This document shows positions 1 to 64,000 of a stretch of DNA of 64,000 nt, in pieces (positions within the stretch are counted from its first letter, which is position 1; each line of letters begins with the position of its first letter). A model generated the notes under the pieces. The model saw only the letters and a list, made by a program, of their open reading frames with translations. It had not been told where the DNA came from and made no database searches. Both the position numbers and the translations under genes were made by a program. The DNA comes from Cellulomonas sp. PhB143 (GTDB lineage: Bacteria; Actinomycetota; Actinomycetes; Actinomycetales; Cellulomonadaceae), in NCBI RefSeq assembly GCF_003752595.1, contig NZ_RKIJ01000009.1, positions 372,001 through 436,000 on the forward strand, read 5' to 3'.

Positions 1-983
1 ACGACGAGGCGCTCCGCGAGCTCGACGAACCGCGCGTACTCCGGGGCCGCCATGCGGTGCACCTCGTCGCCGCCGACGTGCAGGTGCTCGCCGCGGGTCA
101 TCGCCGCGAGGTCGCCGAGGACGTCGCGCAGGAACGGCTCCGTCGCCGGCAGGTCGATGCTCAGGCCGGAGAACCCGACCTCGATGCCGCGGTAGGCGTC
201 GGTGGGCACGCCGTCGGGCCGGAGGTCGCCGTAGACGTGCGTGGCGGCGTTGGTGTGGCCGGGCAGGTCGACCTCGGGGACGACGACGACGCCCCGTGCG
301 GCCGCGTAGTCCTGCAGCGTCTCGTACTGCGCGACGGTGAGGAACCCGCCGGGCCCGCCGCCCACCTGGGTCCCCGACCCGCGGGCCGTCAGCTCCGGGC
401 GCGAGGGGATCTCGATGCGCCAGCCCTGGTCGTCCGTCAGGTGCAGGTGCAGCACGTTCAGGCGCAGGTCGGCCGCGAGGTCGACCACCCGCTCCAGGGC
501 CGTGGGCCCGAAGAAGTTGCGGGCGACGTCGACCGAGAGCCCGCGCCACGCGTAGCGCGGGGCGTCGTGCACGACGACGGGTCCCGCCCCGGGAGCCCCG
601 CCCTCGCCGCCGAGCTCCACGAGCCGGCACAGGGTCGTGATCGCGTGGTGCAGGCCGCGGGCGTCCGCGGCCCGGGCGACCGCGCGGCCGTCCGCCACCG
701 TGAGGCTGTACCGCTCGAGGGACGCGGAGCCGGCGGGGCCGGCGTCGTCGTCGAGCAGGAGCGTGACCGTCCCAGGGTCCGGCTCCCCGGCGTCGTGGGT
801 GCCGGGGTCGGCGACCGTCACCGGCGCCCCGGCCGCGCGACCGAGGCGCTCGGCGGCGACCTGCGCGAGCCGCGCCGGGACGCCCGGTCCGGGGACGACG
901 ACGGTCGGCCGCGCCAGACCGGGGGCGCCCGCCGGCCCGGGTTCGACGACGGCGGGCAGGGGGATGATCGGGGCCACGCGCAC
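1..983 (-). CDS. Glycoside hydrolase family 20 (beta-N-acetylhexosaminidase), partial (N-terminal part)
   Basis: Would remove terminal N-acetylhexosamine from chitin- or peptidoglycan-derived oligosaccharides by substrate-assisted catalysis. About 327 residues are visible: an N-terminal GH20b-like region (roughly 1-125), then the start of the TIM barrel with APRYAWRGLSVDVARNFF, the strand NVLHLHLTDDQGWRIEI, and the family signature HVGGDE near residues 302-307, whose Asp-Glu pair is catalytic. The rest of the barrel lies beyond the left edge. No signal peptide is seen, so a cytoplasmic enzyme acting on imported sugars is likely. The start is GTG at 983 or GTG at 977: the frame is closed by a stop at 1059-1061 and neither codon has a convincing Shine-Dalgarno sequence. 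The family is certain; the substrate is inferred. Confidence 0.9.
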   Translation of the reverse strand, partial: MRVAPIIPLPAVVEPGPAGAPGLARPTVVVPGPGVPARLAQVAAERLGRAAGAPVTVADPGTHDAGEPDPGTVTLLLDDDAGPAGSASLERYSLTVADGRAVARAADARGLHHAITTLCRLVELGGEGGAPGAGPVVVHDAPRYAWRGLSVDVARNFFGPTALERVVDLAADLRLNVLHLHLTDDQGWRIEIPSRPELTARGSGTQVGGGPGGFLTVAQYETLQDYAAARGVVVVPEVDLPGHTNAATHVYGDLRPDGVPTDAYRGIEVGFSGLSIDLPATEPFLRDVLGDLAAMTRGEHLHVGGDEVHRMAAPEYARFVELAERLV

Positions 984-1103
984 ACGGTCGCAGCATCGGG
1001 CCGGGCGGTCAACGACGGCTGGGGCCGGAGGCGCCCAGGTCGGCGAGCTGCGCGACGCTCAAAGCGCAGAGGCGACCGCGGGCATGCCAAGGACCGCGCG
1101 AGG

Positions 1104-1736
1104 TCAGACGGTGCCCGCGAGCTCCAAGCCCAGGCCGAAGAGCACGAAGAACATCGGCATCCAGAGCACGATCAGCAACCACCCGCGCGCAGCGAGGCGT
1201 AGCCGCTCGTGCCGTCCGGATCGCTGGAAGTCGTGGTCGTCCAACATCCGGAAGCCGTCGTCGAACCAGAGGTTGGAGCCTGACAGGATCGCCCATCCCC
1301 TCCGGGAACGAAGCAGCACGAGATGGGTGTCCGAGCCCCGACCTGGCAGCATCGCTCGCCACGTCGCCACGCCGGCCAGCTCGACGGTTCGTCGTCCGAG
1401 CACCGTGGGTACCGACAGCCGACCGCCCTCACGGACCGCCAGCGCCGACGAGCCGACTGGCAGGAGGATCACCGGCAGCACGAGGCACGTTGCGAACAAG
1501 AGCACCCCAGCAAGGCCCGGCAGCCACGCCGTGGTGAAGCCGGACTCGTCGAGCGGCGCCGTGCCCCACGCGTCCTGCGTCTTGTGGCTCCAGACCAGCA
1601 CGGCGATCGTGACGACCGGCAGCACTCGCCCGAGGACGAGCAGGGCGCGTGCCACGACGACGCGCGCGCTACCGCGGTCTTCCTGCGGCGCGTCGTCGTC
1701 CACCTCGTGAACGTGGCGGCCGTGTGCTTCTGCCAC
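1104..1736 (-). CDS. Hypothetical membrane protein (last gene of the ImmA/IrrE operon)
   Basis: No family recognised. A 210-residue protein with two hydrophobic segments near residues 30-48 and 70-95, then a soluble stretch (about 100-175) with a PH-like look (TVELAGVATWRAMLPG, HLVLLRSRRGWAILSG), then a last hydrophobic segment (WLLIVLWMPMFFVLFGLGL) near residues 186-205. It begins with GTG only 15 bases after the XRE-ImmA gene, with GAGAAG about 8 bases upstream, so it is probably co-transcribed with it. G+C is visibly lower than in the surrounding genes, as in the two genes upstream. It could be a membrane partner or immunity-like component of the cassette, but that is context only. Confidence 0.75.
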   Translation of the reverse strand: MAEAHGRHVHEVDDDAPQEDRGSARVVVARALLVLGRVLPVVTIAVLVWSHKTQDAWGTAPLDESGFTTAWLPGLAGVLLFATCLVLPVILLPVGSSALAVREGGRLSVPTVLGRRTVELAGVATWRAMLPGRGSDTHLVLLRSRRGWAILSGSNLWFDDGFRMLDDHDFQRSGRHERLRLAARGWLLIVLWMPMFFVLFGLGLELAGTV

Positions 1737-1751
1737 GGAATGACTTCTCGG

Positions 1752-2810
1752 TCAGACGAGCTGGAGGCGGCGCGGAAGAGCTCCACCGGACGGGAACAGC
1801 TCGTTCTCCTCGGCGGACGCGAACCCGGCGAGGCGTGCGATCTCGGCATCCGAGAGTCCGCGGGCTCTCAGAGACTCCGCGATATGGCGGGTCAGCCGCG
1901 GGATCTCCGGCGTCAGCTCGTCGCTCGCGGGTTCGTGCGTCCGCATGCCGCGCGAGCTCAGGACCTTGTAGAGCGAGGTCCTCTGCGTCGACGAGAGCAC
2001 GCCGAGGTGCTGGGCGCGCTCGATGATCGCCTGCATGGACACACCCCAGTACCTCTTGAGCTCTACGAGGCGTTCGAGCGTCAGACGCGCGCGGAGCATC
2101 GGCCTGATCTCGTCGGCGGGCATGAAGAGCTCGGCAGCAAAGCGGTTCGCCTGGACCTCGACATCGTCATCGACATACGTGGTGTGGAGGACGAGGTGCC
2201 CGAACTCGTGGCCGAGCGTGAGCCTCTTGCGGTCGGTGGGCGTGCCGACATTGACGAGGACGATCGGATACGCCCCCGACCACTGTGACAACCCGTCCAC
2301 CCGTGCAGACGGTCCGAAGTCTTGCTCGATGACGATGACCCCGGCTGCGTCGAGCCACGTGCTGAGCGAGTGGACCGGCCCCACGGGCATGCGCCACTGA
2401 GCACGCACCATCCGCGCCGCGGCCTCGGGCTCGGTCGCGACGGGATCGAAGGTCGGCACGTGAAGCTCGGCACTCATGCTGACCTCGTCCATCAGCCGCG
2501 CCGTGTGCAGGCGAAGCATGTTGAGCCGTGCCTCAAGCTCCCGCCAGACGGTCGGCTTCGCCGTCGCGCGCCGACGCATGTGCGCTCCGACGGCGATGCC
2601 GCCCTCCATCCGGCCGTGGTGCTCCAGAAGAGCCGGGGCGACCCCGAGCGCGCGGGCCAGCCTCTCCAGCACAATCGGTTCGGGAGTGCGCAGGTCGTGC
2701 TCGTAGCGCGACAGCGCAGCCTGGGTCACCTCGGCGGCTCGAGCGAGATCTTCTTGTCTCAGTCCTCGGGCTCGGCGAGCAGTCGCAAGGACCTCACCGA
2801 CACCGTTCAC
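1752..2810 (-). CDS. XRE-family HTH protein fused to ImmA/IrrE metallo-endopeptidase
   Basis: Two-domain protein of 352 residues. The N-terminus is a Cro/C1-type helix-turn-helix (about residues 5-60: GLRQEDLARAAEVTQAALSRYE), and the centre is an ImmA/IrrE zinc peptidase with the motif HEFGHLVLH near residue 200 and a downstream ANRFAAELFMP segment that supplies the third ligand region. Proteins of this class cleave a repressor or cognate regulator in response to DNA damage or stress (ICEBs1 ImmA, Deinococcus IrrE); here the DNA-binding part is in the same chain. The GTG start overlaps the stop of the upstream gene by four bases (GTGA), showing translational coupling. The lower-G+C cassette at a tRNA 3' flank suggests acquisition. 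A toxin-antitoxin or phage-defence role is possible but unproven. Confidence 0.9.
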   Translation of the reverse strand: MNGVGEVLATARRARGLRQEDLARAAEVTQAALSRYEHDLRTPEPIVLERLARALGVAPALLEHHGRMEGGIAVGAHMRRRATAKPTVWRELEARLNMLRLHTARLMDEVSMSAELHVPTFDPVATEPEAAARMVRAQWRMPVGPVHSLSTWLDAAGVIVIEQDFGPSARVDGLSQWSGAYPIVLVNVGTPTDRKRLTLGHEFGHLVLHTTYVDDDVEVQANRFAAELFMPADEIRPMLRARLTLERLVELKRYWGVSMQAIIERAQHLGVLSSTQRTSLYKVLSSRGMRTHEPASDELTPEIPRLTRHIAESLRARGLSDAEIARLAGFASAEENELFPSGGALPRRLQLV

Positions 2811-3424
2811 CGTGCGCCTCTCTCGTCGCCACGCTGGCTGGCGGCCAGGTCGATCTGCGGAAGAGTCGGCAGGATCGGCGTGTAGCGCAGCGGGGCCACG
2901 CCACCAGCCGCGTCGGCGTCCACCTCGACGGCCCAGACCACGTTCTCTTTGCCCTCGCGGTACGAGATGACCGGCGCACCCACCTCACCGGTGGCGGCCA
3001 CCCAGCGATACCCCGCAGCCAGCGGCACCTCTTCCAGCCCCTCGAGTGCGACAACGGCACCGCCCCAGAACTCGAGGTCGGACGGAGTCGGGTACGAGCT
3101 GATCTTGTCGTCCTCCGAGTGTCTCTTGACCCGCACCTTGAAGGTGCGTCCGAGAGCCGTCACGATCCGCACCTCACGGAAAGGCTCCCCTGTGCGGAAC
3201 TCGATCCCGTCGACGCCGTCGAGATCGGCAGTCAGGTGATCCCAGATGCGCGCGTGGACGATGCCGGCGACCTCGCGCTGGAACATGCTCTGGAGCCACT
3301 CAGGTCTCCATGTGCGCAGTTCGCGGAGATCGCTCCCGGCAGCGGAGGTCGCGCGGACCAGAGCGAGCGGGAACTTGTCCCCGAGCTCCTGAAGGACGAT
3401 GTCGGAGTCACGCGGCGAGAACAT
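2807..3424 (-). CDS. Hypothetical protein, first gene of the ImmA/IrrE operon
   Basis: Function not recognised. About 205 residues, soluble, no signal peptide or membrane segment. Conserved-looking stretches are an alpha-helical N-terminal half (FPLALVRATSAAGSDL, HARIWDHLTADL), a basic strand RTFKVRVKRHSEDDKISSYP, and a beta-rich C-terminal half (FWGGAVVALEG, VISYREGKENVVWAVEVD). Its stop overlaps the GTG of the XRE-ImmA gene, so the two products are probably made together and may form a regulator-protease/target or toxin pair. The ATG at 3424 is chosen because a perfect TATATT box (3432-3437) ends seven bases before it, the leaderless pattern seen elsewhere here; an upstream ATG at 3448 with AGGA seven bases before it is the alternative. 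Confidence 0.75.
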   Translation of the reverse strand: MFSPRDSDIVLQELGDKFPLALVRATSAAGSDLRELRTWRPEWLQSMFQREVAGIVHARIWDHLTADLDGVDGIEFRTGEPFREVRIVTALGRTFKVRVKRHSEDDKISSYPTPSDLEFWGGAVVALEGLEEVPLAAGYRWVAATGEVGAPVISYREGKENVVWAVEVDADAAGGVAPLRYTPILPTLPQIDLAASQRGDERGAR

Positions 3425-3431
3425 GCCCGAA

Positions 3432-3437
3432 AATATA
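3432..3437 (-). promoter_or_regulatory. -10 box (TATATT) of the ImmA/IrrE cassette
   Basis: TATATT on the minus strand lies seven bases before ATG 3424. It is the most A/T-rich -10 element in the window and would give a leaderless mRNA for the first cassette gene. No clear -35 hexamer was found. Confidence 0.5.
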
Positions 3438-3594
3438 CCAGCGGCCATGCCGACATCCTGGAAGCCAGGCCGGGCAACGTCGACCTGCGTCTCCTCGGAA
3501 CCGGGGGCCGATTCGTCGAGTCTGAGCAGGGCTCGATGAGAGATCGTGGAGCGCAGGGACGTGCACGATGCCGCACACCGCGGCCGCCAAGCAC

Positions 3595-3642
3595 GAAACC
3601 CCCGTCTTCCCAGACCATTTGGCCTGGTCAGACGAGGGTTTC
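3595..3642 (-). terminator. Hairpin terminator after tRNA-Ala
   Basis: GAAACCCTCGTCT and its near-complement (13 pairs, one G-U) flank a second short stem, five bases past the tRNA 3' end. It would end tRNA-Ala transcription and insulates it from the low-G+C cassette. Confidence 0.7.
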
Positions 3643-3647
3643 TCGGG

Positions 3648-3720
3648 TGGAGCTAGGGGGATTCGAACCCCCGACCTTCTCATTGCGAACGAGACGCGCT
3701 ACCAACTGCGCCATAGCCCC
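3648..3720 (-). tRNA. tRNA-Ala (anticodon CGC)
   Basis: 73 bases fold as a full cloverleaf: acceptor GGGGCTA/TAGCTCC, D-arm GCGC-AGTTGGTA-GCGC, anticodon stem TCTCG/TGAGA with loop TTCGCAA giving anticodon CGC (reads GCG), T-arm GGGGG-TTCGAAT-CCCCC, discriminator A. CCA is not encoded. Its 3' end faces the low-G+C ImmA/IrrE cassette, a usual orientation for tRNA-targeted insertions. Confidence 0.97.
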
Positions 3721-3791
3721 AAGGCGGTGCCTACGTTAGCACCCCACCCCGCCGATCGTGGAATCCGGTGGTGTCACGCGGGTCACGCGGA

Positions 3792-5075
3792 TCACTGCCC
3801 GGACGCCCGCCGGCGGGCGAGGATCTCGTTGAGGTTGAGGCCGAGCGTGTCCGTGCGCGGGTGGGACTCGCCGCCGCTCGTCGCCCTCGCCGCCTCCGCC
3901 GTCGCGCCGACGGCGGGCGCCTCGGGGACGTCCGCCGGCGCCGGGGCCGGAGCGGCCTCGGCGACGCGCGGCGCGGCCCCGGTCTCGGGCAGCGGCGCGG
4001 GCTCGCGGCGCGGGGCCGCGGGCTTCATCGTGTAGGTCGGGCGAGGCACGGGCACGGGGTTCCATGCACGGCCCAGGTCGTCGGCCACAGCAGTCTCGGG
4101 CTCGGGAGCCGCGGAACCCGCAGGCTTCGCCGCCACGGGCTCGGACTCGGCACGCTCGGTCTCGCGCCGGACGTCGTCCGCCGCACGCCGCGCCTCCGCG
4201 GTCGCGATGGTCTCGGTCCGAGTCGCGTCGGCGCCCCGGGGATCGTCGTGCGCCTCGTCGCGCAGCCGCTCCCCCGCGGCGACCGGCGAGGCCACGCGGG
4301 GGATCATCTGCGTCGTCACGTGCGAGGCGTGCACCGCGCGGCCGGTCACGCGATGCCCGCGCGGGGCGGCGGGAGCGCCGGAGAGACCCCGCGCGACGCG
4401 GGCCGCGTGCCGGGCACGGTGCTCGGCGAGCCACACCTCGTCCGCCTGGCGCGCCGCCGCGGCGGCGTTGCGGCCGAGCACGAGGACGCCGGCGAGCAGC
4501 GCGGTCGGCACCAGCGCGACGGCCCACAGCAGTGCGCCCGCGCCGACGGCGACCCACGCGGCGACCGTGCACAGCAGCAGCACGAGGCTGAGGGCCGCGC
4601 GTCGCCGCGCCGCCGCGGACCGCCGCTCGAGCATCGCGAGGCGCGCCGGCGAGGGCGACGGCAGCCGCGCCTCACGCGGGCCACGCCCTCCGCGAGGATC
4701 TGCTCCGGCCGGGACCGGGACGACGTCGGGCACCCGTCCCCCGGCCCGCTCCACGTCCTGGTCACCCATGGCTCCACCCTCCGTCCGGTCGCCGATCATC
4801 AGGAGCGGCTCCGCCGCGCCGAGCGCCGGCGACCCGCCCGCACCCGGGGCGCTCAGCGCCCGCCGGGCCCGCGCACCCGTCCCGTCCGTGGCACCCGCCA
4901 CCGCCAGCACCCGCAGGGTCCCGGAGAACCGGTCGCCGAGCCGCGAGTCGAGCAGCTGCTGGCGGTGCTGCACGCGCGCCGGCACGAGGTACGCGAGCCA
5001 GAGCACCACCAGCGCGACTGCGACGAGGCCGGCGGACGAGTTCACACGACGACGGTAGGCGAGGGCGTCGGTCAC
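3792..5075 (-). CDS. Hypothetical membrane protein with long Ala/Pro/Glu-rich tail
   Basis: A 427-residue protein with one N-terminal membrane helix (about residues 15-32, GLVAVALVVLWLAYLVP), a soluble region, a pair of hydrophobic helices around residues 158-198 (LSLVLLLCTVAAWVAVGAGALLW), then a long charged and Ala/Pro-rich tail ending in LNLNEILARRRASGQ. The conserved-looking C-terminal motif LNEILARRR suggests a docking peptide. No enzymatic motif is seen. In related actinomycetes a protein of this build sits next to the RimJ-like acetyltransferase, as here (gap 57 bases); that is recalled, not checked. GTG start. Confidence 0.8.
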   Translation of the reverse strand: MTDALAYRRRVNSSAGLVAVALVVLWLAYLVPARVQHRQQLLDSRLGDRFSGTLRVLAVAGATDGTGARARRALSAPGAGGSPALGAAEPLLMIGDRTEGGAMGDQDVERAGGRVPDVVPVPAGADPRGGRGPREARLPSPSPARLAMLERRSAAARRRAALSLVLLLCTVAAWVAVGAGALLWAVALVPTALLAGVLVLGRNAAAAARQADEVWLAEHRARHAARVARGLSGAPAAPRGHRVTGRAVHASHVTTQMIPRVASPVAAGERLRDEAHDDPRGADATRTETIATAEARRAADDVRRETERAESEPVAAKPAGSAAPEPETAVADDLGRAWNPVPVPRPTYTMKPAAPRREPAPLPETGAAPRVAEAAPAPAPADVPEAPAVGATAEAARATSGGESHPRTDTLGLNLNEILARRRASGQ

Positions 5076-5132
5076 GATCGGGACGCCCGACGGCGTGTCG
5101 TGCGTCGGGACTCGCGCTCGGGCTGGTGCGGC

Positions 5133-5798
5133 TCAGCGCGGCGCCCACAGCGCCCGGGCGCGCGGCAGGAGCCCGCCGGGCACCTCCTCGGCCGTGAGCG
5201 CGAACGAACGGTGGTCGCGCCAGTCGCCGCGGATGTGCAGGAACCGCTCCCGCAGGCCCTCGTCGCGCAGCGCCAGCTTCTCCACGACCCGCAGGCTCGC
5301 CCGGTTCTCGGGGCGGATGTTGATCTCGACGCGGTGCAGCCCGACGACCGAGAAGCAGTAGTCGCTGACCATGGCGACCGCCGTCGGGATGACGTTGCGC
5401 CCGGCGACGTGCTCCCCCACCCAGTACCCGATGCTCGCCGACGACAGCGAGCCGTGCGTGATGCTCGAGACGGTCACCTGCCCGACGAGCTCGCCCTCGA
5501 GGTCGACCGCGAACGGCAGCGCCGTTCCCGCGCGGCCCTGGGCCGCGAGGATGCGCACGTACTCGGCGAACGTCGGGGCGGGGCTGTCGTCCGGGTGCGG
5601 GGCGGTCGCCTCCCACTCCTCCAGCCACGCGGCGTTGCGCGTGCGCAGGTCCATCCAGTCGTCGCCGTCCCGGCGGTGCAGCGGCCGCAGCACCAGGTGG
5701 CCGACGGGCATGTCCTCGGCGAGCACGACGGGCCACGTCCGCGCGAGCCGGCCCCGCAGCGGCCGCGGGACGCGCGACCCCTTCGACGGCTGGGACAT
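5133..5798 (-). CDS. GNAT-family N-acetyltransferase, RimJ-like
   Basis: A 221-residue GCN5-related acetyltransferase that would transfer acetyl from acetyl-CoA to an amine, possibly a ribosomal-protein N-terminus as in RimJ. Seen: LRPLHRRDGDDWMDLRTRN at the start of the fold, the beta-4/alpha-3 CoA region SIGYWVGEHVAGRNVIPTAVAM, and the RimJ/RimL-type end HRVEINIRPENRASLRVVEKL followed by GLRERFLHIRGDWRDHRSFAL. ATG 5798 (MSQPSKG) is chosen; a longer frame runs upstream but enters the divergent promoter region shared with gdhA. Substrate not predictable. Confidence 0.9.
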   Translation of the reverse strand: MSQPSKGSRVPRPLRGRLARTWPVVLAEDMPVGHLVLRPLHRRDGDDWMDLRTRNAAWLEEWEATAPHPDDSPAPTFAEYVRILAAQGRAGTALPFAVDLEGELVGQVTVSSITHGSLSSASIGYWVGEHVAGRNVIPTAVAMVSDYCFSVVGLHRVEINIRPENRASLRVVEKLALRDEGLRERFLHIRGDWRDHRSFALTAEEVPGGLLPRARALWAPR

Positions 5799-5949
5799 GC
5801 TCGACTCGCTCTCGTCCGCTCCGCGGGTCTCGCGGATCGCCGGGCCCCACGCGGGGCGGACCGGTCGCCCCGGCTCCGCCGTGCAGCATAAGCCAGCCGC
5901 CGCCACGACACCCGGGAGCGGGACCCGAGACCCGGGGGCACCGCCTTCC

Positions 5950-5963
5950 GGTACAGGCGTACC
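5950..5963 (+). promoter_or_regulatory. Putative gdhA promoter/operator (GGTAC-N4-GTACC)
   Basis: A 5-bp inverted repeat GGTAC/GTACC overlaps a TACCGT -10-like box (5960-5965) 31 bases before the gdhA ATG. It could bind a nitrogen regulator; no regulator is identified. Confidence 0.35.
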
Positions 5964-5987
5964 GTTGTCCGGTCCTGCCAGCCCTGA

Positions 5988-7334
<1,347 letters not shown>

Positions 7335-7369
7335 CGAGCACGGGCGCGAGGTTTGCGACAATGTGCACC

Positions 7370-7996
7370 ATGAGCGGTGCAGCGCAGCCCTACCCGACGA
7401 TGATGTCCGAGGACCCCGAAGAGGCGAAGATCGAGCTGCGCCGCGCCATCCGCGCGGCCCGGACCGAGCGCTCGCCGCGGCTGCGCGTGGAGGCGTCGGC
7501 CCTGATCGCCGACGTCGTCGGCACCATCCCGGCGGTCGCCGACGCCGCGTGCGTGGCGAGCTACGCCGCGCGCCCGACCGAGCCGGGCACGGCCGTGCTG
7601 CACGAGCGCCTCGCCGCGCGCGGCACGCGGGTCCTGCTGCCCGCGCTCGGCGCGGGCCTGAGCCGCGACTGGGCCGAGTTCGCCGGGACCGACGACCTGC
7701 AGGTGCGCGCCCCCGGCCGCCCGCCCGAGCCGAGCACGCCGACGCTGCCCGGCGACACGGTGCGCGAGGCCGACGTCGTCATCGCGCCGGCGCTGGCCGT
7801 CGACGCCTCCGGGGTGCGCCTCGGGCAGGGCGGCGGCTGGTACGACCGCGCGCTCGAGGACGTGCGCGACGGCGTCCTGATCGTCGCCGTCGTTTTCCCC
7901 ACCGAGATCTACGACGCCGAGCACCCGCTGCCGCGCGAGCCGCACGACCGCCCGGTGCACGCCGTCGCGACGCCCGACGGCTGGTGGATGCTCTGA
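7370..7996 (+). CDS. 5-formyltetrahydrofolate cyclo-ligase
   Basis: ATP-dependent conversion of 5-formyl-THF to 5,10-methenyl-THF, clearing the folate storage form (5-FTHF cycloligase/MTHFS family). 208 residues, normal length. Seen: LRRAIRAARTERS at the N-terminus, the nucleotide-binding loop VDASGVRLGQGGGWYDRAL (about residues 145-163, where GxGGGYYD is the family hallmark), and PHDRPVHAVATPDGWW at the end. It follows gdhA by 35 bases. The ATG at 7370 is preferred (a weak GACAAT box ends seven bases before it); ATG 7361, with GAGG nine bases upstream, would add three residues. Confidence 0.93.
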   Translation: MSGAAQPYPTMMSEDPEEAKIELRRAIRAARTERSPRLRVEASALIADVVGTIPAVADAACVASYAARPTEPGTAVLHERLAARGTRVLLPALGAGLSRDWAEFAGTDDLQVRAPGRPPEPSTPTLPGDTVREADVVIAPALAVDASGVRLGQGGGWYDRALEDVRDGVLIVAVVFPTEIYDAEHPLPREPHDRPVHAVATPDGWWML

Positions 7997-8000
7997 CCCG

Positions 8001-10610
8001 TCAGGGCTCGAGCACCAGGGTGTCGTCGGTCGCCGAGGCGACGGCCTCGCGCCCGAACGGCCAGGCGAACGTCTTCCCGTTCGCCCACGCCTCGAGCTGG
8101 TCCGTGTAGTGGTCCGACGCCGGGTGTCCCGAGACCCCGGTCACGGTGACCCAGGAGGACCGGTCGAGGTCGCCGAGGTCGACGACCATCCGCATCGAGG
8201 GTCCCGTGGTCGCCGCGAAGCCTTCCGCCGCGTCCCACCCGATCGCGTCGACGACCGACGGGCTGCCCGGCAGCTGGACCGCGTCCGGGTTGACGATGCC
8301 GCGCACGAACGTCGGCGTGGCGTCGCCGCCGAGCACCGGGTGCTTCAGCGAGAGCTGGTGCAGGCGGCCCCAGTCCCAGTCGTCGGTGCGCTTGCCGAGC
8401 TCGGTCGTGAGCTCGAGCCGGGCGGTGACCATCGCCTTCTTGAGCACCTCGTCGCGCGTCTCGACCAGACCGAGCGTCGTGCGGTCGTCCCAGAACGCGT
8501 CCCGCGGCTTCTCCATGAGCCCCTGGACGACGGCGAGCCACCGGCTGTCGCCCGACGGCCGCATGGACGCGGGCACGTCGTCCCAGAAGGTGAGCTGGAG
8601 GATGTTGCGCCAGACCGCCGCGAAGTAGGCGGCCGCCGAGGAGTCCTCGTCCGTGCGGTAGTCCCACGAGGCGAGCAGCTTCTGCCCGTCCGCGTCGAAC
8701 CCGTGGCCGATGTCCAGCTTGAGCAGCGTCGGCACGAGCGCGTCCGCGAACGGGCTCCAGTCGTCGAGCTGCATCTGCTGCATGGTGGCGACGCTGACCG
8801 GTCGCTTCGCGTCGACCTCCTTCTGCAGGAGGGTGCGGATGCGCTGCGAGCGGTAGCCGTAGTCCCAGTCGTTCGTCAGGAACGGGCCCCGGCCGCGCGG
8901 CTCGACGGCCTGGTTCGCCGCGACGAGGAACCCCTCGGCGGGGTCGACGACGCGCGGCATGTCGTCCGGGTCGACGTAGCCCTGCCAGTCGTAGCGGCTG
9001 TCCCAGCCCGGGCGCGGCCAGGAGCCGTCGCTCGGCACGGGCCCGGCGACCGTCCGGCGGACCGGGACCTTGCCCGGGGCCTGGTAGCCGATGTCCCCGT
9101 CGACGGTCGCGAAGACGATGTTCTGCGCGGGGACGTCGAACTGCTTCGCGGCCGCGCGGATGTCGTGGGCGGTCGAGGACCGGTCGATCGCGAACACGGC
9201 GTCGGCCGTGTGGCCCGGGTCGAGGGCCGTCCAGCGCAGCGAGACGGCGCGGTCGCCGATCTGCTCGTCGGAGCCCGGAGCGCGCACGGCGGCGTCGGTC
9301 CCGTCCAGGGCTCCCGAGACGATCGGGCCGTGCACCGTGCTGCGCACGTCGATGGTCACCGGGTCGGAGCCGGCCACCCGGATCGTCTCCTTGCGGGTCT
9401 CCAGCGGGACCCACTTCCCGTCGCGCAGGTAGTCCTCGCCCTGGACGCGCTCGACGAAGAAGTCCGTGACGTCGGCGCCCATGTTCGTCAGGCCCCACGC
9501 GAGCTGGCCGTTGTGCCCGATCATCACGCCCGGGAAGCCCGCGAAGGAGAAGCCGGAGACGTCGTAGCCGCAGTCGGGGCCGACGGAGGTGCAGTGCAGC
9601 CCCACCTGTGCCCAGATGCTCGGCACGCCGAGGGCGAGGTGCGGGTCGTTCGCCAGCAGCGGCTTGCCCGACGCCGTGTGCTCGCCGGCGACCACCCACG
9701 AGTTGGAGCCCGACGCGTCGCCGCGCCCGACGAGCTCGGGGATCGCCGCGAGCGCCTTCTCGGCGGAGGAGACGGCGGAGGTCAGCGCGTGCGTGCCGAG
9801 GTCGTCCGAGATCCCGGCGTCCCGCGCCGAGGTGGCGCTCGCGCCCGCGACGTCGGTGCCGTCCAGGATCGGGGCGTTCGCCACCCCGTCGTACTGCGGG
9901 AAGAGCTCGTCGACCTTGTCGACGTCGCGCAGCGTGGAGTAGGACAGGGCGCGGTCCAGCTCGTCGTCGTAGTTGCCGCGCAGGTCCCACGCCATCGCCT
10001 TGAGCCACGCCAACGAGTCGACGGGGTCCCACCGCTCCGGGTCGTCGAGGTCGACCTGCATGCCGAGCACCGTGTACTCGACCGCGGTCTCGCCCATGCT
10101 GCGCCCGTCGAGGTAGGCGTTGACGCCCTGCGCGTAGGACTGGAGGTTCGCCTTGGTCGAGTCGTCGAGCAGGTCCCACTCCTGCTGGGCGACGTGCCGC
10201 CACCCGAGGGTCCGCGTGACCTTGTCGGCGTCGATCGCCTCGGGGACGTCGCCGACCAGCTCGGCCAGGCGGCCCGCCGTCACGTGGCGGCGGTAGTCCA
10301 TCTCGAAGAAGCGGTCCTGCGCCTGGACGTAGCCCTGGGCCATGAACAGGTCGTGGTCGCTGGAGGCGTAGACGTCCGGCACGCCCTGCGCGTCGCGGCG
10401 CACGGTGACCTGGGACTCCAGGCCGGCGACGTCGAGCGAGCCGTCCGTCGTCGGGAGCGGACGGCGCAGCACGACCACGGAGAAGACCGTCACGGCGACC
10501 AGCGCGAGGACCACGACGACCGCGACGGTGGTCACGCCGACACGGAGCACGGATCGGGTCCGTCCCGCGTCCGGGGCGGACGGGGCGCTGGGCGGGAGGT
10601 CGGCGGACAC
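8001..10610 (-). CDS. Penicillin acylase family protein (Ntn-hydrolase), membrane-anchored
   Basis: An 869-residue N-terminal-nucleophile hydrolase. Family members mature by self-cleavage into alpha and beta chains and hydrolyse amides such as beta-lactam side chains or acyl-homoserine lactones. Seen: membrane anchor at residues 24-48 (VGVTTVAVVVVLALVAVTVFSV), alpha-chain motif AQGYVQAQDRFFEMDYRR, and the beta-chain start GSNSWVVAG with the catalytic Ser near residue 302, followed by PLLANDPHLAL. So an enzyme anchored at the outer face of the membrane is likely. It starts with GTG six bases after TAGTCT (10617-10622), hence probably leaderless. The substrate cannot be read from sequence. Confidence 0.93.
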   Translation of the reverse strand: MSADLPPSAPSAPDAGRTRSVLRVGVTTVAVVVVLALVAVTVFSVVVLRRPLPTTDGSLDVAGLESQVTVRRDAQGVPDVYASSDHDLFMAQGYVQAQDRFFEMDYRRHVTAGRLAELVGDVPEAIDADKVTRTLGWRHVAQQEWDLLDDSTKANLQSYAQGVNAYLDGRSMGETAVEYTVLGMQVDLDDPERWDPVDSLAWLKAMAWDLRGNYDDELDRALSYSTLRDVDKVDELFPQYDGVANAPILDGTDVAGASATSARDAGISDDLGTHALTSAVSSAEKALAAIPELVGRGDASGSNSWVVAGEHTASGKPLLANDPHLALGVPSIWAQVGLHCTSVGPDCGYDVSGFSFAGFPGVMIGHNGQLAWGLTNMGADVTDFFVERVQGEDYLRDGKWVPLETRKETIRVAGSDPVTIDVRSTVHGPIVSGALDGTDAAVRAPGSDEQIGDRAVSLRWTALDPGHTADAVFAIDRSSTAHDIRAAAKQFDVPAQNIVFATVDGDIGYQAPGKVPVRRTVAGPVPSDGSWPRPGWDSRYDWQGYVDPDDMPRVVDPAEGFLVAANQAVEPRGRGPFLTNDWDYGYRSQRIRTLLQKEVDAKRPVSVATMQQMQLDDWSPFADALVPTLLKLDIGHGFDADGQKLLASWDYRTDEDSSAAAYFAAVWRNILQLTFWDDVPASMRPSGDSRWLAVVQGLMEKPRDAFWDDRTTLGLVETRDEVLKKAMVTARLELTTELGKRTDDWDWGRLHQLSLKHPVLGGDATPTFVRGIVNPDAVQLPGSPSVVDAIGWDAAEGFAATTGPSMRMVVDLGDLDRSSWVTVTGVSGHPASDHYTDQLEAWANGKTFAWPFGREAVASATDDTLVLEP

Positions 10611-10640
10611 GGTGCGAGACTACCCCGGCGTCCCCCGTCG

Positions 10641-10672
10641 TATGATTGGCACTCCGCCTGCCGGAGTGCCAG
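10641..10672 (+). promoter_or_regulatory. CIRCE-like HrcA operator over a TATGAT -10 box, upstream of FmdB
   Basis: TTGGCACTC (10646-10654), a nine-base spacer, then GAGTGCCAG (10664-10672). The arms pair at 8 of 9 positions and the nine-base spacer is exactly that of the CIRCE element (TTAGCACTC-N9-GAGTGCTAA). The -10 box TATGAT (10641-10646) abuts the left arm, so bound HrcA would block transcription of the gene at 10742. Finding this before fmdB rather than groES or dnaK is unusual. Confidence 0.7.
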
Positions 10673-10741
10673 TGCTCCGGGGGCCGCCGGCCGCCGCGCA
10701 GCAGCCGGGAACCACGTCGCTCGACACCATCGGGAGGGTCC

Positions 10742-11122
10742 GTGCCGACCTATGCCTACGCCTGCACGGCGTGCGACCACCGCTTCGACATCCACCAGTC
10801 GTTCACGGACGACGCGCTGACGACCTGCCCCGTGTGCGGCGGGCGCCTGCGCAAGGTCTTCTCGTCGGTGGGCGTGACGTTCAAGGGCTCCGGCTTCTAT
10901 CGCACCGACTCCCGCTCGGGCTCCGGTTCGCGGTCCGGCGGCGGCTCGACCACCGCCAAGAGCGGGTCGAAGGACGGCGGCTCCGGCTCCTCGTCCGGCT
11001 CGGGCTCCTCCGGCTCCGGCTCCTCCTCCGGCGGGTCCGGCAGCAGCACGTCGGGCTCGGGGTCGAGCTCGTCGCCCTCCGGCGCCAGCAGCTCCTCGAG
11101 CTCGAGCTCGCCCTCCGACTGA
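10742..11122 (+). CDS. FmdB-family zinc-ribbon protein with Ser/Gly-rich tail
   Basis: A small protein of 126 residues. The first 45 form the FmdB/CxxC_CXXC_SSSS zinc ribbon, with Cys 8, 11, 29 and 32 (ACTAC...CPVCG) and the typical start MPTYAYAC. From about residue 55 it turns into a low-complexity tail of Ser and Gly (GSGSSSGSGSSGSGSSSGG) that is probably disordered. The family has no settled role. The GTG at 10742 has GGGAGGG just upstream. The CIRCE-like element about 70 bases upstream predicts heat-shock or misfolding control, which would fit a redox- or metal-linked stress role; this is inference. Confidence 0.9.
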   Translation: MPTYAYACTACDHRFDIHQSFTDDALTTCPVCGGRLRKVFSSVGVTFKGSGFYRTDSRSGSGSRSGGGSTTAKSGSKDGGSGSSSGSGSSGSGSSSGGSGSSTSGSGSSSSPSGASSSSSSSSPSD

Positions 11123-11127
11123 TCGGC

Positions 11128-11155
11128 GTCCGGCGCTTCCTCGGGAGCGCCGGAC
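11128..11155 (+). terminator. Hairpin after the FmdB gene
   Basis: Perfect 10-bp stem GTCCGGCGCT / AGCGCCGGAC with an eight-base loop, six bases past the stop. No T-run follows, as is common in high-G+C actinomycetes. Confidence 0.55.
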
Positions 11156-11256
11156 GGCGCGGGCCGGGGCGGTCCCCAGGCCCGCGATCGCGGCGCCGGT
11201 CCCCAGGTCCGCGCAGCGGGCCACCGGTGACCCGCCGCCCGGCCTAGCGTCGGCGC

Positions 11257-12048
11257 GTGACCTCGACCCCCTGGCTGTCCCGCCCCGACCCGCCCCACGC
11301 GGGCGCCCCGGTCCCGCGCAGCACCTGGCGCCGGCGCTCGCGGGCCGCGCTGCACCGGTCCCGGTTCCTCGTCGCCGCCGCGGCCGCGGGCCTCGCCACG
11401 GCGATCGTCGTGCACGCGCTCGCCCCTCCCCCGCCCCGGACCGCGCCCGTCGCGGTGGCGCGGCACGAGATCGCGGCGGGCGCCGCCGTCGGGCCCGACG
11501 ACGTGAGGGTCGCCCGCTATCCCCTCGCCCTGGTTCCCGCCGGCGCCGTCGACGCGGCCGAGGCGCTCGCCGACGCGCGTGCCGCCGTGCCGATCGGCGA
11601 GGGTGAGCCGCTGCTGCCGTCCGTCACCACGAGCGGCGGCGCGGCGGCGTCGGGCCCGCCGGGGACCGTCGTCGTCCCGGTCCGGCTCGCCGACCCGGAG
11701 GTCGCCGCCGTCCTCGCACCCGGGGACCGGGTGGACCTGGTCGACGTGGCGCCCGACGACGGCGAGGGCAGCGAGGGCACGGCGCCCGGCGACAGCACAG
11801 AGCACACCAAGGAGACGGAGGATGCCGACGACGCCGAGCCTCCGTCCGACCCGACCAGGCCCCAGACGCTCACCCAGGGCGCCGTCGTCGTCCCGGGAGG
11901 CGCCGAGCCCCCGGGGGACGACGGGGTCCTCGGCACGGGCGCGGCCTCGGCCCCGACGCTCGTCCTCCTCGCCGTCTCCGCGGAGGACGCCCCGGGGGTC
12001 GCGCGGGCGGCGTCGGCGTCCCGGATCGCCGCGATCCTCGTGCCATGA
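11257..12048 (+). CDS. SAF-domain protein, CpaB/RcpC-like
   Basis: A 263-residue protein with a basic N-terminus, one membrane helix (about residues 37-55, FLVAAAAAGLATAIVVHAL) and an SAF domain (about 63-120: VAVARHEIAAGAAVGPDDVRV), as in Flp-pilus assembly protein CpaB. A long acidic, disordered linker (residues 165-215) splits the second half, which resumes with TLVLLAVSAEDAPGVARAASASRIAAILVP, the CpaB-type C-terminus. No other pilus genes are in the window, so a pilus role is uncertain. GTG 11257 lies six bases after TAGCGT (11245-11250) without a Shine-Dalgarno sequence: probably leaderless. Confidence 0.8.
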   Translation: MTSTPWLSRPDPPHAGAPVPRSTWRRRSRAALHRSRFLVAAAAAGLATAIVVHALAPPPPRTAPVAVARHEIAAGAAVGPDDVRVARYPLALVPAGAVDAAEALADARAAVPIGEGEPLLPSVTTSGGAAASGPPGTVVVPVRLADPEVAAVLAPGDRVDLVDVAPDDGEGSEGTAPGDSTEHTKETEDADDAEPPSDPTRPQTLTQGAVVVPGGAEPPGDDGVLGTGAASAPTLVLLAVSAEDAPGVARAASASRIAAILVP

Positions 12049-12093
12049 CACCCTCGTGGGCGATCCCGTCGCCCCGTCCCCAGGAGGATGTCC

Positions 12094-12609
12094 ATGGCCA
12101 GCAGCGTCGTCACCGGATTCAAGGAGTTCGTCCTTCGCGGCAACGCCGTCGACCTCGCGGTCGGCGTCGTCATCGGCGCCGCGTTCACCGCGATCGTCAA
12201 CGCGATCGTCGACGGGCTCATCAGTCCGCTGATCGCGGCCATCTTCGGCAAGCCCGACCTCACCGGCCTGTGGAACATCACGCTGCGCCGGTTCGACGAC
12301 GGCAGCGTCGCCCAGGTCAGCGTCGGCCTCATCCTCAACGCGATCCTGCAGTTCCTGCTCGTCGCCGCGGCGGTCTACTTCGTGATCATCGTGCCGATGA
12401 ACTCGCTCGCCGCGCGCCGCAAGAAGAGCACGGTCGTCGAGGAGGAGCCCAAGTCGTTCTCCGACGAGGTGCTCGCCCTGCACGAGATCCGCGACCTCAT
12501 CGCCGCGGGCGCGGTCGCCGCGGACGGCCCCGCCGGCGGAGCCGGCCCCGGCTCCGGCTCCGGCTCCGGCGAGGGCGGCGGCGTCGGGCGCCACGCCGAG
12601 AACGGCTGA
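12094..12609 (+). CDS. mscL: Large-conductance mechanosensitive channel MscL
   Basis: A stretch-activated channel that releases solutes on osmotic downshock. 171 residues with the two MscL helices: GNAVDLAVGVVIGAAFTAIVNAIVDGLISPLI (about 16-48) and ILNAILQFLLVAAAVYFVIIVPMN (about 83-106). The C-terminal helix ends in a Gly/Ser tail that makes it longer than the usual 130-150 residues. ATG 12094 is chosen because AGGAGG (12082-12087) is six bases upstream; ATG 12088 directly abuts that site. It follows the SAF gene by 45 bases. Confidence 0.97.
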   Translation: MASSVVTGFKEFVLRGNAVDLAVGVVIGAAFTAIVNAIVDGLISPLIAAIFGKPDLTGLWNITLRRFDDGSVAQVSVGLILNAILQFLLVAAAVYFVIIVPMNSLAARRKKSTVVEEEPKSFSDEVLALHEIRDLIAAGAVAADGPAGGAGPGSGSGSGEGGGVGRHAENG

Positions 12610-12630
12610 GCGGGCACCCTCAGCCGGCCG

Positions 12631-12834
12631 TCACCAGTGTGGCGGGACGTCGCGGCGGAGCCGGTCGTCGTTCGCGTCGTCCGACGACGACGTCGAGCCC
12701 TCGCCCCAGCCGGCGGCGGTCTCCTCCTCGCTCGGGCCGGGGGCGTCCGAGGTCTCGGACCCCTGCCGGACGACGCGCCGGTGGCGGCGCCGGCGCGGAA
12801 CCGGTGAGGGGTCGCGGGGCTCCGCCCCGGTCAC
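12631..12834 (-). CDS. Small conserved-looking protein ending in a PPHW motif
   Basis: 67 residues, no known domain. It has a basic start (PVPRRRRHRRVVRQG), an acidic Ser-rich middle, and ends DDRLRRDVPPHW. I recall small actinomycete proteins with the same ending, so the C-terminus may be the functional part. Its GTG start overlaps the stop of the 1430-residue helicase-like gene by four bases (GTGA), so translation is coupled and the two may act together. It has no membrane or secretion signal. Confidence 0.6.
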   Translation of the reverse strand: MTGAEPRDPSPVPRRRRHRRVVRQGSETSDAPGPSEEETAAGWGEGSTSSSDDANDDRLRRDVPPHW

Positions 12835-15800
12835 GACTCGTCCGCGGGAGGGTCGCCTGCGGGCGACGCGCCTGCGGGCGACGCTCCCGCGGGAGCGTCC
12901 TGCGGGAGCTCGGCCCGGGCGGGCTCCGGCTGCTCGGTCTCGGCATTCGCCGCCTCGGCACCCGCGCCCTCGACACTCTCGACCTCGGCACTCTCGGCCT
13001 CGGTATCCGCGGGCGACGGCGGCTCGACGAGCGCGGCGTCGTCGTCGGCCTCTGCGGCGTCCACGACGACGGGCGCGACGGCGACCGCCCCGGTGACGGA
13101 CTGCCCGCGCGGCAGGCGCGCGTCGCGGGCCTGCTGGACGATGCGCCGGATCCGCTCGGCCTCCTTGACCGGGTCGAGGAACGCGGCGGCGGACCACACC
13201 TGGACGACCGTCCAGCCGAGCCGTTCGAGGCGCTCGGCGCGCTGGCGGTCGCGCACCCGCACGCTGGGCTCCGCGACGTAGCGCGCGTCGTCGGTCAGCA
13301 CCGCGACGAGCAGCTCTCCGGGCAGGTCCGGGTGCCCGACGACCAGCGGGATGCGCTCGCTGTCGGCGGTCCCGTAGTCGGTCTCGACCACCAGGCCCGA
13401 GCGCCAGAGCCGCTCGGCGAGGTCGACGACCAGGCGGTCCGGACCGCTGTCCACCCCGTTGCCGAGCACCACCTGGTCGGCCGCCCCGGAGCGCTCGGCC
13501 ACCGCCGTCAGCAGCTCGCGCAGGAGCTTCGAGCCCGCTCCCCGCAGGCGTTCGGGATCGAGGTCGGAGCTCTCGAAGCACGCGACCACGCGCAGCCGGT
13601 GGCGCGCCGCGGCCAGCGCGCCGAGCAGGAGCCGGTCGCCGCCCTCGACGTTGAGCACGTCGAACCGGTGCAGCACCCGCCCGTGCGGCGTGCGCCCGAT
13701 GCCGAGCGAGAGCACCACGGTGTCGCGCTCGAGCGCGGAGGTCTCCCCCAGCCCGGCCACGACCACGGGCTCGCGCCGGGAGCCCGAGAAGAACGGGGCG
13801 AGCGCAGGGTTGGCCCGGACCTCGGCGAGCAGCGCCTCGCGGATGCGCTCGGCGTGCACGGCGGTGACCGCGACGATCCCGAAGGACTCCTCGGGGCGGG
13901 TCAGCGCGTGCTCGATGGCGATCTCCACGACGCGCTCGACCTCGGCCTGCGTGCTCTCCACGACGCCCGAGACCGGGTCGGGCATGCCGCGCCCGTCGAC
14001 GAGGTCGAGGACGACGAGCGGCTCCGCGCGCGGCAGGGGCGCCGCCCGCAGGACGCCGTCGTACCCGTGCTCGACGAGGAACCGGGTCAGACCCGGGTCG
14101 CGGGGCAGCGGCGCCGGCTCCAGCGCGGCGCGGGCCAGCACGTCGCTCAGCTCCGCGACGGCCGAGCCGGTGGCGGTGCGGGGGTCGGCCAGGACCACGA
14201 CCTGGCGGCCGCGCGCGATCGCGGCGACCAGCACCTCGATGGGCGTGTGCTGGACGGAGTCGAGGACCACGAGGTCGACCGTGCGGCTGCTCGGCACGAG
14301 GTGGGGCACGAGAGTCGGCGTCGCCACGACCACCGGGCGCAGGCGCCGGGCCAGCGCGGGGAAGCGCTCGGTCGTGTCCCGCACGCTGGAGAGGCGCCCA
14401 CCGATGAGCTCGGTGAACAGGCGCTCGGCGTCCTCCCGGTGCTCGCGCATCACGTCACCGAGCTGTTCGCGGACGGCCGCTCGCACCGGGCCGGCGAGCG
14501 CCCGCACGTGGCGGCGGTCCAGCTCGCGGAAGCGCGCCGCGAGCGCGTCGAGGCCCGCGCTGTCCTGGCCCGCGAGAGCCGCGTCCTGCGCGAGGAGCTG
14601 CTCGAACACCGAACCCCACCAGGCGAGCTCGAGCTCCGCGCCGACGAGGTCCTGCGGCACCCGCCGGAAGGCGAGGTCGTCGACCAGGTCGCCGAGACCG
14701 GCGTCCCGCACCCCGCGCAGCACCGCGGTGCGCCGCGGCAGCGTCTCGAGGGCCTCGGGGTCCGCGGCGAGCGCCTCGAGCCGGGCCGCGAGCCGTTCGA
14801 AGGTCAGCTCGCCGAGCGCGGCCCCCGCCGTCGTCCCCGCGAGCACCGGGACGAGGTCCTCGAGGTCGATCCGCACGGCCTCCAGGGTCTCCTCGATGGC
14901 CGCGAGGCCGGAGGGCAGGACGGGCCAGCCGCCGCGCGGGCAGTGCTTCTGCCAGACCGCGCGCTGCTCGGCGACGCCGATCAGCGCCTCGTGCATGTCG
15001 GGAACCCGCACGCCGGGGCGCACCATGTCCTTGGCCTGCTTGCGCAGGCGCCGGCGCTGGGACCAGCGCATCTCGACGCCGTGGTCGGCACGCCACTGGC
15101 GGGTGGCGGTGGCGTTGACGAGGTCGGTGGCGGCCCGCTCGAAGACCTCCGGGAGGAAGACGTCGAGCGTGCCGCGCATGCCGCCGAGCATCGTCAGCTG
15201 GCTGCTCCACTCGGCCACGGTGCGGGCGGGTTCCAGGCCTGTCGTCGTCGCGACGTGGGCGACCTGCTGGCGGACCCGCGGGAGGGTCTGGCCCACCAGC
15301 CGCCGCACGCGGAGCATCGCCGCCCGCGCGGCGGCGTCGGTGACGATGTCGGCGCCGGCCCACGGCGTGCGGCGGGCGCGGTCCGTGAAGGCGCCCAGCT
15401 CCGCGAGCTCCTCGAGGTCGCCCCGCAGCTCGGCGCGCCGCTCCGCGCGCAGCGCCAGCACGACCGCCGGGGGCAGCCGCACCGCCGTCGACGGCGTCGG
15501 CCGCGACGAGCTGAGTCGCGCGAGGGCCTGCAGCGCGTCGTAGGCCGACACGTGCCAGGGGTCGCGGACCAGGTGCAGGGCGTCGATGTACCCGGCGAGC
15601 CGGCTGCGTGCGCCGACGAGGGCGTCGGCCTCCTGCTCGCTCTCGGGCGTGGGGCCCGGCTCCGGCTCCCGGGCCATCGCGCCCAGCAGGCGGTCGGCGA
15701 CGTCGCCGCGCCACGTCGGGGTCGCGGGGACGTCGAGCACCAGGTCCTCGAGGCCGAGCGAGGTCAGCCGGTCGATCATCGCGTCGGCCGCGCGCCGGTG

Positions 15801-17123
15801 CCCGGGCACGTAGAGCACGTTGCGGCCGTGGGCCGCCGCGTCGGCCACCAGCGCCGCCACCGTCCCGGGCACGTCCGAGCCCGACGGCGCGTCGACGAAC
15901 AGGTGACCGCCCGCCGCGACCGTCGCGAGCACGGCGCGCTGCGCCCGGTCGAGGTCGCCGACGCCCCGCTCGTTCGCCGGGTCGCCGTCCGAGACGCTCT
16001 GGCCGGGCGCCGGGCGCAGGGTCTCGTTGAGCGCCTCGGCGACGCCCGCGACGGCGCCCACGACCTCGTGGCGCTCGAGCGCGGACCCGATCTCGTCGAG
16101 GTCGTCGACCAGCAGCTGCCCGGGATGGACGAACGCGCCCACGAGGATCCGCCCCCCGAGCTCGAAGTCCTCGAGCACGGCCTCACCCAGCGCGCCGAGC
16201 CGGGCGAGCGCGTCGCCCGGCTCGAAGCCGGACGGGGAGAACGTGCTGCGCGCGACCGCGACCGGGTCCAGCAGCGCCCCGTGCGAGCGCAGGGTGCGGG
16301 CGAGGAGCGGGTTGATCTCCGCCGTCGGCTCGAGCAGCAGCTCGTAGTCCGTCTCGCCGTCACCCAGCGGGGTCACCGTGATGGGGCGCAGGAGCACGGG
16401 CGCGTGCACGACGCGCGGGACGAGCGCGTGCTCGCGCTCGGCGTCCTCGGGGTCGGCGTCCGCGCCGTCCGCGCGGTTCTCGGCGGCTCCGGGCGCACCC
16501 ACCACCTCGAGCGCGGCGGAGCGGTCCGCGCCGTCCTCGTCCGCGGCGTCGTACGGCACGTCGTCCTGCTCGGGACCCTGCACGATGAGTGCCCGCGGGC
16601 TCTGGGCCGCCCCGTCGGAGCCGCCGTCCGTGACGCGGGCGAGAGCGACGACGTCGTCCGCCTCGGGCGTCGGGGACCCGGCGGACCAGGTCGCGACGCC
16701 GATCGCGAGGTAGGTCGCCGGGACGCCGTACGTCTGGCCGTACTCGGCCGAGCGCGCGGCGACCGCGCGGGCGCGGCGCCGGGCGGCGGGCATGGCGCCG
16801 CTCGTCTCGCGGAAGATGTTGGACAGCCGGGTGGGGCGTCCGGCGAAGAGCTGGGCGAGGCCGGAGGGGTGCGCGCCGCTGAGGTCGAGGACGGCGTCGC
16901 CGAGCAGGCCGACGTCGGCCAGGGAGGACCCTCCGGCGAGGTCCACGAGGGAGGCCCGCCAGCCGGCGACGGCGCCGCGGACCAGCTCCGAGGAGTCCGG
17001 GTCGGGGACGAGGGCCGGGCGCGCGGGGTGCTCGTCGCTCGTGCGGGAGGCGTCGGACCCGCCCGTCGCGCGGGCGAGCTCGGCCAGAGTCTTAGCGCCG
17101 TACGTCGGCCGGGCAGCAGTCAC
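12831..17123 (-). CDS. SF1-helicase-like protein (DUF4011 type) with degenerate ATPase motifs
   Basis: A 1430-residue protein laid out like DUF4011/AAA-type SF1 helicases with a C-terminal Vsr/MTES_1575-like nuclease fold. Recognisable landmarks are altered: the Walker A position (about residue 408) reads DAPSGSDVPGT instead of GPPGTGKT, the DEAxQ box (about 954) reads LDSVQHTP, and the nuclease region (about 1300-1350) keeps RVRDRQRAERLERLGWTVVQVW but has TDDARYV where DGxxYH is expected. So ATP hydrolysis and cleavage are probably lost, leaving a scaffold or nucleic-acid binder. The tail is acidic with PAGAS repeats. GTG 17123 is six bases after TAGCGT (17130-17135): leaderless. Followed by the coupled PPHW gene. 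Confidence 0.85.
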   Translation of the reverse strand: MTAARPTYGAKTLAELARATGGSDASRTSDEHPARPALVPDPDSSELVRGAVAGWRASLVDLAGGSSLADVGLLGDAVLDLSGAHPSGLAQLFAGRPTRLSNIFRETSGAMPAARRRARAVAARSAEYGQTYGVPATYLAIGVATWSAGSPTPEADDVVALARVTDGGSDGAAQSPRALIVQGPEQDDVPYDAADEDGADRSAALEVVGAPGAAENRADGADADPEDAEREHALVPRVVHAPVLLRPITVTPLGDGETDYELLLEPTAEINPLLARTLRSHGALLDPVAVARSTFSPSGFEPGDALARLGALGEAVLEDFELGGRILVGAFVHPGQLLVDDLDEIGSALERHEVVGAVAGVAEALNETLRPAPGQSVSDGDPANERGVGDLDRAQRAVLATVAAGGHLFVDAPSGSDVPGTVAALVADAAAHGRNVLYVPGHRRAADAMIDRLTSLGLEDLVLDVPATPTWRGDVADRLLGAMAREPEPGPTPESEQEADALVGARSRLAGYIDALHLVRDPWHVSAYDALQALARLSSSRPTPSTAVRLPPAVVLALRAERRAELRGDLEELAELGAFTDRARRTPWAGADIVTDAAARAAMLRVRRLVGQTLPRVRQQVAHVATTTGLEPARTVAEWSSQLTMLGGMRGTLDVFLPEVFERAATDLVNATATRQWRADHGVEMRWSQRRRLRKQAKDMVRPGVRVPDMHEALIGVAEQRAVWQKHCPRGGWPVLPSGLAAIEETLEAVRIDLEDLVPVLAGTTAGAALGELTFERLAARLEALAADPEALETLPRRTAVLRGVRDAGLGDLVDDLAFRRVPQDLVGAELELAWWGSVFEQLLAQDAALAGQDSAGLDALAARFRELDRRHVRALAGPVRAAVREQLGDVMREHREDAERLFTELIGGRLSSVRDTTERFPALARRLRPVVVATPTLVPHLVPSSRTVDLVVLDSVQHTPIEVLVAAIARGRQVVVLADPRTATGSAVAELSDVLARAALEPAPLPRDPGLTRFLVEHGYDGVLRAAPLPRAEPLVVLDLVDGRGMPDPVSGVVESTQAEVERVVEIAIEHALTRPEESFGIVAVTAVHAERIREALLAEVRANPALAPFFSGSRREPVVVAGLGETSALERDTVVLSLGIGRTPHGRVLHRFDVLNVEGGDRLLLGALAAARHRLRVVACFESSDLDPERLRGAGSKLLRELLTAVAERSGAADQVVLGNGVDSGPDRLVVDLAERLWRSGLVVETDYGTADSERIPLVVGHPDLPGELLVAVLTDDARYVAEPSVRVRDRQRAERLERLGWTVVQVWSAAAFLDPVKEAERIRRIVQQARDARLPRGQSVTGAVAVAPVVVDAAEADDDAALVEPPSPADTEAESAEVESVEGAGAEAANAETEQPEPARAELPQDAPAGASPAGASPAGDPPADES

Positions 17124-17608
17124 GCTGAAACGCTAACGGTCGCTCCCGGGGAGCCCGACGCGGCACGCCGGGTGGGCCGTCACCCGTCGCCACCGGGCTG
17201 CGGAGGTCCCGCGGGGCGAGGCCTCACCGCGGACATGAAAGACGGCACGTACCGCGCAGGGGGCAGGCGGTACGTGCCGTCAGGAGCAATGCTCGCAGGT
17301 CTGCGCGGCACACGTCAAATGTTCAACCGAACGCATTCTCGTGACACCACGATCCGCGGGATCCTGCGGCTCCGAGAGGGTCGATTGATACCAGGACACT
17401 CGTCCAGGTCTGGGAATTGCCAATGTCGTCCACGTCACGTGCCGCAGCTCCACCCGAGTTGCGAGCACGGGCCGCGCCAGGCACGCGCGCGAGCCGCGAC
17501 GGGCGGACGTGGGGCGCTCGTGCGGAGGTCGGAGGTCGGAGGTCGGTGAGCGGCACGCGGCACGCCGCCAGCGACGGACGGTGCGGCGACGGCACCAGCG
17601 ACGGACGG
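17124..17608. other. 485-base gap with lower G+C at the tRNA-Arg 3' flank
   Basis: No supportable gene. The part from about 17280 to 17440 is clearly less G+C-rich than the surroundings (for example around CAAATGTTCAACCG). It holds a perfect 15-bp inverted repeat (17241-17281), a GATCC-N3-GGATC repeat near 17361, a GGAGGTC triplet repeat (17524-17543) and an 18-bp direct repeat reaching into the tRNA. It looks like a decayed insertion or an untranslated regulatory region. Confidence 0.5.
17241..17281 (-). terminator. Perfect 15-bp stem-loop, probable terminator
   Basis: GACGGCACGTACCGC (17241-17255) and its exact complement (17267-17281) around an 11-base loop. On the minus strand it is followed by TTTCAT, so it most likely ends transcription coming from the tRNA-Arg side before the leaderless helicase-like gene. 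Confidence 0.6.
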
Positions 17609-17612
17609 TGCG
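17568..17612. repeat. 18-bp direct repeat overlapping the tRNA-Arg 3' end
   Basis: CCAGCGACGGACGGTGCG occurs at 17568-17585 and 17595-17612, period 27. The second copy includes the last four bases of tRNA-Arg. It may be a small duplication or a remnant of a site-specific integration end. Confidence 0.5.
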
Positions 17613-17681
17613 CCTGGGCAGATTCGAACTGCCGACACCCGCTTTAGGAGAGCGGTGCTCTATCCCCTGAGCTACAGGCGC
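17609..17681 (-). tRNA. tRNA-Arg (anticodon CCT)
   Basis: 73-base cloverleaf: acceptor GCGCCTG/CAGGCGC, D-arm GCTC-AGGGGATA-GAGC, anticodon stem CCGCT/AGCGG with loop CTCCTAA giving CCT (reads AGG), T-arm GGCAG-TTCGAAT-CTGCC, discriminator A, no encoded CCA. A rare-codon tRNA in such a G+C-rich genome. Confidence 0.97.
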
Positions 17682-17729
17682 GCGATCCCTGCAGGGAGCG
17701 CGGGACCCGCGGACGGGTCGGCGCACAGC

Positions 17730-18323
17730 CTACCGGGTCGCCCGCGCCGAGCCGGCACCCGCTACGCCGCGTCCGGCGCGCTCGTAGCGCACAAAGCGGT
17801 AGCGCGTCCCGGTGGACGAGCGCTCCCACTCCCCCGCCGCCGTCGGCTCCCACGCCGCGCCGAGCACGGGCGCGAACGCGTCGCCCTCGACCTGCAGGTC
17901 GATCTCCGTCACCTCGCACACGTCGGCCCGCTCGAGCGCCGCCACGTAGACCTGCTCGCCGCCAACGACCCAGACCTCCGGCACCGGCGCGCCGTCGGGC
18001 CCGCGGCCCGCCGTCGCCAGGGCGTCGTCCAGGCTCGCGGCGACCGCGACCGCGGGGGCGCCGTCGGGCAGCCCGGGACGCCAGCCCGGCCGGCGGCTGA
18101 CGACGACGTTGCGCCGCCCCGGCAGCGGCCGGAACCGCGGCGGCAGCGAGTCCCAGGTGCGGCGACCCATGACCACGGGCCGCCCGCGGGTCACGTCGCG
18201 AAAGTGCGCCATGTCCTCGGGCACGTGCCACGGCAGCGTGTCCCCGGCACCGATGACCGGACGCCCGGCGGCGTCGTGCGCCTGCGCCCAGACCATCCCG
18301 ACCCGCGCTCCCGGCCCGACCAT
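17730..18323 (-). CDS. Dihydrofolate reductase
   Basis: NADPH-dependent reduction of dihydrofolate to tetrahydrofolate, regenerating the cofactor oxidised by ThyA. 197 residues. Seen: VWAQAHDAAGRPVIGAGDTLPWHVPEDMAHFRDVT with the proton-donor acid in PEDM (about residue 36), RPVVMGRRTWDSLP (NADPH site), PGRRNVVVSRR, and VWVVGGEQVY (about residue 125). Its ATG shares one base with the thyA stop (TGATG), so the two are co-translated. The C-terminal tail after VRYERAG is Ala/Gly-rich and probably flexible. Confidence 0.95.
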   Translation of the reverse strand: MVGPGARVGMVWAQAHDAAGRPVIGAGDTLPWHVPEDMAHFRDVTRGRPVVMGRRTWDSLPPRFRPLPGRRNVVVSRRPGWRPGLPDGAPAVAVAASLDDALATAGRGPDGAPVPEVWVVGGEQVYVAALERADVCEVTEIDLQVEGDAFAPVLGAAWEPTAAGEWERSSTGTRYRFVRYERAGRGVAGAGSARATR

Positions 18324-19135
18324 CAGACGGCGACCGGGGCCTTGATGCCCGGGTGGTGCTGGTAGCCGACCACCTCGACGTCGTCCATCGTGTAGTCGAA
18401 GATCGAGTCCCGCGGCGCGAGCCGGAGCGTCGGGTACGGGAACGGCTCGCGGGCGAGCTGACGCTCGACCTGCGCGACGTGGTTGTCGTAGACGTGCACG
18501 TCGCCGCCCGTCCACACGAAGTCGCCGACCTCGAGGCCGCACTGCGCCGCGACCATGTGCGTCAGGAGAGCGTAGGAGGCGATGTTGAACGGGACGCCGA
18601 GGAACATGTCGGCGCTGCGCTGGTAGAGCTGGCAGCTCAGCCGGCCGTCGGCCACGTAGAACTGGAAGAACGCGTGGCACGGCGGCAGCGCCATGTTCTC
18701 GAGCTCCGCCACGTTCCACGCCGAGACGACGTGCCGGCGCGAGTCCGGGTTGCCGCGGATCTGGTCGATCACCTGGGCGATCTGGTCCACGTGCCGCCCG
18801 TCCGGCGTCGGCCACGAGCGCCACTGGACGCCGTAGACCGGGCCGAGCTCGCCGGCGTCGTCCGCCCACTCGTCCCAGATCGTCACGCCCTGCTCGCGCA
18901 GCCAGGCGACGTTCGACTCGCCGCGCAGGAACCACAGCAGCTCGCCGACGACGGAGCGCAGGTGCACGCGCTTCGTCGTGACCAGCGGGAAGCCCTGCGC
19001 GAGGTCGTAGCGGATCTGACGGCCGAACACGCTGCGGGTGCCGGTGCCGGTGCGGTCGCCCTTGGGCGTCCCGTGCGCCATCACCTCCCGCAGCAGGTCC
19101 TCGTACGGGGTCGCGACGGCGGGGGTCTCGGGCAC
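18323..19135 (-). CDS. thyA: Thymidylate synthase
   Basis: Methylates dUMP to dTMP with 5,10-methylene-THF, giving dihydrofolate for the next gene. 270 residues, the short bacterial form. Seen: the phosphate-binding loop [13 protein letters not shown] (about 26-38), the nucleophile Cys153 in [12 protein letters not shown], the partner motif [13 protein letters not shown], and dUMP-binding [24 protein letters not shown] 19135 is six bases after TAGACT (19142-19147) with no Shine-Dalgarno sequence, so it is probably leaderless. Forms the thyA-DHFR operon. Confidence 0.98.
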
Positions 19136-19181
19136 GGTGCGAGTCTACGAGGCCGCCCCGGGGGGTGGAAGGATGGTCGCC

Positions 19182-19670
19182 ATGAGCACCGCACCCGTCG
19201 GCCTGCCCGACGACATCGCCCCCTCCTCCCCCTCGCCCACCGACGCCCTGTGGGTCGAGCGCACCGGGACCCGGACCTACCGCGGGTTCTCGGCGCGCGG
19301 GGCGAGCATCGACATCGGCCCCGCGAGCGAGGGCGCGGTGTTCACGCCGGGCGAGCTGCTGAAGATCGCGCTGGCCGCGTGCGCCGGGATGTCCAGCGAC
19401 GTCACCTTCGCCCGCCGGCTCGGGGACGACTACCGGGTGACCATCCACGTCGACGGCACCAAGGACCTCACCGAGGACCGCTACCCCACGCTCTCCGAGC
19501 GGTTCGACGTCGACCTCTCCTCGCTGGACGACGCCGCGCGCGAGCGACTGCTCACCGTCGCCGAGCGAGCGATCGCCAAGACGTGCACGGTGGGGAACAC
19601 GCTCAAGGCGGGCGCCTCGGTCGACCTCTCGTTCGGCGAGGCCGAGGCCCCGGGCTCCGAGGAGAGCTGA
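19182..19670 (+). CDS. OsmC/Ohr-family protein
   Basis: 162 residues of the OsmC/Ohr fold, thiol peroxidases that reduce organic hydroperoxides. The two redox cysteines are in place: Cys67 in ALAACAGMSSDV and Cys135 in IAKTCTVGNTLK; the dimer strand WVERTGTRTYRGFSARG is also typical. Its Cys context (AACAGMSSD) fits OsmC-like proteins more than Ohr. ATG 19182 has GGAAGGA about eight bases upstream; a longer frame exists but runs into the thyA promoter. Likely first gene of a three-gene operon with the next two. Confidence 0.92.
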   Translation: MSTAPVGLPDDIAPSSPSPTDALWVERTGTRTYRGFSARGASIDIGPASEGAVFTPGELLKIALAACAGMSSDVTFARRLGDDYRVTIHVDGTKDLTEDRYPTLSERFDVDLSSLDDAARERLLTVAERAIAKTCTVGNTLKAGASVDLSFGEAEAPGSEES

Positions 19671-19696
19671 GCGACCGACCCACCCGAGGAGTGCCC

Positions 19697-20575
19697 GTGC
19701 GCCGCAGGTCCCGCGACGTCGTCCGACGCGAACGCCCACCGGAGCCGTCGCGCGGCGACCCGGCGAGGGAGGAGGTCGGGCCGGCGCCCGACGACGACGG
19801 CCTGCGGCCGACGCTCCTCGACATGGCGCTCGCCCGGGCGGTGACGATCCCGTCCGCGGCGATCCACCGGCACGTCGACCAGGTCCGCCGGCGCAACCCC
19901 GAGGCCTCCCCCGCCCGCATCGTCGCGCTGCTCGAGCGCGAGTACCTCACGGTCGTCGCGGCGACGGGCGGCGCCGTCGGCGTCGCCGCGGCGATCCCCG
20001 CCGTCGGGACCGGGGCCGGGCTGCTGCTCACGGGCAGCGACGTCGCGACGTTCTTCGGGGCGTCCGCCGCGTTCGCGCTCGCCGTCGCCGACGTGCACGG
20101 CATCGCGGTGGACGACGCCGAGCGTCGGCGAGTCCTGCTCCTCGTCTCCGTGCTCGGCGAGCGCTCCGCGAAGGACGTCGAGCGCGCGGCCGGCGGCTCG
20201 CCCGTCGCGTGGGGCAAGGTGCTGATGACGAGCATGCCGCGCGGGACGCTGCGCAAGGTCGACCGGGCGCTGAAGAGCCGGTTCCTGCGCACGCAGCTCG
20301 CGAAGCAGAGCGGGCTCGCGCTCGGGCGGGTCGTGCCCTTCGGGGTCGGGGCCGTCGTGGGCGTGCTGGGCGGCCGGGCCCTCGGCCGCGGCGTGGTGCA
20401 CCAGACGCGGCGCGCGTTCGGGGCGCCGCCGGAGCGGTTCGCGCGCGTCGTCGAGATCAAGGGCGGGGCGGACGACGCCGCCCTGCCCTCCGCCCCGCCG
20501 CCGGGGATCGAGCCGGGCGGGCGCGGCGCGGCCGGCACTCCCGAGGCACCGCTGCGGTGGGAGCCGCCGCGATGA
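19697..20575 (+). CDS. Hypothetical hydrophobic protein, EcsC-like
   Basis: 292 residues, function unknown. After a charged N-terminus it has Gly/Ala-rich hydrophobic stretches (AATGGAVGVAAAIPAVGTGAGLLLTGSDVATFFG, about residues 92-125; GRVVPFGVGAVVGVLGGRALG, about 210-232) and AKDVERAAGGSP, resembling EcsC-type membrane-associated proteins. The match is by eye only. GTG 19697 is chosen because GAGGAG (19686-19691) is five bases upstream. It starts 26 bases after osmC and its stop overlaps the next ATG (ATGA). Confidence 0.75.
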   Translation: MRRRSRDVVRRERPPEPSRGDPAREEVGPAPDDDGLRPTLLDMALARAVTIPSAAIHRHVDQVRRRNPEASPARIVALLEREYLTVVAATGGAVGVAAAIPAVGTGAGLLLTGSDVATFFGASAAFALAVADVHGIAVDDAERRRVLLLVSVLGERSAKDVERAAGGSPVAWGKVLMTSMPRGTLRKVDRALKSRFLRTQLAKQSGLALGRVVPFGVGAVVGVLGGRALGRGVVHQTRRAFGAPPERFARVVEIKGGADDAALPSAPPPGIEPGGRGAAGTPEAPLRWEPPR

Positions 20576-21135
20576 GCGGGCCGGACGGACCCGCCCGGGG
20601 TGCGGTCCGCGAGTCGCGCACCCTTGCGGTCCCTGCGACGACGGCGTTCGCATGGGTCGGGGACTGGCGCACCCACCCGCGCTGGATCCCGCTCACGCGC
20701 GCCGAGTCGGTGCCGCGCCCGGGCAGCCTCGGGGACGACGGCGCGCCGGAGCGGTGGACCGCCCGCCGGCCCGCGCCGGGGTGGACCGGACCCGCGTCCC
20801 GGCCGGTCGGCGAGCCGTTCACGATGGTCTCCGGCCCCGGCGCCGGGGCCGGGCTGCCCGGCGTCGTCGACCGCATGGTGACGGTCGAGGCAGTCGCCCC
20901 GGACGAGGGCGCCGACCTCGCGGGGCGAGTGACCGTGACCAAGCTCGGCCCGCTGCTGCTGGGCGAGGCGGGCTTCGAGGTCCGGACCGACGGCGCGGGC
21001 TCGCGCGTCGTGTGGTGGGAGGACGTGCACCTCGCGGGTCCGCTCCCGGCCTCGTGGACGCGACCCGTGGTCGGCGTGCTCCTGCGGCTCATGATGCGCG
21101 TCTCGCTGGCCCGGCTCGACCGCGTCACCCGCTGA
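20572..21135 (+). CDS. SRPBCC-family protein
   Basis: 187 residues with the START/Bet v1-type fold of the polyketide cyclase/dehydrase group: N-terminal strand ESRTLAVPATTAFAWVGDWRTHPRWIPLT, a central strand pair MVSGPGAG and VDRMVTVEAV, and a long C-terminal helix PVVGVLLRLMMRVSLARLD. Such proteins bind hydrophobic ligands; no ligand can be named. The ATG overlaps the preceding stop by four bases. A 70-bp palindrome follows, facing the convergent padR gene. Confidence 0.85.
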   Translation: MSGPDGPARGAVRESRTLAVPATTAFAWVGDWRTHPRWIPLTRAESVPRPGSLGDDGAPERWTARRPAPGWTGPASRPVGEPFTMVSGPGAGAGLPGVVDRMVTVEAVAPDEGADLAGRVTVTKLGPLLLGEAGFEVRTDGAGSRVVWWEDVHLAGPLPASWTRPVVGVLLRLMMRVSLARLDRVTR

Positions 21136-21162
21136 CGCACCCGCCCGCACCCGTCCGCACCC

Positions 21163-21232
21163 GTCCGCCGAGAAGTCGAAAATGGCCCCTGATTCGTCCG
21201 AATCAGGGGCCATTTTCGACTTCTCGGCGGAC
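21163..21232. repeat. 70-bp near-perfect palindrome between convergent genes
   Basis: Arms 21163-21196 and 21199-21232 are exact reverse complements over 34 bases, leaving only TC in the middle. The core includes GCCGAGAAGTCGAAAATGG. It can work as a bidirectional terminator for the SRPBCC and padR genes, but its length and perfection go beyond a normal terminator and suggest a mobile palindromic (REP/MITE-like) element. Confidence 0.85.
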
Positions 21233-21245
21233 ACCGGACCGGGGG

Positions 21246-22016
21246 TCAGGCCTCCGTCGGGGCGTCCGCGTCCGCGTCGGCGTCCGCGTGCGCGTCGGTC
21301 GTCGGGGCCGCCGGCTGCGCCAGCACCAGGTACAGCTCCTGGCGCGTGCGCTCGAGCAGCTCGACCGCGGCCCGGGACTGCGCCTCGCTGCCGTTGCGGG
21401 CGATCTGCATCGCCGCGCCACCGACCTCGCGGACCTTCTCCCGCAGAGCGAACCCCGCGCGCCGTCCGGGGCCGCCCATCGGGGTGAACGGGTCCCCGAT
21501 CTCCTCGGCGCGCTCGGCGACGTGCGCCGTGCCCGCCTCCGTCAGCCGGGCGAGCTTGCGCCCGCCCTCGGCGGTGATCGTGACCAGACCCTCGTCCTCC
21601 AGCAGGCTCAGCGCCGGGTAGACCGCGCCGGCGCTGGGCTGCCAGAGGCCGCCGCTGCGCTCCGCGATCTCCTGGATGATCTGGTAGCCGTGCATGGGCT
21701 GCTCGGCCAGCAGGGTCAGGACGGCTCCCCGCACGTCGCCGCGCGGACCCCGCCTCCCGCCCCGGCCGCCGTGTCCGCGCCGCTCGGGACCGCCCTCGGG
21801 ACCGAAGCCCCCGGGGCCGCCCGGGCCGCCGAACCCTCCGGGACCGAACCCGCGGGGACCGAAGCCCTCCGGTCCGGCCGGGAACTCCCCGCGCCGTGCG
21901 CGCCCCTCGGGGGCGCCGTCACGGGCGAAACCGCCCCGACCGAACCCTTCCCGTGCGCCTCGGCCCGGGAAGCCGTTCCTGTCGCGGCCTGCGCCGCGTG
22001 CGTCGTCGTACCTCAT
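21246..22016 (-). CDS. PadR-family transcriptional regulator with Gly/Phe/Arg-rich N-terminal extension
   Basis: 256 residues. The winged helix-turn-helix is clear (about 93-165: RGAVLTLLAEQPMHGYQIIQEIAERSGGLW then AGAVYPALSLLEDEGLVT), followed by a C-terminal dimerisation helix (QSRAAVELLERTRQELYLVLAQ). Before it lie about 85 residues rich in Gly, Phe, Arg and Pro (GFGRGGF, GPRGFGPGGFGG), likely disordered, and after it an Asp-Ala repeat tail. ATG 22016 has GGAG six bases upstream. A symmetric site at 22060-22082 lies over its promoter, so it probably represses itself and perhaps the divergent hydrolase. Confidence 0.92.
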   Translation of the reverse strand: MRYDDARGAGRDRNGFPGRGAREGFGRGGFARDGAPEGRARRGEFPAGPEGFGPRGFGPGGFGGPGGPGGFGPEGGPERRGHGGRGGRRGPRGDVRGAVLTLLAEQPMHGYQIIQEIAERSGGLWQPSAGAVYPALSLLEDEGLVTITAEGGRKLARLTEAGTAHVAERAEEIGDPFTPMGGPGRRAGFALREKVREVGGAAMQIARNGSEAQSRAAVELLERTRQELYLVLAQPAAPTTDAHADADADADAPTEA

Positions 22017-22059
22017 GTCGTTCTCCGTCCGTCGTGGACACCGCGCATCGTGCACGCTG

Positions 22060-22082
22060 TCGATACAGCAACGATATATCGA
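22060..22082. promoter_or_regulatory. Putative PadR operator
   Basis: TCGATA (22060-22065) and TATCGA (22077-22082) form an inverted repeat, with a second perfect palindrome CGATATATCG at 22072-22081. This is the most A/T-rich spot of the divergent region, 44 bases upstream of padR, and fits the ATAT-centred sites of PadR proteins. Confidence 0.6.
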
Positions 22083-22178
22083 AAGAATGACTCTGACAAC
22101 CCCGCGTACTGCGCCGGCCGACCGCGCCGACTAACGTCTCCAGCCGGGCGTGAACACCAACCTCGGGAAGAGACCACC

Positions 22179-22880
22179 ATGACGACGTTCGTGCTGATCC
22201 CCGGTGCCGGCGGTGCCGGCGACGTCTACTGGCGCGAGGTCGTCGCTGAGCTGGAGGCGCGCGGACACACGGCGATCCCGGTCGAGATCCAGGGGGACGA
22301 CCCTCGGCTGGGCCTGCCCGAGTACGCCGCCACCGTCGACGACGCGATCGGGGAGCACCGCGACGTCGTCCTGGTCGCGCAGTCGATGGGCGCCTTCACG
22401 GCGCCGATGATCGGCAGGCTCGACGCGGTCTCGCGCATCGTGCTCCTCAACGCGATGATCCCCGTGCCCGGCGAGACCCCGGGCGAGTGGTGGCAGGCCA
22501 CCGGCTGGGAGGCGGCTCGGCACGAGGCGAACGTGCGGGCCGGCAGATCCGACGACCTCGACGCCGAGGAGGTCTTCCTGCACGACGTCCCCGAGGACGT
22601 GAAGGCGGACATGGCCGAGGGCGACCGAGGGCCGGCCGAGACACCCTTCGGGCAACCGTGCACCTTCGACACCTGGCCTCAGGTGCCGCTGCACGTGCTG
22701 GTGGGCGCCGACGATCGAATGTTCCCGGCCGGCTTCCAGGTGTGCGTCGCCCGCGAGCGGCTCGGGATCGACCCTGAGCTCGTCGCCGGTGGCCATCTGC
22801 TCGCCAAGAGCCGGCCGGTCGAGGTGGCTGAGCGGCTCGTCTCGTACGCCGGCATCGTTCGAGAATCCTCTGGGCGATGA
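22179..22880 (+). CDS. Alpha/beta hydrolase
   Basis: 233 residues of the alpha/beta hydrolase fold: oxyanion region FVLIPGAGGAGDVYW at the start, nucleophile elbow VLVAQSMGAFTAP (Ser near residue 71), a late acid in LHVLVGADDRMFP and the catalytic His in VAGGHLLAKSRP. It resembles the EstA/salicylate-esterase-like group, so an ester substrate is likely. ATG 22179 follows GGGAAGAG; a TAACGT box lies at 22132-22137. It is divergent from padR across 162 bases and may be its target. Confidence 0.92.
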   Translation: MTTFVLIPGAGGAGDVYWREVVAELEARGHTAIPVEIQGDDPRLGLPEYAATVDDAIGEHRDVVLVAQSMGAFTAPMIGRLDAVSRIVLLNAMIPVPGETPGEWWQATGWEAARHEANVRAGRSDDLDAEEVFLHDVPEDVKADMAEGDRGPAETPFGQPCTFDTWPQVPLHVLVGADDRMFPAGFQVCVARERLGIDPELVAGGHLLAKSRPVEVAERLVSYAGIVRESSGR

Positions 22881-24191
<1,311 letters not shown>

Positions 24192-24215
24192 CCTGCCCGA
24201 CGGCGCCGCCCCGCC

Positions 24216-25766
24216 TCAGGCGCGGTACGTCCAGCGTCCGCCGACCATCGTCGCCCACACCGGCATGTCGCGCAGCGGCTCGCCCGGCGCGAACGGGTCG
24301 CGCTCGACGACGACGAGGTCCGCCACGTCCCCCGTGCGGACCTCGTCGCGCCCCCGCGCGTGCGCCGCGAGCGCGGTGCGTACGTCGACCCGCTCCTGCG
24401 GGTGCCACGGCTCGCGACCGTCCCGCGTGCGGTGCACCGCGGCCGCCAGCGCCGTCCACGGGTCGAGCGTCGCCACGGGGGCGTCCGACCCGAACCGCAC
24501 CGTGGCCCCCGCCGCGACGAGCGACGCCAGGGGGAACGGGAGCGCCGTCGTCGTCGCCCAGTAGCGGTCGACGACGTCGCGGTCGTCCATCGAGTGCTCC
24601 GGCTGGATGCTCGCCACCACCCCCAGCGCCGCGAACCGCGGCAGGTCCTCGGCCGCCACGAGCTGGGCGTGCTCCATGCGCCCGTTCCCGCCGAGCTCCT
24701 CGTACGTGTCGAGGACCAGGCGCACGGCGGCGTCGCCGATGGCGTGCACGGTGGTCTCGATCCCGGCCGACCGGGCACGGTCGAGCAGCCGCCGCAGCTC
24801 GCCGGGCTCGACGTCCAGCGCCCCCCGGTGCGGGTCGTCGCCCTCGGCCGACGCGCCGCCGGGATCCGCGTACGGGGTGCAGCAGAACGCGGTCCGGGTG
24901 TTGAGCGAACCGTCCGACATGACCTTGAGCGACCCGACGCGGACCAGCCCGCCCGTGCCCTCGACCCCGTCGCCCGAGCGCCGCCCGGCCGCGACCCACT
25001 CCTCGAGCCGGTCGGCGTACACCCCCGCCTCGACCCGCAGCGACGTCGCCCCCGCCGCGACGCGGCGGCGCCAGGCCGCGAGGTTGTCCGCCATCTCGAG
25101 GTCGACGATCCCGACGACGCCGCGTGACGCGGCGTGCGCGGCGGCCACCACGACGAGGCCGTCCAGGTCCGCCTCGGCCTGCCGGTCCAGCCGCCGCGAG
25201 AGCGCGAACCAGTCCTCCTCGCTGAGGATCCCGCTCGGGCCGACCCGCGCGTCGAGGGCCCGCGCGCCGGCCGAGCCGACCCAGCCGCAGTGCCCGTCCC
25301 CGCTCGCCAGCACCACGGGGACGTCGCCCGCGACCGCGTCGAGCCCCGCCAGGCTCGGGGCGTCGGGCCACAGCGCATCGCGGAACCCGAAGCCCACGAC
25401 GACGTCCGCGACCCCGCGCGGGTGCGCCCCGGCGTCGGGCAGGACGGCGAGGTGGTCCGCGACGACCTGCAGCGCCTCGGCCGCGCTGCGCGTCGCCGAG
25501 AGGTCGACGCGGGCCTGCGCGAGCGACCACTGGAGCATGTGCACGTGCTCGTCCCACAGCCCCGGGACCACCCAGCGGCCCTCGAGGTCCACCACGACCG
25601 GGCCCGCGGCGGGCGCCGGGCGCCGGCCCGGATCGGCGGCGGGGGCGGCGACGGCGGCGGCGGCGGCCCGGACGGTGACCGTCCCGGCGTCGTCCACGAG
25701 GACGTCGAAGCGCCCGTCCCGGCCGGGGACCCGGGCGTCGCGCAGGAGGGTGACGGTCGTGGGCAT
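24216..25766 (-). CDS. Amidohydrolase, YtcJ-like
   Basis: A 516-residue metal-dependent hydrolase of the amidohydrolase superfamily, YtcJ-like group. Seen: the first-strand metal site DEHVHM (His 74 and 76), the adjoining beta-sandwich formed by both ends of the chain ([13 protein letters not shown] and [14 protein letters not shown]), [16 protein letters not shown] and the late Asp in [13 protein letters not shown]. The natural substrate of the group is unknown. ATG 25766 has GAGGAG five bases upstream. Convergent with the aminotransferase and divergent from the ABC exporter. Confidence 0.9.
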
Positions 25767-25881
25767 GCAGGCTCCTCGGGGTCGGGTGCGGGCAGCGTAC
25801 GCCCGACGGGGTGGCGCCCCGCCCGTCCCCGGGGAACGATGGACGGCACGACAGCGGGGGCCCGGACCAGGAGGACGGACT

Positions 25882-26862
25882 GTGAGCGAGCTCGCCGTCG
25901 AGGCCGAGGGCCTCGTCAAGCACTTCACGAGCCGCGGCGGCGTGACGCGCGCCGTCGACGGGATCGACCTCGCGGTGCGCCGCGGCACCGTCTACGGCGT
26001 CCTCGGGCCCAACGGCGCCGGCAAGACGACCGCGGTCCGGATGCTCGCCACCCTCCTGCGGCCCGACGCCGGGACCGCCCGCGTCCTCGGGCACGACGTG
26101 GTGGACGACGCCGACGCCGTGCGCGCCTGCGTGGGCCTGACCGGCCAGTACGCCTCCGTCGACGAGGACCTCACCGGGCTGGAGAACCTCGTCATGCTCG
26201 CCCGCCTCTACGGCTTCTCCGGTCCGGCCGCCCGACGACGGTCCACCGGTCTCCTCGGCGCGTTCGGCCTCGGGGACGCGGGCGCGCGCCAGGTCAAGAC
26301 CTACTCGGGCGGCATGCGCCGGCGCATCGACCTCGCCGCGAGCCTGGTGATGAGCCCCGAGGTCCTGTTCCTCGACGAGCCGACGACGGGCCTCGACCCC
26401 CGCTCGCGCAACCAGGTGTGGGACATCGTGCGGGTCCTCGTGCGCGACGGCGCCACGGTGCTGCTCACGACCCAGTACCTCGAGGAGGCGGACCAGCTCG
26501 CCGACCGCATCGCCGTCGTCGACCACGGGAAGGTCATCGCCGAGGGCACGGCGAGCGACCTCAAGCGCTCCGTCGGCCAGGGGACGGTCCAGCTGCGGGT
26601 GGCCGACGCCGCGCGGCGCGGCGAGGCGGCCGACGTCGTCTCCGGCGCCCTCGCCGCCCCGGCCACGGCCGCCGCCGACCCGTTCGGCCTCAGCGCCCGG
26701 GTCCCGGACGACCCCGGCGCCGCGGACCGGGTCGCGCGGATCCTGCCCGCCCTCGCGGAGGCGGGGATCGCCGTCCCCGAGTTCTCGGTGGGGCAGCCGA
26801 GCCTGGACGAGGTCTTCCTCACGCTGACCGGGCGGCCCGCGGACGAGGGCGAGGCGGCCTGA
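25882..26862 (+). CDS. ABC transporter ATP-binding protein, DrrA-like
   Basis: 326 residues: the ATPase of a two-component exporter of the daunorubicin-resistance (DrrA) family. Seen: Walker [12 protein letters not shown] (about 43-53), Q-loop [13 protein letters not shown], signature [11 protein letters not shown], Walker [16 protein letters not shown], switch region [14 protein letters not shown], and the DrrA-type C-terminal domain ending [16 protein letters not shown] 25882 follows AGGAGGAC. Its stop shares a base with the permease ATG. Probably exports a hydrophobic drug or lipid; no biosynthetic cluster is nearby. Confidence 0.95.
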
Positions 26863-27713
26863 TGCCGGACACCACCGCCGCCGAGAGCGAGTCGCTCGCG
26901 CCGCCGTCGGAGTCCGCGCTGCGCGAGGCGATCGCCCTCGACGCGAGGCCGGCGCGCCCGTCACCCGTCTCGACGACGTTGACCTTCGCCCACCGCGCGC
27001 TGCTGAAGATCAAGCACGTGCCCGAGCAGCTCTTCGACGTCACGGTCACGCCCATCATCTTCACGCTGATGTTCACCTACCTCTTCGGCGGGGCGATCGC
27101 GGGCAGCACCGCGGAGTACCTGCAGTACCTCCTGCCCGGGATCCTCGTCCAGACGGTGCTGTTCACCACCGTCTACACCGGCTACACGATGAACACGGAC
27201 ATCACCAAGGGCGTGTTCGACCGGTTCCGGTCGCTGCCGATCTGGCGTCCCGCGCCCATCGTCGGCGCCCTGCTCGGGGACACCGTGCGCTACACGATCG
27301 CGTCCGTCGTGACCGTCGCGCTCGGCCTCGTGCTCGGCTTCCGGCCCGACGGCGGCGTCCTCGGCGTCGTGCTGGCCGTGGTCCTGCTGCTCGTCTTCGC
27401 GTTCGCGCTGAGCTGGATCTTCACGATCCTCGGGCTCGTGCTGCGCTCGCCGAACGCCGTCATGGGCGTCTCGATGCTGGTGCTCATGCCGCTGACGTTC
27501 GCGTCGAACATCTTCGTGGACCCCGCCACGATGCCCGGCGTGCTCCAGGGCTGGGTCGACGTCAACCCCGTCTCCCACCTGACCACCGCCGCGCGCGAGC
27601 TCATGGCGGGGACGGCCGGGCCCGGAGACGTCGCCTGGGCCCTGATGGCGTCGGTCGTGCTCACCGCGGTGCTGGCGCCGATCACGATGCGGCTCTACCG
27701 CGACCGGACCTGA
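26862..27713 (+). CDS. ABC-2 type permease, DrrB-like
   Basis: 283 residues, the membrane partner of the DrrA-like ATPase. Six hydrophobic segments after residue 60 (VTPIIFTLMFTYLFGGAI, LLPGILVQTVLFTTVYTG, IASVVTVALGLVLGF, VLAVVLLLVFAFALSWIFTILGLVL, VSMLVLMPLTFASNIFV, WALMASVVLTAVLAPITM). The ABC-2 motif GVFDRFRSLPIWRPAPIVG, which contacts the ATPase, is present. Starts within the stop codon of the ATPase gene (TGATG). Confidence 0.94.
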   Translation: MPDTTAAESESLAPPSESALREAIALDARPARPSPVSTTLTFAHRALLKIKHVPEQLFDVTVTPIIFTLMFTYLFGGAIAGSTAEYLQYLLPGILVQTVLFTTVYTGYTMNTDITKGVFDRFRSLPIWRPAPIVGALLGDTVRYTIASVVTVALGLVLGFRPDGGVLGVVLAVVLLLVFAFALSWIFTILGLVLRSPNAVMGVSMLVLMPLTFASNIFVDPATMPGVLQGWVDVNPVSHLTTAARELMAGTAGPGDVAWALMASVVLTAVLAPITMRLYRDRT

Positions 27714-27729
27714 GCGCGCCCGGCCGGGG

Positions 27730-28689
27730 TCAGCGCTGCGCGGCCTTCTCGTCGAGCGCCTCGACGCACCGCTTCGTCACGACCATCACCGGGCACACGG
27801 CGTGCTGCAGCACCGCCTGGCTGGTGGAGCCGAGCAGGAGCCCCGCGAACCCGCCGCGCCCGCGCGAGCCCAGGACGATGAGGTCCGACGCCTCGGAGAA
27901 CTCCGTGAGCAGCTCGGCGCCGCTGCCGTCCAGGACGATGCGCCGGATCGAGAGGCCGGGGTTCGCCGCCTCGTGACGGTCGACGATGACGTCGAGCCCC
28001 GCCGCCATGTCGGCCAGCACCTGCTCGTGGTCGACGGCCGCGGGCAGCCACGCGAGCAGGCCCGCGCCCGTGCCCACCGGCACGCCCGCGACCGCGACGA
28101 TCTCCGCCTGCCACTCCAGGCCGACCTTCACGGCGAGCTCGAGCGCGCGCTCCGCCCACGGCGACCCGTCGACGCCCACGACGATGCGGCGCAGCGGCTC
28201 CACGTCGGGCAGGTCGGCCGGCTCGGTGCCCGCCAGGCTCTTGCCCGCGCCGTCGCGCAGCGGCACGACGATCGTGGGGCAGTAGGCGTGCGCCGGCAGG
28301 GCCGACGACGTGGTGCCCAGCAGGCGCTCGGCGAACCCGCCGCCACCGCGGGTGCCGACGACGGCGAGGCCGTGCTCGCGGGACATCTCGACGAGCACGC
28401 CCGCGGCGTCCCCGGTGGTCAGCGTCGACTCGGCGTGCACGCCGCGCGCCTCGGCGCGGGCGAGGGCCTCCTCGAGCACGGCGCGTGCGCCGTCCTGGAT
28501 CACGCTGTCGTCGAGGGCCGCGTAGCCGCCGTCGAGCGACGCGGCGGTGAACGACGGCAGCGAGTACGCGCACACCAGGTGCAGCGTCCAGCCGATGTGC
28601 TTGGCGTGCGCCGTCGCCCAGTCGAGCGCGTGGAGGCTGGAGGCCGAGCCGTCCACGCCTACCAGGATGGTCGTCGATCGAGTCATCAT
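27730..28689 (-). CDS. Universal stress protein, tandem UspA domains
   Basis: 319 residues made of two UspA domains (about 5-150 and 168-305), each ending in the ATP-binding signature: VGTRGGGGFAERLLGTTSSAL and LGSRGRGGFAGLLLGSTSQAV. Both keep the GxRGxGG loop, so both should bind ATP, as in the mycobacterial two-domain Usp proteins. TAGGTT at 28727-28732 on the minus strand is a likely -10 box. Two adjacent ATG codons (28689, 28686) are possible starts. Convergent with the exporter operon. Confidence 0.95.
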   Translation of the reverse strand: MMTRSTTILVGVDGSASSLHALDWATAHAKHIGWTLHLVCAYSLPSFTAASLDGGYAALDDSVIQDGARAVLEEALARAEARGVHAESTLTTGDAAGVLVEMSREHGLAVVGTRGGGGFAERLLGTTSSALPAHAYCPTIVVPLRDGAGKSLAGTEPADLPDVEPLRRIVVGVDGSPWAERALELAVKVGLEWQAEIVAVAGVPVGTGAGLLAWLPAAVDHEQVLADMAAGLDVIVDRHEAANPGLSIRRIVLDGSGAELLTEFSEASDLIVLGSRGRGGFAGLLLGSTSQAVLQHAVCPVMVVTKRCVEALDEKAAQR

Positions 28690-28809
28690 GAGCCCCCGTC
28701 GTCCCGTCGCACCGTCACGGGGCAAACCTATCCGAGAGCGTCCGGCCCGCGCCACGACGCGCCCCCCGCGCGCGACCGGCCCAGGCACGACGAGCCCGGG
28801 CACGACGAA

Positions 28810-28841
28810 GCCCCGGCCCCCGCCGTGGCGGGAACCGGGGC
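28810..28841 (-). terminator. Hairpin terminator of the NlpC/P60 gene
   Basis: GCCCCGG-N2-CCCGCC pairs with GGCGGG-N2-CCGGGGC around a two-base loop, 17 bases past the NlpC/P60 stop. Confidence 0.65.
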
Positions 28842-28858
28842 CTCGTGACGCCTGGTGG

Positions 28859-29731
28859 TCAGCCGACCCGGATGAAGACCGGGTTGGACTGCCAGATGTT
28901 GCGGAACTGGATCGTCTTGCCCGGGCGGGGCGCGTCGATCTGCGTGTTGCCGCCCGCGTAGATCGCGATGTGGCCCGGCGAGGAGATCAGGTCGCCCGGC
29001 TGCGCCTGCGAGCGCGGCACGACCGTGCCGACGCCCGCCTGGGCACCAGAGGTGCGCGGCAGGCTGATGCCGGCCTGCGCGAAGACGTACTGCGTGAAGC
29101 CGGAGCAGTCGAAGCCCGAGGGGCTCGTGCCGCCGTACACGTAGGGGACGCCGACGTAACGGCTGGCGATCGAGATGATCGAGCTGTTCGCCGCGGCCGC
29201 GGGGGCGGCGGAGGACTGCTCGGAGGAGCTGGAGTCGGAGTCCGAGCTGCTGGACGAGGAGTCCGAGCTCGAGTCGTCGTCGGAGTCCGACGCGGAGTAC
29301 GAGTCGTCGGAGCTCTGCTCGTCCGAGCTCTGGTCGTCGGCGACCTCGGTGCGGTCGTTGTCGCGGCTGACCGTCTCGACGCGCGGGGCGGGCTCCGGCT
29401 CGGGCTCCGGTGCGGGGGTGACGGCGATCTTGGCGACGTCGACGTCCCACTTGGCCTTCGCGTCGACCTTGACGGCCGGCGCGGCCTCGAGGGCGGCACG
29501 GGCCTGGGCCGTCAGCGTCGACGTGTCGACCGTGCTGAGCTTGCCGGAGTCGTGGTCGACGGGGGCCGCGGTCGCGGCACCGGTGCCGATCATCGAGACC
29601 AGGAGGCCCGAGGAGGCGGCGACGACGGCGGTGCGTCGCGCGACCGTGCTCGTGACGGGGCGTGCGGACTGGGCGAACGCCGCCATCGGGCGGCGGGCAG
29701 CGCGATGGCGCGCGGTGGTGCTGACGGACAC
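28859..29731 (-). CDS. Secreted NlpC/P60 peptidoglycan hydrolase with Ser/Asp linker
   Basis: 290 residues. Export signal in the first 55 residues (TAVVAASSGLLVSMIGTGAATAAPV), a spacer, a strikingly acidic Ser/Asp linker (about 125-172, for example SDSDDDSSSDSSSSSSDSD), then a C-terminal NlpC/P60 (C40) domain with catalytic Cys near residue 209 in FDCSGFTQYVF and His near 254 in SSPGHIAIYAG. Cleaves D-Glu-diamino-acid bonds in peptidoglycan stems, acting outside the membrane. The 329-base leader holds a c-di-AMP riboswitch, so expression should fall when c-di-AMP is high, tying wall turnover to osmotic signalling. Confidence 0.95.
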   Translation of the reverse strand: MSVSTTARHRAARRPMAAFAQSARPVTSTVARRTAVVAASSGLLVSMIGTGAATAAPVDHDSGKLSTVDTSTLTAQARAALEAAPAVKVDAKAKWDVDVAKIAVTPAPEPEPEPAPRVETVSRDNDRTEVADDQSSDEQSSDDSYSASDSDDDSSSDSSSSSSDSDSSSSEQSSAAPAAAANSSIISIASRYVGVPYVYGGTSPSGFDCSGFTQYVFAQAGISLPRTSGAQAGVGTVVPRSQAQPGDLISSPGHIAIYAGGNTQIDAPRPGKTIQFRNIWQSNPVFIRVG

Positions 29732-29750
29732 TCTGTGGCCTCTCCGTGAT

Positions 29751-29911
29751 GCCTGCGAAGTGAGCTGTCGGGTTCGGGTGGAGAATTACCCGGCCTTCGG
29801 GACCGTGGTCCGTCCGGCTTCACCCCAAGGACATCTCTCGATGCCCACGTAACTGGGTCCCCCGCCCCTGTCGTCGGGTGGTCGTGAGACCCGGGCGGCG
29901 ACAGGGTTAGG
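29751..29911 (-). promoter_or_regulatory. Cyclic di-AMP riboswitch (ydaO/yuaA class)
   Basis: The minus-strand leader of the NlpC/P60 gene carries the conserved blocks of the ydaO class in order: a pairing 5' stem, GGGGGACCCA, TTGGGGTGAAGCCG, CCGGGTAATTC, and the hallmark 3' block CCGAACCCGACAGCTCACTT followed by CGCAGGC. This arrangement upstream of wall hydrolases is well known in actinomycetes; ligand binding normally turns the gene off. Confidence 0.92.
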
Positions 29912-29960
29912 CAGTCCGTCCGGGTGCCTCTCGGTGCGGGTGCTCCTAGCGGCAGGCACG

Positions 29961-29989
29961 AACGTACCCGAACGGTCCGCGAAAGTCAC
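29961..29989 (-). promoter_or_regulatory. Promoter of the riboswitch-NlpC/P60 unit
   Basis: On the minus strand GTGACT (29984-29989), a 17-base spacer and TACGTT (29961-29966) form a plausible -35/-10 pair about 50 bases before the aptamer. Confidence 0.5.
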
Positions 29990-30060
29990 GTTCCGATCAC
30001 GGGACCGGTGGAGCGCTCCCACGGATGTGACGAAGCCCACTCGCGAAGCGGGCTCGGGGC

Positions 30061-32011
<1,951 letters not shown>

Positions 32012-32018
32012 CCGCCGG

Positions 32019-33344
32019 CTACGCCGCGGAGCTCGACTGCGTCGCCTCGTCGGCGTCGAGCCGCGCGGCGACCTCCGCGCGGCGGTCCGCCGGGGAGGCG
32101 ACCACCAGGTGGGGGCGCACCCGCAGCCGGTAGCGCACGTCCACGTGCCAGTGCTTCTTCGCCCACAGGGACGCGACGACCGCCACGAGCAGCGAGGCGA
32201 GGCCGCCGATGCCGACCGCCCAGCGCGGGCCGGCGACGTCGGCCACCCAGCCGATGACCGGTGACCCGATCGGGGTCGCGCCCTGCAGGACCATCATGTA
32301 CAGCGCCATCACCCGGCCGCGGACGGCGGGATCGGTGGAGACCTGGATGGTCGAGTTCGCGGCGGTGAGCATCGTCAGGGACGAGAAGCCGACGAGCACG
32401 CTCAGCAGGGCGTAGACGAGGTACGACGGTGCGACGGCCTGGACCAGCATCAGCACGCCGAACGCGGCGGCGGCGCCGAGCACCAGGCGGACCCGCGGCC
32501 GCTCGCGCCGCGCGGCGAGCAGCGCGCCGCCGAGCGAGCCGATCGCGAGGACCGACCCGAGCGCGCCGTACCCGCCGGCGTCCTTGCCGAACACCTCGCT
32601 GGCCATCAGCGCGGAGGTCAGCTGGAAGTTCAGGCCGAACGTCGACACGACCCCCATGACGACCATGATCACGAGGATGTCCGTGCGCCCCCGCACGTAC
32701 GCGACGCCCTCGCGCACCGACCCGCGGCCGCGGGCCGAGCTCGGCATCGGGTAGAGCGCGGCGGCGCTCATCGCGGCGAGCGCGGCGATCGTCGCGCCGA
32801 ACGAGACCGCGTTGATGACGAACACCCAGCCGGTCCCGACCGCCGCGATCAGCACGCCGGCGAGCGCCGGGCCGATCATCCGGGCCGCGTTGAAGGACGC
32901 GGAGTTCAGCCCGACGGCGTTCGGCAGGTTGCCGGCGGGCACCATCTCCGCGACGAACGTCTGCCGCACGGGGGCGTCGATCGCCGTGACGCACCCGAGG
33001 GCGAAGGCGAAGAGGTAGACCTGCCAGAGCTGGGCGTTCCCCGCCAGGACGATGATCCCGAGGCCGAGGGCGAGCACGCCCTGGGCGCCCTGGGTGATCA
33101 TCAGCAGCCGACGGCGCGGCACCCGGTCCGCGAGCGACCCGGCCCAGGCGGAGAACAGCAGCACGGGCAGGAACTGCAGCGCGGTGGTGATGCCGACCGC
33201 GGCGCCCGAGCCGTTCGACAGGGTAGTCAGCACGAGCCAGTCCTGCGCCACGCGCTGCATCCAGGTGCCGATGTTGGCCACGAGGGCGGCGCCGAACCAG
33301 AGCCGGTAGTTGGGGAACCTCAGCGAGGCGAACGTCCGGCTCAC
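32019..33344 (-). CDS. MFS transporter
   Basis: 441 residues of an MFS permease of the MFS_3/enterobactin-exporter-like group. About 11-12 hydrophobic helices; the family motif between helices 2 and 3 is AGSLADRVPRRRLLMI, and RQTFVAEMVPAGNLPNAVGLNSASFNAARMIGPALAG is typical of the group. Its GTG overlaps the stop of the marR gene (GTGA), so the transporter is co-expressed with, and probably controlled by, MarR. The cargo is likely a drug or toxic metabolite. Confidence 0.93.
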   Translation of the reverse strand: MSRTFASLRFPNYRLWFGAALVANIGTWMQRVAQDWLVLTTLSNGSGAAVGITTALQFLPVLLFSAWAGSLADRVPRRRLLMITQGAQGVLALGLGIIVLAGNAQLWQVYLFAFALGCVTAIDAPVRQTFVAEMVPAGNLPNAVGLNSASFNAARMIGPALAGVLIAAVGTGWVFVINAVSFGATIAALAAMSAAALYPMPSSARGRGSVREGVAYVRGRTDILVIMVVMGVVSTFGLNFQLTSALMASEVFGKDAGGYGALGSVLAIGSLGGALLAARRERPRVRLVLGAAAAFGVLMLVQAVAPSYLVYALLSVLVGFSSLTMLTAANSTIQVSTDPAVRGRVMALYMMVLQGATPIGSPVIGWVADVAGPRWAVGIGGLASLLVAVVASLWAKKHWHVDVRYRLRVRPHLVVASPADRRAEVAARLDADEATQSSSAA

Positions 33345-33814
33345 GAGCGCGCCACCCGGGTCATCAGCTCGCTCGCCGCGGCCAGCGTGCGGCGCTCGTC
33401 CGCGGTGAGCTCGGCCAGCCGCCGGGTGAGCCAGGCGTCGCGGCGCCGGCGCGTCTCGTGCACCTCGCGGCGGCCGGCGTCCGTCAGCTCGACGACGACC
33501 TGGCGGCCGTCCGTGGGGTGCTCGATCTTGCTGACGAAGCCGAGGTCGACGAGCGCGTTGACGCTGCGGGTCATCGACGGCGGCCGGATGCACTCGTGCT
33601 CGGCGAGGGCGCCCGGGGTCGACGGGCCCTCGCGGAAGAGCAGGGCGAGGACGGTGAACAGGTGGTCGGGCAGCTCGGCCTCGCCGCGCTGGGCCCGCAT
33701 CCGCCGGGTCAGGCGTGCGGTCGCGATGCGCAGGTCGCTGCCGAGGGCCTCGCGGGCGCGGCCGGCGTGGGGTCCGGCGTGGGGGGCGTCGGTGACAGGG
33801 GTCGACTCGGGCAT
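33341..33814 (-). CDS. MarR-family transcriptional regulator
   Basis: 157 residues with a MarR winged helix (about 50-130: FTVLALLFREGPSTPGALAEHECIRPPSMTRSVNALVDLGFV and the wing IEHPTDGRQVVVELTDAGRREV). Controls the co-transcribed MFS gene. ATG 33814 lies seven bases after TAGGCT (33822-33827), inside a CTTAG-N-CTAAG inverted repeat that is probably its own operator, so autoregulation by blocking RNA polymerase is likely. No Shine-Dalgarno sequence. Confidence 0.93.
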   Translation of the reverse strand: MPESTPVTDAPHAGPHAGRAREALGSDLRIATARLTRRMRAQRGEAELPDHLFTVLALLFREGPSTPGALAEHECIRPPSMTRSVNALVDLGFVSKIEHPTDGRQVVVELTDAGRREVHETRRRRDAWLTRRLAELTADERRTLAAASELMTRVARS

Positions 33815-33818
33815 GATG

Positions 33819-33846
33819 CTTAGCCTAAGTCATTACCTCACGTAAC
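33819..33846 (-). promoter_or_regulatory. Leaderless promoter and MarR operator
   Basis: CTTAG-C-CTAAG (33819-33829) overlaps the -10 box TAGGCT; just upstream TTAC-N5-GTAA (33834-33846) forms a second inverted repeat in the -20 to -30 region. Both are A/T-rich islands in G+C-rich DNA. Confidence 0.6.
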
Positions 33847-33891
33847 GACCAGTGAGACCGGTCACGCGGGGCGCCGCGCCGCTCCCGGCCG

Positions 33892-33958
33892 CGAGGTCGA
33901 TGCAGCGGCGCGAGGTCGACCCCCGCGGCATCGAACTCGCGCGCCCGCATCGACCTCG
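33892..33958. repeat. 67-bp imperfect palindrome, REP-like
   Basis: Outer arms CGAGGTCGATGC / GCATCGACCTCG (12 bp, exact) enclose inner arms at 33908-33919 and 33931-33942 (11 of 12 pairs). It follows manA and may end its transcript. The CGAGGTCGA core resembles CGAGAAGTCGA in the 70-bp palindrome at 21163. Confidence 0.65.
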
Positions 33959-33990
33959 GCGCTCTCGGCGCACTCGGCGGCGGCGACCGC

Positions 33991-35181
33991 TCAGGGCACG
34001 CGGGCGAGCACGAGCAGGCCGCCGCCCCGGGCGCCGAGCCGGCCCGCGGCGTGCGGCACGAACACCGGCTCGCCCGGGGCCAGCGTCACCCGGTCGCCGT
34101 CGGCGTCGAGCTCGACCTCCCCCTCGACGACCACCGCCACCCGCGGCCCGTCGCCGGGCAGCGCCACCCGCTCCGCGCCGGGCCGGCCCACGACGAGGGC
34201 GAACTCGCGCACGGGCGCGCGGAGCTCGACGAGGCCGCCGGTGCGGTGCGTCTCGGGCCGCGCGGCCGGTCCCGGCACGAACGTGGCGCACTCGAGCAGC
34301 GAGGCGACGTCGACGTGCTTGGAGGTCAGCCCGGCCCGCAGGACGTTGTCCGAGCTCGCCATGATCTCGACCGCGCAGCCCGACAGGTACGCGTGCACGT
34401 GCCCGGCGGGCACGAAGAACGACTCCCCCGGCTCGAGGGTGACGCGGTTGAGCATGAGGGACGCGACGACGCCCGGGTCGCCGGGGTGCTGGGCGTCGAG
34501 CTGGGCGACCGCCGCGTCGGCGCGGCGCGAGGGCCCGCCCGCGGCCCGCCGCTCGGCGACCGCCGCGACCGTGACTGCCAGGTCCGCCGCGAGCCCCGGC
34601 TCGTCGCGCGCGTGCACGGCGAGCGTGAAGGCGTCCCGGACCCCCGCCGACGTCGGCCGCGCCCGCAGCGCCTCGCGCATCCGGCCCACGAGGTCGCCCG
34701 GCAGCCCGTCCAGCAGCTGGAGCGTGCGCCGGGGCCGGCGGAAACCGGACAGCCCCTCGAAGCGCGTGAGGGCGACGACCATCTCCGGCTTGTGCTGGTC
34801 GTCGCGGAAGCTGCGCTCCGGCGCGCCCGGCGCGACGCCGTCGCGGTTCTCCCGGTTGAACCCGGCCCGCGCGCGGTGCGGCTGCGGGTGCACCTGCAGG
34901 GACAGCGCCCGCTCGGCCGCGAGCAGCTTGAGCAGGTACGGCAGGCGCGGGCCGTAGGTCTCCAGCACCCGGCGCCCGACGGCGTCCTGCGCCCGCTCGC
35001 GCAGGAGGGCGTCCAGCGGGGCCCCGCCGGCGACGTGCGACGGGTGCTGCGGGTGCGCGCCCATCCACAGCTCCGCCAGCGGCTCGCCGTCGACCGGCAG
35101 CCCGAGCAGCTGCTGGAGCGCCGTCGTCGACCCCCAGTCGTAGCGCTGGAGGACGCGGTCGAGCCGGTAGAACGCCGTCAT
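33991..35181 (-). CDS. manA: Mannose-6-phosphate isomerase, class I
   Basis: Interconverts fructose-6-P and mannose-6-P, feeding GDP-mannose for mannosylated lipids and glycans. 396 residues, zinc-dependent cupin type. Seen: YDWGSTTALQQLLG, LAELWMGAHPQHPS, the metal motif SLQVHPQPHRA, NHKPEM-type DQHKPEMVVALTRFEGLSGF, and the second-half signature PAGHVHAYLSG. It starts ten bases after the NCS2 permease stop, so the two form one transcription unit although the functions differ. Confidence 0.95.
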   Translation of the reverse strand: MTAFYRLDRVLQRYDWGSTTALQQLLGLPVDGEPLAELWMGAHPQHPSHVAGGAPLDALLRERAQDAVGRRVLETYGPRLPYLLKLLAAERALSLQVHPQPHRARAGFNRENRDGVAPGAPERSFRDDQHKPEMVVALTRFEGLSGFRRPRRTLQLLDGLPGDLVGRMREALRARPTSAGVRDAFTLAVHARDEPGLAADLAVTVAAVAERRAAGGPSRRADAAVAQLDAQHPGDPGVVASLMLNRVTLEPGESFFVPAGHVHAYLSGCAVEIMASSDNVLRAGLTSKHVDVASLLECATFVPGPAARPETHRTGGLVELRAPVREFALVVGRPGAERVALPGDGPRVAVVVEGEVELDADGDRVTLAPGEPVFVPHAAGRLGARGGGLLVLARVP

Positions 35182-35191
35182 GGGTGCAGGG

Positions 35192-36664
35192 TCAGATCCC
35201 GAGCGCGTTCTCGATCGGGCCGAGCAGGAAGTACACGACGAACATCGCCGCGGCCAGCCACATCAGCGGCCGGATCTCCCGGATCTTGCCCAGCGCGATC
35301 TTGATCACGACGAACGCGATGAACCCGACCCCGATGCCGTCGCTGATCGAGTAGGTGAAGGGCATGACGACGATGGTCAGGAACGCGGGGATGCCGATCT
35401 CGACGTCCGTCCACCGGATCCCGGCGACCTGCATCATCATCAGGAACCCGACGAAGACGAGCGCGGGCGCCGCGGCCTCGTAGGGCACGAGCGCGACCAG
35501 CGGCGACAGGAACGTCGCGAGCAGGAACGCGATCCCGGTCACGACCGAGGCGAGGCCGGTCCGGGCGCCCTCGCCGACGCCCGTCGTCGACTCCACGTAG
35601 CTGGTGTTGGACGAGACGCTCGCGGCGCCTCCCGCGGCGGCGGCGATCGAGTCGACGACGAGGATCGCGCGCGAGCGGGGCGGGTTGCCCTCGGCGTCGA
35701 GCAGCTTGGCCTCCGCGCCGACGGCGACCATGGTGCCCATCGTGTCGAAGAAGTCGGCGAGCAGGAGGGAGAAGACGAGCAGCAGGACGGTGACCGCGGA
35801 GATCTTGTCGAACGATCCCAGGAGGGAGAAGTGGCCGAGCAGGCCGAAGTCGGGCATCGAGACGACGCCGTCGAACGAGGGGGCGTTGAGGTTCCAGCCG
35901 AGCGGGTTCGAGCCGTCCGTTCCCTTGGCACCGACGTGCACGACGTTCTCGATCACCACGGCGAGCGCCGTCGCCGTGAGGATCGCGATGAGCAGCGCGC
36001 CGCGCACCTTGCGGACCCACAGGACGATGGTCAGGAGGAGCCCGACGACGAAGACGAGGATCGGCCAGCCCGCGAGCGAGCCGTCCGTGCCCAGCTGCAG
36101 CGGCGTGCCGGCGCCCGGCGTGACGAACCCGGCGTTGACGAACCCGACGAGGGCGATGAAGAGCCCGATCCCGACGCTGATCGCGGTCTTCAGCTCGACG
36201 GGGACCGCCTTGAACACGGCCTCGCGGAACCCGGTCAGCACGAGCACGAGGATGATCAGGCCCTCGATGACCACCAGGCCCATCGCGTCGGCCCACGTCA
36301 TGTCGGGCAGCCCGGCGATCGAGTACGCCACGACCGCGTTGAGCCCGAGCCCCGCCGCGAGCGCGAGCGGGAAGTTCGCGAAGACGCCCATCGCGAGCGT
36401 GAGCACGCCGGCGACCAGGGCCGTCGTCGCGGAGACCATCGCGATGTTCGGCGCGTCGCCGCCGCCGAGGAACGTGCCCGTCCCGTCGGGGACCGTCCCG
36501 ATGATCAGGGGGTTGAGCACGATGATGTAGGCCATCGCGAAGAACGTGACGAGCCCGCCCCGCACCTCGCGGCCGACGGTCGAGCCACGCTCGGTGATCT
36601 TGAAGAACTGGTCCAGGCGGCTCGCGGGCGGCGTGACCTCGCGCGTGGCGGTGCTCTGCGTCAT
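35192..36664 (-). CDS. NCS2-family purine/xanthine permease, AzgA-like
   Basis: 490 residues with 12-14 hydrophobic segments. The AzgA/PbuG branch of NCS2, proton symporters for adenine, guanine or hypoxanthine, is indicated by EVRGGLVTFFAMAYIIVLNPLI, the conserved stretch NFPLALAAGLGLNAVVAYSI, FREAVFKAVPVELKTAISVGIGLFIALVGF and DFFDTMGTMVAVGAEA. All signature motifs are intact. ATG 36664 has no strong ribosome site. First gene of a two-gene unit with manA. Confidence 0.94.
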   Translation of the reverse strand: MTQSTATREVTPPASRLDQFFKITERGSTVGREVRGGLVTFFAMAYIIVLNPLIIGTVPDGTGTFLGGGDAPNIAMVSATTALVAGVLTLAMGVFANFPLALAAGLGLNAVVAYSIAGLPDMTWADAMGLVVIEGLIILVLVLTGFREAVFKAVPVELKTAISVGIGLFIALVGFVNAGFVTPGAGTPLQLGTDGSLAGWPILVFVVGLLLTIVLWVRKVRGALLIAILTATALAVVIENVVHVGAKGTDGSNPLGWNLNAPSFDGVVSMPDFGLLGHFSLLGSFDKISAVTVLLLVFSLLLADFFDTMGTMVAVGAEAKLLDAEGNPPRSRAILVVDSIAAAAGGAASVSSNTSYVESTTGVGEGARTGLASVVTGIAFLLATFLSPLVALVPYEAAAPALVFVGFLMMMQVAGIRWTDVEIGIPAFLTIVVMPFTYSISDGIGVGFIAFVVIKIALGKIREIRPLMWLAAAMFVVYFLLGPIENALGI

Positions 36665-36727
36665 GGGCGCAATCGTGCCAGACGCCGGGGCCCGCTCACG
36701 CCTGCAACCGCACCGCCCGCGCGCGGG

Positions 36728-38248
36728 TCAGTACGCACCGGACCCCGACACGATCGCCCGGGCCGTCTTGGCGATGAGCATGAGGTCGAGGAAGATCGTC
36801 CAGTTCTCGACGTAGTACACGTCCAGGCGCACGCTCTCGTCCCAGCTCAGGTCGGAGCGCCCGCCCACCTGCCACAGACCCGTCAGACCCGGCTTGACGA
36901 GCAGCCGGCGGTGCGCCTTGTCCTCGTAGGCCGAGACCTCGGCGGGCAGCGGCGGCCGCGGGCCCACGAGGCTCATCTCGCCGCGCAGCACGTTGAACAG
37001 CTGGGGCAGCTCGTCCAGCGAGTAGCGCCGCAGGTGGCGGCCGATGCGGGTCACGCGGGGGTCGTCGCGCATCTTGAACAGCGGCCCGGCGCCCTCGTTC
37101 GCGGCGATCAGCGCGGCGAGCTGGGAGTCCGACCCGCGTCGCATGGAGCGGAACTTGAGCATCGGGAAGGTGGCGCCGTTGCGCCCGACGCGCGTCTGGC
37201 GGTAGAGCACGGGGCCGCGGCTGGAGAGCGCGACCGTGAGCGCGATGGCGAGCAGCACCGGCGAGAGCACCGTCACGAGCAGCGCCGCGAGGACCCAGTC
37301 GATGGTCGACTTCACCAGGTAGCGCGGACCGCTGAACCGCGGGGCGTCGACGTGCACCAGCGAGATGCCCTCGGCCGGGGTCACGGTGATCCGCGGGCCC
37401 GCGACGTCCGTCAGCTCGGCCGTGAGCATGAGGTCCACGCCGTTGGGCTCGAGCGTCCAGCCGAGGCGCCGGACGTCGTCGGCCGTCATCAGGTCGGAGC
37501 CCACGACGACCACGCACTCGGCGTCGATCGCCGCGACCGTCGCGGCGGCGTCGTCGAGACCCCCGAGCACGGGGACGCCGGCGACGACCTCGCCACGGCC
37601 GGTCACGCCCGGCAGGCAGGCCCCCACGACGCGGTAGCCCGACTGGGGGCGCCCGTTGAACTCGTGCACGAGCCGCGCGACCTGCTCGCGGCCGCCGACG
37701 GCGACGACGGGCCGGGTGCACTCCCCGGCCTCCCGCCGCCCGTGCAGCCACTGGCGCCAGACGAACCGGCCGGCCAGCAGCGTCCCGAGCCCGAGCACCA
37801 TGACGGTGACGACGAACCCGCGCGAGCCGTCGAACCCGGTCACGTACGCGGCGAGCGCCACCGTCGCGAACAGCCACCACGAGGCGAGGAAGACCCGCTG
37901 GTACTCCGTGGGCCCCTGGCCCAGCACGCGGGTGTCGCGGGTGCGCATGAGGCTCAGGCCGGCGAGCCAGGCCGCGACGACGCCCGCCGCGAGCAGCAGG
38001 ACCTGCCCCCAGGTGGCGGTGCTGCCGAGGATCCCGGTCTGCTCGACGACGACGGCGGCCCCCGCGCTGAGCGCGATCGCGGCCGCGTCCGTCACGGCGA
38101 GGCGGCGGTGGTGCGTGCGGGCCCAGGACCCGTTGGCCACCACCCGGCGCACCCGGCGCACCGCGCCGGTGTCGAGCGTCGGGGCGCCCGGGCGCTCGGA
38201 GGGACTGTCCGCGCTGCTCCGCGGAGCGTCGACCACGATCTCGCTCAC
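36728..38248 (-). CDS. Polyprenyl-phosphate sugar-1-phosphate transferase (exopolysaccharide initiation)
   Basis: 506 residues of the WbaP/CpsE type. The N-terminal half has four to five membrane helices and a CoA-binding-like fold (about 150-260, ARLVHEFNGRPQSGYRVVGACLPG); the C-terminal half is the catalytic sugar-transferase domain: KSTIDWVLAALLVTVLSPVLLAIALTV, PVLYRQTRVGRNGATFPMLKFRSM, and DELPQLFNVLRGEMSLVGPRPPLPAEV. It starts a polysaccharide by loading the first sugar phosphate on undecaprenyl phosphate. No other glycan genes adjoin it. GTG 38248 has GGAGG four bases upstream and a TATGCT box at 38279-38284. Confidence 0.94.
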   Translation of the reverse strand: MSEIVVDAPRSSADSPSERPGAPTLDTGAVRRVRRVVANGSWARTHHRRLAVTDAAAIALSAGAAVVVEQTGILGSTATWGQVLLLAAGVVAAWLAGLSLMRTRDTRVLGQGPTEYQRVFLASWWLFATVALAAYVTGFDGSRGFVVTVMVLGLGTLLAGRFVWRQWLHGRREAGECTRPVVAVGGREQVARLVHEFNGRPQSGYRVVGACLPGVTGRGEVVAGVPVLGGLDDAAATVAAIDAECVVVVGSDLMTADDVRRLGWTLEPNGVDLMLTAELTDVAGPRITVTPAEGISLVHVDAPRFSGPRYLVKSTIDWVLAALLVTVLSPVLLAIALTVALSSRGPVLYRQTRVGRNGATFPMLKFRSMRRGSDSQLAALIAANEGAGPLFKMRDDPRVTRIGRHLRRYSLDELPQLFNVLRGEMSLVGPRPPLPAEVSAYEDKAHRRLLVKPGLTGLWQVGGRSDLSWDESVRLDVYYVENWTIFLDLMLIAKTARAIVSGSGAY

Positions 38249-38278
38249 TGTGCCTCCACCCCGGTACGCGCCGATGCG

Positions 38279-38284
38279 AGCATA
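38279..38284 (-). promoter_or_regulatory. -10 box of the sugar-1-phosphate transferase gene
   Basis: TATGCT on the minus strand, 30 bases before GTG 38248, leaves a short leader with GGAGG. The rest of the 283-base gap to the CDF gene holds no supportable gene. Confidence 0.5.
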
Positions 38285-38531
38285 GGTTCGACGGGGGGCC
38301 CAGGACGACGATCTCGGGCGGATTTCACCCGGGCGAGAACGGTCGCGGCGGTCTCGGCCGCCCCGCCGCCCCCGGTCCTCGGTCCCGTCGCCGCACCGCT
38401 GCGTCCGTGCTGTGCTCGGTCGCCCGTCATCGTCGCCACCTCGTCGGCTCGTCGGCTCGTACGTCCTGTGAGTGGGAGACGCGTGCCCGTGGCGGTCGTG
38501 ACGCGGTCGAGCGGGTGAACTGTCGGGGTCG

Positions 38532-39455
38532 CTACCCGTGGCTGCCCGGCTCGTGGGCGGCGTGCCCCGCGGGCTCGAGCTGGAACGTGGAGTGCTCCAC
38601 GGGCACGGCGAAGCGCTCGGCGACGCACCGCTGCAGGGCGTCGAGGATCTGTGGGGCGTGCCCGTCGCGGAAGCAGCCGTCGGTGACCACGACGTGCGCG
38701 GACAGCGTCGGCAGGCCGCTGGCGATCAGCGACGCGTGCATGTCGTGCACCGCCTCGACGTGCTCGACGGCGAGCAGGGCGGCCCGGACCTCGCCGAGGT
38801 CCAGCCCGGGCGGCGTCGACTCGAGCAGGACGTTCGTCGTCTCCGCGAGGATCCGCAGGGCGCGCGGCAGGATCAGGACGCCGATGACCAGGCCGGCCAC
38901 GGCGTCGGCCCGCTGCCAGCCGGTGGTCGCGACGACGACCGCCGCGACGATCACGCCGACCGAGCCGAGGGCGTCGTTGACGACCTCGAGGAACGCCGCC
39001 CGCAGGTTGAGGCTGTCCGCGCGCCGCCCGACGAGCACCAGCAGCGACGCGACGTTCCCCACGAGGCCGACGATCCCGAACACGAGCAGCGCCGTGGACG
39101 GGACCTGGGGCGGCTCGAGCAGCCGGCGCACGCCCTCGACGAGCACGTAGACGCCGACGACGAGCAGCACGGCGGACTGGGCGAGGGCGGCGAGCACCTC
39201 GGCGCGCCGGAATCCCCAGGTCCGGCGCGCGGACGGCGGCCGGAGCGTCAGGGACGCGGCGACGAGCGCCAGCAGGAGGCCGCCGGCGTCGGTGAGCATG
39301 TGCGCCGTGTCGACGAGCAGGGCGAGGCTGCCGGTCAGGACCGCGCCGAGGGCCTCCGCCACCAGCACCGCGGTCGTGATCGCGAACGCGACCGCGAGCC
39401 GGCGCCGGTGGTCCGGGCCGGTGTGCGCGGCGTGGTCGTGGCTCACGGTAGCCAT
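38532..39455 (-). CDS. Cation diffusion facilitator (CzcD/ZitB-like)
   Basis: 307 residues with six membrane helices and a cytoplasmic C-terminal domain (about 215-295). Exports Zn2+ or related divalent cations by proton antiport. The transport site in helix 2 is intact (DTAHMLTDAGG); in helix 5 the usual HxxxD appears as ExxxD (AAFLEVVNDALGS), which may alter metal selectivity. The N-terminus is His-containing (SHDHAAHTG), and the end is HAAHEPGSHG. Divergent from the DUF2530 gene across only 11 bases. Confidence 0.94.
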   Translation of the reverse strand: MATVSHDHAAHTGPDHRRRLAVAFAITTAVLVAEALGAVLTGSLALLVDTAHMLTDAGGLLLALVAASLTLRPPSARRTWGFRRAEVLAALAQSAVLLVVGVYVLVEGVRRLLEPPQVPSTALLVFGIVGLVGNVASLLVLVGRRADSLNLRAAFLEVVNDALGSVGVIVAAVVVATTGWQRADAVAGLVIGVLILPRALRILAETTNVLLESTPPGLDLGEVRAALLAVEHVEAVHDMHASLIASGLPTLSAHVVVTDGCFRDGHAPQILDALQRCVAERFAVPVEHSTFQLEPAGHAAHEPGSHG

Positions 39456-39466
39456 AGGATCGCAGG

Positions 39467-39724
39467 GTGCCCTCGTTCGTCCAGCTCCTCGTCCATCCCG
39501 AGCGCCGGCGTCCGGCCCCGCCGGCGCTGCGCGTGGACCTGCGCCCGCTGATCCTGCTGGGGATCGCGGCGTTCGCCGTCGGGGGCGTCGTCTGCGCCGT
39601 GCTGATGGCGCTCGACGTCGCGGCGCTGCGCCACGTCGGGATCTGCGTCGCGGGCGTGCTGCTCGGCGGCGTCGGCCTGGTCTGGGAGCGCGGTCACCGT
39701 CGCTCCTACCGCGGCGAGGACTGA
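39467..39724 (+). CDS. DUF2530-type small membrane protein
   Basis: 85 residues with two membrane helices (about 27-47, LILLGIAAFAVGGVVCAVLMAL, and 55-72, HVGICVAGVLLGGVGLVW), a basic N-terminus and WERGHRRSYRGED at the end, matching the DUF2530 family of actinomycetes by eye. Function unknown. GTG 39467 is six bases after TAGGAT (39455-39460): leaderless. Its last 19 bases overlap the 3' end of the convergent GHKL-ATPase gene. Confidence 0.82.
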   Translation: MPSFVQLLVHPERRRPAPPALRVDLRPLILLGIAAFAVGGVVCAVLMALDVAALRHVGICVAGVLLGGVGLVWERGHRRSYRGED

Positions 39725-42700
39725 GCGTCCCAGGCGCCGAGCGGCGCCTGCCGCTCGGCCCCCTGCGGGTCGAGGAGCGCCGCGAGCACCGCGTGCCGGT
39801 CCTCGAAGCGTCCGGCCGCGGCGGCCAGGGCGTGCGCGAGCCCCTCCGTCGTCGTCGCGTGCACCGTCCCGTCGGCGCCGGGCCACCACGTGACGTCGAC
39901 CCCGTCGACCCGCAGGTCCTCGTGCTCCACCCAGCTCCCGGGCAGGCCGGCGACCACCCCGCGCACCCGGGGGTCGACGTCGACGCGCCGCCCGCCCGCG
40001 ACCTCGTCGGGGTCGCGGTCCGCGAGGACCGGGAGGTCGAGCAGGTCGGCGAGCTCCTCCGCGGCGCCGGCCGGCGCCGGGACCACGGCCCGCACCTGCG
40101 ACCAGCACGCGCCCGGCGCGACCGCCGCGTCGTCCGCGTCCACCATCACGCAGCCCGCGGCGCCCAGCGCCGGGACCCGGTCGGGCAGCTCGGCCAGGCC
40201 AGCGGCACCGCGCTCCGCGGCGAGCGCCGCGAGCCCCCGCCACACCGCCAGCGCCACCTGCGGGTCGACGGCGTACCCCACCCCGGGCAGGGCGTCGAGG
40301 ACGCCGGCCCACGCGTCCGGCCCGAGCTCCGCGAGCGACGCGACGCCGCCCACCGCGCGCAGCACCGGCTCGTCGAGCGCCGGGTAGGGCGACCCCCGCA
40401 GGAGCGGCACGTCCGCGCCGGGCAGCGCGAACGCCCCCTCGCGGTCCCGGAACCACCACGCGCCGTAGGACGGGGCGCTGCGGCCCGACGGCGCCCGCAC
40501 CGGCGCGAGCAGCGCCTGCCGGGTCCCGTCGGTGGCGGCGACCCGCTCCAGGAGCGGACCGGCCGCGGCCCCCGCGTCGAGGTCGGCGACCGCGGCGACG
40601 TCACCGAGGTAGACGCCCGCGCCGACGCACCCGGCCACGTGGTCCAGGTAGTCCGACCACCCGTCGAGCCACGGCGCGGGGTCGCCCGGCGCGTCGTCCG
40701 ACGCCGCCAGGTCGGCGGAGCCGTCCGGCGTCACCACGTCCGGCACCCGGTACACCTCGAGGTCGGTGCGCACGCCCAGCGCGCGCAGCACCGGTGCGCC
40801 CCACCGGTCCACGACGTCGTCGGCCACCAGGTCGAGCTCGGTGAGCTCCTCGGCGGCCCAGGACCCGGGCAGGGCCAGCTCGCGCGCGGCGCGCGGCCCG
40901 CCCTCGTCCGACGCGAGCTCGATCTCGCCCAGCCAGAACGGGAAGCGGTCCGGCTCCAGCCCCGGACGCTCGTCCAGCGCCGCCGCGACCAGGCGCGCGA
41001 CGGCGTCCGTGACCTCCTCGTCGCCCGGCTCGTCCACCGCGCCGGTCTCGCCGGCGAGCACCTCGGCGGCGCGCCCGCTCAGGTCGGTGAGCAGCTCGAA
41101 GGCGTCGCGGGGCCTCGCCCCGAGGCGCTCCAGCAGCGGGTGCGCCGCGTCCGGGTGCACCGCGCGCACGCCGAGCGCCTCGAGCGCCGGCGCGAGGGCC
41201 CCTCCCGACGCCGCCGCCCCGCCCGGCACGACGAGGCCGCGTGCGCCGCGGGCGCGGCGGCCGTCGGCCGTGGGCACGACGACGTCGGCGAGGGACTCCA
41301 GCGCACCCGGCTCGCCGGCCCAGGGGGCCAGCAGCCCGTACGTCTCCCGCCAGACCTCGGGCGGCGCGCCGGCGGGCAGCGCCTCCACCGCCTCGTCGAG
41401 GTCGACGGGCGAGGCGCCGCACGCCACGGCGCGCGGGGCCAGGTCCTCCGGGACCGGCACGAGTCCCGCGGTACCGGTCGCCAGGCGCTCGATCAGCGCG
41501 GTGTCCTGCCCGAGGGGCCCGCGCAGGAAGCGCGCGTCGGCCGGCGCCACGTCCCCCGGGAGCAGGGGCGTGCGGGCGAGCGCCTCGACGGCGCTCTCCC
41601 GCACGAGGGCGTCGAGCGCCGAGGCCGGCATCCCGAGCGGGACGAGGTCGAGCGGGCGCAGGCCCGCCTCGGCGGCCCGCAGCGCCAGGCGCGCGTAGGC
41701 GTCGCCGGCGCGCGCCGCGACGAACCGCGCCGCCGGCCCCTCGACCACCCGGCGCCGGGTCGGGTCGAGCGGGAACGACGCGACGAGCAGCGCGGGCAGG
41801 CTCGAGCGCTCGTCGGTCGCGGTGGGCGCGTGCACGGTGCGCAGCGCCTCGCGCGCGCCGGGCGGCCCGGGGCGCGCGCCCGCCCGGGGCAGCGCCCACG
41901 TCACGCTCCACGTCGCGGTGCCGTCCCCGGCGGGGTCCTCCCCGAGCCGCGCGGGCACCGGGCCGGCGTCCCGGACCACGACCCAGCGCTCGGCCACGTC
42001 CGCCCAGCGGCGCACGGGGGCGTCCGCGGCCGTGCCGTGCCCAGCCGTGCCGTGCCCAGCCGTGTCGACGACCTCGATCTCGGCCAGGGCGGGCAGCGCC
42101 AGCAGGAGCGCGTCGTCGACGGCCGCGAGCTGGCGGCGCACCTCCTCGAGGGCCGCCGCGTCGCGCAGCAGGAGCCGGACGACCGTCTCGCCCGCGGGCA
42201 CCGGTCCGGTCCCGGCGGCGTCCGCGGCGTCCGCGCCGTCGGCGCCCTCGGCGGGGAAAGGCAGCCGCAGCACGGGCAGCGACGACGCGGGGGCGGCGCG
42301 CGCGGCCTCGACGGCGGCCGCACCCGGGCCGTGGTCGGTGCCCCCTCCCGCGACCCCGGTGCCGTGGACGGGCTCCGTGAGACCCCTGAGGAACGCCGCC
42401 GTCCGCGCGGCCGAGAAAAGCACGCCGCCGCTCGCGCCGGAGACGATCTCGATCTCGTCGGAGACCGAGCGCACCGCGCGGAAGCCGACCCCGAACCGGC
42501 CCACGGTCCCGGCGGGCGCACCGGGTCCGTCCAGTGCCGCGCCGTCCGCCGACTTGGCGGACGCGCGCAGCGCCGCCAGCGCGGCGACGCCGTCGGCGTC
42601 CAGGGGCGCGCCGACGTTGCGGGCGACCAGCACGACGGGGGCGCCGGGCGTCCCGGGTGCGCCCGCTCCCCCGGCGGCGCCTGCTGCGTGCTCGCCCGGG

Positions 42701-42921
42701 ACGGCGTCCAGCAGCTCGAGGCGCAGGCGGCCCGGGACCCCCGCGCGCAGCGCCGCGTCGGCGGCGTTCTGCGCGAGCTCGACGACGACGCGGTCCCGGT
42801 AGTGCCCGCGCCCGTAGTCCTGCTCGGTGCGCAGGTCCTCGCGGAACCGCGTCGGGGAGTCCAGCCAGGCCCGTCCGACGGCGGCGCGCAGCCGCTGCGT
42901 GCCGAACGGGTCGCCCGTCAC
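39706..42921 (-). CDS. Large GHKL-ATPase protein, sacsin N-terminal/HSP90-like
   Basis: 1071 residues. The N-terminal quarter is a GHKL ATP-binding domain: N-box VVELAQNAADAALR (about 46-59), a DGVAALAALRASAKS segment, and G-box GRFGVGFRAVRSVSDEIEI (about 143-161), as in the sacsin/HSP90 N-domain. The remaining 800 residues are Ala/Leu/Asp-rich and have no recognised domain. Probably an ATP-driven clamp or chaperone of unknown client. The GTG start overlaps the DUF3027 stop (GTGA), so it is third in a cold-shock / DUF3027 / GHKL operon. Ends in TAG, 19 bases into the DUF2530 gene. Confidence 0.88.
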   Translation of the reverse strand: MTGDPFGTQRLRAAVGRAWLDSPTRFREDLRTEQDYGRGHYRDRVVVELAQNAADAALRAGVPGRLRLELLDAVPGEHAAGAAGGAGAPGTPGAPVVLVARNVGAPLDADGVAALAALRASAKSADGAALDGPGAPAGTVGRFGVGFRAVRSVSDEIEIVSGASGGVLFSAARTAAFLRGLTEPVHGTGVAGGGTDHGPGAAAVEAARAAPASSLPVLRLPFPAEGADGADAADAAGTGPVPAGETVVRLLLRDAAALEEVRRQLAAVDDALLLALPALAEIEVVDTAGHGTAGHGTAADAPVRRWADVAERWVVVRDAGPVPARLGEDPAGDGTATWSVTWALPRAGARPGPPGAREALRTVHAPTATDERSSLPALLVASFPLDPTRRRVVEGPAARFVAARAGDAYARLALRAAEAGLRPLDLVPLGMPASALDALVRESAVEALARTPLLPGDVAPADARFLRGPLGQDTALIERLATGTAGLVPVPEDLAPRAVACGASPVDLDEAVEALPAGAPPEVWRETYGLLAPWAGEPGALESLADVVVPTADGRRARGARGLVVPGGAAASGGALAPALEALGVRAVHPDAAHPLLERLGARPRDAFELLTDLSGRAAEVLAGETGAVDEPGDEEVTDAVARLVAAALDERPGLEPDRFPFWLGEIELASDEGGPRAARELALPGSWAAEELTELDLVADDVVDRWGAPVLRALGVRTDLEVYRVPDVVTPDGSADLAASDDAPGDPAPWLDGWSDYLDHVAGCVGAGVYLGDVAAVADLDAGAAAGPLLERVAATDGTRQALLAPVRAPSGRSAPSYGAWWFRDREGAFALPGADVPLLRGSPYPALDEPVLRAVGGVASLAELGPDAWAGVLDALPGVGYAVDPQVALAVWRGLAALAAERGAAGLAELPDRVPALGAAGCVMVDADDAAVAPGACWSQVRAVVPAPAGAAEELADLLDLPVLADRDPDEVAGGRRVDVDPRVRGVVAGLPGSWVEHEDLRVDGVDVTWWPGADGTVHATTTEGLAHALAAAAGRFEDRHAVLAALLDPQGAERQAPLGAWDAQSSPR

Positions 42922-43775
42922 TCGGGCGTCGACCCGCCCTGCCGCGCGGACCCGGCCGAGGGCTCGACGACGACGTCGACCGTGGTCTCGTCGATGAGCG
43001 GGGCCGGCTCGGGCCAGTCGCTCGCGTGCGGCTCGACGTCCGTCTCGGAGTGCGCGCCGCAGCCGTGGTCGAGGCTGACGACCGTGCCGTCGGCGGGCGA
43101 CCACGCGTTGGCGCAGACGCCGAACACCTGCCCGAGCGCCCCCTGCAGCGGCACCAGGAACGCGCACGTCGCGCAGCCCTCGGCGCTGGCGACGGCGGAC
43201 GGGGCGCCCGGACCGCGGGCGCCGTCGTACCAGCGCTGCGCGGCCTCGTCGCGGCCCTGCGGCGACAGCACGCGGGCGCGGGCGAGCGCGAGCTCGTCGA
43301 TCGCGACGGCGTCGACCGCGGGGTCGCCGTCCGAGACGTACCCGGGCTCGAGGCGCGGGTCGTCGGCGCGGAACGGCAGGACGTCGCCGGGGCGGACGTC
43401 GCCCGGGCGCAGCCGCTCCGACCACGGCAGCCAGTCCGGGGCGAGCAGCGCCTCGTCGCCGGGCAGCAGCTCGACCTCGCACACCGTGGCCGTGCGCCCG
43501 CGCGGCACCCGGGCGAGCGTGACGGTCCAGTGCCACCCGCGGTACCCGCGCAGCGTGCACGCGAAGTGGTGGGAGATCAGCCGGTCCGCCTGCGCCGTCG
43601 TGCCCAGGTGCTCACCGACGTCGTCGGGGCGGTCGGCGGCGGCGACCGCCGCCGCGCGGGCCTCGTCCACCGCGCCGTTGAGCACGGCGTCGCGGGCGGC
43701 GCGCGCGGAGACGCCCGCGCCGCGACGGGCGGTCACCGAGGTCTCGGCGGTGGGTTCAGCGACGGCTGCGTTCAT
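42918..43775 (-). CDS. DUF3027 domain-containing protein
   Basis: 285 residues matching the actinobacterial DUF3027 family: ADRLISHHFACTLRGYRGWHWTVTLARVPR (about 80-110), VCEVELLPGDEALLAPDWLPWSERLRPGD, and a Cys-bearing motif GCATCAFLVPLQGALGQVFGVCANAWSPADGTVVSLDHGCGAHSE (about 197-242), whose spaced Cys and His could bind a metal. Function unknown. It begins one base after the cold-shock stop and ends inside the start of the GHKL gene. Confidence 0.87.
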   Translation of the reverse strand: MNAAVAEPTAETSVTARRGAGVSARAARDAVLNGAVDEARAAAVAAADRPDDVGEHLGTTAQADRLISHHFACTLRGYRGWHWTVTLARVPRGRTATVCEVELLPGDEALLAPDWLPWSERLRPGDVRPGDVLPFRADDPRLEPGYVSDGDPAVDAVAIDELALARARVLSPQGRDEAAQRWYDGARGPGAPSAVASAEGCATCAFLVPLQGALGQVFGVCANAWSPADGTVVSLDHGCGAHSETDVEPHASDWPEPAPLIDETTVDVVVEPSAGSARQGGSTPE

Positions 43776-43776
43776 C

Positions 43777-44160
43777 TCAGGCCTCGAGGTCGTCGGCGAC
43801 GGCCCGCAGGAGCGTGCCGTACTGCTTGGCGCGCGCGGGCTCGGGGTAGCGCCCGCGGCGCAGGTCGTTGCCCACCCGGTCGAGGACCTTGATCAGGTCC
43901 TCGATGATGACCGCCATGTCGTCCGCGGGCTTGCGGCGGGCCTTCGCGACGGACGCGACCGGGTCGAGCAGCTTGACGGACAGCGCCTGCGGGCCGCGAC
44001 GGCCGTCCGCGACCCCGAACTCGACCTTGCTGCCCGGCTTCGGGGCCGCGGCGTCCGCGGGCAGGGCGGACGCGTGCAGGAACACCTCGTGACCGTCGTC
44101 GCCCGCGATGAAGCCGAACCCTCGTTCGGTGTCGAACCACTTGACCTTGCCGGTGGGCAC
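43777..44160 (-). CDS. Cold-shock domain protein with helical C-terminal extension
   Basis: 127 residues. The first 66 are a cold-shock domain with RNP1 KWFDTERGFGFI and RNP2 EVFLHASAL, binding single-stranded RNA or DNA. A C-terminal extension (about 67-127: DDMAVIIEDLIKVLDRVGNDLRRGRYPEPARAKQYGTLLRAVADDLE) is helical and not found in plain CspA proteins. This long form is usual next to DUF3027 genes in actinomycetes. First gene of the operon; GTG 44160 has GAGG upstream. Confidence 0.94.
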   Translation of the reverse strand: MPTGKVKWFDTERGFGFIAGDDGHEVFLHASALPADAAAPKPGSKVEFGVADGRRGPQALSVKLLDPVASVAKARRKPADDMAVIIEDLIKVLDRVGNDLRRGRYPEPARAKQYGTLLRAVADDLEA

Positions 44161-44277
44161 GTGAACCTCGCTACGTCAGGGGGGAGCACCACGACCGGCT
44201 CCCGGGATACGCGACCAGGCTACCGGTCGGTGCGGACACCCGCGGCATCCGCCCGCCCGCGGCGTAACCTGGTGCGG

Positions 44278-46770
44278 ATGCCCACCTCACGCCCGCAGCC
44301 CGCCACGTTCGGCGAGACGCTGCGCGCCCGCGGTGCCGGCGACCTGCTCACCCTCCTCGACGCCCGGCCGGACCTCGCGACGCCCGCCCCGTCCACGATC
44401 CGCTCCCTCGGTGCGCGCGCCACGAGCCGCACGAGCGTCGAGCGCGCCGTCGCGCACCTCGACCGCTGCACCCTCGACGTGCTCGAGGCGGTGCTCGTGC
44501 TGGGCGGCACCCGCCCGGAGGACGCCGGGACGTCGCCCGACGCCGTCGTCGCCGCGGTCCTCGGGACGCGCCCGGCGCCCGACGACGCGGCCGCCGTGCG
44601 CTCGGCCGTCGCCGACGCGGGGGCCCGCCTGCTCGTCTGGGAGTCCGCCGCGGACGGCGCCGTGCGCGGCGCCCCGGGCCTGGAGGAGGTGCTCGGGCCG
44701 CACCCCGCGGGGCTCGGGCCGACGGGCCCCGCGCCCACCGGGCCCGTGGGCGACCTGCTCGCCGACGCCCCGCCCGGCGCCCGCGAGATCCTCGCCGCGC
44801 TGACGTGGGGGCCGCCGGTGGGCGTGACGCCGCGCGCCGACCCGGGCCTGCGCGCGGCGTCCGACTGGCTCGTCGCGCACCGCCTGCTCGTCCCGACGGA
44901 CGCGCGCTACGTCGTCCTGCCCCGCGGGGTCGGCCTCGCGCTGCGCGAGGGACGCACCCACCGCGACGCCCGGCCGCGGCCGCCGCGGGCGGGCGGCGCC
45001 ACCGTCTCCTCCGAGACGCGCGACGCCGAGGCCGCGGGCGCCGCCCTGGAGTCCGTCCGCCTCGTCGGGGCGCTGCTCGCGCTCTGGGGCGAGAGCCCGA
45101 CGCCCGTGCTGCGCTCCGGGGGGCTGGGCGTGCGCGACCTGCGCCGCCTCGCCCGCGAGCTCGGCACGGACGAGGGGGCAGCCGCCTCCGTCGCGGAGCT
45201 CGCGCTCGCCGCCGGGCTCGTGGCCGACGACGGCGACGACCCGCCGTCCTTCGCCCCCACGACCGCGGCCGACGACTGGCTCGACCTGGACACGACCGCC
45301 CGGTGGGCGGCGCTCGCCGCCTCGTGGGCCACCAGCGCGCGCACGCCGTGGAGCGTGGGCGGGCGCGACGAGCGCGGCACGCTGCGTGCCGCGCTCGACC
45401 CCGAGCTCTCCCGACCCTGGGTCCCGCGCCTGCGGGCGGCCGTGCTCGCGGTCCTCGCCGAGCAGCCCGAGACCGCGCCCGACGACGAGGGCGTCCTCGA
45501 CGTGCTGCGCTGGCGCACGCCGCGCACCCCGCCGCCCACCGCGGCCGTCGCCGGGCTGCTCGCCGAGGCCGCCCTGCTCGGCGTCACCGGCGCGGGCGCC
45601 CTCGCCCCGACCGGCCGCGCGCTCCTGGACGACGGCTCCCGCGAGCCCGCGCACGAGGCGGTCCTCGCGCCCGCCGGGCCGGGCCGCGTGCGGGCGCTCG
45701 CCGAGGAGCTCGGGCGGATCCTGCCGCCCGCCGTCGACGAGGTGCTGCTCCAGGGCGACCTGACCGGCATCGTCCCCGGGCGCCCGAGCGACGCGCTCGC
45801 CACGCTCCTCGACGCGTGCGCCGACGTCGAGTCGCGCGGCTCCGCCCTGACGGTGCGGTTCGGCGCGCCGTCGGTCACCCGCGCGCTCGGCGCCGGGCGG
45901 AGCGCGGACGAGCTGCTGGCCGCGCTCGGCGCGCACTCGCCGGTGGGGGTCCCCCAGCCGCTGGAGTACCTCGTGCGCGACGCGGCGCGGCGCCACGGCA
46001 GCCTGCGCGTCGGCAGCGCGTCGAGCTACCTGCGCACGGAGGACCCGGCGCTCGTGGCGGGCCTCGCCCAGGACCCGGCCCTGCACCACCTGGGGCTGTT
46101 CGCCGTCGCGCCCACCGTGCTCGCGGCGCACGCCCCCGCGGCCGAGCTGCGGGCGGCGCTGCGCGCCCGAGGGCTCGAGCCGACCGTCGAGGGCCCGGGC
46201 GGCCAGGTGCTGCACGCCGAGCAGAGCGCCACCCGCCTGGCCGGGCGCCCGCGGCCGGCGTGGCTCGGCGGCGGCCCGGTGCGCCGCACCCGGTCGCTGC
46301 GACCGGACCCCCGCGCCGCGTCCGTCACCGCCGGGCCGTCCGAGGACCCCGAGCGCCGGCGCGCGCGGCTCGCGGAGCTCGCGGACCGCCTGGTCGCGGC
46401 CGACGCCGGAGCCCCCGCGGAGCCCGCGGAACGTCCGGCCGGCACCCGCGCCCTGGCCCCGGGGAGCACTGGTTCCTCCGCGGCCGGCTCGCCGCCGCGC
46501 CGTCCCGCCGCGACGCACGGCGACGGCGCGGGCTGGGACCTGCCCCCCGGGGGAACAACGGAGCCCGCCGACTCGTTGGCCCTGCTGCGCGAGGCGATCG
46601 ACGGCCAGCGGCACGTCCTGCTCGAGATCGTCGGCGCCCGCGGCACCCCGGAGACCCGCCGCGTGCGCCCGCTGCGGCTCGACGCCGGACGGCTGCGCGC
46701 GCTCGACACCGCCCGCGACGCCGAGCTGACCGTGGCCGTCCACCGGATCGCCTCGGTCCGCCCCGCCTGA
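44278..46770 (+). CDS. Helicase-associated domain protein, partner of XPB
   Basis: 830 residues of the actinobacterial 'helicase-associated' family (Helicase_C_3) always found beside the XPB gene. The N-terminal half is a series of winged-helix-like repeats (LDVLEAVLVLGG, AREILAALTWGPPVGVTP, LRRLARELGTDEGAAASVAELALAAGLV); the region around residues 480-640 (VLLQGDLTGIVPG, LAALGAHSPVGVPQPLEYLVRDAARRHGSLRVGSASSYLR) is the conserved domain. The C-terminus resembles a WYL-like strand region (QRHVLLEIVGARG). No ATPase motif. ATG 44278 is seven bases after TAACCT (44265-44270): leaderless. Confidence 0.9.
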   Translation: MPTSRPQPATFGETLRARGAGDLLTLLDARPDLATPAPSTIRSLGARATSRTSVERAVAHLDRCTLDVLEAVLVLGGTRPEDAGTSPDAVVAAVLGTRPAPDDAAAVRSAVADAGARLLVWESAADGAVRGAPGLEEVLGPHPAGLGPTGPAPTGPVGDLLADAPPGAREILAALTWGPPVGVTPRADPGLRAASDWLVAHRLLVPTDARYVVLPRGVGLALREGRTHRDARPRPPRAGGATVSSETRDAEAAGAALESVRLVGALLALWGESPTPVLRSGGLGVRDLRRLARELGTDEGAAASVAELALAAGLVADDGDDPPSFAPTTAADDWLDLDTTARWAALAASWATSARTPWSVGGRDERGTLRAALDPELSRPWVPRLRAAVLAVLAEQPETAPDDEGVLDVLRWRTPRTPPPTAAVAGLLAEAALLGVTGAGALAPTGRALLDDGSREPAHEAVLAPAGPGRVRALAEELGRILPPAVDEVLLQGDLTGIVPGRPSDALATLLDACADVESRGSALTVRFGAPSVTRALGAGRSADELLAALGAHSPVGVPQPLEYLVRDAARRHGSLRVGSASSYLRTEDPALVAGLAQDPALHHLGLFAVAPTVLAAHAPAAELRAALRARGLEPTVEGPGGQVLHAEQSATRLAGRPRPAWLGGGPVRRTRSLRPDPRAASVTAGPSEDPERRRARLAELADRLVAADAGAPAEPAERPAGTRALAPGSTGSSAAGSPPRRPAATHGDGAGWDLPPGGTTEPADSLALLREAIDGQRHVLLEIVGARGTPETRRVRPLRLDAGRLRALDTARDAELTVAVHRIASVRPA

Positions 46771-46842
46771 GCCTCACCTGCCTCACCTGCCCCCACCCGC
46801 ACTCATCTGCCACCGCCCGACCCGCCCGACGGAAGGATCCCG

Positions 46843-48534
46843 ATGCCCGACGGCCCCCTGATCGTGCAGAGCGACAAGACCCTGCTCCTCGAGGTCGACC
46901 ACCCGCGCGCCGCCGAGGCCCGCCGGGCGATCGCCCCGTTCGCGGAGCTCGAGCGCGCGCCCGAGCACGTGCATACCTACCGGCTGACGCCGCTGGGTCT
47001 GTGGAACGCCCGCGCCGCGGGACACGACGCAGAGCAGGTCGTCGCCGCGCTGATGGACTTCAGCCGCTACCCCGTGCCGCACGCCCTGCTCGTCGACGTC
47101 GCCGAGACCATGGCCCGCTACGGCCGCCTGCAGCTCGTCCAGGACCCGGCGCACGGACTCGTGCTGCACGCCCTGGACCGCGCGGTGCTGGCCGAGGTGC
47201 TCAAGTCGCGCCGGACGGCGGGACTCGTCGGCGAGCGGATCGGCGGACCGGGCGGGGACTCCGTCGTCGTCCACCCCAGCGAGCGCGGCCACCTCAAGCA
47301 GGTGCTCGTCAAGCTCGGCTGGCCGGCCGAGGACCTCGCCGGGTACGTGGACGGCGAGAAGCACGCCATCGCCCTGTCGAGCGAGACGGTCTCGACCACG
47401 CCCGACGGCGGCGAGGTCCGCAAGCCCTGGTCGATGCGCCCCTACCAGGAGCAGGCGGTCGAGGGGTTCTGGCACGGGGGCTCGGGCGTCGTGGTGCTGC
47501 CCTGCGGCGCCGGCAAGACGATCGTCGGTGCCGGGGCGATGGCGCGCTCCGGGACGACGACGCTGATCCTCGTCACGAACACCGTCAGCGCCCGGCAGTG
47601 GCGCGACGAGCTGCTGCGGCGCACGGACCTCTCCGAGGACGAGATCGGCGAGTACTCGGGCTCGCGCAAGGAGATCCGGCCGGTCACGATCGCGACCTAC
47701 CAGGTGCTCACGACCCGCCGCAAGGGCGTCTACACCCACCTCGAGCTGCTCGACGCGCGCGACTGGGGACTGGTGCTCTACGACGAGGTGCACCTGCTGC
47801 CGGCCCCGATCTTCCGCATGACGGCGGACCTGCAGGCGCGCCGCCGCCTCGGCCTGACCGCGACGCTCGTGCGCGAGGACGGCCGCGAGGACGAGGTGTT
47901 CTCGCTCATCGGCCCCAAGCGGTTCGACGCGCCCTGGAAGGACATCGAGGCCCAGGGGTACATCGCCCCGGCGGACTGCGTCGAGGTGCGGCTCACGCTC
48001 ACCGAGGGCGACCGCATGACCTACGCGACCGCGGAGCCCGAGGACAAGTACCGCCTCGCCGCGAGCGCCACCGGCAAGAACCGCGTGGTCGAGCGGCTCG
48101 TCGCCCAGCACCCGGACGACCAGGTGCTCGTCATCGGCCAGTACATCGACCAGCTCGAGGAGCTCTCCGCCCACCTCGACGCGCCCCTGATCACGGGCGC
48201 GACGACGGTGCGCGAGCGCCAGCGGCTGTTCGACGCGTTCCGGTCCGGCGAGATCAACCACCTCGTGGTCAGCAAGGTCGCCAACTTCTCGATCGACCTG
48301 CCGGAGGCCTCGGTCGCGATCCAGGTCTCGGGCTCGTTCGGCTCACGCCAGGAGGAGGCCCAGCGCCTCGGGCGGATCATGCGGCCCAAGGCCGACGGGC
48401 GCACGGCGCACTTCTACGCCGTCGTCGCGCGCGACACCGTGGACCAGGACTTCGCGGCGCACCGCCAGCGGTTCCTCGCCGAGCAGGGGTACGCCTACCG
48501 CATCGTCGACGCCGAGGACCTCGAGCCGGCCTGA
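46843..48534 (+). CDS. DNA repair helicase XPB (SF2)
   Basis: 563 residues of the bacterial XPB/RAD25 family, an ATP-driven 3'-5' DNA translocase. Seen: damage-recognition-like N-domain (about 1-190), Walker A LPCGAGKTI (about 219-227), DEVH box 314-317, motif III GLTATLVREDGREDE, and motif VI QEEAQRLGRIMRPK with the arginine finger. The RED and thumb elements of the eukaryotic enzyme fall at GLTATLVREDG and the following segment. The upstream gene likely supplies its DNA-binding partner. Start follows GGAAGGATCCCG. Confidence 0.96.
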   Translation: MPDGPLIVQSDKTLLLEVDHPRAAEARRAIAPFAELERAPEHVHTYRLTPLGLWNARAAGHDAEQVVAALMDFSRYPVPHALLVDVAETMARYGRLQLVQDPAHGLVLHALDRAVLAEVLKSRRTAGLVGERIGGPGGDSVVVHPSERGHLKQVLVKLGWPAEDLAGYVDGEKHAIALSSETVSTTPDGGEVRKPWSMRPYQEQAVEGFWHGGSGVVVLPCGAGKTIVGAGAMARSGTTTLILVTNTVSARQWRDELLRRTDLSEDEIGEYSGSRKEIRPVTIATYQVLTTRRKGVYTHLELLDARDWGLVLYDEVHLLPAPIFRMTADLQARRRLGLTATLVREDGREDEVFSLIGPKRFDAPWKDIEAQGYIAPADCVEVRLTLTEGDRMTYATAEPEDKYRLAASATGKNRVVERLVAQHPDDQVLVIGQYIDQLEELSAHLDAPLITGATTVRERQRLFDAFRSGEINHLVVSKVANFSIDLPEASVAIQVSGSFGSRQEEAQRLGRIMRPKADGRTAHFYAVVARDTVDQDFAAHRQRFLAEQGYAYRIVDAEDLEPA

Positions 48535-48575
48535 GCGACGGGCGCGCGGGCGACCGTGGCGCTCGGCGCAGCGCG

Positions 48576-51500
48576 TCAGGCCGCTCCGCCCCTCCGGCGC
48601 GCGGCGAGGACGAGCGCCGCGCCGAGCGAGAGCAGGGCGAGGGCCAGGACCGCGGGGGCGGCGCCCGGACCGCCGGTCGTCGCCAGGCCTCCGGGCGTTG
48701 CCGGAGGGGCGGGCGGCGCGCCGCTGGGCGACGACGTCGGTGACGCAGGGGACGGAGCGGGCGACGACGTCGGTGACGGCGCGGGCGACGGACCGGGGCC
48801 CGGGGTCACGTGCGTCGTCGAGCAGACGTCGTCGGCGACCGCCGCGGGAGCGGCCAGCACCACGGGAGCAGCGAGAGCCGCGGCGGCGAGGTCCGAGGCG
48901 GGCGGCGCGCACGTCTCGCTCCCGGGGCTGGTGATCACGTTGGTGAGGGTCACGTCGTCGGCGTCGGACGCCACGACCGCCTGGTAGGTGAGCGTCTGCG
49001 TGCCCTGCAGGCCGGGGATCGTCCAGCGCAGCGTCGTGCCGTCGAGCTCCGCGGCGCCGACGCTCGCGCTGATGCTGCCCGGCACCAGCGCCGCGTGGGT
49101 CAGCACGCCCGACAGGTCGTCGTCGACCACCACGTCCTGCGGGTCGACGCCGGCGAGCTTGCGCGCGGTGACGGTGTAGGTGATGGTGTCGCCCGGCGCC
49201 ACGGTGGAGCCGGACGGCGGGTCGCTGGTCTTGGCGACGTCGAACGTGCCCGGCAGGGTGTTGGTGATCGTGCAGGTCACGTCGGCGCCGAGCGCCACGG
49301 TCACCGTGGAGCCCTCGATCGGGCCGCCGTCGCACCGCCAGGCCCCCGCCTCGTAGCCCGCCGGGCCGCTCGACTCCGACAGGTCGTAGGACCCGACGGC
49401 GACGTCGACGGCGGTGACCGCTGCCGAGCCGGACGCGCCCGAGAGCGGCGTCGGGCCGTCCGCGGCGAGCGTCCACGCCGTGGGCGCCGCGGCGTCGTCG
49501 CCGGCGACCTCCTTCACGAGCGTCAGGGTGGGAGAGACCGCCTCGTTGGTGATGGTGCACACGACGTTCCCGCCGCTCGGCACCGTGACGGTGCTGCCGT
49601 CGCCGTCGAGCACGCCGCCCTGGCAGACCCAGTCGCTCGCGTCGAACCCGGCGGGCCCGTCCTCGCTCAGCGCGTAGCTCCCGGCGAAGACGCTGACCCC
49701 GTCGACGCCGCCCGGCGCGGTGGGGTCGCCCGTCCCGCTCACGGGCTCCTGCCCGGAGATCCCCGACGGGCTCGCGGTGAGGGTCCAGTCCGACGGCGTG
49801 GCGTCGGACCCGGTCTCGCCCGTGTCCACCACCTTGACCAGCGTGAGGGTGGCGGGCTGGTCGTCGTTGTCGATCGTGCACGTCGCGGCCTGCCCGACGC
49901 CGAGGTCGAGGCTGGACCCGGTCAGCGCGCCGTCGCCCGTGCACGACCAGGCGCCCGCGGTGTACCCGGCGGGGCCGCCGGACTCCGCCAGCGTGTAGGT
50001 CCCCGCGTTCACCTCGGCCCCGGTCACGGCGTCGTCCCCGGTGGCGCCGGAGACCGGGGTGGGTCCGGCGGCCGACAGCGTCCAGTCCGTCGGCTCCGCG
50101 GTCCCGCCCTCGTCGTTGGTCACCGTCTTGACGAGGGTGAGCTCGGCGGGCGTGTCCACGTTGGTGTAGGCGCAGGTACCGGTGTCGAGGGCGTCGAGCG
50201 TGATCGTCGCCGTGCCCGTCCCGCCGGGGACGACGGCGCACCGGATCGAGTCGAGCGCGTATCCCGGCGGCCCGCCGGACTCGGTGAGCGTGTACGTCAC
50301 GCCGGGCCGCACGGTGAACGAGGCCCCGTCCGTCGAGCCCGGGACGGTCTGCGCCGTGAGCCCCGGCGGGACGTCGCCGGTGGGCGTCGCGGTCAGGCTC
50401 CAGTCGCCGGGGACCGCGGTGCCGCCGTGGGTGTTCTCGACCGACTTGGCCAGCACGAGCGTCGCCGTGCGGTTCAGCGCGTCGCAGCGCACGTTCGTGC
50501 CGAACGGCACGGTGACGCCGCCGTTGAGCCCGTCCTGGAAGCCCGGGATGACGGTGGTGCCGTCGGCCTCGACCTCCTGGCAGTTCCAGCTGCCGGACGA
50601 CCCCGGGACCAGCGTCGCGTTCGGGTCGGTGAACTGGAGGTACTCCGGGTGCGGCTGGTCCTCGCTGAGGACGTAGGCCACCGCCGGCGTCACCGGCGCG
50701 CTGACCCCGGACGTGCCGCTCGGGCCGGCGTCGGCTCCCGCCGGTGCGGCGGCGGTGAGCGTCCAGTCGTCGGGGTCCGCGTCGCCGCCCTGCACCGTCT
50801 TGGTGAGGGCCAGCCGGGTCTCGCACGTCAGGGTGTTGGTGAGGGTGAAGCTGTTGACCCCCGCCGCCAGCGTCTGCTGGTCAGGCAGCGCCTCGTCCGC
50901 CGCCGAGCCGTTCGCCTCGGTGAGCCGCGCGCTGTCCTGGGTGCACAGGGGGAGCCCGCTGAGGTCGGTGGTCTCGTCGATCTCGACGGTGTCGCCCTCG
51001 AGGAAGCCGGTCTGCCGCTGCTCCCAGGGCGCGAGGACGCCGTCGACGGTGCCGCTCGCGACGAGGATCGGCGGCTGCTCGCCGTCGGCGTACGTGGTGC
51101 CGTTGATCACCCACTCCTTGTGCAGCACCACGGACGCCAGCGGGGTCGGGGCGCGGTTGTAGACCACGCAGCTCACCGGATAGGTCGACGACGCCGGGAC
51201 CGTGAAACCGGTCGTGCCCTCGTTCGTCACCGGCACCGAGGCCCCCGTGTCGACGCGCGAGCACACGGCGTTGCCGCCGTTCACCTGCTGCAGGGTGTAG
51301 CCGTCCTGCTGCGTCTCGGTGAGCGTGACCGGTCCGGCGGTGGTGCCGCCGCTGAAGGTCAGGGGGAAGTTGGCGGCGCCGGTGCCGTCCGCCGTGACGC
51401 GGGAGGCGGGGGCGTCGACGGCGACGTCGGCCGAGCCTGCGCCCGCGAAGGTCCACCCGCCCTGGGGCACCGCGCCGACCGTGCTCCCGACGGGCGCTCG

Positions 51501-52742
51501 CGAGGGGACGACCTGCTTGACGACGGTGATGGACCCCGCGCAGCTGCCGAGGGCGAGCTCGCGCAGCTGCTCGCCCGCCTCCGCGTAGTCGCTCGACTGG
51601 TAGTAGTCCGAGCCCAGCGTCGGGCCCGAGAGAGAGCGCAGGTTGAGCCCGCTGGCCGCGTTGCTGGCACCGTCCCCGACCCCGAACGCGACGACACGGG
51701 TGCCCTGGGCCTTGAGGGCGTTGGACGAGAAGATGCCGTTCTCCGTCTCGCGGAAGCGCGTGCGGTTCCCGGGGCCCTCGCCGTTGCCGTAGAACGTCGG
51801 GTTGCCGTCGGTGATGACGACGGCGACGTCGAACGGCGACGTGGAGAGGGCGACCTGGCCGATGCCGCGGTCCCAGTTGGTGCCGCCCGCGTTCCCGCCC
51901 GGCTTGGCGTAGCCGGTGATCGCTGCCCGGACCCTCGCCGCGCCTCCCGCCGTCGACACCGAGGTCGGTGCCAGCGTGTCCCCTGCCGTGGCGGGTGCCG
52001 AGGTCGCGAAGGTGAAGGTGCCGATCTGCGACGGCGTCCCGGTCAGCGCGTCGACGAAGCCGTTGGCGGCGGCCTTGAGGTCGACGAGCTGGGCGTCCGT
52101 GACCGAGTTGCTGAGGTCCAGCACGAGCCCGACCGTCAGGCCGCACTGCGCGGGCAGGACGGGGTTGTCCCGGGAGCTCTGCCAGATGCCGCCGGACGCC
52201 GCGTCGTTCGTGCCGCCGGTCCCGACCATGAAGTCGGCCGTGGAGCGGTAGGTCGTCCCGGCCCGCAGCTGGGCCGAGGTCTGGATCGCGTAGCCCCGCG
52301 CGGTGACGGGCGAGCCGGTGCCGAGGCTGGGGTTGGCGTAGAACCCCGGCGCCGTGCCGATCTGCCTGACGTAGAGCTGGCGGTCCCGGTTCCCACCACC
52401 CTGCTGCGTGCTCGGCACCGTGAACGAGCAGTCGCCGTCGGCGTCGGAGACGCAGGTGCCGAAGCCGGCGACCGGCGTCGTCGCGGCGGCGCTCGTGAAG
52501 AGCCCGAGCGTGACGCCCGCGAGGTTCCCGACGGCGGCGGCGCTCGTCCGGTCCCCGCCGACCTTCACCGTGATCACGGCGTCGTTGCCGGTCGCCGGCG
52601 GGACCGCGAGCGGCGCCACCGCGGCGGAGGCGCCGCTCGCCGGTACCGGCACGGCGACGGCGACCGGCACCATCGAGAGGGACGCCGCGAGCAGCATCGC
52701 CATCGATGCCGACAGCACCACGGAACGAGACCGTCCTCGCAC
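48576..52742 (-). CDS. Sortase-anchored vWA surface protein with DUF5979/SpaA-like repeats
   Basis: 1388 residues, probably an adhesin or pilin-like protein on the wall. Signal peptide (1-30), a beta-rich region, a von Willebrand A domain with MIDAS motif DLSNS (about residues 207-211) and VVITDGNPT, six or seven repeats of about 90-110 residues of the type TLVKxV...DWTLTA...GPAGYxAGxW.C...TCTITN (about 420-1170), a DUF11-type domain (about 1175-1290), a Pro/Ser linker, and LATTG followed by a hydrophobic stretch and RRR. LAxTG is the class E sortase signal of G+C-rich actinomycetes. The repeats could carry isopeptide bonds. No sortase gene adjoins. Confidence 0.93.
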   Translation of the reverse strand: MRGRSRSVVLSASMAMLLAASLSMVPVAVAVPVPASGASAAVAPLAVPPATGNDAVITVKVGGDRTSAAAVGNLAGVTLGLFTSAAATTPVAGFGTCVSDADGDCSFTVPSTQQGGGNRDRQLYVRQIGTAPGFYANPSLGTGSPVTARGYAIQTSAQLRAGTTYRSTADFMVGTGGTNDAASGGIWQSSRDNPVLPAQCGLTVGLVLDLSNSVTDAQLVDLKAAANGFVDALTGTPSQIGTFTFATSAPATAGDTLAPTSVSTAGGAARVRAAITGYAKPGGNAGGTNWDRGIGQVALSTSPFDVAVVITDGNPTFYGNGEGPGNRTRFRETENGIFSSNALKAQGTRVVAFGVGDGASNAASGLNLRSLSGPTLGSDYYQSSDYAEAGEQLRELALGSCAGSITVVKQVVPSRAPVGSTVGAVPQGGWTFAGAGSADVAVDAPASRVTADGTGAANFPLTFSGGTTAGPVTLTETQQDGYTLQQVNGGNAVCSRVDTGASVPVTNEGTTGFTVPASSTYPVSCVVYNRAPTPLASVVLHKEWVINGTTYADGEQPPILVASGTVDGVLAPWEQRQTGFLEGDTVEIDETTDLSGLPLCTQDSARLTEANGSAADEALPDQQTLAAGVNSFTLTNTLTCETRLALTKTVQGGDADPDDWTLTAAAPAGADAGPSGTSGVSAPVTPAVAYVLSEDQPHPEYLQFTDPNATLVPGSSGSWNCQEVEADGTTVIPGFQDGLNGGVTVPFGTNVRCDALNRTATLVLAKSVENTHGGTAVPGDWSLTATPTGDVPPGLTAQTVPGSTDGASFTVRPGVTYTLTESGGPPGYALDSIRCAVVPGGTGTATITLDALDTGTCAYTNVDTPAELTLVKTVTNDEGGTAEPTDWTLSAAGPTPVSGATGDDAVTGAEVNAGTYTLAESGGPAGYTAGAWSCTGDGALTGSSLDLGVGQAATCTIDNDDQPATLTLVKVVDTGETGSDATPSDWTLTASPSGISGQEPVSGTGDPTAPGGVDGVSVFAGSYALSEDGPAGFDASDWVCQGGVLDGDGSTVTVPSGGNVVCTITNEAVSPTLTLVKEVAGDDAAAPTAWTLAADGPTPLSGASGSAAVTAVDVAVGSYDLSESSGPAGYEAGAWRCDGGPIEGSTVTVALGADVTCTITNTLPGTFDVAKTSDPPSGSTVAPGDTITYTVTARKLAGVDPQDVVVDDDLSGVLTHAALVPGSISASVGAAELDGTTLRWTIPGLQGTQTLTYQAVVASDADDVTLTNVITSPGSETCAPPASDLAAAALAAPVVLAAPAAVADDVCSTTHVTPGPGPSPAPSPTSSPAPSPASPTSSPSGAPPAPPATPGGLATTGGPGAAPAVLALALLSLGAALVLAARRRGGAA

Positions 52743-52813
52743 GCGTCCCCCAGGTGTTTCGTGCCCGCCGGACCGCTTCCGGTGCCGCAGCCGCGCCCGG
52801 GTGCGCCGCTCCT

Positions 52814-52844
52814 GGCAGTGTGGGGGTTTCCCCGCGGCACTGCC
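52814..52844 (-). terminator. Hairpin after the glutamine amidotransferase-like gene
   Basis: GGCAGTG (52814-52820) pairs with CACTGCC (52838-52844), with an inner GGGG/CCCC stem around TTT. It lies between the GATase-like stop (52857) and the surface-protein start. Confidence 0.6.
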
Positions 52845-52856
52845 ACCGGTGGGCGA

Positions 52857-53603
52857 TCAGGCCGGGACGCGCTCCCCGCCCGCCGCGCGGGCGCGCCGCA
52901 CGGCGGCCTGGGCGAGGAACGCCTCCGCGATGCGCCGGCCGTCGCCGAGCACCCGCTCCGCGTGCTCGTCGAACGCGGCGAGCGCCGCGGCCGCCGCCTG
53001 CTCCTCGAGGCCCTGGGTCCAGCCCTGCACGAGCTCGCGCGTGGCCTCGGGCTGGAACTGCAGCCCCAGGCCGGAGCCGCTGCGGAACGCCTGGAACGGG
53101 TACAGCGCGGAGGACCCGAGCCACACGCCGTCGGCCGGCAGGTCGACGACCGCGTCGCGGTGGTGCGTCGCGACCGGGACGGTACGGTCCTCGACGGCCA
53201 CGACGTGCGCGAGCACCGGGTCGTCGCAGGCGCCGCGGCGCCAGTAGACCTGGGTGGTGCCGTCCTCCTGCCCCGGCGGCGGGGAGACCTCGACGTGGCC
53301 CCCGCGCGCGACGGCGAGGAGCTGGGCGCCGAGCCCGGTGCCCAGCACGGGGACCCCCGCGGCCACGGCGTCGGCCACCAGGGTGCGCAACGGCGAGAGC
53401 CAGGGGTGCCCGACGACGTCGTGCACGGACGGTGTCCCGCCGAGCACGACCAGGGCGTCGCCGAGGTCGGCGAGCGAGGGGACCTCGTCGCCGTCGTGCA
53501 GGCGGACGACGACGGCGTGGTCGCCGAACGTCTCGGCGAAGGCACCGAGGGGGAAGCGCGGGTCGCTCTGCACGACTGTCACGGTCACGTCGGACTGGTT
53601 CAC
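52857..53603 (-). CDS. Class I glutamine amidotransferase-like protein lacking Cys and His
   Basis: 248 residues with the class I GATase fold (GMP-synthase-like), but the nucleophile elbow reads VLGTGLGAQLLA where GICLGAQLLA is expected (Cys to Gly), and the His-Glu motif reads LQFQPE instead of LQFHPE (His to Gln). Both substitutions are plain in the DNA (GGG and CAG codons). So glutamine hydrolysis is unlikely and a binding or regulatory role is more probable. GTG 53603 is seven bases after TAATCT (53611-53616): leaderless, back to back with the next gene. Confidence 0.88.
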   Translation of the reverse strand: MNQSDVTVTVVQSDPRFPLGAFAETFGDHAVVVRLHDGDEVPSLADLGDALVVLGGTPSVHDVVGHPWLSPLRTLVADAVAAGVPVLGTGLGAQLLAVARGGHVEVSPPPGQEDGTTQVYWRRGACDDPVLAHVVAVEDRTVPVATHHRDAVVDLPADGVWLGSSALYPFQAFRSGSGLGLQFQPEATRELVQGWTQGLEEQAAAAALAAFDEHAERVLGDGRRIAEAFLAQAAVRRARAAGGERVPA

Positions 53604-53666
53604 GGCGAGGAGATTACCGCCTGGGCCCGGGCGTGTGAATCCGCGCCCCGACGATAGGGTGACGCC

Positions 53667-54290
53667 ATGTCCGAGACGCGTACGACGCCCGCCACCGGCA
53701 CGCAGGTCACCGCACCGGACGGGTCACCGGCACCGCCGCGCCGCACCTACCTGCTCGTCGACGGCGAGAACATCGACGCCACGCTCGGCATGAGCGTCCT
53801 CAACCGCCGCCCGGCGCCCGAGGAGCGCCCGCGCTGGGACCGCATCGCGGACTTCGCGACCCGCCTCTGGGGCCAGCCCGTCACTCCCCTGTTCTTCCTC
53901 AACGCGACGTCGGGCCAGATGCCGATGCCGTTCGTGCAGGCGCTCCTCGCGATGGGCTACCGGCCGATCCCCGTCGCCGCGGAGGGCAACGAGAAGGTCG
54001 TCGACGTCGCGATCCAGCGCACCCTGGCCGCGATCGAGCCGCTCGACGGCGACGTCCTGCTCGCCAGCCACGACGGCGACTTCCTCCCCCAGATCGACTC
54101 CCTCGTCGGCGGCGACCGGCGCGTGGGCGTCGTGTGCTTCCGCGAGTTCGTCAACTCGCGGTTCGCCGAGCTCGCGAACCGGGGCCTGGAGTTCTTCGAC
54201 CTGGAGAGCGACATCGGCGCCTTCCAGGTGCCGCTGCCGCGCGTGCGGATCATCCCGATCGGCGAGTTCGACCCGACCCTCTACCTGTAG
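53667..54290 (+). CDS. NYN-domain protein (LabA/DUF88-like, putative ribonuclease)
   Basis: 207 residues with a PIN-like NYN fold. The acidic metal-binding residues are kept: LLVDGENIDATL (about 29-40), VDVAIQRTLAAI (about 113-124) and VLLASHDGDFLPQIDSL (about 130-146). Such proteins cleave RNA; the target is unknown. ATG 53667 is six bases after TAGGGT (53655-53660) with no Shine-Dalgarno sequence: leaderless. Only 63 bases separate it from the divergent amidotransferase-like gene. Confidence 0.9.
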   Translation: MSETRTTPATGTQVTAPDGSPAPPRRTYLLVDGENIDATLGMSVLNRRPAPEERPRWDRIADFATRLWGQPVTPLFFLNATSGQMPMPFVQALLAMGYRPIPVAAEGNEKVVDVAIQRTLAAIEPLDGDVLLASHDGDFLPQIDSLVGGDRRVGVVCFREFVNSRFAELANRGLEFFDLESDIGAFQVPLPRVRIIPIGEFDPTLYL

Positions 54291-54356
54291 CCGACGCCCG
54301 GCGCGCCGCCAGTCGACGTCCAGGAGGTTCCCAGGCTCGCGTCCCAGACTGGACGC

Positions 54357-55094
54357 ATGTCCAACCCCGAGGCACGGCTCGTCGTCGTCGACGACGAGCC
54401 CAACATCCGTGAGCTCCTCTCGACCTCGCTCCGTTTCGCCGGCTTCGAGGTCTTCGCCGCGGCCGACGGCGCCAGCGCGACGTCCCTGATCGAGGACACC
54501 TCCCCGGACCTGGTCGTCATGGACGTGATGCTGCCCGACATGGACGGGTTCACCGTCACGCGACGCCTGCGGGAGAAGGGCCGGCACACCCCGGTCCTGT
54601 TCCTCACCGCGCGCGACGACACCCAGGACAAGATCGCGGGGCTCACCGTCGGCGGCGACGACTACGTCACCAAGCCGTTCAGCCTCGAAGAGGTCGTCGC
54701 CCGCATCCGCGCGGTGCTGCGCCGCACGCACGTCGAGCCCGTCGACGAGGCCGTCCTGCGCGTCGGCGACCTGGAGATGGACGAGGACTCCTACGAGGTG
54801 CGCCGCGCCGGCCAGCCCGTCGACCTCTCCCCGACCGAGTTCAAGCTGCTGCGCTACCTGATGCTCAACGCCGGCCGGGTCCTGTCCAAGTCGCAGATCC
54901 TCGACCACGTGTGGCAGTACGACTGGGGCGGCGACGCGAACATCGTCGAGTCCTACATCTCCTACCTGCGGCGCAAGATCGACTCGGTCACGGTCACGGC
55001 CGACGACGGCTCCGTCACGCCCGTGACCCCGCTCATCCAGACCAAGCGGGGCGTCGGCTACCTGCTGCGCAAGCCGGCGGGCGGCCAGGGCTGA
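54357..55094 (+). CDS. Response regulator, OmpR/PhoP-like
   Basis: 245 residues: receiver domain (about 8-122) with phosphoacceptor Asp56 in VVMDVMLPDMDG, acidic pair VDDEP, Thr in FLTARDD and Lys in YVTKPFSLEEVVAR, then a winged-helix domain (about 140-240) with LSPTEFKLLRYLMLNAGRVLSKSQILDHVW. The DKIAGLTVGGDDYVTKPFSLEEVVARIR segment is close to mycobacterial PhoP. ATG 54357 is six bases after CAGACT, a weaker leaderless -10 box; the histidine kinase follows by two bases. Confidence 0.95.
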   Translation: MSNPEARLVVVDDEPNIRELLSTSLRFAGFEVFAAADGASATSLIEDTSPDLVVMDVMLPDMDGFTVTRRLREKGRHTPVLFLTARDDTQDKIAGLTVGGDDYVTKPFSLEEVVARIRAVLRRTHVEPVDEAVLRVGDLEMDEDSYEVRRAGQPVDLSPTEFKLLRYLMLNAGRVLSKSQILDHVWQYDWGGDANIVESYISYLRRKIDSVTVTADDGSVTPVTPLIQTKRGVGYLLRKPAGGQG

Positions 55095-55096
55095 AG

Positions 55097-56722
55097 ATGT
55101 CCGTCGTGCTGGGGCGCGCCGTGCCCACGCGCTGGTCGTGGCTCGCCCGCCTGCCCCTGCGCACGCGGCTGGTCGCGATCATCACGCTGCTCCTCGCCGC
55201 CGGGCTGGGCGCCGCGGCGCTGCTGACCACCACCGTCGTCAGCGGCTACCTCGTCGACCAGGTGGACCGCCAGCTCGACTCGACGGCGAGCGTCGTCGCG
55301 AACGGCGCCGAGGGGGCCGGGACGAGCGCCGACGCCCAGGACGTGCTGCCGAGCGACTACTTCGTGCTGTACCGGCTCACGGACGGCCAGGTCGTCCCGG
55401 TCTACCGCGAGGAGACGGTCGCGCGGTACGGCGCGCCGCGCATCCCCTCCTACTCCTACCCGGAGCTCGAGGCGATGCACAACCAGCCGTTCACCGTCCC
55501 GGCCGTCGCTCCCCCGGGCACGACGCCGCCCGACCTCACCGAGTGGCGCGTCATGCCGCTGGTCAAGCGCAGCGCCGACGGCCAGTACCTCGGCAGCGCC
55601 TACGTCGCGCTCCCGCTGACGGGGATCCACCGGACGGTCAAGATCCTCGGCACCACCCTGGCGCTCAGCGGCCTGGCGATCGCCCTGCTGGGCGGCCTCG
55701 TGGCGCACCTGCTGGTCAAGCGCGAGCTGCGCCCGCTGCGCGAGATCGAGGTCACCGCGGCGGGCATCGCCGCCGGCGACCTCGCCCGCCGCGTGCGGCC
55801 CGCGCCCCCCAGCACGGAGGTGGGCTCGCTCGCCGAGTCGCTCAACGCGATGCTCACCCACATCGAGCAGGCCTTCGCGGCGTCCGAGGCGTCCGAGGCG
55901 CGCATGCGCCGCTTCGTCGCCGACGCCAGCCACGAGCTGCGCACCCCCGTCGCGACGATCCGCGGCTACGGCGAGCTGTACCGGATGGGTGCCCTGACCG
56001 AGCGGGACCAGCTCGACGACACCATGGCACGCATCGAGGACTCCGCCACGCGCATGGGCCGGCTCGTCGGCGACCTGCTCTCGCTCGCCCGCCTCGACGA
56101 GGGCCGCCCGGTGCGGTCGGAGCCCGTCGACGTGGTGCGCCTCGCGCGGGACGCCGCGCAGGACCTGCACGCCCTCGACCCCACCCGCGCGGTGCGGGTG
56201 ATCACCCCGGGCGGGGACGCGTCGTCGGGCACGTCGTCGGGCACCTCGTCGGGCACGGAGCCCGTCCTCGTGACGGGCGACGAGGACCGGCTGCGCCAGG
56301 TGTTCGCGAACCTCATCGGCAACGTCGCGCGGCACACGCCGGCGGGGACGCCCGCGGAGATCCTCGTCGAGCCCGGGGTCGCGCCGGTCGGGGCGATGCC
56401 GGGCCAGGTGCCCGGCGCGGAGGCGGCGGACGCCGCGACCGGGACCGCGGTGCGGGTCTCGGTGCGCGACCACGGCCCCGGCGTCGCGCCCGAGCACGCG
56501 GCCCGCATCTTCGAACGGTTCTACCGCGCGGACTCCTCCCGCACCCGCGAGTCGGGCGGGTCGGGGCTCGGCATGGCGATCGTCGCCGCCATCGTCGGGG
56601 CCCACCACGGGCACGTCGAGGTCGCCGAGACGCCCGTGCACGGCCTGACCGTGCACGTGACCCTGCCCGCGGCCCGTTACGATTCGGGTTCGTCGCACCA
56701 GAGCACCGCGCCGCGGACGTAG
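55097..56722 (+). CDS. Sensor histidine kinase, PhoR-like
   Basis: 541 residues. Two membrane helices (about 22-45 and 178-200) bound an extracytoplasmic sensor of about 130 residues; then HAMP (about 205-258), the dimerisation domain with His279 in DASHELRTPVATIRGY, and the HATPase with N-box VFANLIGNVARHTP, G1 DHGPGVAPEHAARIFERFYR and G2 GGSGLGMAIV. A tandem SSGT repeat (about 375-387) is inserted just before the N-box region. Starts two bases after the regulator stop, so both are made from one mRNA. Confidence 0.94.
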   Translation: MSVVLGRAVPTRWSWLARLPLRTRLVAIITLLLAAGLGAAALLTTTVVSGYLVDQVDRQLDSTASVVANGAEGAGTSADAQDVLPSDYFVLYRLTDGQVVPVYREETVARYGAPRIPSYSYPELEAMHNQPFTVPAVAPPGTTPPDLTEWRVMPLVKRSADGQYLGSAYVALPLTGIHRTVKILGTTLALSGLAIALLGGLVAHLLVKRELRPLREIEVTAAGIAAGDLARRVRPAPPSTEVGSLAESLNAMLTHIEQAFAASEASEARMRRFVADASHELRTPVATIRGYGELYRMGALTERDQLDDTMARIEDSATRMGRLVGDLLSLARLDEGRPVRSEPVDVVRLARDAAQDLHALDPTRAVRVITPGGDASSGTSSGTSSGTEPVLVTGDEDRLRQVFANLIGNVARHTPAGTPAEILVEPGVAPVGAMPGQVPGAEAADAATGTAVRVSVRDHGPGVAPEHAARIFERFYRADSSRTRESGGSGLGMAIVAAIVGAHHGHVEVAETPVHGLTVHVTLPAARYDSGSSHQSTAPRT

Positions 56723-56796
56723 GCTCGGGAACGACGGGACGCGCGTCACACCGGCCGCGTCGCCACAGGGAAAGTCACCGCGAAGAAGGCTGATTC

Positions 56797-57510
56797 ATGG
56801 GCGTCGACACGTCGGACGCACCGCAGTGGTTCCTCTCGTCCTGGACGCGCAGCGTCCTCGACGCCGGGGCGACCGCGCCGGAGGACGAGATCCGCGACGC
56901 CGGGTGCCGGCTCCTGCGCTCGTGGACCGGCCCGGAGCGCCACTTCCACAACGTCAAGCACCTCGGTGACGTGCTGCGCCGCGTGGACGAGCTGTCCCAG
57001 GAGACCCACGACCCCGACCTCGTGCGCCTGGCCGCGTGGTACCACGGGGTCGTGTTCGACGCCGCGGACAAGGCCGCGTACGCGAACAAGGGCGGCGAGG
57101 ACGCGTCGGCGAGCGCCGTGCGGGCCTTCGCCGAGCTGCACGAGCTGGGGGTGCCCGAGGCCTCCGCCCGCCGGGTCGCCGCCCTCGTCAACGCCCTCGT
57201 GCGGCACGCCCCCGACCCGGCCGACTTCGACTGCGCCGTGCTCTGCGACGCCGACCTGGCCGTGCTCGCCGCCGAGCCCCAGCGGTACAAGGCCTACCTG
57301 CAGGACGTGCGCGACGAGTACGCGCACATCCCGCGCGCCGACTACGTGCAGGCGCGCATCGCGATCCTCAGCAAGCTGCTCGGGCGCCCGAGCCTGTTCA
57401 GCAGCCCGCTCGGCGCCGCGTGGGAGGAGCCGGCCCGGCAGAACCTCGGCGCCGAGCTGCAGCGGCTGCGCAAGGAGGAGCGGACGCTGCACGCGCCCGC
57501 GGCGCACTGA
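56797..57510 (+). CDS. HD-domain-like protein with HD replaced by HG
   Basis: 237 residues. Fits the COG4339-type HD superfamily: RHFHNVKHLGDVLRRVDEL (about 48-66), AAWYHGVVFDAADKAAYANKGGEDASA (about 85-111), CDADLAVLAAEPQRYKAYLQDVRDEYAHIP (about 150-179). In this group the metal-binding doublet is usually HD; here it reads HG in AAWYHG, so a phosphohydrolase role is uncertain. The Glu/Asp downstream (GGEDAS, CDAD) are kept. Weak ribosome site GAAGAAGG. Confidence 0.82.
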   Translation: MGVDTSDAPQWFLSSWTRSVLDAGATAPEDEIRDAGCRLLRSWTGPERHFHNVKHLGDVLRRVDELSQETHDPDLVRLAAWYHGVVFDAADKAAYANKGGEDASASAVRAFAELHELGVPEASARRVAALVNALVRHAPDPADFDCAVLCDADLAVLAAEPQRYKAYLQDVRDEYAHIPRADYVQARIAILSKLLGRPSLFSSPLGAAWEEPARQNLGAELQRLRKEERTLHAPAAH

Positions 57511-57652
57511 CGGCGCGGGCCGCGGCCGCCCACAGCCGGCCCGGACCGCACCCCGCCCCACAGGTGGCGCACACCGCTGCCCGACGGCGCGGCCGCGCCC
57601 CTAGCGTCCTTCCTGCCCCGAGAGCCGGGGCCGTCGCACGGAAGGACACCCC

Positions 57653-57946
57653 ATGAGCACGTACGAGGTCGACAGCGCCCGCATCGCCCAGGCCGGGGGC
57701 GCGGTGAGCGGCTCCGTCGCCGCGATCCGCTCCGAGGTCGCCGCCATGATGCGTCACCTGCAGGACCTGCAGACGGTCTGGCGCGGCGGCGCCGCGACCG
57801 CGTTCGGCGGGGTGATGGCGCAGTGGCAGGCGACGCAGGTCCAGGTCGAGGCCTCGCTCGACGACATCACCGCCGCGCTCGCGAGCGCCGCCCAGACCTA
57901 CGAGGACGCCGAGGCGCAGACCGCGCGGATGTTCTCCGCGCGGTAG
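57653..57946 (+). CDS. WXG100-family (ESAT-6-like) protein
   Basis: 97 residues forming the helix-turn-helix hairpin of type VII secretion substrates: helix 1 about 5-42 (IAQAGGAVSGSVAAIRSEVAAMMRHLQDLQTV), the WxG turn at Trp43-Gly45 (VWRGGAA), helix 2 about 46-92, and a Y-x-x-x-D/E-like signal YEDAE near the C-terminus. Secreted in the ESX/T7SS pathway or kept as a dimer. A TAGCGT box lies at 57602-57607, then GGAAGGA as ribosome site. No EccC or other T7SS gene is visible here. Confidence 0.92.
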   Translation: MSTYEVDSARIAQAGGAVSGSVAAIRSEVAAMMRHLQDLQTVWRGGAATAFGGVMAQWQATQVQVEASLDDITAALASAAQTYEDAEAQTARMFSAR

Positions 57947-57977
57947 CGGGCGGCCACCACGTGGCCGGGCGGCCGGG

Positions 57978-58670
57978 TCAGACGGCCATGGCCGCCCGGA
58001 CCCCCGCCTCGGCCCTCTCGCCCCCGGCGCCGCTGCTCGCGACGCGTCCCGACTCGAGCACCACGTACCGGTCAGCGGCGCCGAGCGCGAACCCGACGTG
58101 CTGCTCGACCAGGAGCACGGAGAGGTCTCCCGCGTCGGTCAGCGCCACGATCGCGTCCTCGATCTCGGTGACCACCGAGGGCTGGATGCCCTCGGTGGGC
58201 TCGTCGAGGATCAGCAGCCGCGGGCCGGTGACCAGGGCGCGGGCGATCGCGAGCTGCTGGCGCTGGCCGCCCGAGAGCAGGCCGGCACGGCGCCCGAGCA
58301 GCCCGCGCAACGCCGGGAAGAGGTCGAGCGCCTCGTCCGTGCGTGCGGCCCCGTCGCGCCGCGTGTCCGCGACGAGCCGCAGGTTCTCCCGCGCGGTCAG
58401 GTCGCCGAACGCCTGCTGCCCCTGCGGGACGTACGCCAGCCCGGCGGCGACCCGGCGGAAGGTCGGCATCCGCGTGATGTCCTCGCCGTCGAGCAGGACC
58501 GCGCCACGGCGCGGGCGCAGCAGACCGACGACGGTGCGCAGCAGCGTCGTCTTGCCCGCGCCGTTGTGCCCGAGGACCGCCGCGACGCCGCCGGTCGGCA
58601 CCGACACGTCCACCCCGTGCAGCACGCTCGACCGGTCGTACCCGGCGTGCACCCCCTGGACCTCGAGCAT
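57978..58670 (-). CDS. urtE: Urea ABC transporter ATP-binding protein UrtE
   Basis: 230 residues, one of the two ATPases of the UrtABCDE urea importer (branched-chain-amino-acid LivF type). Seen: LGHNGAGKTTLLR (Walker A about 33-41), VPQGQQAFGDLTARENL, LLSGGQRQQLAIARAL, LLILDEPTEGIQPSVV and LLVEQHVGFAL. TEGIQPS is the usual UrtE variant of the D-loop region. The ATG shares a base with the urtD stop. Last gene of the operon. Confidence 0.93.
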   Translation of the reverse strand: MLEVQGVHAGYDRSSVLHGVDVSVPTGGVAAVLGHNGAGKTTLLRTVVGLLRPRRGAVLLDGEDITRMPTFRRVAAGLAYVPQGQQAFGDLTARENLRLVADTRRDGAARTDEALDLFPALRGLLGRRAGLLSGGQRQQLAIARALVTGPRLLILDEPTEGIQPSVVTEIEDAIVALTDAGDLSVLLVEQHVGFALGAADRYVVLESGRVASSGAGGERAEAGVRAAMAV

Positions 58671-59530
58671 CACTCCTCCTCCGTCCCGCGCGACGCGCGT
58701 CGTCCGGCCCGGCGCGCTCCGCGGGTCGCGCCCGCCGCGCCGAGATACACCTCTTGCACGCGCGGGTCGGCCTGGACCTGCGCGTACGTCCCCTCCGAGA
58801 GCACCCTGCCCAGGTGCAGCACCGTCACCGAGCTGGCGAACGCGCGCAGGAACTCCATGTCGTGCTCGACGACCACGACGGTCCGCTGCGCCCCGACGGC
58901 CTGCAGGAGCCGGCCCGTCTGCTCGCGCTCCGCCTGGCTCATCCCGGCGACCGGCTCGTCGAGGAGCAGGAGCCTCGAGTCCTGGACGAGGAGCATGCCG
59001 ATCTCGAGCCACTGCTTCTGACCGTGCGCGAGCACGCCCGCGAGGACGTCCCGCGCGGCGGTGAGGCCGATCGTCTCGAGCGCCTGCTCCACGACCTCCG
59101 GCACGGACCGGCGCCGGCGCAGCCGTTCGACGGGTCCGCGCCGGGCGCCGGCCGCGATGTCGAGGTTCTCGAGGACGCTGAGCTCCTCGAACACGCTCGC
59201 GGTCTGGAACGTGCGCCCGACGCCCGCGCGGGCGATCCGGTGCTCGCGCCGGCCGAGCAGCTCGGTCCGCCCGAACTGCACGGACCCGCTCGCCCGGGCG
59301 AGCCCGGTGATCGCGTCGACGATCGTGGTCTTGCCCGCTCCGTTGGGTCCGATGAGGAAGCGCAGGTCGCCCTGCGTGACCGTCAGGTCCACGCCGTCGA
59401 CCGCGACGAACCCGTCGAACTCGACCCGCAGGCCGCGGACCTCCAGGTAGTCGTGGCGGAACCGTTCGTCGTCGGTGCCGAGGACCTCCTCGGCGGCGGA
59501 CAGGTCGATCGTGGCGTCACCGGTCGTCAT
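58670..59530 (-). CDS. urtD: Urea ABC transporter ATP-binding protein UrtD
   Basis: 286 residues, LivG-type ATPase of the urea importer. Seen: [40 protein letters not shown], an altered signature LAHGQKQWLEIGMLLVQ (the usual LSGGQ reads LAHGQ, as in other UrtD/LivG proteins), LLLLDEPVAGMS and VVVVEHDMEFLR. ATG 59530 has GGAAGGAG upstream within the end of urtC, so the two genes overlap by 14 bases. The C-terminal tail after YLGA is basic. Confidence 0.94.
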   Translation of the reverse strand: MTTGDATIDLSAAEEVLGTDDERFRHDYLEVRGLRVEFDGFVAVDGVDLTVTQGDLRFLIGPNGAGKTTIVDAITGLARASGSVQFGRTELLGRREHRIARAGVGRTFQTASVFEELSVLENLDIAAGARRGPVERLRRRRSVPEVVEQALETIGLTAARDVLAGVLAHGQKQWLEIGMLLVQDSRLLLLDEPVAGMSQAEREQTGRLLQAVGAQRTVVVVEHDMEFLRAFASSVTVLHLGRVLSEGTYAQVQADPRVQEVYLGAAGATRGARRAGRRASRGTEEE

Positions 59531-60746
59531 GGCGCGCTCCTTCCGTGGCGAGGGCGGGCTCGTGGGGCGCAGCGGTCTCGGCCGGTTCGGCAGGGTCGCC
59601 GGACGGCGCCCCGGGATCGTCGGACCGGTCGGGAGCGGCCGCGTCACCGGGGGCGTCGTCGGTCGCCGAACGCCGGCGGCGCCGGACGCGCAGCGACGCG
59701 AGACCGCCCGGGAGGAAGGCGACGACCACGATGAACAGCGCCCCCTGGAGGTAGATCCACCCGGAGGGGAAGCTCTCCGACAGGCTGGTCTGCGCCCAGC
59801 TGACCGCGACGGCCCCGAGCACCGGGCCGAGCAGGGTGGCCCGGCCGCCGATGGCGACGCCGACGAGGAAGCCGATCGACGGGACGACGCCGATGTCCGC
59901 CGGGGAGATGATGCCGACGATCGGCACGAACAGCGCCCCGCCGACCGCCGCCATGACGGCCGCCACCACGTACGCGACGACCTTCACGCGCGCCGGGTCG
60001 TAGCCGAGGAAGCGCACGCGGTTCTCCTGGTCGCGCACGGCGACCAGGAGCTGCCCGTACCGGGAGACCATGAGCTGGCGCGCGACGAGCACCATGACGA
60101 GCAGCGTCGCGGCGGCGACGTAGTAGAGCATCAGCTTGTTCGCGGGGTCGTTCAGGTCGTAGCCGAAGAACCCGCGGAAGCCGTTGAGCCCGTTGGTGCC
60201 GCCCGTCGTCTGCTGCTGGCCGACGAGGAGGATCGCGAACGCCGCGGCGAGCGCCTGCGACAGGATCGCGAAGTACGCCCCGCGCACGCGCCGCGTGAAC
60301 ACGGCGAGGCCGAGCACGGCCGAGACGAGGGCCGGGACCGCGACGATCAGCACGACCGTCAGCACGGGCGAGCGCAGCGGCTCCCACCACGCCGGCACCG
60401 TGCCGTCGCCGTAGAGCGACATGAAGTCGGGCACGCCGCCCGGCCCGGCGTCGGCGAGCTTGAGGTGCATCGCCATGAGGTAGCCGCCGATGCCGAAGTA
60501 GACGCCCTGGCCGAGCGTGAGCATCCCGCCGCGCCCCCATGCGAGCCCGATGCCGACCGCGACCATCGCGAGGCACAGGAACTTGGCGAGCAGGTCGAGC
60601 CGGAACACGGACAGGGTGGCGGGGGCGACGAGGAACAGGAGCACCGCCGCGACGGCGACGCCGGCGAGCAGGCGGGCACGCGGCGAGGCCGTGACCCGGC
60701 CGACCATCCCCTGGACGCCCGTGGCGCGGGCGGTCCGGGCGCTCAT
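59517..60746 (-). CDS. urtC: Urea ABC transporter permease UrtC
   Basis: 409 residues, LivM-type permease with 8-10 hydrophobic helices. Seen: KFLCLAMVAVGIGLAWGRGGMLTLGQGVYFGIGGYLMAMHL (the UrtC signature around residues 55-95), LSQALAAAFAILLVGQQQTTGGTNGLNGF, RVRFLGYDPARVKVVAYVVAAVMAAVGGALFVP, and the C-terminal LQGALFIVVVAFLPGG followed by a long acidic tail. ATG 60746 overlaps the urtB stop (ATGA). Confidence 0.95.
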   Translation of the reverse strand: MSARTARATGVQGMVGRVTASPRARLLAGVAVAAVLLFLVAPATLSVFRLDLLAKFLCLAMVAVGIGLAWGRGGMLTLGQGVYFGIGGYLMAMHLKLADAGPGGVPDFMSLYGDGTVPAWWEPLRSPVLTVVLIVAVPALVSAVLGLAVFTRRVRGAYFAILSQALAAAFAILLVGQQQTTGGTNGLNGFRGFFGYDLNDPANKLMLYYVAAATLLVMVLVARQLMVSRYGQLLVAVRDQENRVRFLGYDPARVKVVAYVVAAVMAAVGGALFVPIVGIISPADIGVVPSIGFLVGVAIGGRATLLGPVLGAVAVSWAQTSLSESFPSGWIYLQGALFIVVVAFLPGGLASLRVRRRRRSATDDAPGDAAAPDRSDDPGAPSGDPAEPAETAAPHEPALATEGARHDDR

Positions 60747-61627
60747 GCGAGGCTCCTCGTGCGGACCGAGACGAGCCCCTGCGGGCGCACCTGCAGGAAC
60801 GCGACGACCACGACGAAGACCAGCACCTTGGCGATGCTCGCCGTCGTCGAGTACTCGAACGTCGCCTGCAGCAGGCCGAGGGCGAACGCCGCGACGACGG
60901 TGCCCTTGATCTGCCCGATGCCGCCGGCGACGACCACGAGGAACGCGTCGACGATGTAGCCGGTCCCGAGCGTCGGGCCGATCGAGCCCAGCAGCGTCAG
61001 GGCGACGCCCGCGACCCCGGCGACGCCCGAGCCGATGAAGAACGTGAGCCGGTCGGTGCGGCGCGAGGAGATGCCGCTGGACTCGGCGAGGTCGCGGTTC
61101 TGCACGACGGCGCGGATCCGGCGCCCGAGCGGGGTCAGGCGCAGCGTCATGGCCAGCGCCGCCACGCAGGCGAGCGCCAGCACGAGGATGAACACGCGGC
61201 TGCGGGGCACGTCGGCCCCCAGGATGCTGACCGCGCCGCCGAGCCAGGACGGCGCCCGGACGTCGACGTTCGGTGCGCCGAAGATGTCGCGCGCCGCCTG
61301 CTGCAGGACCAGCGCGACGCCCCAGGTCACCAGCAGCGTGTCGAGGGGCCTGCGGTACATGCGCGAGATCAGGGTCGTCTCGAGGACCAGGCCCATGAGG
61401 CCACCCACGAGGAATCCGACGACGAGGGAGACGAGGAGCGAGACACCCACGTTCGAGATGATGCCCTGGACGACGTAGGCGGTGTACGCCCCGGCCATCA
61501 TGAACTCGCCGTGGGCCATGTTGATGACCCCCATCTGGCCGAACGTGAGCGACAGCCCGAGGGCTGCGAGCAGCAGGACCGAGCCGAGGCTGGCTCCTGC
61601 GAAGAGCTGGGAGAAGAGCACGTCCAT
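60743..61627 (-). CDS. urtB: Urea ABC transporter permease UrtB
   Basis: 294 residues, LivH-type permease with about eight helices: GSVLLLAALGLSLTFGQMGVINMAHGEFMMAGAY (about 15-48, the LivH motif), VGGLMGLVLETTLISRMYRRPLDTLLVTWGVALVLQQAARDIFG, GRRIRAVVQNRDLAESSGISSRRTDRLTFFIGSG, IDAFLVVVAGG and RPQGLV at the end. Urea is taken up from nanomolar to micromolar levels. A stem-loop separates it from urtA. Confidence 0.95.
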   Translation of the reverse strand: MDVLFSQLFAGASLGSVLLLAALGLSLTFGQMGVINMAHGEFMMAGAYTAYVVQGIISNVGVSLLVSLVVGFLVGGLMGLVLETTLISRMYRRPLDTLLVTWGVALVLQQAARDIFGAPNVDVRAPSWLGGAVSILGADVPRSRVFILVLALACVAALAMTLRLTPLGRRIRAVVQNRDLAESSGISSRRTDRLTFFIGSGVAGVAGVALTLLGSIGPTLGTGYIVDAFLVVVAGGIGQIKGTVVAAFALGLLQATFEYSTTASIAKVLVFVVVVAFLQVRPQGLVSVRTRSLA

Positions 61628-61676
61628 CGGGTGCGCCTTTCGGGAGACGGGGACCTGCCTGCGGCACCGGGCCGCG

Positions 61677-61708
61677 CTCCCGCGCCGGGCGTTCGCCCGG
61701 CGCGGGAG
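61677..61708 (-). terminator. Stem-loop between urtA and urtB (attenuator-like)
   Basis: CTCCCGCGCCGGGCG (61677-61691) is an exact complement of 61694-61708. It sits 8 bases after the urtA stop, before urtB, and probably lets much more urtA than urtBCDE mRNA persist, as is usual for binding-protein genes. Confidence 0.65.
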
Positions 61709-61715
61709 GATGGGG

Positions 61716-62975
61716 TCAGGACAGGCCGTCGGCCCAGTCGTAGCCCTTGAGGAACGGGTCCGGGGCGATGGGGCCGTCGGAGCTCCACTCGGTGTGGATG
61801 AGGCCGTCGGCGCCGATCTTGCCGACCAGAGCGGTCTTGGCGACGTGGTGGTTCTCCCCGTCGACCGTGACGGTGCCCTCAGGGGCGTCGAACGAGACGC
61901 CGTCCGCCGCGGCCTGCACGTCCGGGACGGCGAACGACTTCGCCTTCTCGACCATGTTCTTCCACAGGTACAGCGACGTGTACGCCGCCTCCATCGGGTC
62001 GGACGTCACGCGGTCGTCGCCGTACTTCGCCTTGAAGTCCTTGACGAAGGTCGCGTTCTCAGGGCTGTCGATGGTCTGGTAGTAGTTCCAGGCCGTGAGC
62101 TGGCCCTCGACGTTGTCGACGCCGATGCCGCCGACCTCCTCCTCGGCGATCGACACCGAGAGCACGGGCATCGCGTCGGCCGTGAGGCCGGCGTTCTTGT
62201 ACTCCTTGAAGAACGCCACGTTCGAGTCGCCGTTGAGCGTGTTGAAGACGGCGTCGGCGCCGGCGGCCTTGACCTTGTTGACGATGGTCGAGAAGTCCGT
62301 GTGGCCCAGCGGGGCGTACTCCTCGCCGACGACGGTCATGCCGTTCGCCTTCGCGTACGCGTTGATCTCCTTGTTCGCGGTGCGCGGGAAGACGTAGTCG
62401 GACCCGACGAGGAACAGGGTCTTGGCGCCCTGCTCCTTGAGGTAGTCGAGCGCCGGGACGATCTGCTGGTTGGTCGTCGCGCCGGTGTAGAAGATGTTCG
62501 GCGAGGCCTCCAGCCCCTCGTACTGCACGGGGTAGAACAGCAGGGCGTCGTCGCCCTCGAACACCGGGAGCATCGCCTTGCGCGACGCGGACGTCCAGCC
62601 GCCGAAGACCGCGGCGACGCAGTCGCTGGTGATGAGCTTCTGCGCCTTCTCCGCGAACACGGTGGGCTCGGAGGCACCGTCCTCGGAGACGATGTCGAGC
62701 TGCTTGCCGAGCACGCCGCCGTCGGCGTTGATCTCGTCCGCGGCCATCTGGAGGGAGTCGTGGACGGTCTGCTCGGAGATCGCCATCGTGCCGGAGAGGG
62801 AGTTGAGGAAGCCGATCTTCACCGAGTCGCCAGAGGTGTCGACGCAGCTGGTGCCGCCCGACGCCGAGGCGTCCGACGTGCCGGCGGCGTCGGTCTTGGC
62901 GCCGCAGGCGCTGAGGGCGAGGGCGAGGACGGCGATCGCCGCGGGCGCGATGCGCCGAGAGGTCTTGGGGTCCAC
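61716..62975 (-). CDS. urtA: Urea-binding lipoprotein UrtA
   Basis: 419 residues, the extracytoplasmic urea receptor. Signal peptide with lipobox LSAC, lipid-anchored Cys24, then a linker and a type I periplasmic-binding fold: [96 protein letters not shown] and YPVQYEG are UrtA-type signatures. GTG 62975 has AAGGAG upstream. First gene of urtABCDE, facing ureD in the same direction 238 bases away. Confidence 0.96.
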
Positions 62976-63194
62976 CGAGGGCTCCTTCCGAGGAGCGTCG
63001 AGTACGTGTGACGGTGCGCGCGTGCTCTGCCGGAGCGGGTGGGCTCGTCGATGCAGCCGTGCCGCGCGGCCCGGTGGGGCCGCACGTCACGAACGGTAGG
63101 AAAGGTGTGTTTCGGCGACGGCGGTCGCCGGTGAACGCGGCGTCACGGTCCGCGCGCCAGCGTGAACGGCGCGTATCGGGCAGGGCACGGCGCG

Positions 63195-63217
63195 ATAACG
63201 CCGCTTCGTGGCGTTAT
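63195..63217 (-). promoter_or_regulatory. Inverted repeat ATAACGCC-N7-GGCGTTAT near the ureD end
   Basis: Exact 8-bp arms 63195-63202 and 63210-63217 with the right edge three bases inside the ureD stop region. It could be a ureD terminator or an operator upstream of urtA, whose promoter must lie within 62976-63213. No known nitrogen-regulator consensus was matched. Confidence 0.4.
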
Positions 63218-63999
63218 GCCCGGGATGTGAGAACGCGGCGCAGCGCCGCCGCCCACGACGCGAACGCCGGCCCGAGGTCCGTCGAGTGCGTGCTGCGGCC
63301 CAGCGCGCGCAGCACGGCGCCTTCCCCGGCGAGGTCGAGGCGCGTCGCGGACGGGCCGGCGGGAGGTCCTGCGGGTGCTGCCGGCGGCCGCGCACCGAGG
63401 ACGAGCACGGAGTCGACGACGCGGGCGTCGGCGAGGACGCCCGGCGCGTCGCGGTGCTCGTCCAGGTCGAGCTCCTCGACCAGCAGCTCGCTCTCGCGGC
63501 CGTCGTCGGCCACGGAGACGACGGACGTCGCCGAGCGCAGCAGGCCGCCGCGCTGGCCGCTGCGCCCGAGGACCAGCGTCTCGCGCAGGCACGCCGCTCC
63601 CCCGGGCTCCAGCCGCACCCGGGTGCGGCGGGCGACGTCCGCGCCGTCGGACACGACGAACGGGAGCGCGTCCCACACGAGCAGGCCGCCCGCCTCGACG
63701 TGCACGTCCACGGTCCACGAGGCCGCCTTCCCGCGCCCGTGGTAGGCGACGGTGCCCGAGGTCTCGACCAGCTCGAGCTCCGTGCCCGCGCCCACGCGCA
63801 CGTCGAGGTGCACGTGGTCCCCGCCGAGCAGCAGCGCCTGCGTCGCCACCAGCGCGACGCGCGCGCCGCGCTCGTCCAGGTCCAGCACGCGCGGGCTCAG
63901 GTGCCCGGGGCGCAGCACGCAGCGCACGCGCCCCGCCCCGCCGTCCCCCGCGCCCGGGGGCGCCGGCGGGCCGCCGGCGTGCACCTCGATCGTCGTCAT
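63214..63999 (-). CDS. ureD: Urease accessory protein UreD
   Basis: 261 residues of UreD, which with UreF and UreG delivers nickel to urease. Seen: RCVLRPGHLSPRVLDLDERGARVALVATQALLLGGDHVHLDVRVGAGTELELVETSGTVAYHG (core, about 25-90), VHVEAGGLLVWDALPFVVSDGADVARRTRVRLEPGGAACLRETLVLGRSGQRGG. The ATG at 63997-63999 is right at the window edge; the upstream urease genes are presumably beyond it. Transcribed toward urtABCDE, linking urea uptake to urea hydrolysis. Confidence 0.93.
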   Translation of the reverse strand: MTTIEVHAGGPPAPPGAGDGGAGRVRCVLRPGHLSPRVLDLDERGARVALVATQALLLGGDHVHLDVRVGAGTELELVETSGTVAYHGRGKAASWTVDVHVEAGGLLVWDALPFVVSDGADVARRTRVRLEPGGAACLRETLVLGRSGQRGGLLRSATSVVSVADDGRESELLVEELDLDEHRDAPGVLADARVVDSVLVLGARPPAAPAGPPAGPSATRLDLAGEGAVLRALGRSTHSTDLGPAFASWAAALRRVLTSRA

Positions 64000-64000
64000 G

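Follow-up and report, generated by a model that had tools for sequence, protein, structure and literature searches.

An inverted repeat at positions 10646-10672 of the window (the whole 64-kb stretch of Cellulomonas sp. PhB143 DNA that was analysed) is very probably, judging from sequence comparison, a working CIRCE operator of the fmdB gene, bound by the repressor HrcA. The central link between HrcA and fmdB is largely known already from the Mycobacterium tuberculosis orthologue; added here are the breadth of that link, the exchange of promoters under the operator, and a collection of one-sided operators. Our survey of genomes indicates that the link is common in the class and not peculiar to the lineage of the window. 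Literature searches (subscription papers lay mostly outside their reach) found nothing treating CIRCE, HrcA and FmdB together, or the 'FmdB family' with HrcA, and the accessible parts of PMC3489674 and PMC10012870 make no mention of FmdB or CIRCE.

Positions 10641-10672 read TATGATTGGCACTC-CGCCTGCCG-GAGTGCCAG. Within them the predicted HrcA site, identified by consensus scan and conservation and assigned to neither strand, has the form TTGGCACTC-N9-GAGTGCCAG, with the left arm at 10646-10654, the spacer at 10655-10663 and the right arm at 10664-10672. The arms are complementary at eight of nine positions and the inner core of six plus six bases (GCACTC/GAGTGC) is perfect; compared with the consensus TTAGCACTC-N9-GAGTGCTAA there are three mismatches in 18 bases, every one in the outer three arm bases. 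This is the sole consensus match with three or fewer mismatches in the window, and 100 shuffles produced none. The -10 box TATGAT (10641-10646, plus strand), a direct reading that keeps a fixed register in relatives, shares its final T with the first base of the left arm at 10646; a search for a recognisable, canonical -35 element of the fmdB promoter found none. The end of the operator lies 69 nt from the GTG of fmdB. A sequence-only reading had proposed for the repeat an exact CIRCE geometry, an overlap with the -10 box and fmdB as the gene that follows, and all three hold: the arms and spacer are 9-9-9, one T belongs to both elements, and the next gene is fmdB.

The fmdB gene (10742-11122, plus strand) starts with GTG at 10742, behind a Shine-Dalgarno-like GGGAGGG (10732-10738, plus strand, by direct reading) that stands 3 nt ahead of the start codon, and encodes 126 aa. 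Its product is an FmdB zinc ribbon (TIGR02605, 71.8 bits with a cut-off of 31.3; PF09723, 58.4 bits), in which the cysteine pairs C8-x2-C11 and C29-x2-C32 are separated by 17 residues (CxxC-x17-CxxC), and it carries a C-terminal tail that is Ser/Gly-rich as judged on composition only. The search for a structural relative of the protein gave one marginal match, 2i13_A 'Aart' (E 0.00099), which was set aside.

We take this protein to be the orthologue of M. tuberculosis Rv0991c, or Ruc. According to the accessible text of Becker et al. 2020 (PMC7448276), Ruc binds zinc and is intrinsically disordered; in its oxidised form it prevents aggregation, and it promotes refolding by the Hsp70 system. 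By the same text, ruc is a direct target of HrcA repression, hrcA mutant cells contain abundant Ruc, and heat induces the gene through SigH, whose site overlaps that of HrcA. The name FmdB has no occurrence in that accessible text. The window cysteines 8, 11, 29 and 32 coincide in position with the cysteine variants of Ruc described there, and the legend of its Fig. 2 gives the N17 spacing between the cysteine pairs of Ruc (PMC7448276). Further likenesses are the HrcA site over the promoter, the co-regulation with GroES and GroEL (here predicted from the sites), and the presence of SAF and MscL genes near fmdB also in named Mycobacterium loci. There are differences as well: the window protein has a Ser/Gly-rich tail of about 76 residues past the first 50, whereas the accessible account gives 7-61 for Ruc homologues (PMC7448276), and M. 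tuberculosis adds a SigH input, whereas the window has TATGAT and no GGAA[TC]-N17-19-GTT. Ruc is said to work like Hsp33, the redox chaperone of other bacteria, although by the same paper's account, as far as accessible, the two are dissimilar in sequence (PMC7448276). The sequence-only reading had called FmdB poorly understood and fmdB not a chaperone gene. The second statement was wrong, since the window FmdB appears to be the orthologue of an oxidation-activated chaperone, and the first is overtaken by the report of Ruc as an HrcA-repressed, heat-induced and redox-regulated chaperone (PMC7448276, accessible text). By inference from M. tuberculosis Ruc, the window protein would have an oxidation-dependent chaperone activity of its own.

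The genome (3.2 Mb in 17 contigs) yields one FmdB match and one HrcA match. The idea of HrcA control hung on the genome encoding the repressor at all, and it does so at 178.9 bits (G000:C6:166495-167193), in a gene whose product of 351 aa shows a helix-turn-helix match; against PF03444, the DNA-binding model for HrcA, the score is 19.5, slightly below the cut-off of 21. The perfect core occurs exactly four times in the whole genome, and a backwards control pattern not once. As judged from Pfam-tested neighbourhoods, the four copies precede the chaperonin-10 gene groES (Cpn10; C3:425947), the chaperonin-60 gene groEL (Cpn60; C1:442698), hrcA (C6:166146) and fmdB. With one mismatch allowed there are 12 genome sites versus 10 for the backwards control, so that genome-wide only perfect cores stand out and isolated one-mismatch sites elsewhere in the genome are uninformative. 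The accessible text of a 2021 paper (PMC8557902) lists groEL2, groES-groEL1, rv0991c-rv0990c and hrcA-dnaJ2 as HrcA targets in M. tuberculosis, with the rv0991c-rv0990c operon regulated by HrcA; the four sites of our genome correspond to this published set one for one. The fmdB site shares its 9-9-9 geometry and core with the chaperonin and hrcA sites of the same genome and, presumably, their repressor, but its right arm ends in CCAG whereas the consensus and the local groES site end in CTAA. Upstream of groEL there are two CIRCE cores 35 bases apart, one of them with a single mismatch (L003 1466-1521; G000:C1:442663-442718).

Conservation was followed in 184 genomes, made up of 39 (our own and its relatives) and 148 class members, with three shared. 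The gene, called by a TIGR02605 match, is found in 173 of them and lacking in 11; it occurs in 37 of the 39 and in 139 of the 148. Scoring took the best match per genome only, over 400 bases upstream or less at some contig ends. When up to one core mismatch is allowed, 136 of the 173 genomes have CIRCE ahead of fmdB: the core is perfect in 73 and has a single mismatch in 63. The other 37 have no such site. Among our own genome and its relatives the site is present in 30 of the 37 that bear the gene. None of 173 reversed upstream stretches had such a site, nor did any of 13 FmdB paralogues, which are part of the second matches listed; shuffles gave 3 in 3460 (for operator and promoter counts alike, single bases were shuffled, not dinucleotides). 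The core is conserved in a sequence-specific manner in 39 of the 49 families having the gene, and among members of the window's family it is kept, whereas the 9-base spacer differs from one to the next. Scanning sister genomes, as the sequence-only reading had advised, found the operator kept in 4/4 of the genus, counting the genome of the window itself, and in 22 of 24 gene-bearing genomes of the family, 25 having been searched. Loss of the repeat in relatives that keep the gene is thus confined within this family to two genomes, G004 and G018. The prediction that FmdB belongs to the HrcA regulon in this lineage is strongly supported by these comparisons; what falls away is its restriction to the lineage.

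The best 80 of at least 591 named loci, a selection that leans towards close relatives, carry the operator in 69 cases. Within those best 80, the operator-bearing loci include Cellulomonas, Cellulosimicrobium, Mycobacterium, Nocardia and Rhodococcus, as well as Gordonia, Pseudonocardia, Arthrobacter and Micromonospora, and the 11 without operator include Mobilicoccus, two Nostocoides, Haematomicrobium and Pseudolysinimonas. Beyond the class the operator is seldom seen: of 27 loci, taken from 27 of the 52 matching genomes there, 26 had a readable start, and three of these carry it.

Downstream of fmdB lie two conserved neighbours on the plus strand, a CpaB-like SAF-domain gene (11257-12048) and mscL (12088-12609). 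Among 117 loci searched, the window's included, SAF is matched in 65 and MscL in 68, and the fmdB-SAF-mscL neighbourhood is common to the window and to Mycobacterium, Nocardia and Pseudonocardia loci. In Mycobacterium SAF is matched weakly, with E about 1e-5 to 1e-7, and MscL is on the opposite strand in four mycobacterial loci (L226, L241, L258, L262). A G+C-rich hairpin of 10 bp (11130-11153, plus strand) begins 8 nt past fmdB; the 86-nt stretch around it folds with z -3.26, and 1 of 200 shuffles folds equally well. With no T run present, the search for an intrinsic terminator after fmdB found no terminator-like site, though the hairpin may mark a transcript end ahead of the SAF gene.

Upstream, the promoter region of a divergent penicillin acylase gene (8001-10610, minus strand) adjoins the operator, and this raises the question of which gene the operator serves. 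HrcA at the single site might repress both divergent promoters. On the geometry, HrcA lying over 10646-10672 could obstruct polymerase at the -35 region of the acylase, and the acylase may be co-regulated because CIRCE abuts that region. The acylase promoter is only putative, its TAGTCT box being a weak motif, and we know of no link between penicillin acylase and heat shock; we therefore regard such shared control as rather unlikely. The TAGTCT stands 6 nt before the acylase GTG (window 10608-10646), and a leaderless transcript is possible there.

Far less probable is that the operator belongs to the acylase with fmdB a mere bystander. This reading can point to the minus-strand TAGTCT (10622-10617), whose position before the acylase GTG (10610-10608) makes CIRCE abut the -35 place, and to an acylase match beside fmdB in 20 of 24 loci of the window's family, the window included. 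Against it, three loci (L010, L014, L040) have the operator and no acylase match, and three others (L011, L025, L195) an acylase match and no operator. Moreover, 61 of the 69 operator-bearing loci among the best 80 of at least 591 named ones lack an acylase match within about 1.5 kb on each side, and the -10 box that keeps a fixed register points towards fmdB. Since the operator tracks fmdB across loci, its role as an acylase element was rejected. DNA rich in G+C often contains inverted repeats, but a chance or structural repeat (an mRNA hairpin, for example) that is no HrcA site is hardly credible and was rejected, given the lack of a consensus match in 100 shuffles, the three other perfect cores of the genome lying before groES, groEL and hrcA, and the sequence-specific core conservation in 39 of 49 families.

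The promoter under this operator differs from lineage to lineage. TAnnnT ends exactly at the first operator base in 66 of the 136 operator-bearing regions, among them all 22 from the window's family; each of the twelve further registers tried gave at most five, and regions with shuffled flanks 151 in 6800. Of the 69 operator-bearing loci among the best 80 of at least 591 named ones, 16 show it. The motif GGAA[TC]-N17-19-GTT, which we take to be a SigH/SigR promoter, abuts the operator in 22 of the 136 regions (10/10 in family f34, 6/9 in f19, 2/22 in the window's family; 19 in 6800 shuffles). Among the same 69 named loci from the best 80 of at least 591 it is found in 39, always with a spacer of 18 bases. 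Loci L203, L214, L215 and L219 are examples of a SigH/SigR-like promoter abutting the operator. By lineage, then, the promoter is SigH/SigR-like in mycobacteria, nocardiae and f34, and of the TAnnnT type in the window's family. In the window a SigR-type promoter was rejected, there being no GGAA[TC]-N17-19-GTT in it; the genome nonetheless encodes a SigH-type factor (357 bits). HrcA control is therefore the more constant part, and the underlying promoter the part that changes. This promoter difference under a conserved operator may be new.

A second variation concerns the operator itself. The window operator has a symmetric core. In 62 of the 63 one-mismatch fmdB operators the deviation lies in the left half, on the side of the promoter, and in one it lies in the right half. 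The left-half deviations fall at the seventh base in 55 cases (C to G in 51, C to A in 4, C to T in none), giving GCAGTC or GCAATC, and at the ninth and last base in seven, all in f19 (7/9 of that family), whose operators resemble those of named Mycobacterium and Nocardia loci. The seventh-base changes span 12 families (f22, f25-f29, f32, f33, f35, f42, f46 and f49); L055, L063 and L073 are example loci. The groES genes of such genomes have a perfect-core CIRCE in 26 of 26 scored, from 28 searched among the 55 seventh-base-purine genomes, which were chosen for that purine and cover these 12 families only; G105 and G122 were dropped from the scoring for their weak Cpn10 matches. In seven of the 26, groES has a further site whose core carries one mismatch, located in the right arm in three cases and in the left arm in four; none of these mismatches falls on the seventh base. 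The state of the seventh base probably changed more than once, because it varies within Pseudonocardia (of six loci among those listed, one has GCAGTC and five GCACTC) and within f42 (two genomes with G, four with C and four without a site).

This one-sided pattern looks like gene-specific selection, and weaker HrcA binding by the one-sided operators would be the simplest reading. That the change from C to a purine makes a better transcription start is not claimed: the -10 ends at arm position 1, so position 7 lies near -1 to +1 and the fit is loose. We hold in about equal balance the wider proposal that the fmdB/ruc operator is under a selection of its own, distinct from that on the chaperonin operators, which would tune HrcA repression or fit the start site and, with interchangeable promoters, would let heat and disulphide-stress inputs be combined differently in each lineage. 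The one-sidedness of fmdB operators beside a perfect groES core may be new; searches, with subscription papers mostly outside reach, found no paper titled on one-sided CIRCE sites in actinobacteria.

The 37 operator-less genomes among the 173 include the two of the window's family, and all sampled gene-bearing genomes of f17 (four), f20 (five) and f41 (ten). HrcA was searched for in our own and the 148 class genomes, a sample outside which seven operator-less relatives lie, and was matched in 142 of the 148. All 30 operator-less genomes of the class sample have an HrcA match, eight of them partial. Evidently, loss of HrcA does not explain the loss of the operator, and HrcA control of fmdB is not obligatory. 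In genus g65 of f41 (eight genomes of 1.3-1.4 Mb), HrcA is matched partially, from about profile position 124, and fmdB is without CIRCE; the regulator may be decaying in these small genomes. The two other f41 genomes have a full-length HrcA match, and still the site is absent. Conversely, G060, G069 and G166 have the operator and no HrcA match, likely on account of sequence missing from the assemblies (80, 94 and 86% complete).

By analogy with M. tuberculosis, HrcA would be expected to bind the site and repress fmdB in this organism as well, with induction by heat and a chaperone role for the product. HrcA would sit on 10646-10672 as a dimer, masking the -10 box together with the region where fmdB transcription starts and so blocking RNA polymerase from initiation. 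Heat or protein-damage stress would cause HrcA to lose its activity; for M. tuberculosis, the accessible text of PMC7448276 proposes that proteasomal degradation of HrcA is needed. Upon relief FmdB would be made together with GroES, GroEL and HrcA, and, once oxidised, this protein of zinc ribbon and disordered tail would keep unfolded proteins from aggregating and aid their refolding by Hsp70.

If so, a gene usually labelled "FmdB family zinc ribbon" would be tied to protein quality control across a large bacterial class. The one-sided operators would form a natural series on the contribution of each CIRCE half to repression, and the breadth of the operator's occurrence suggests that the HrcA-Ruc link of M. 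tuberculosis, thereby open to study in harmless species, is a general actinomycete feature.
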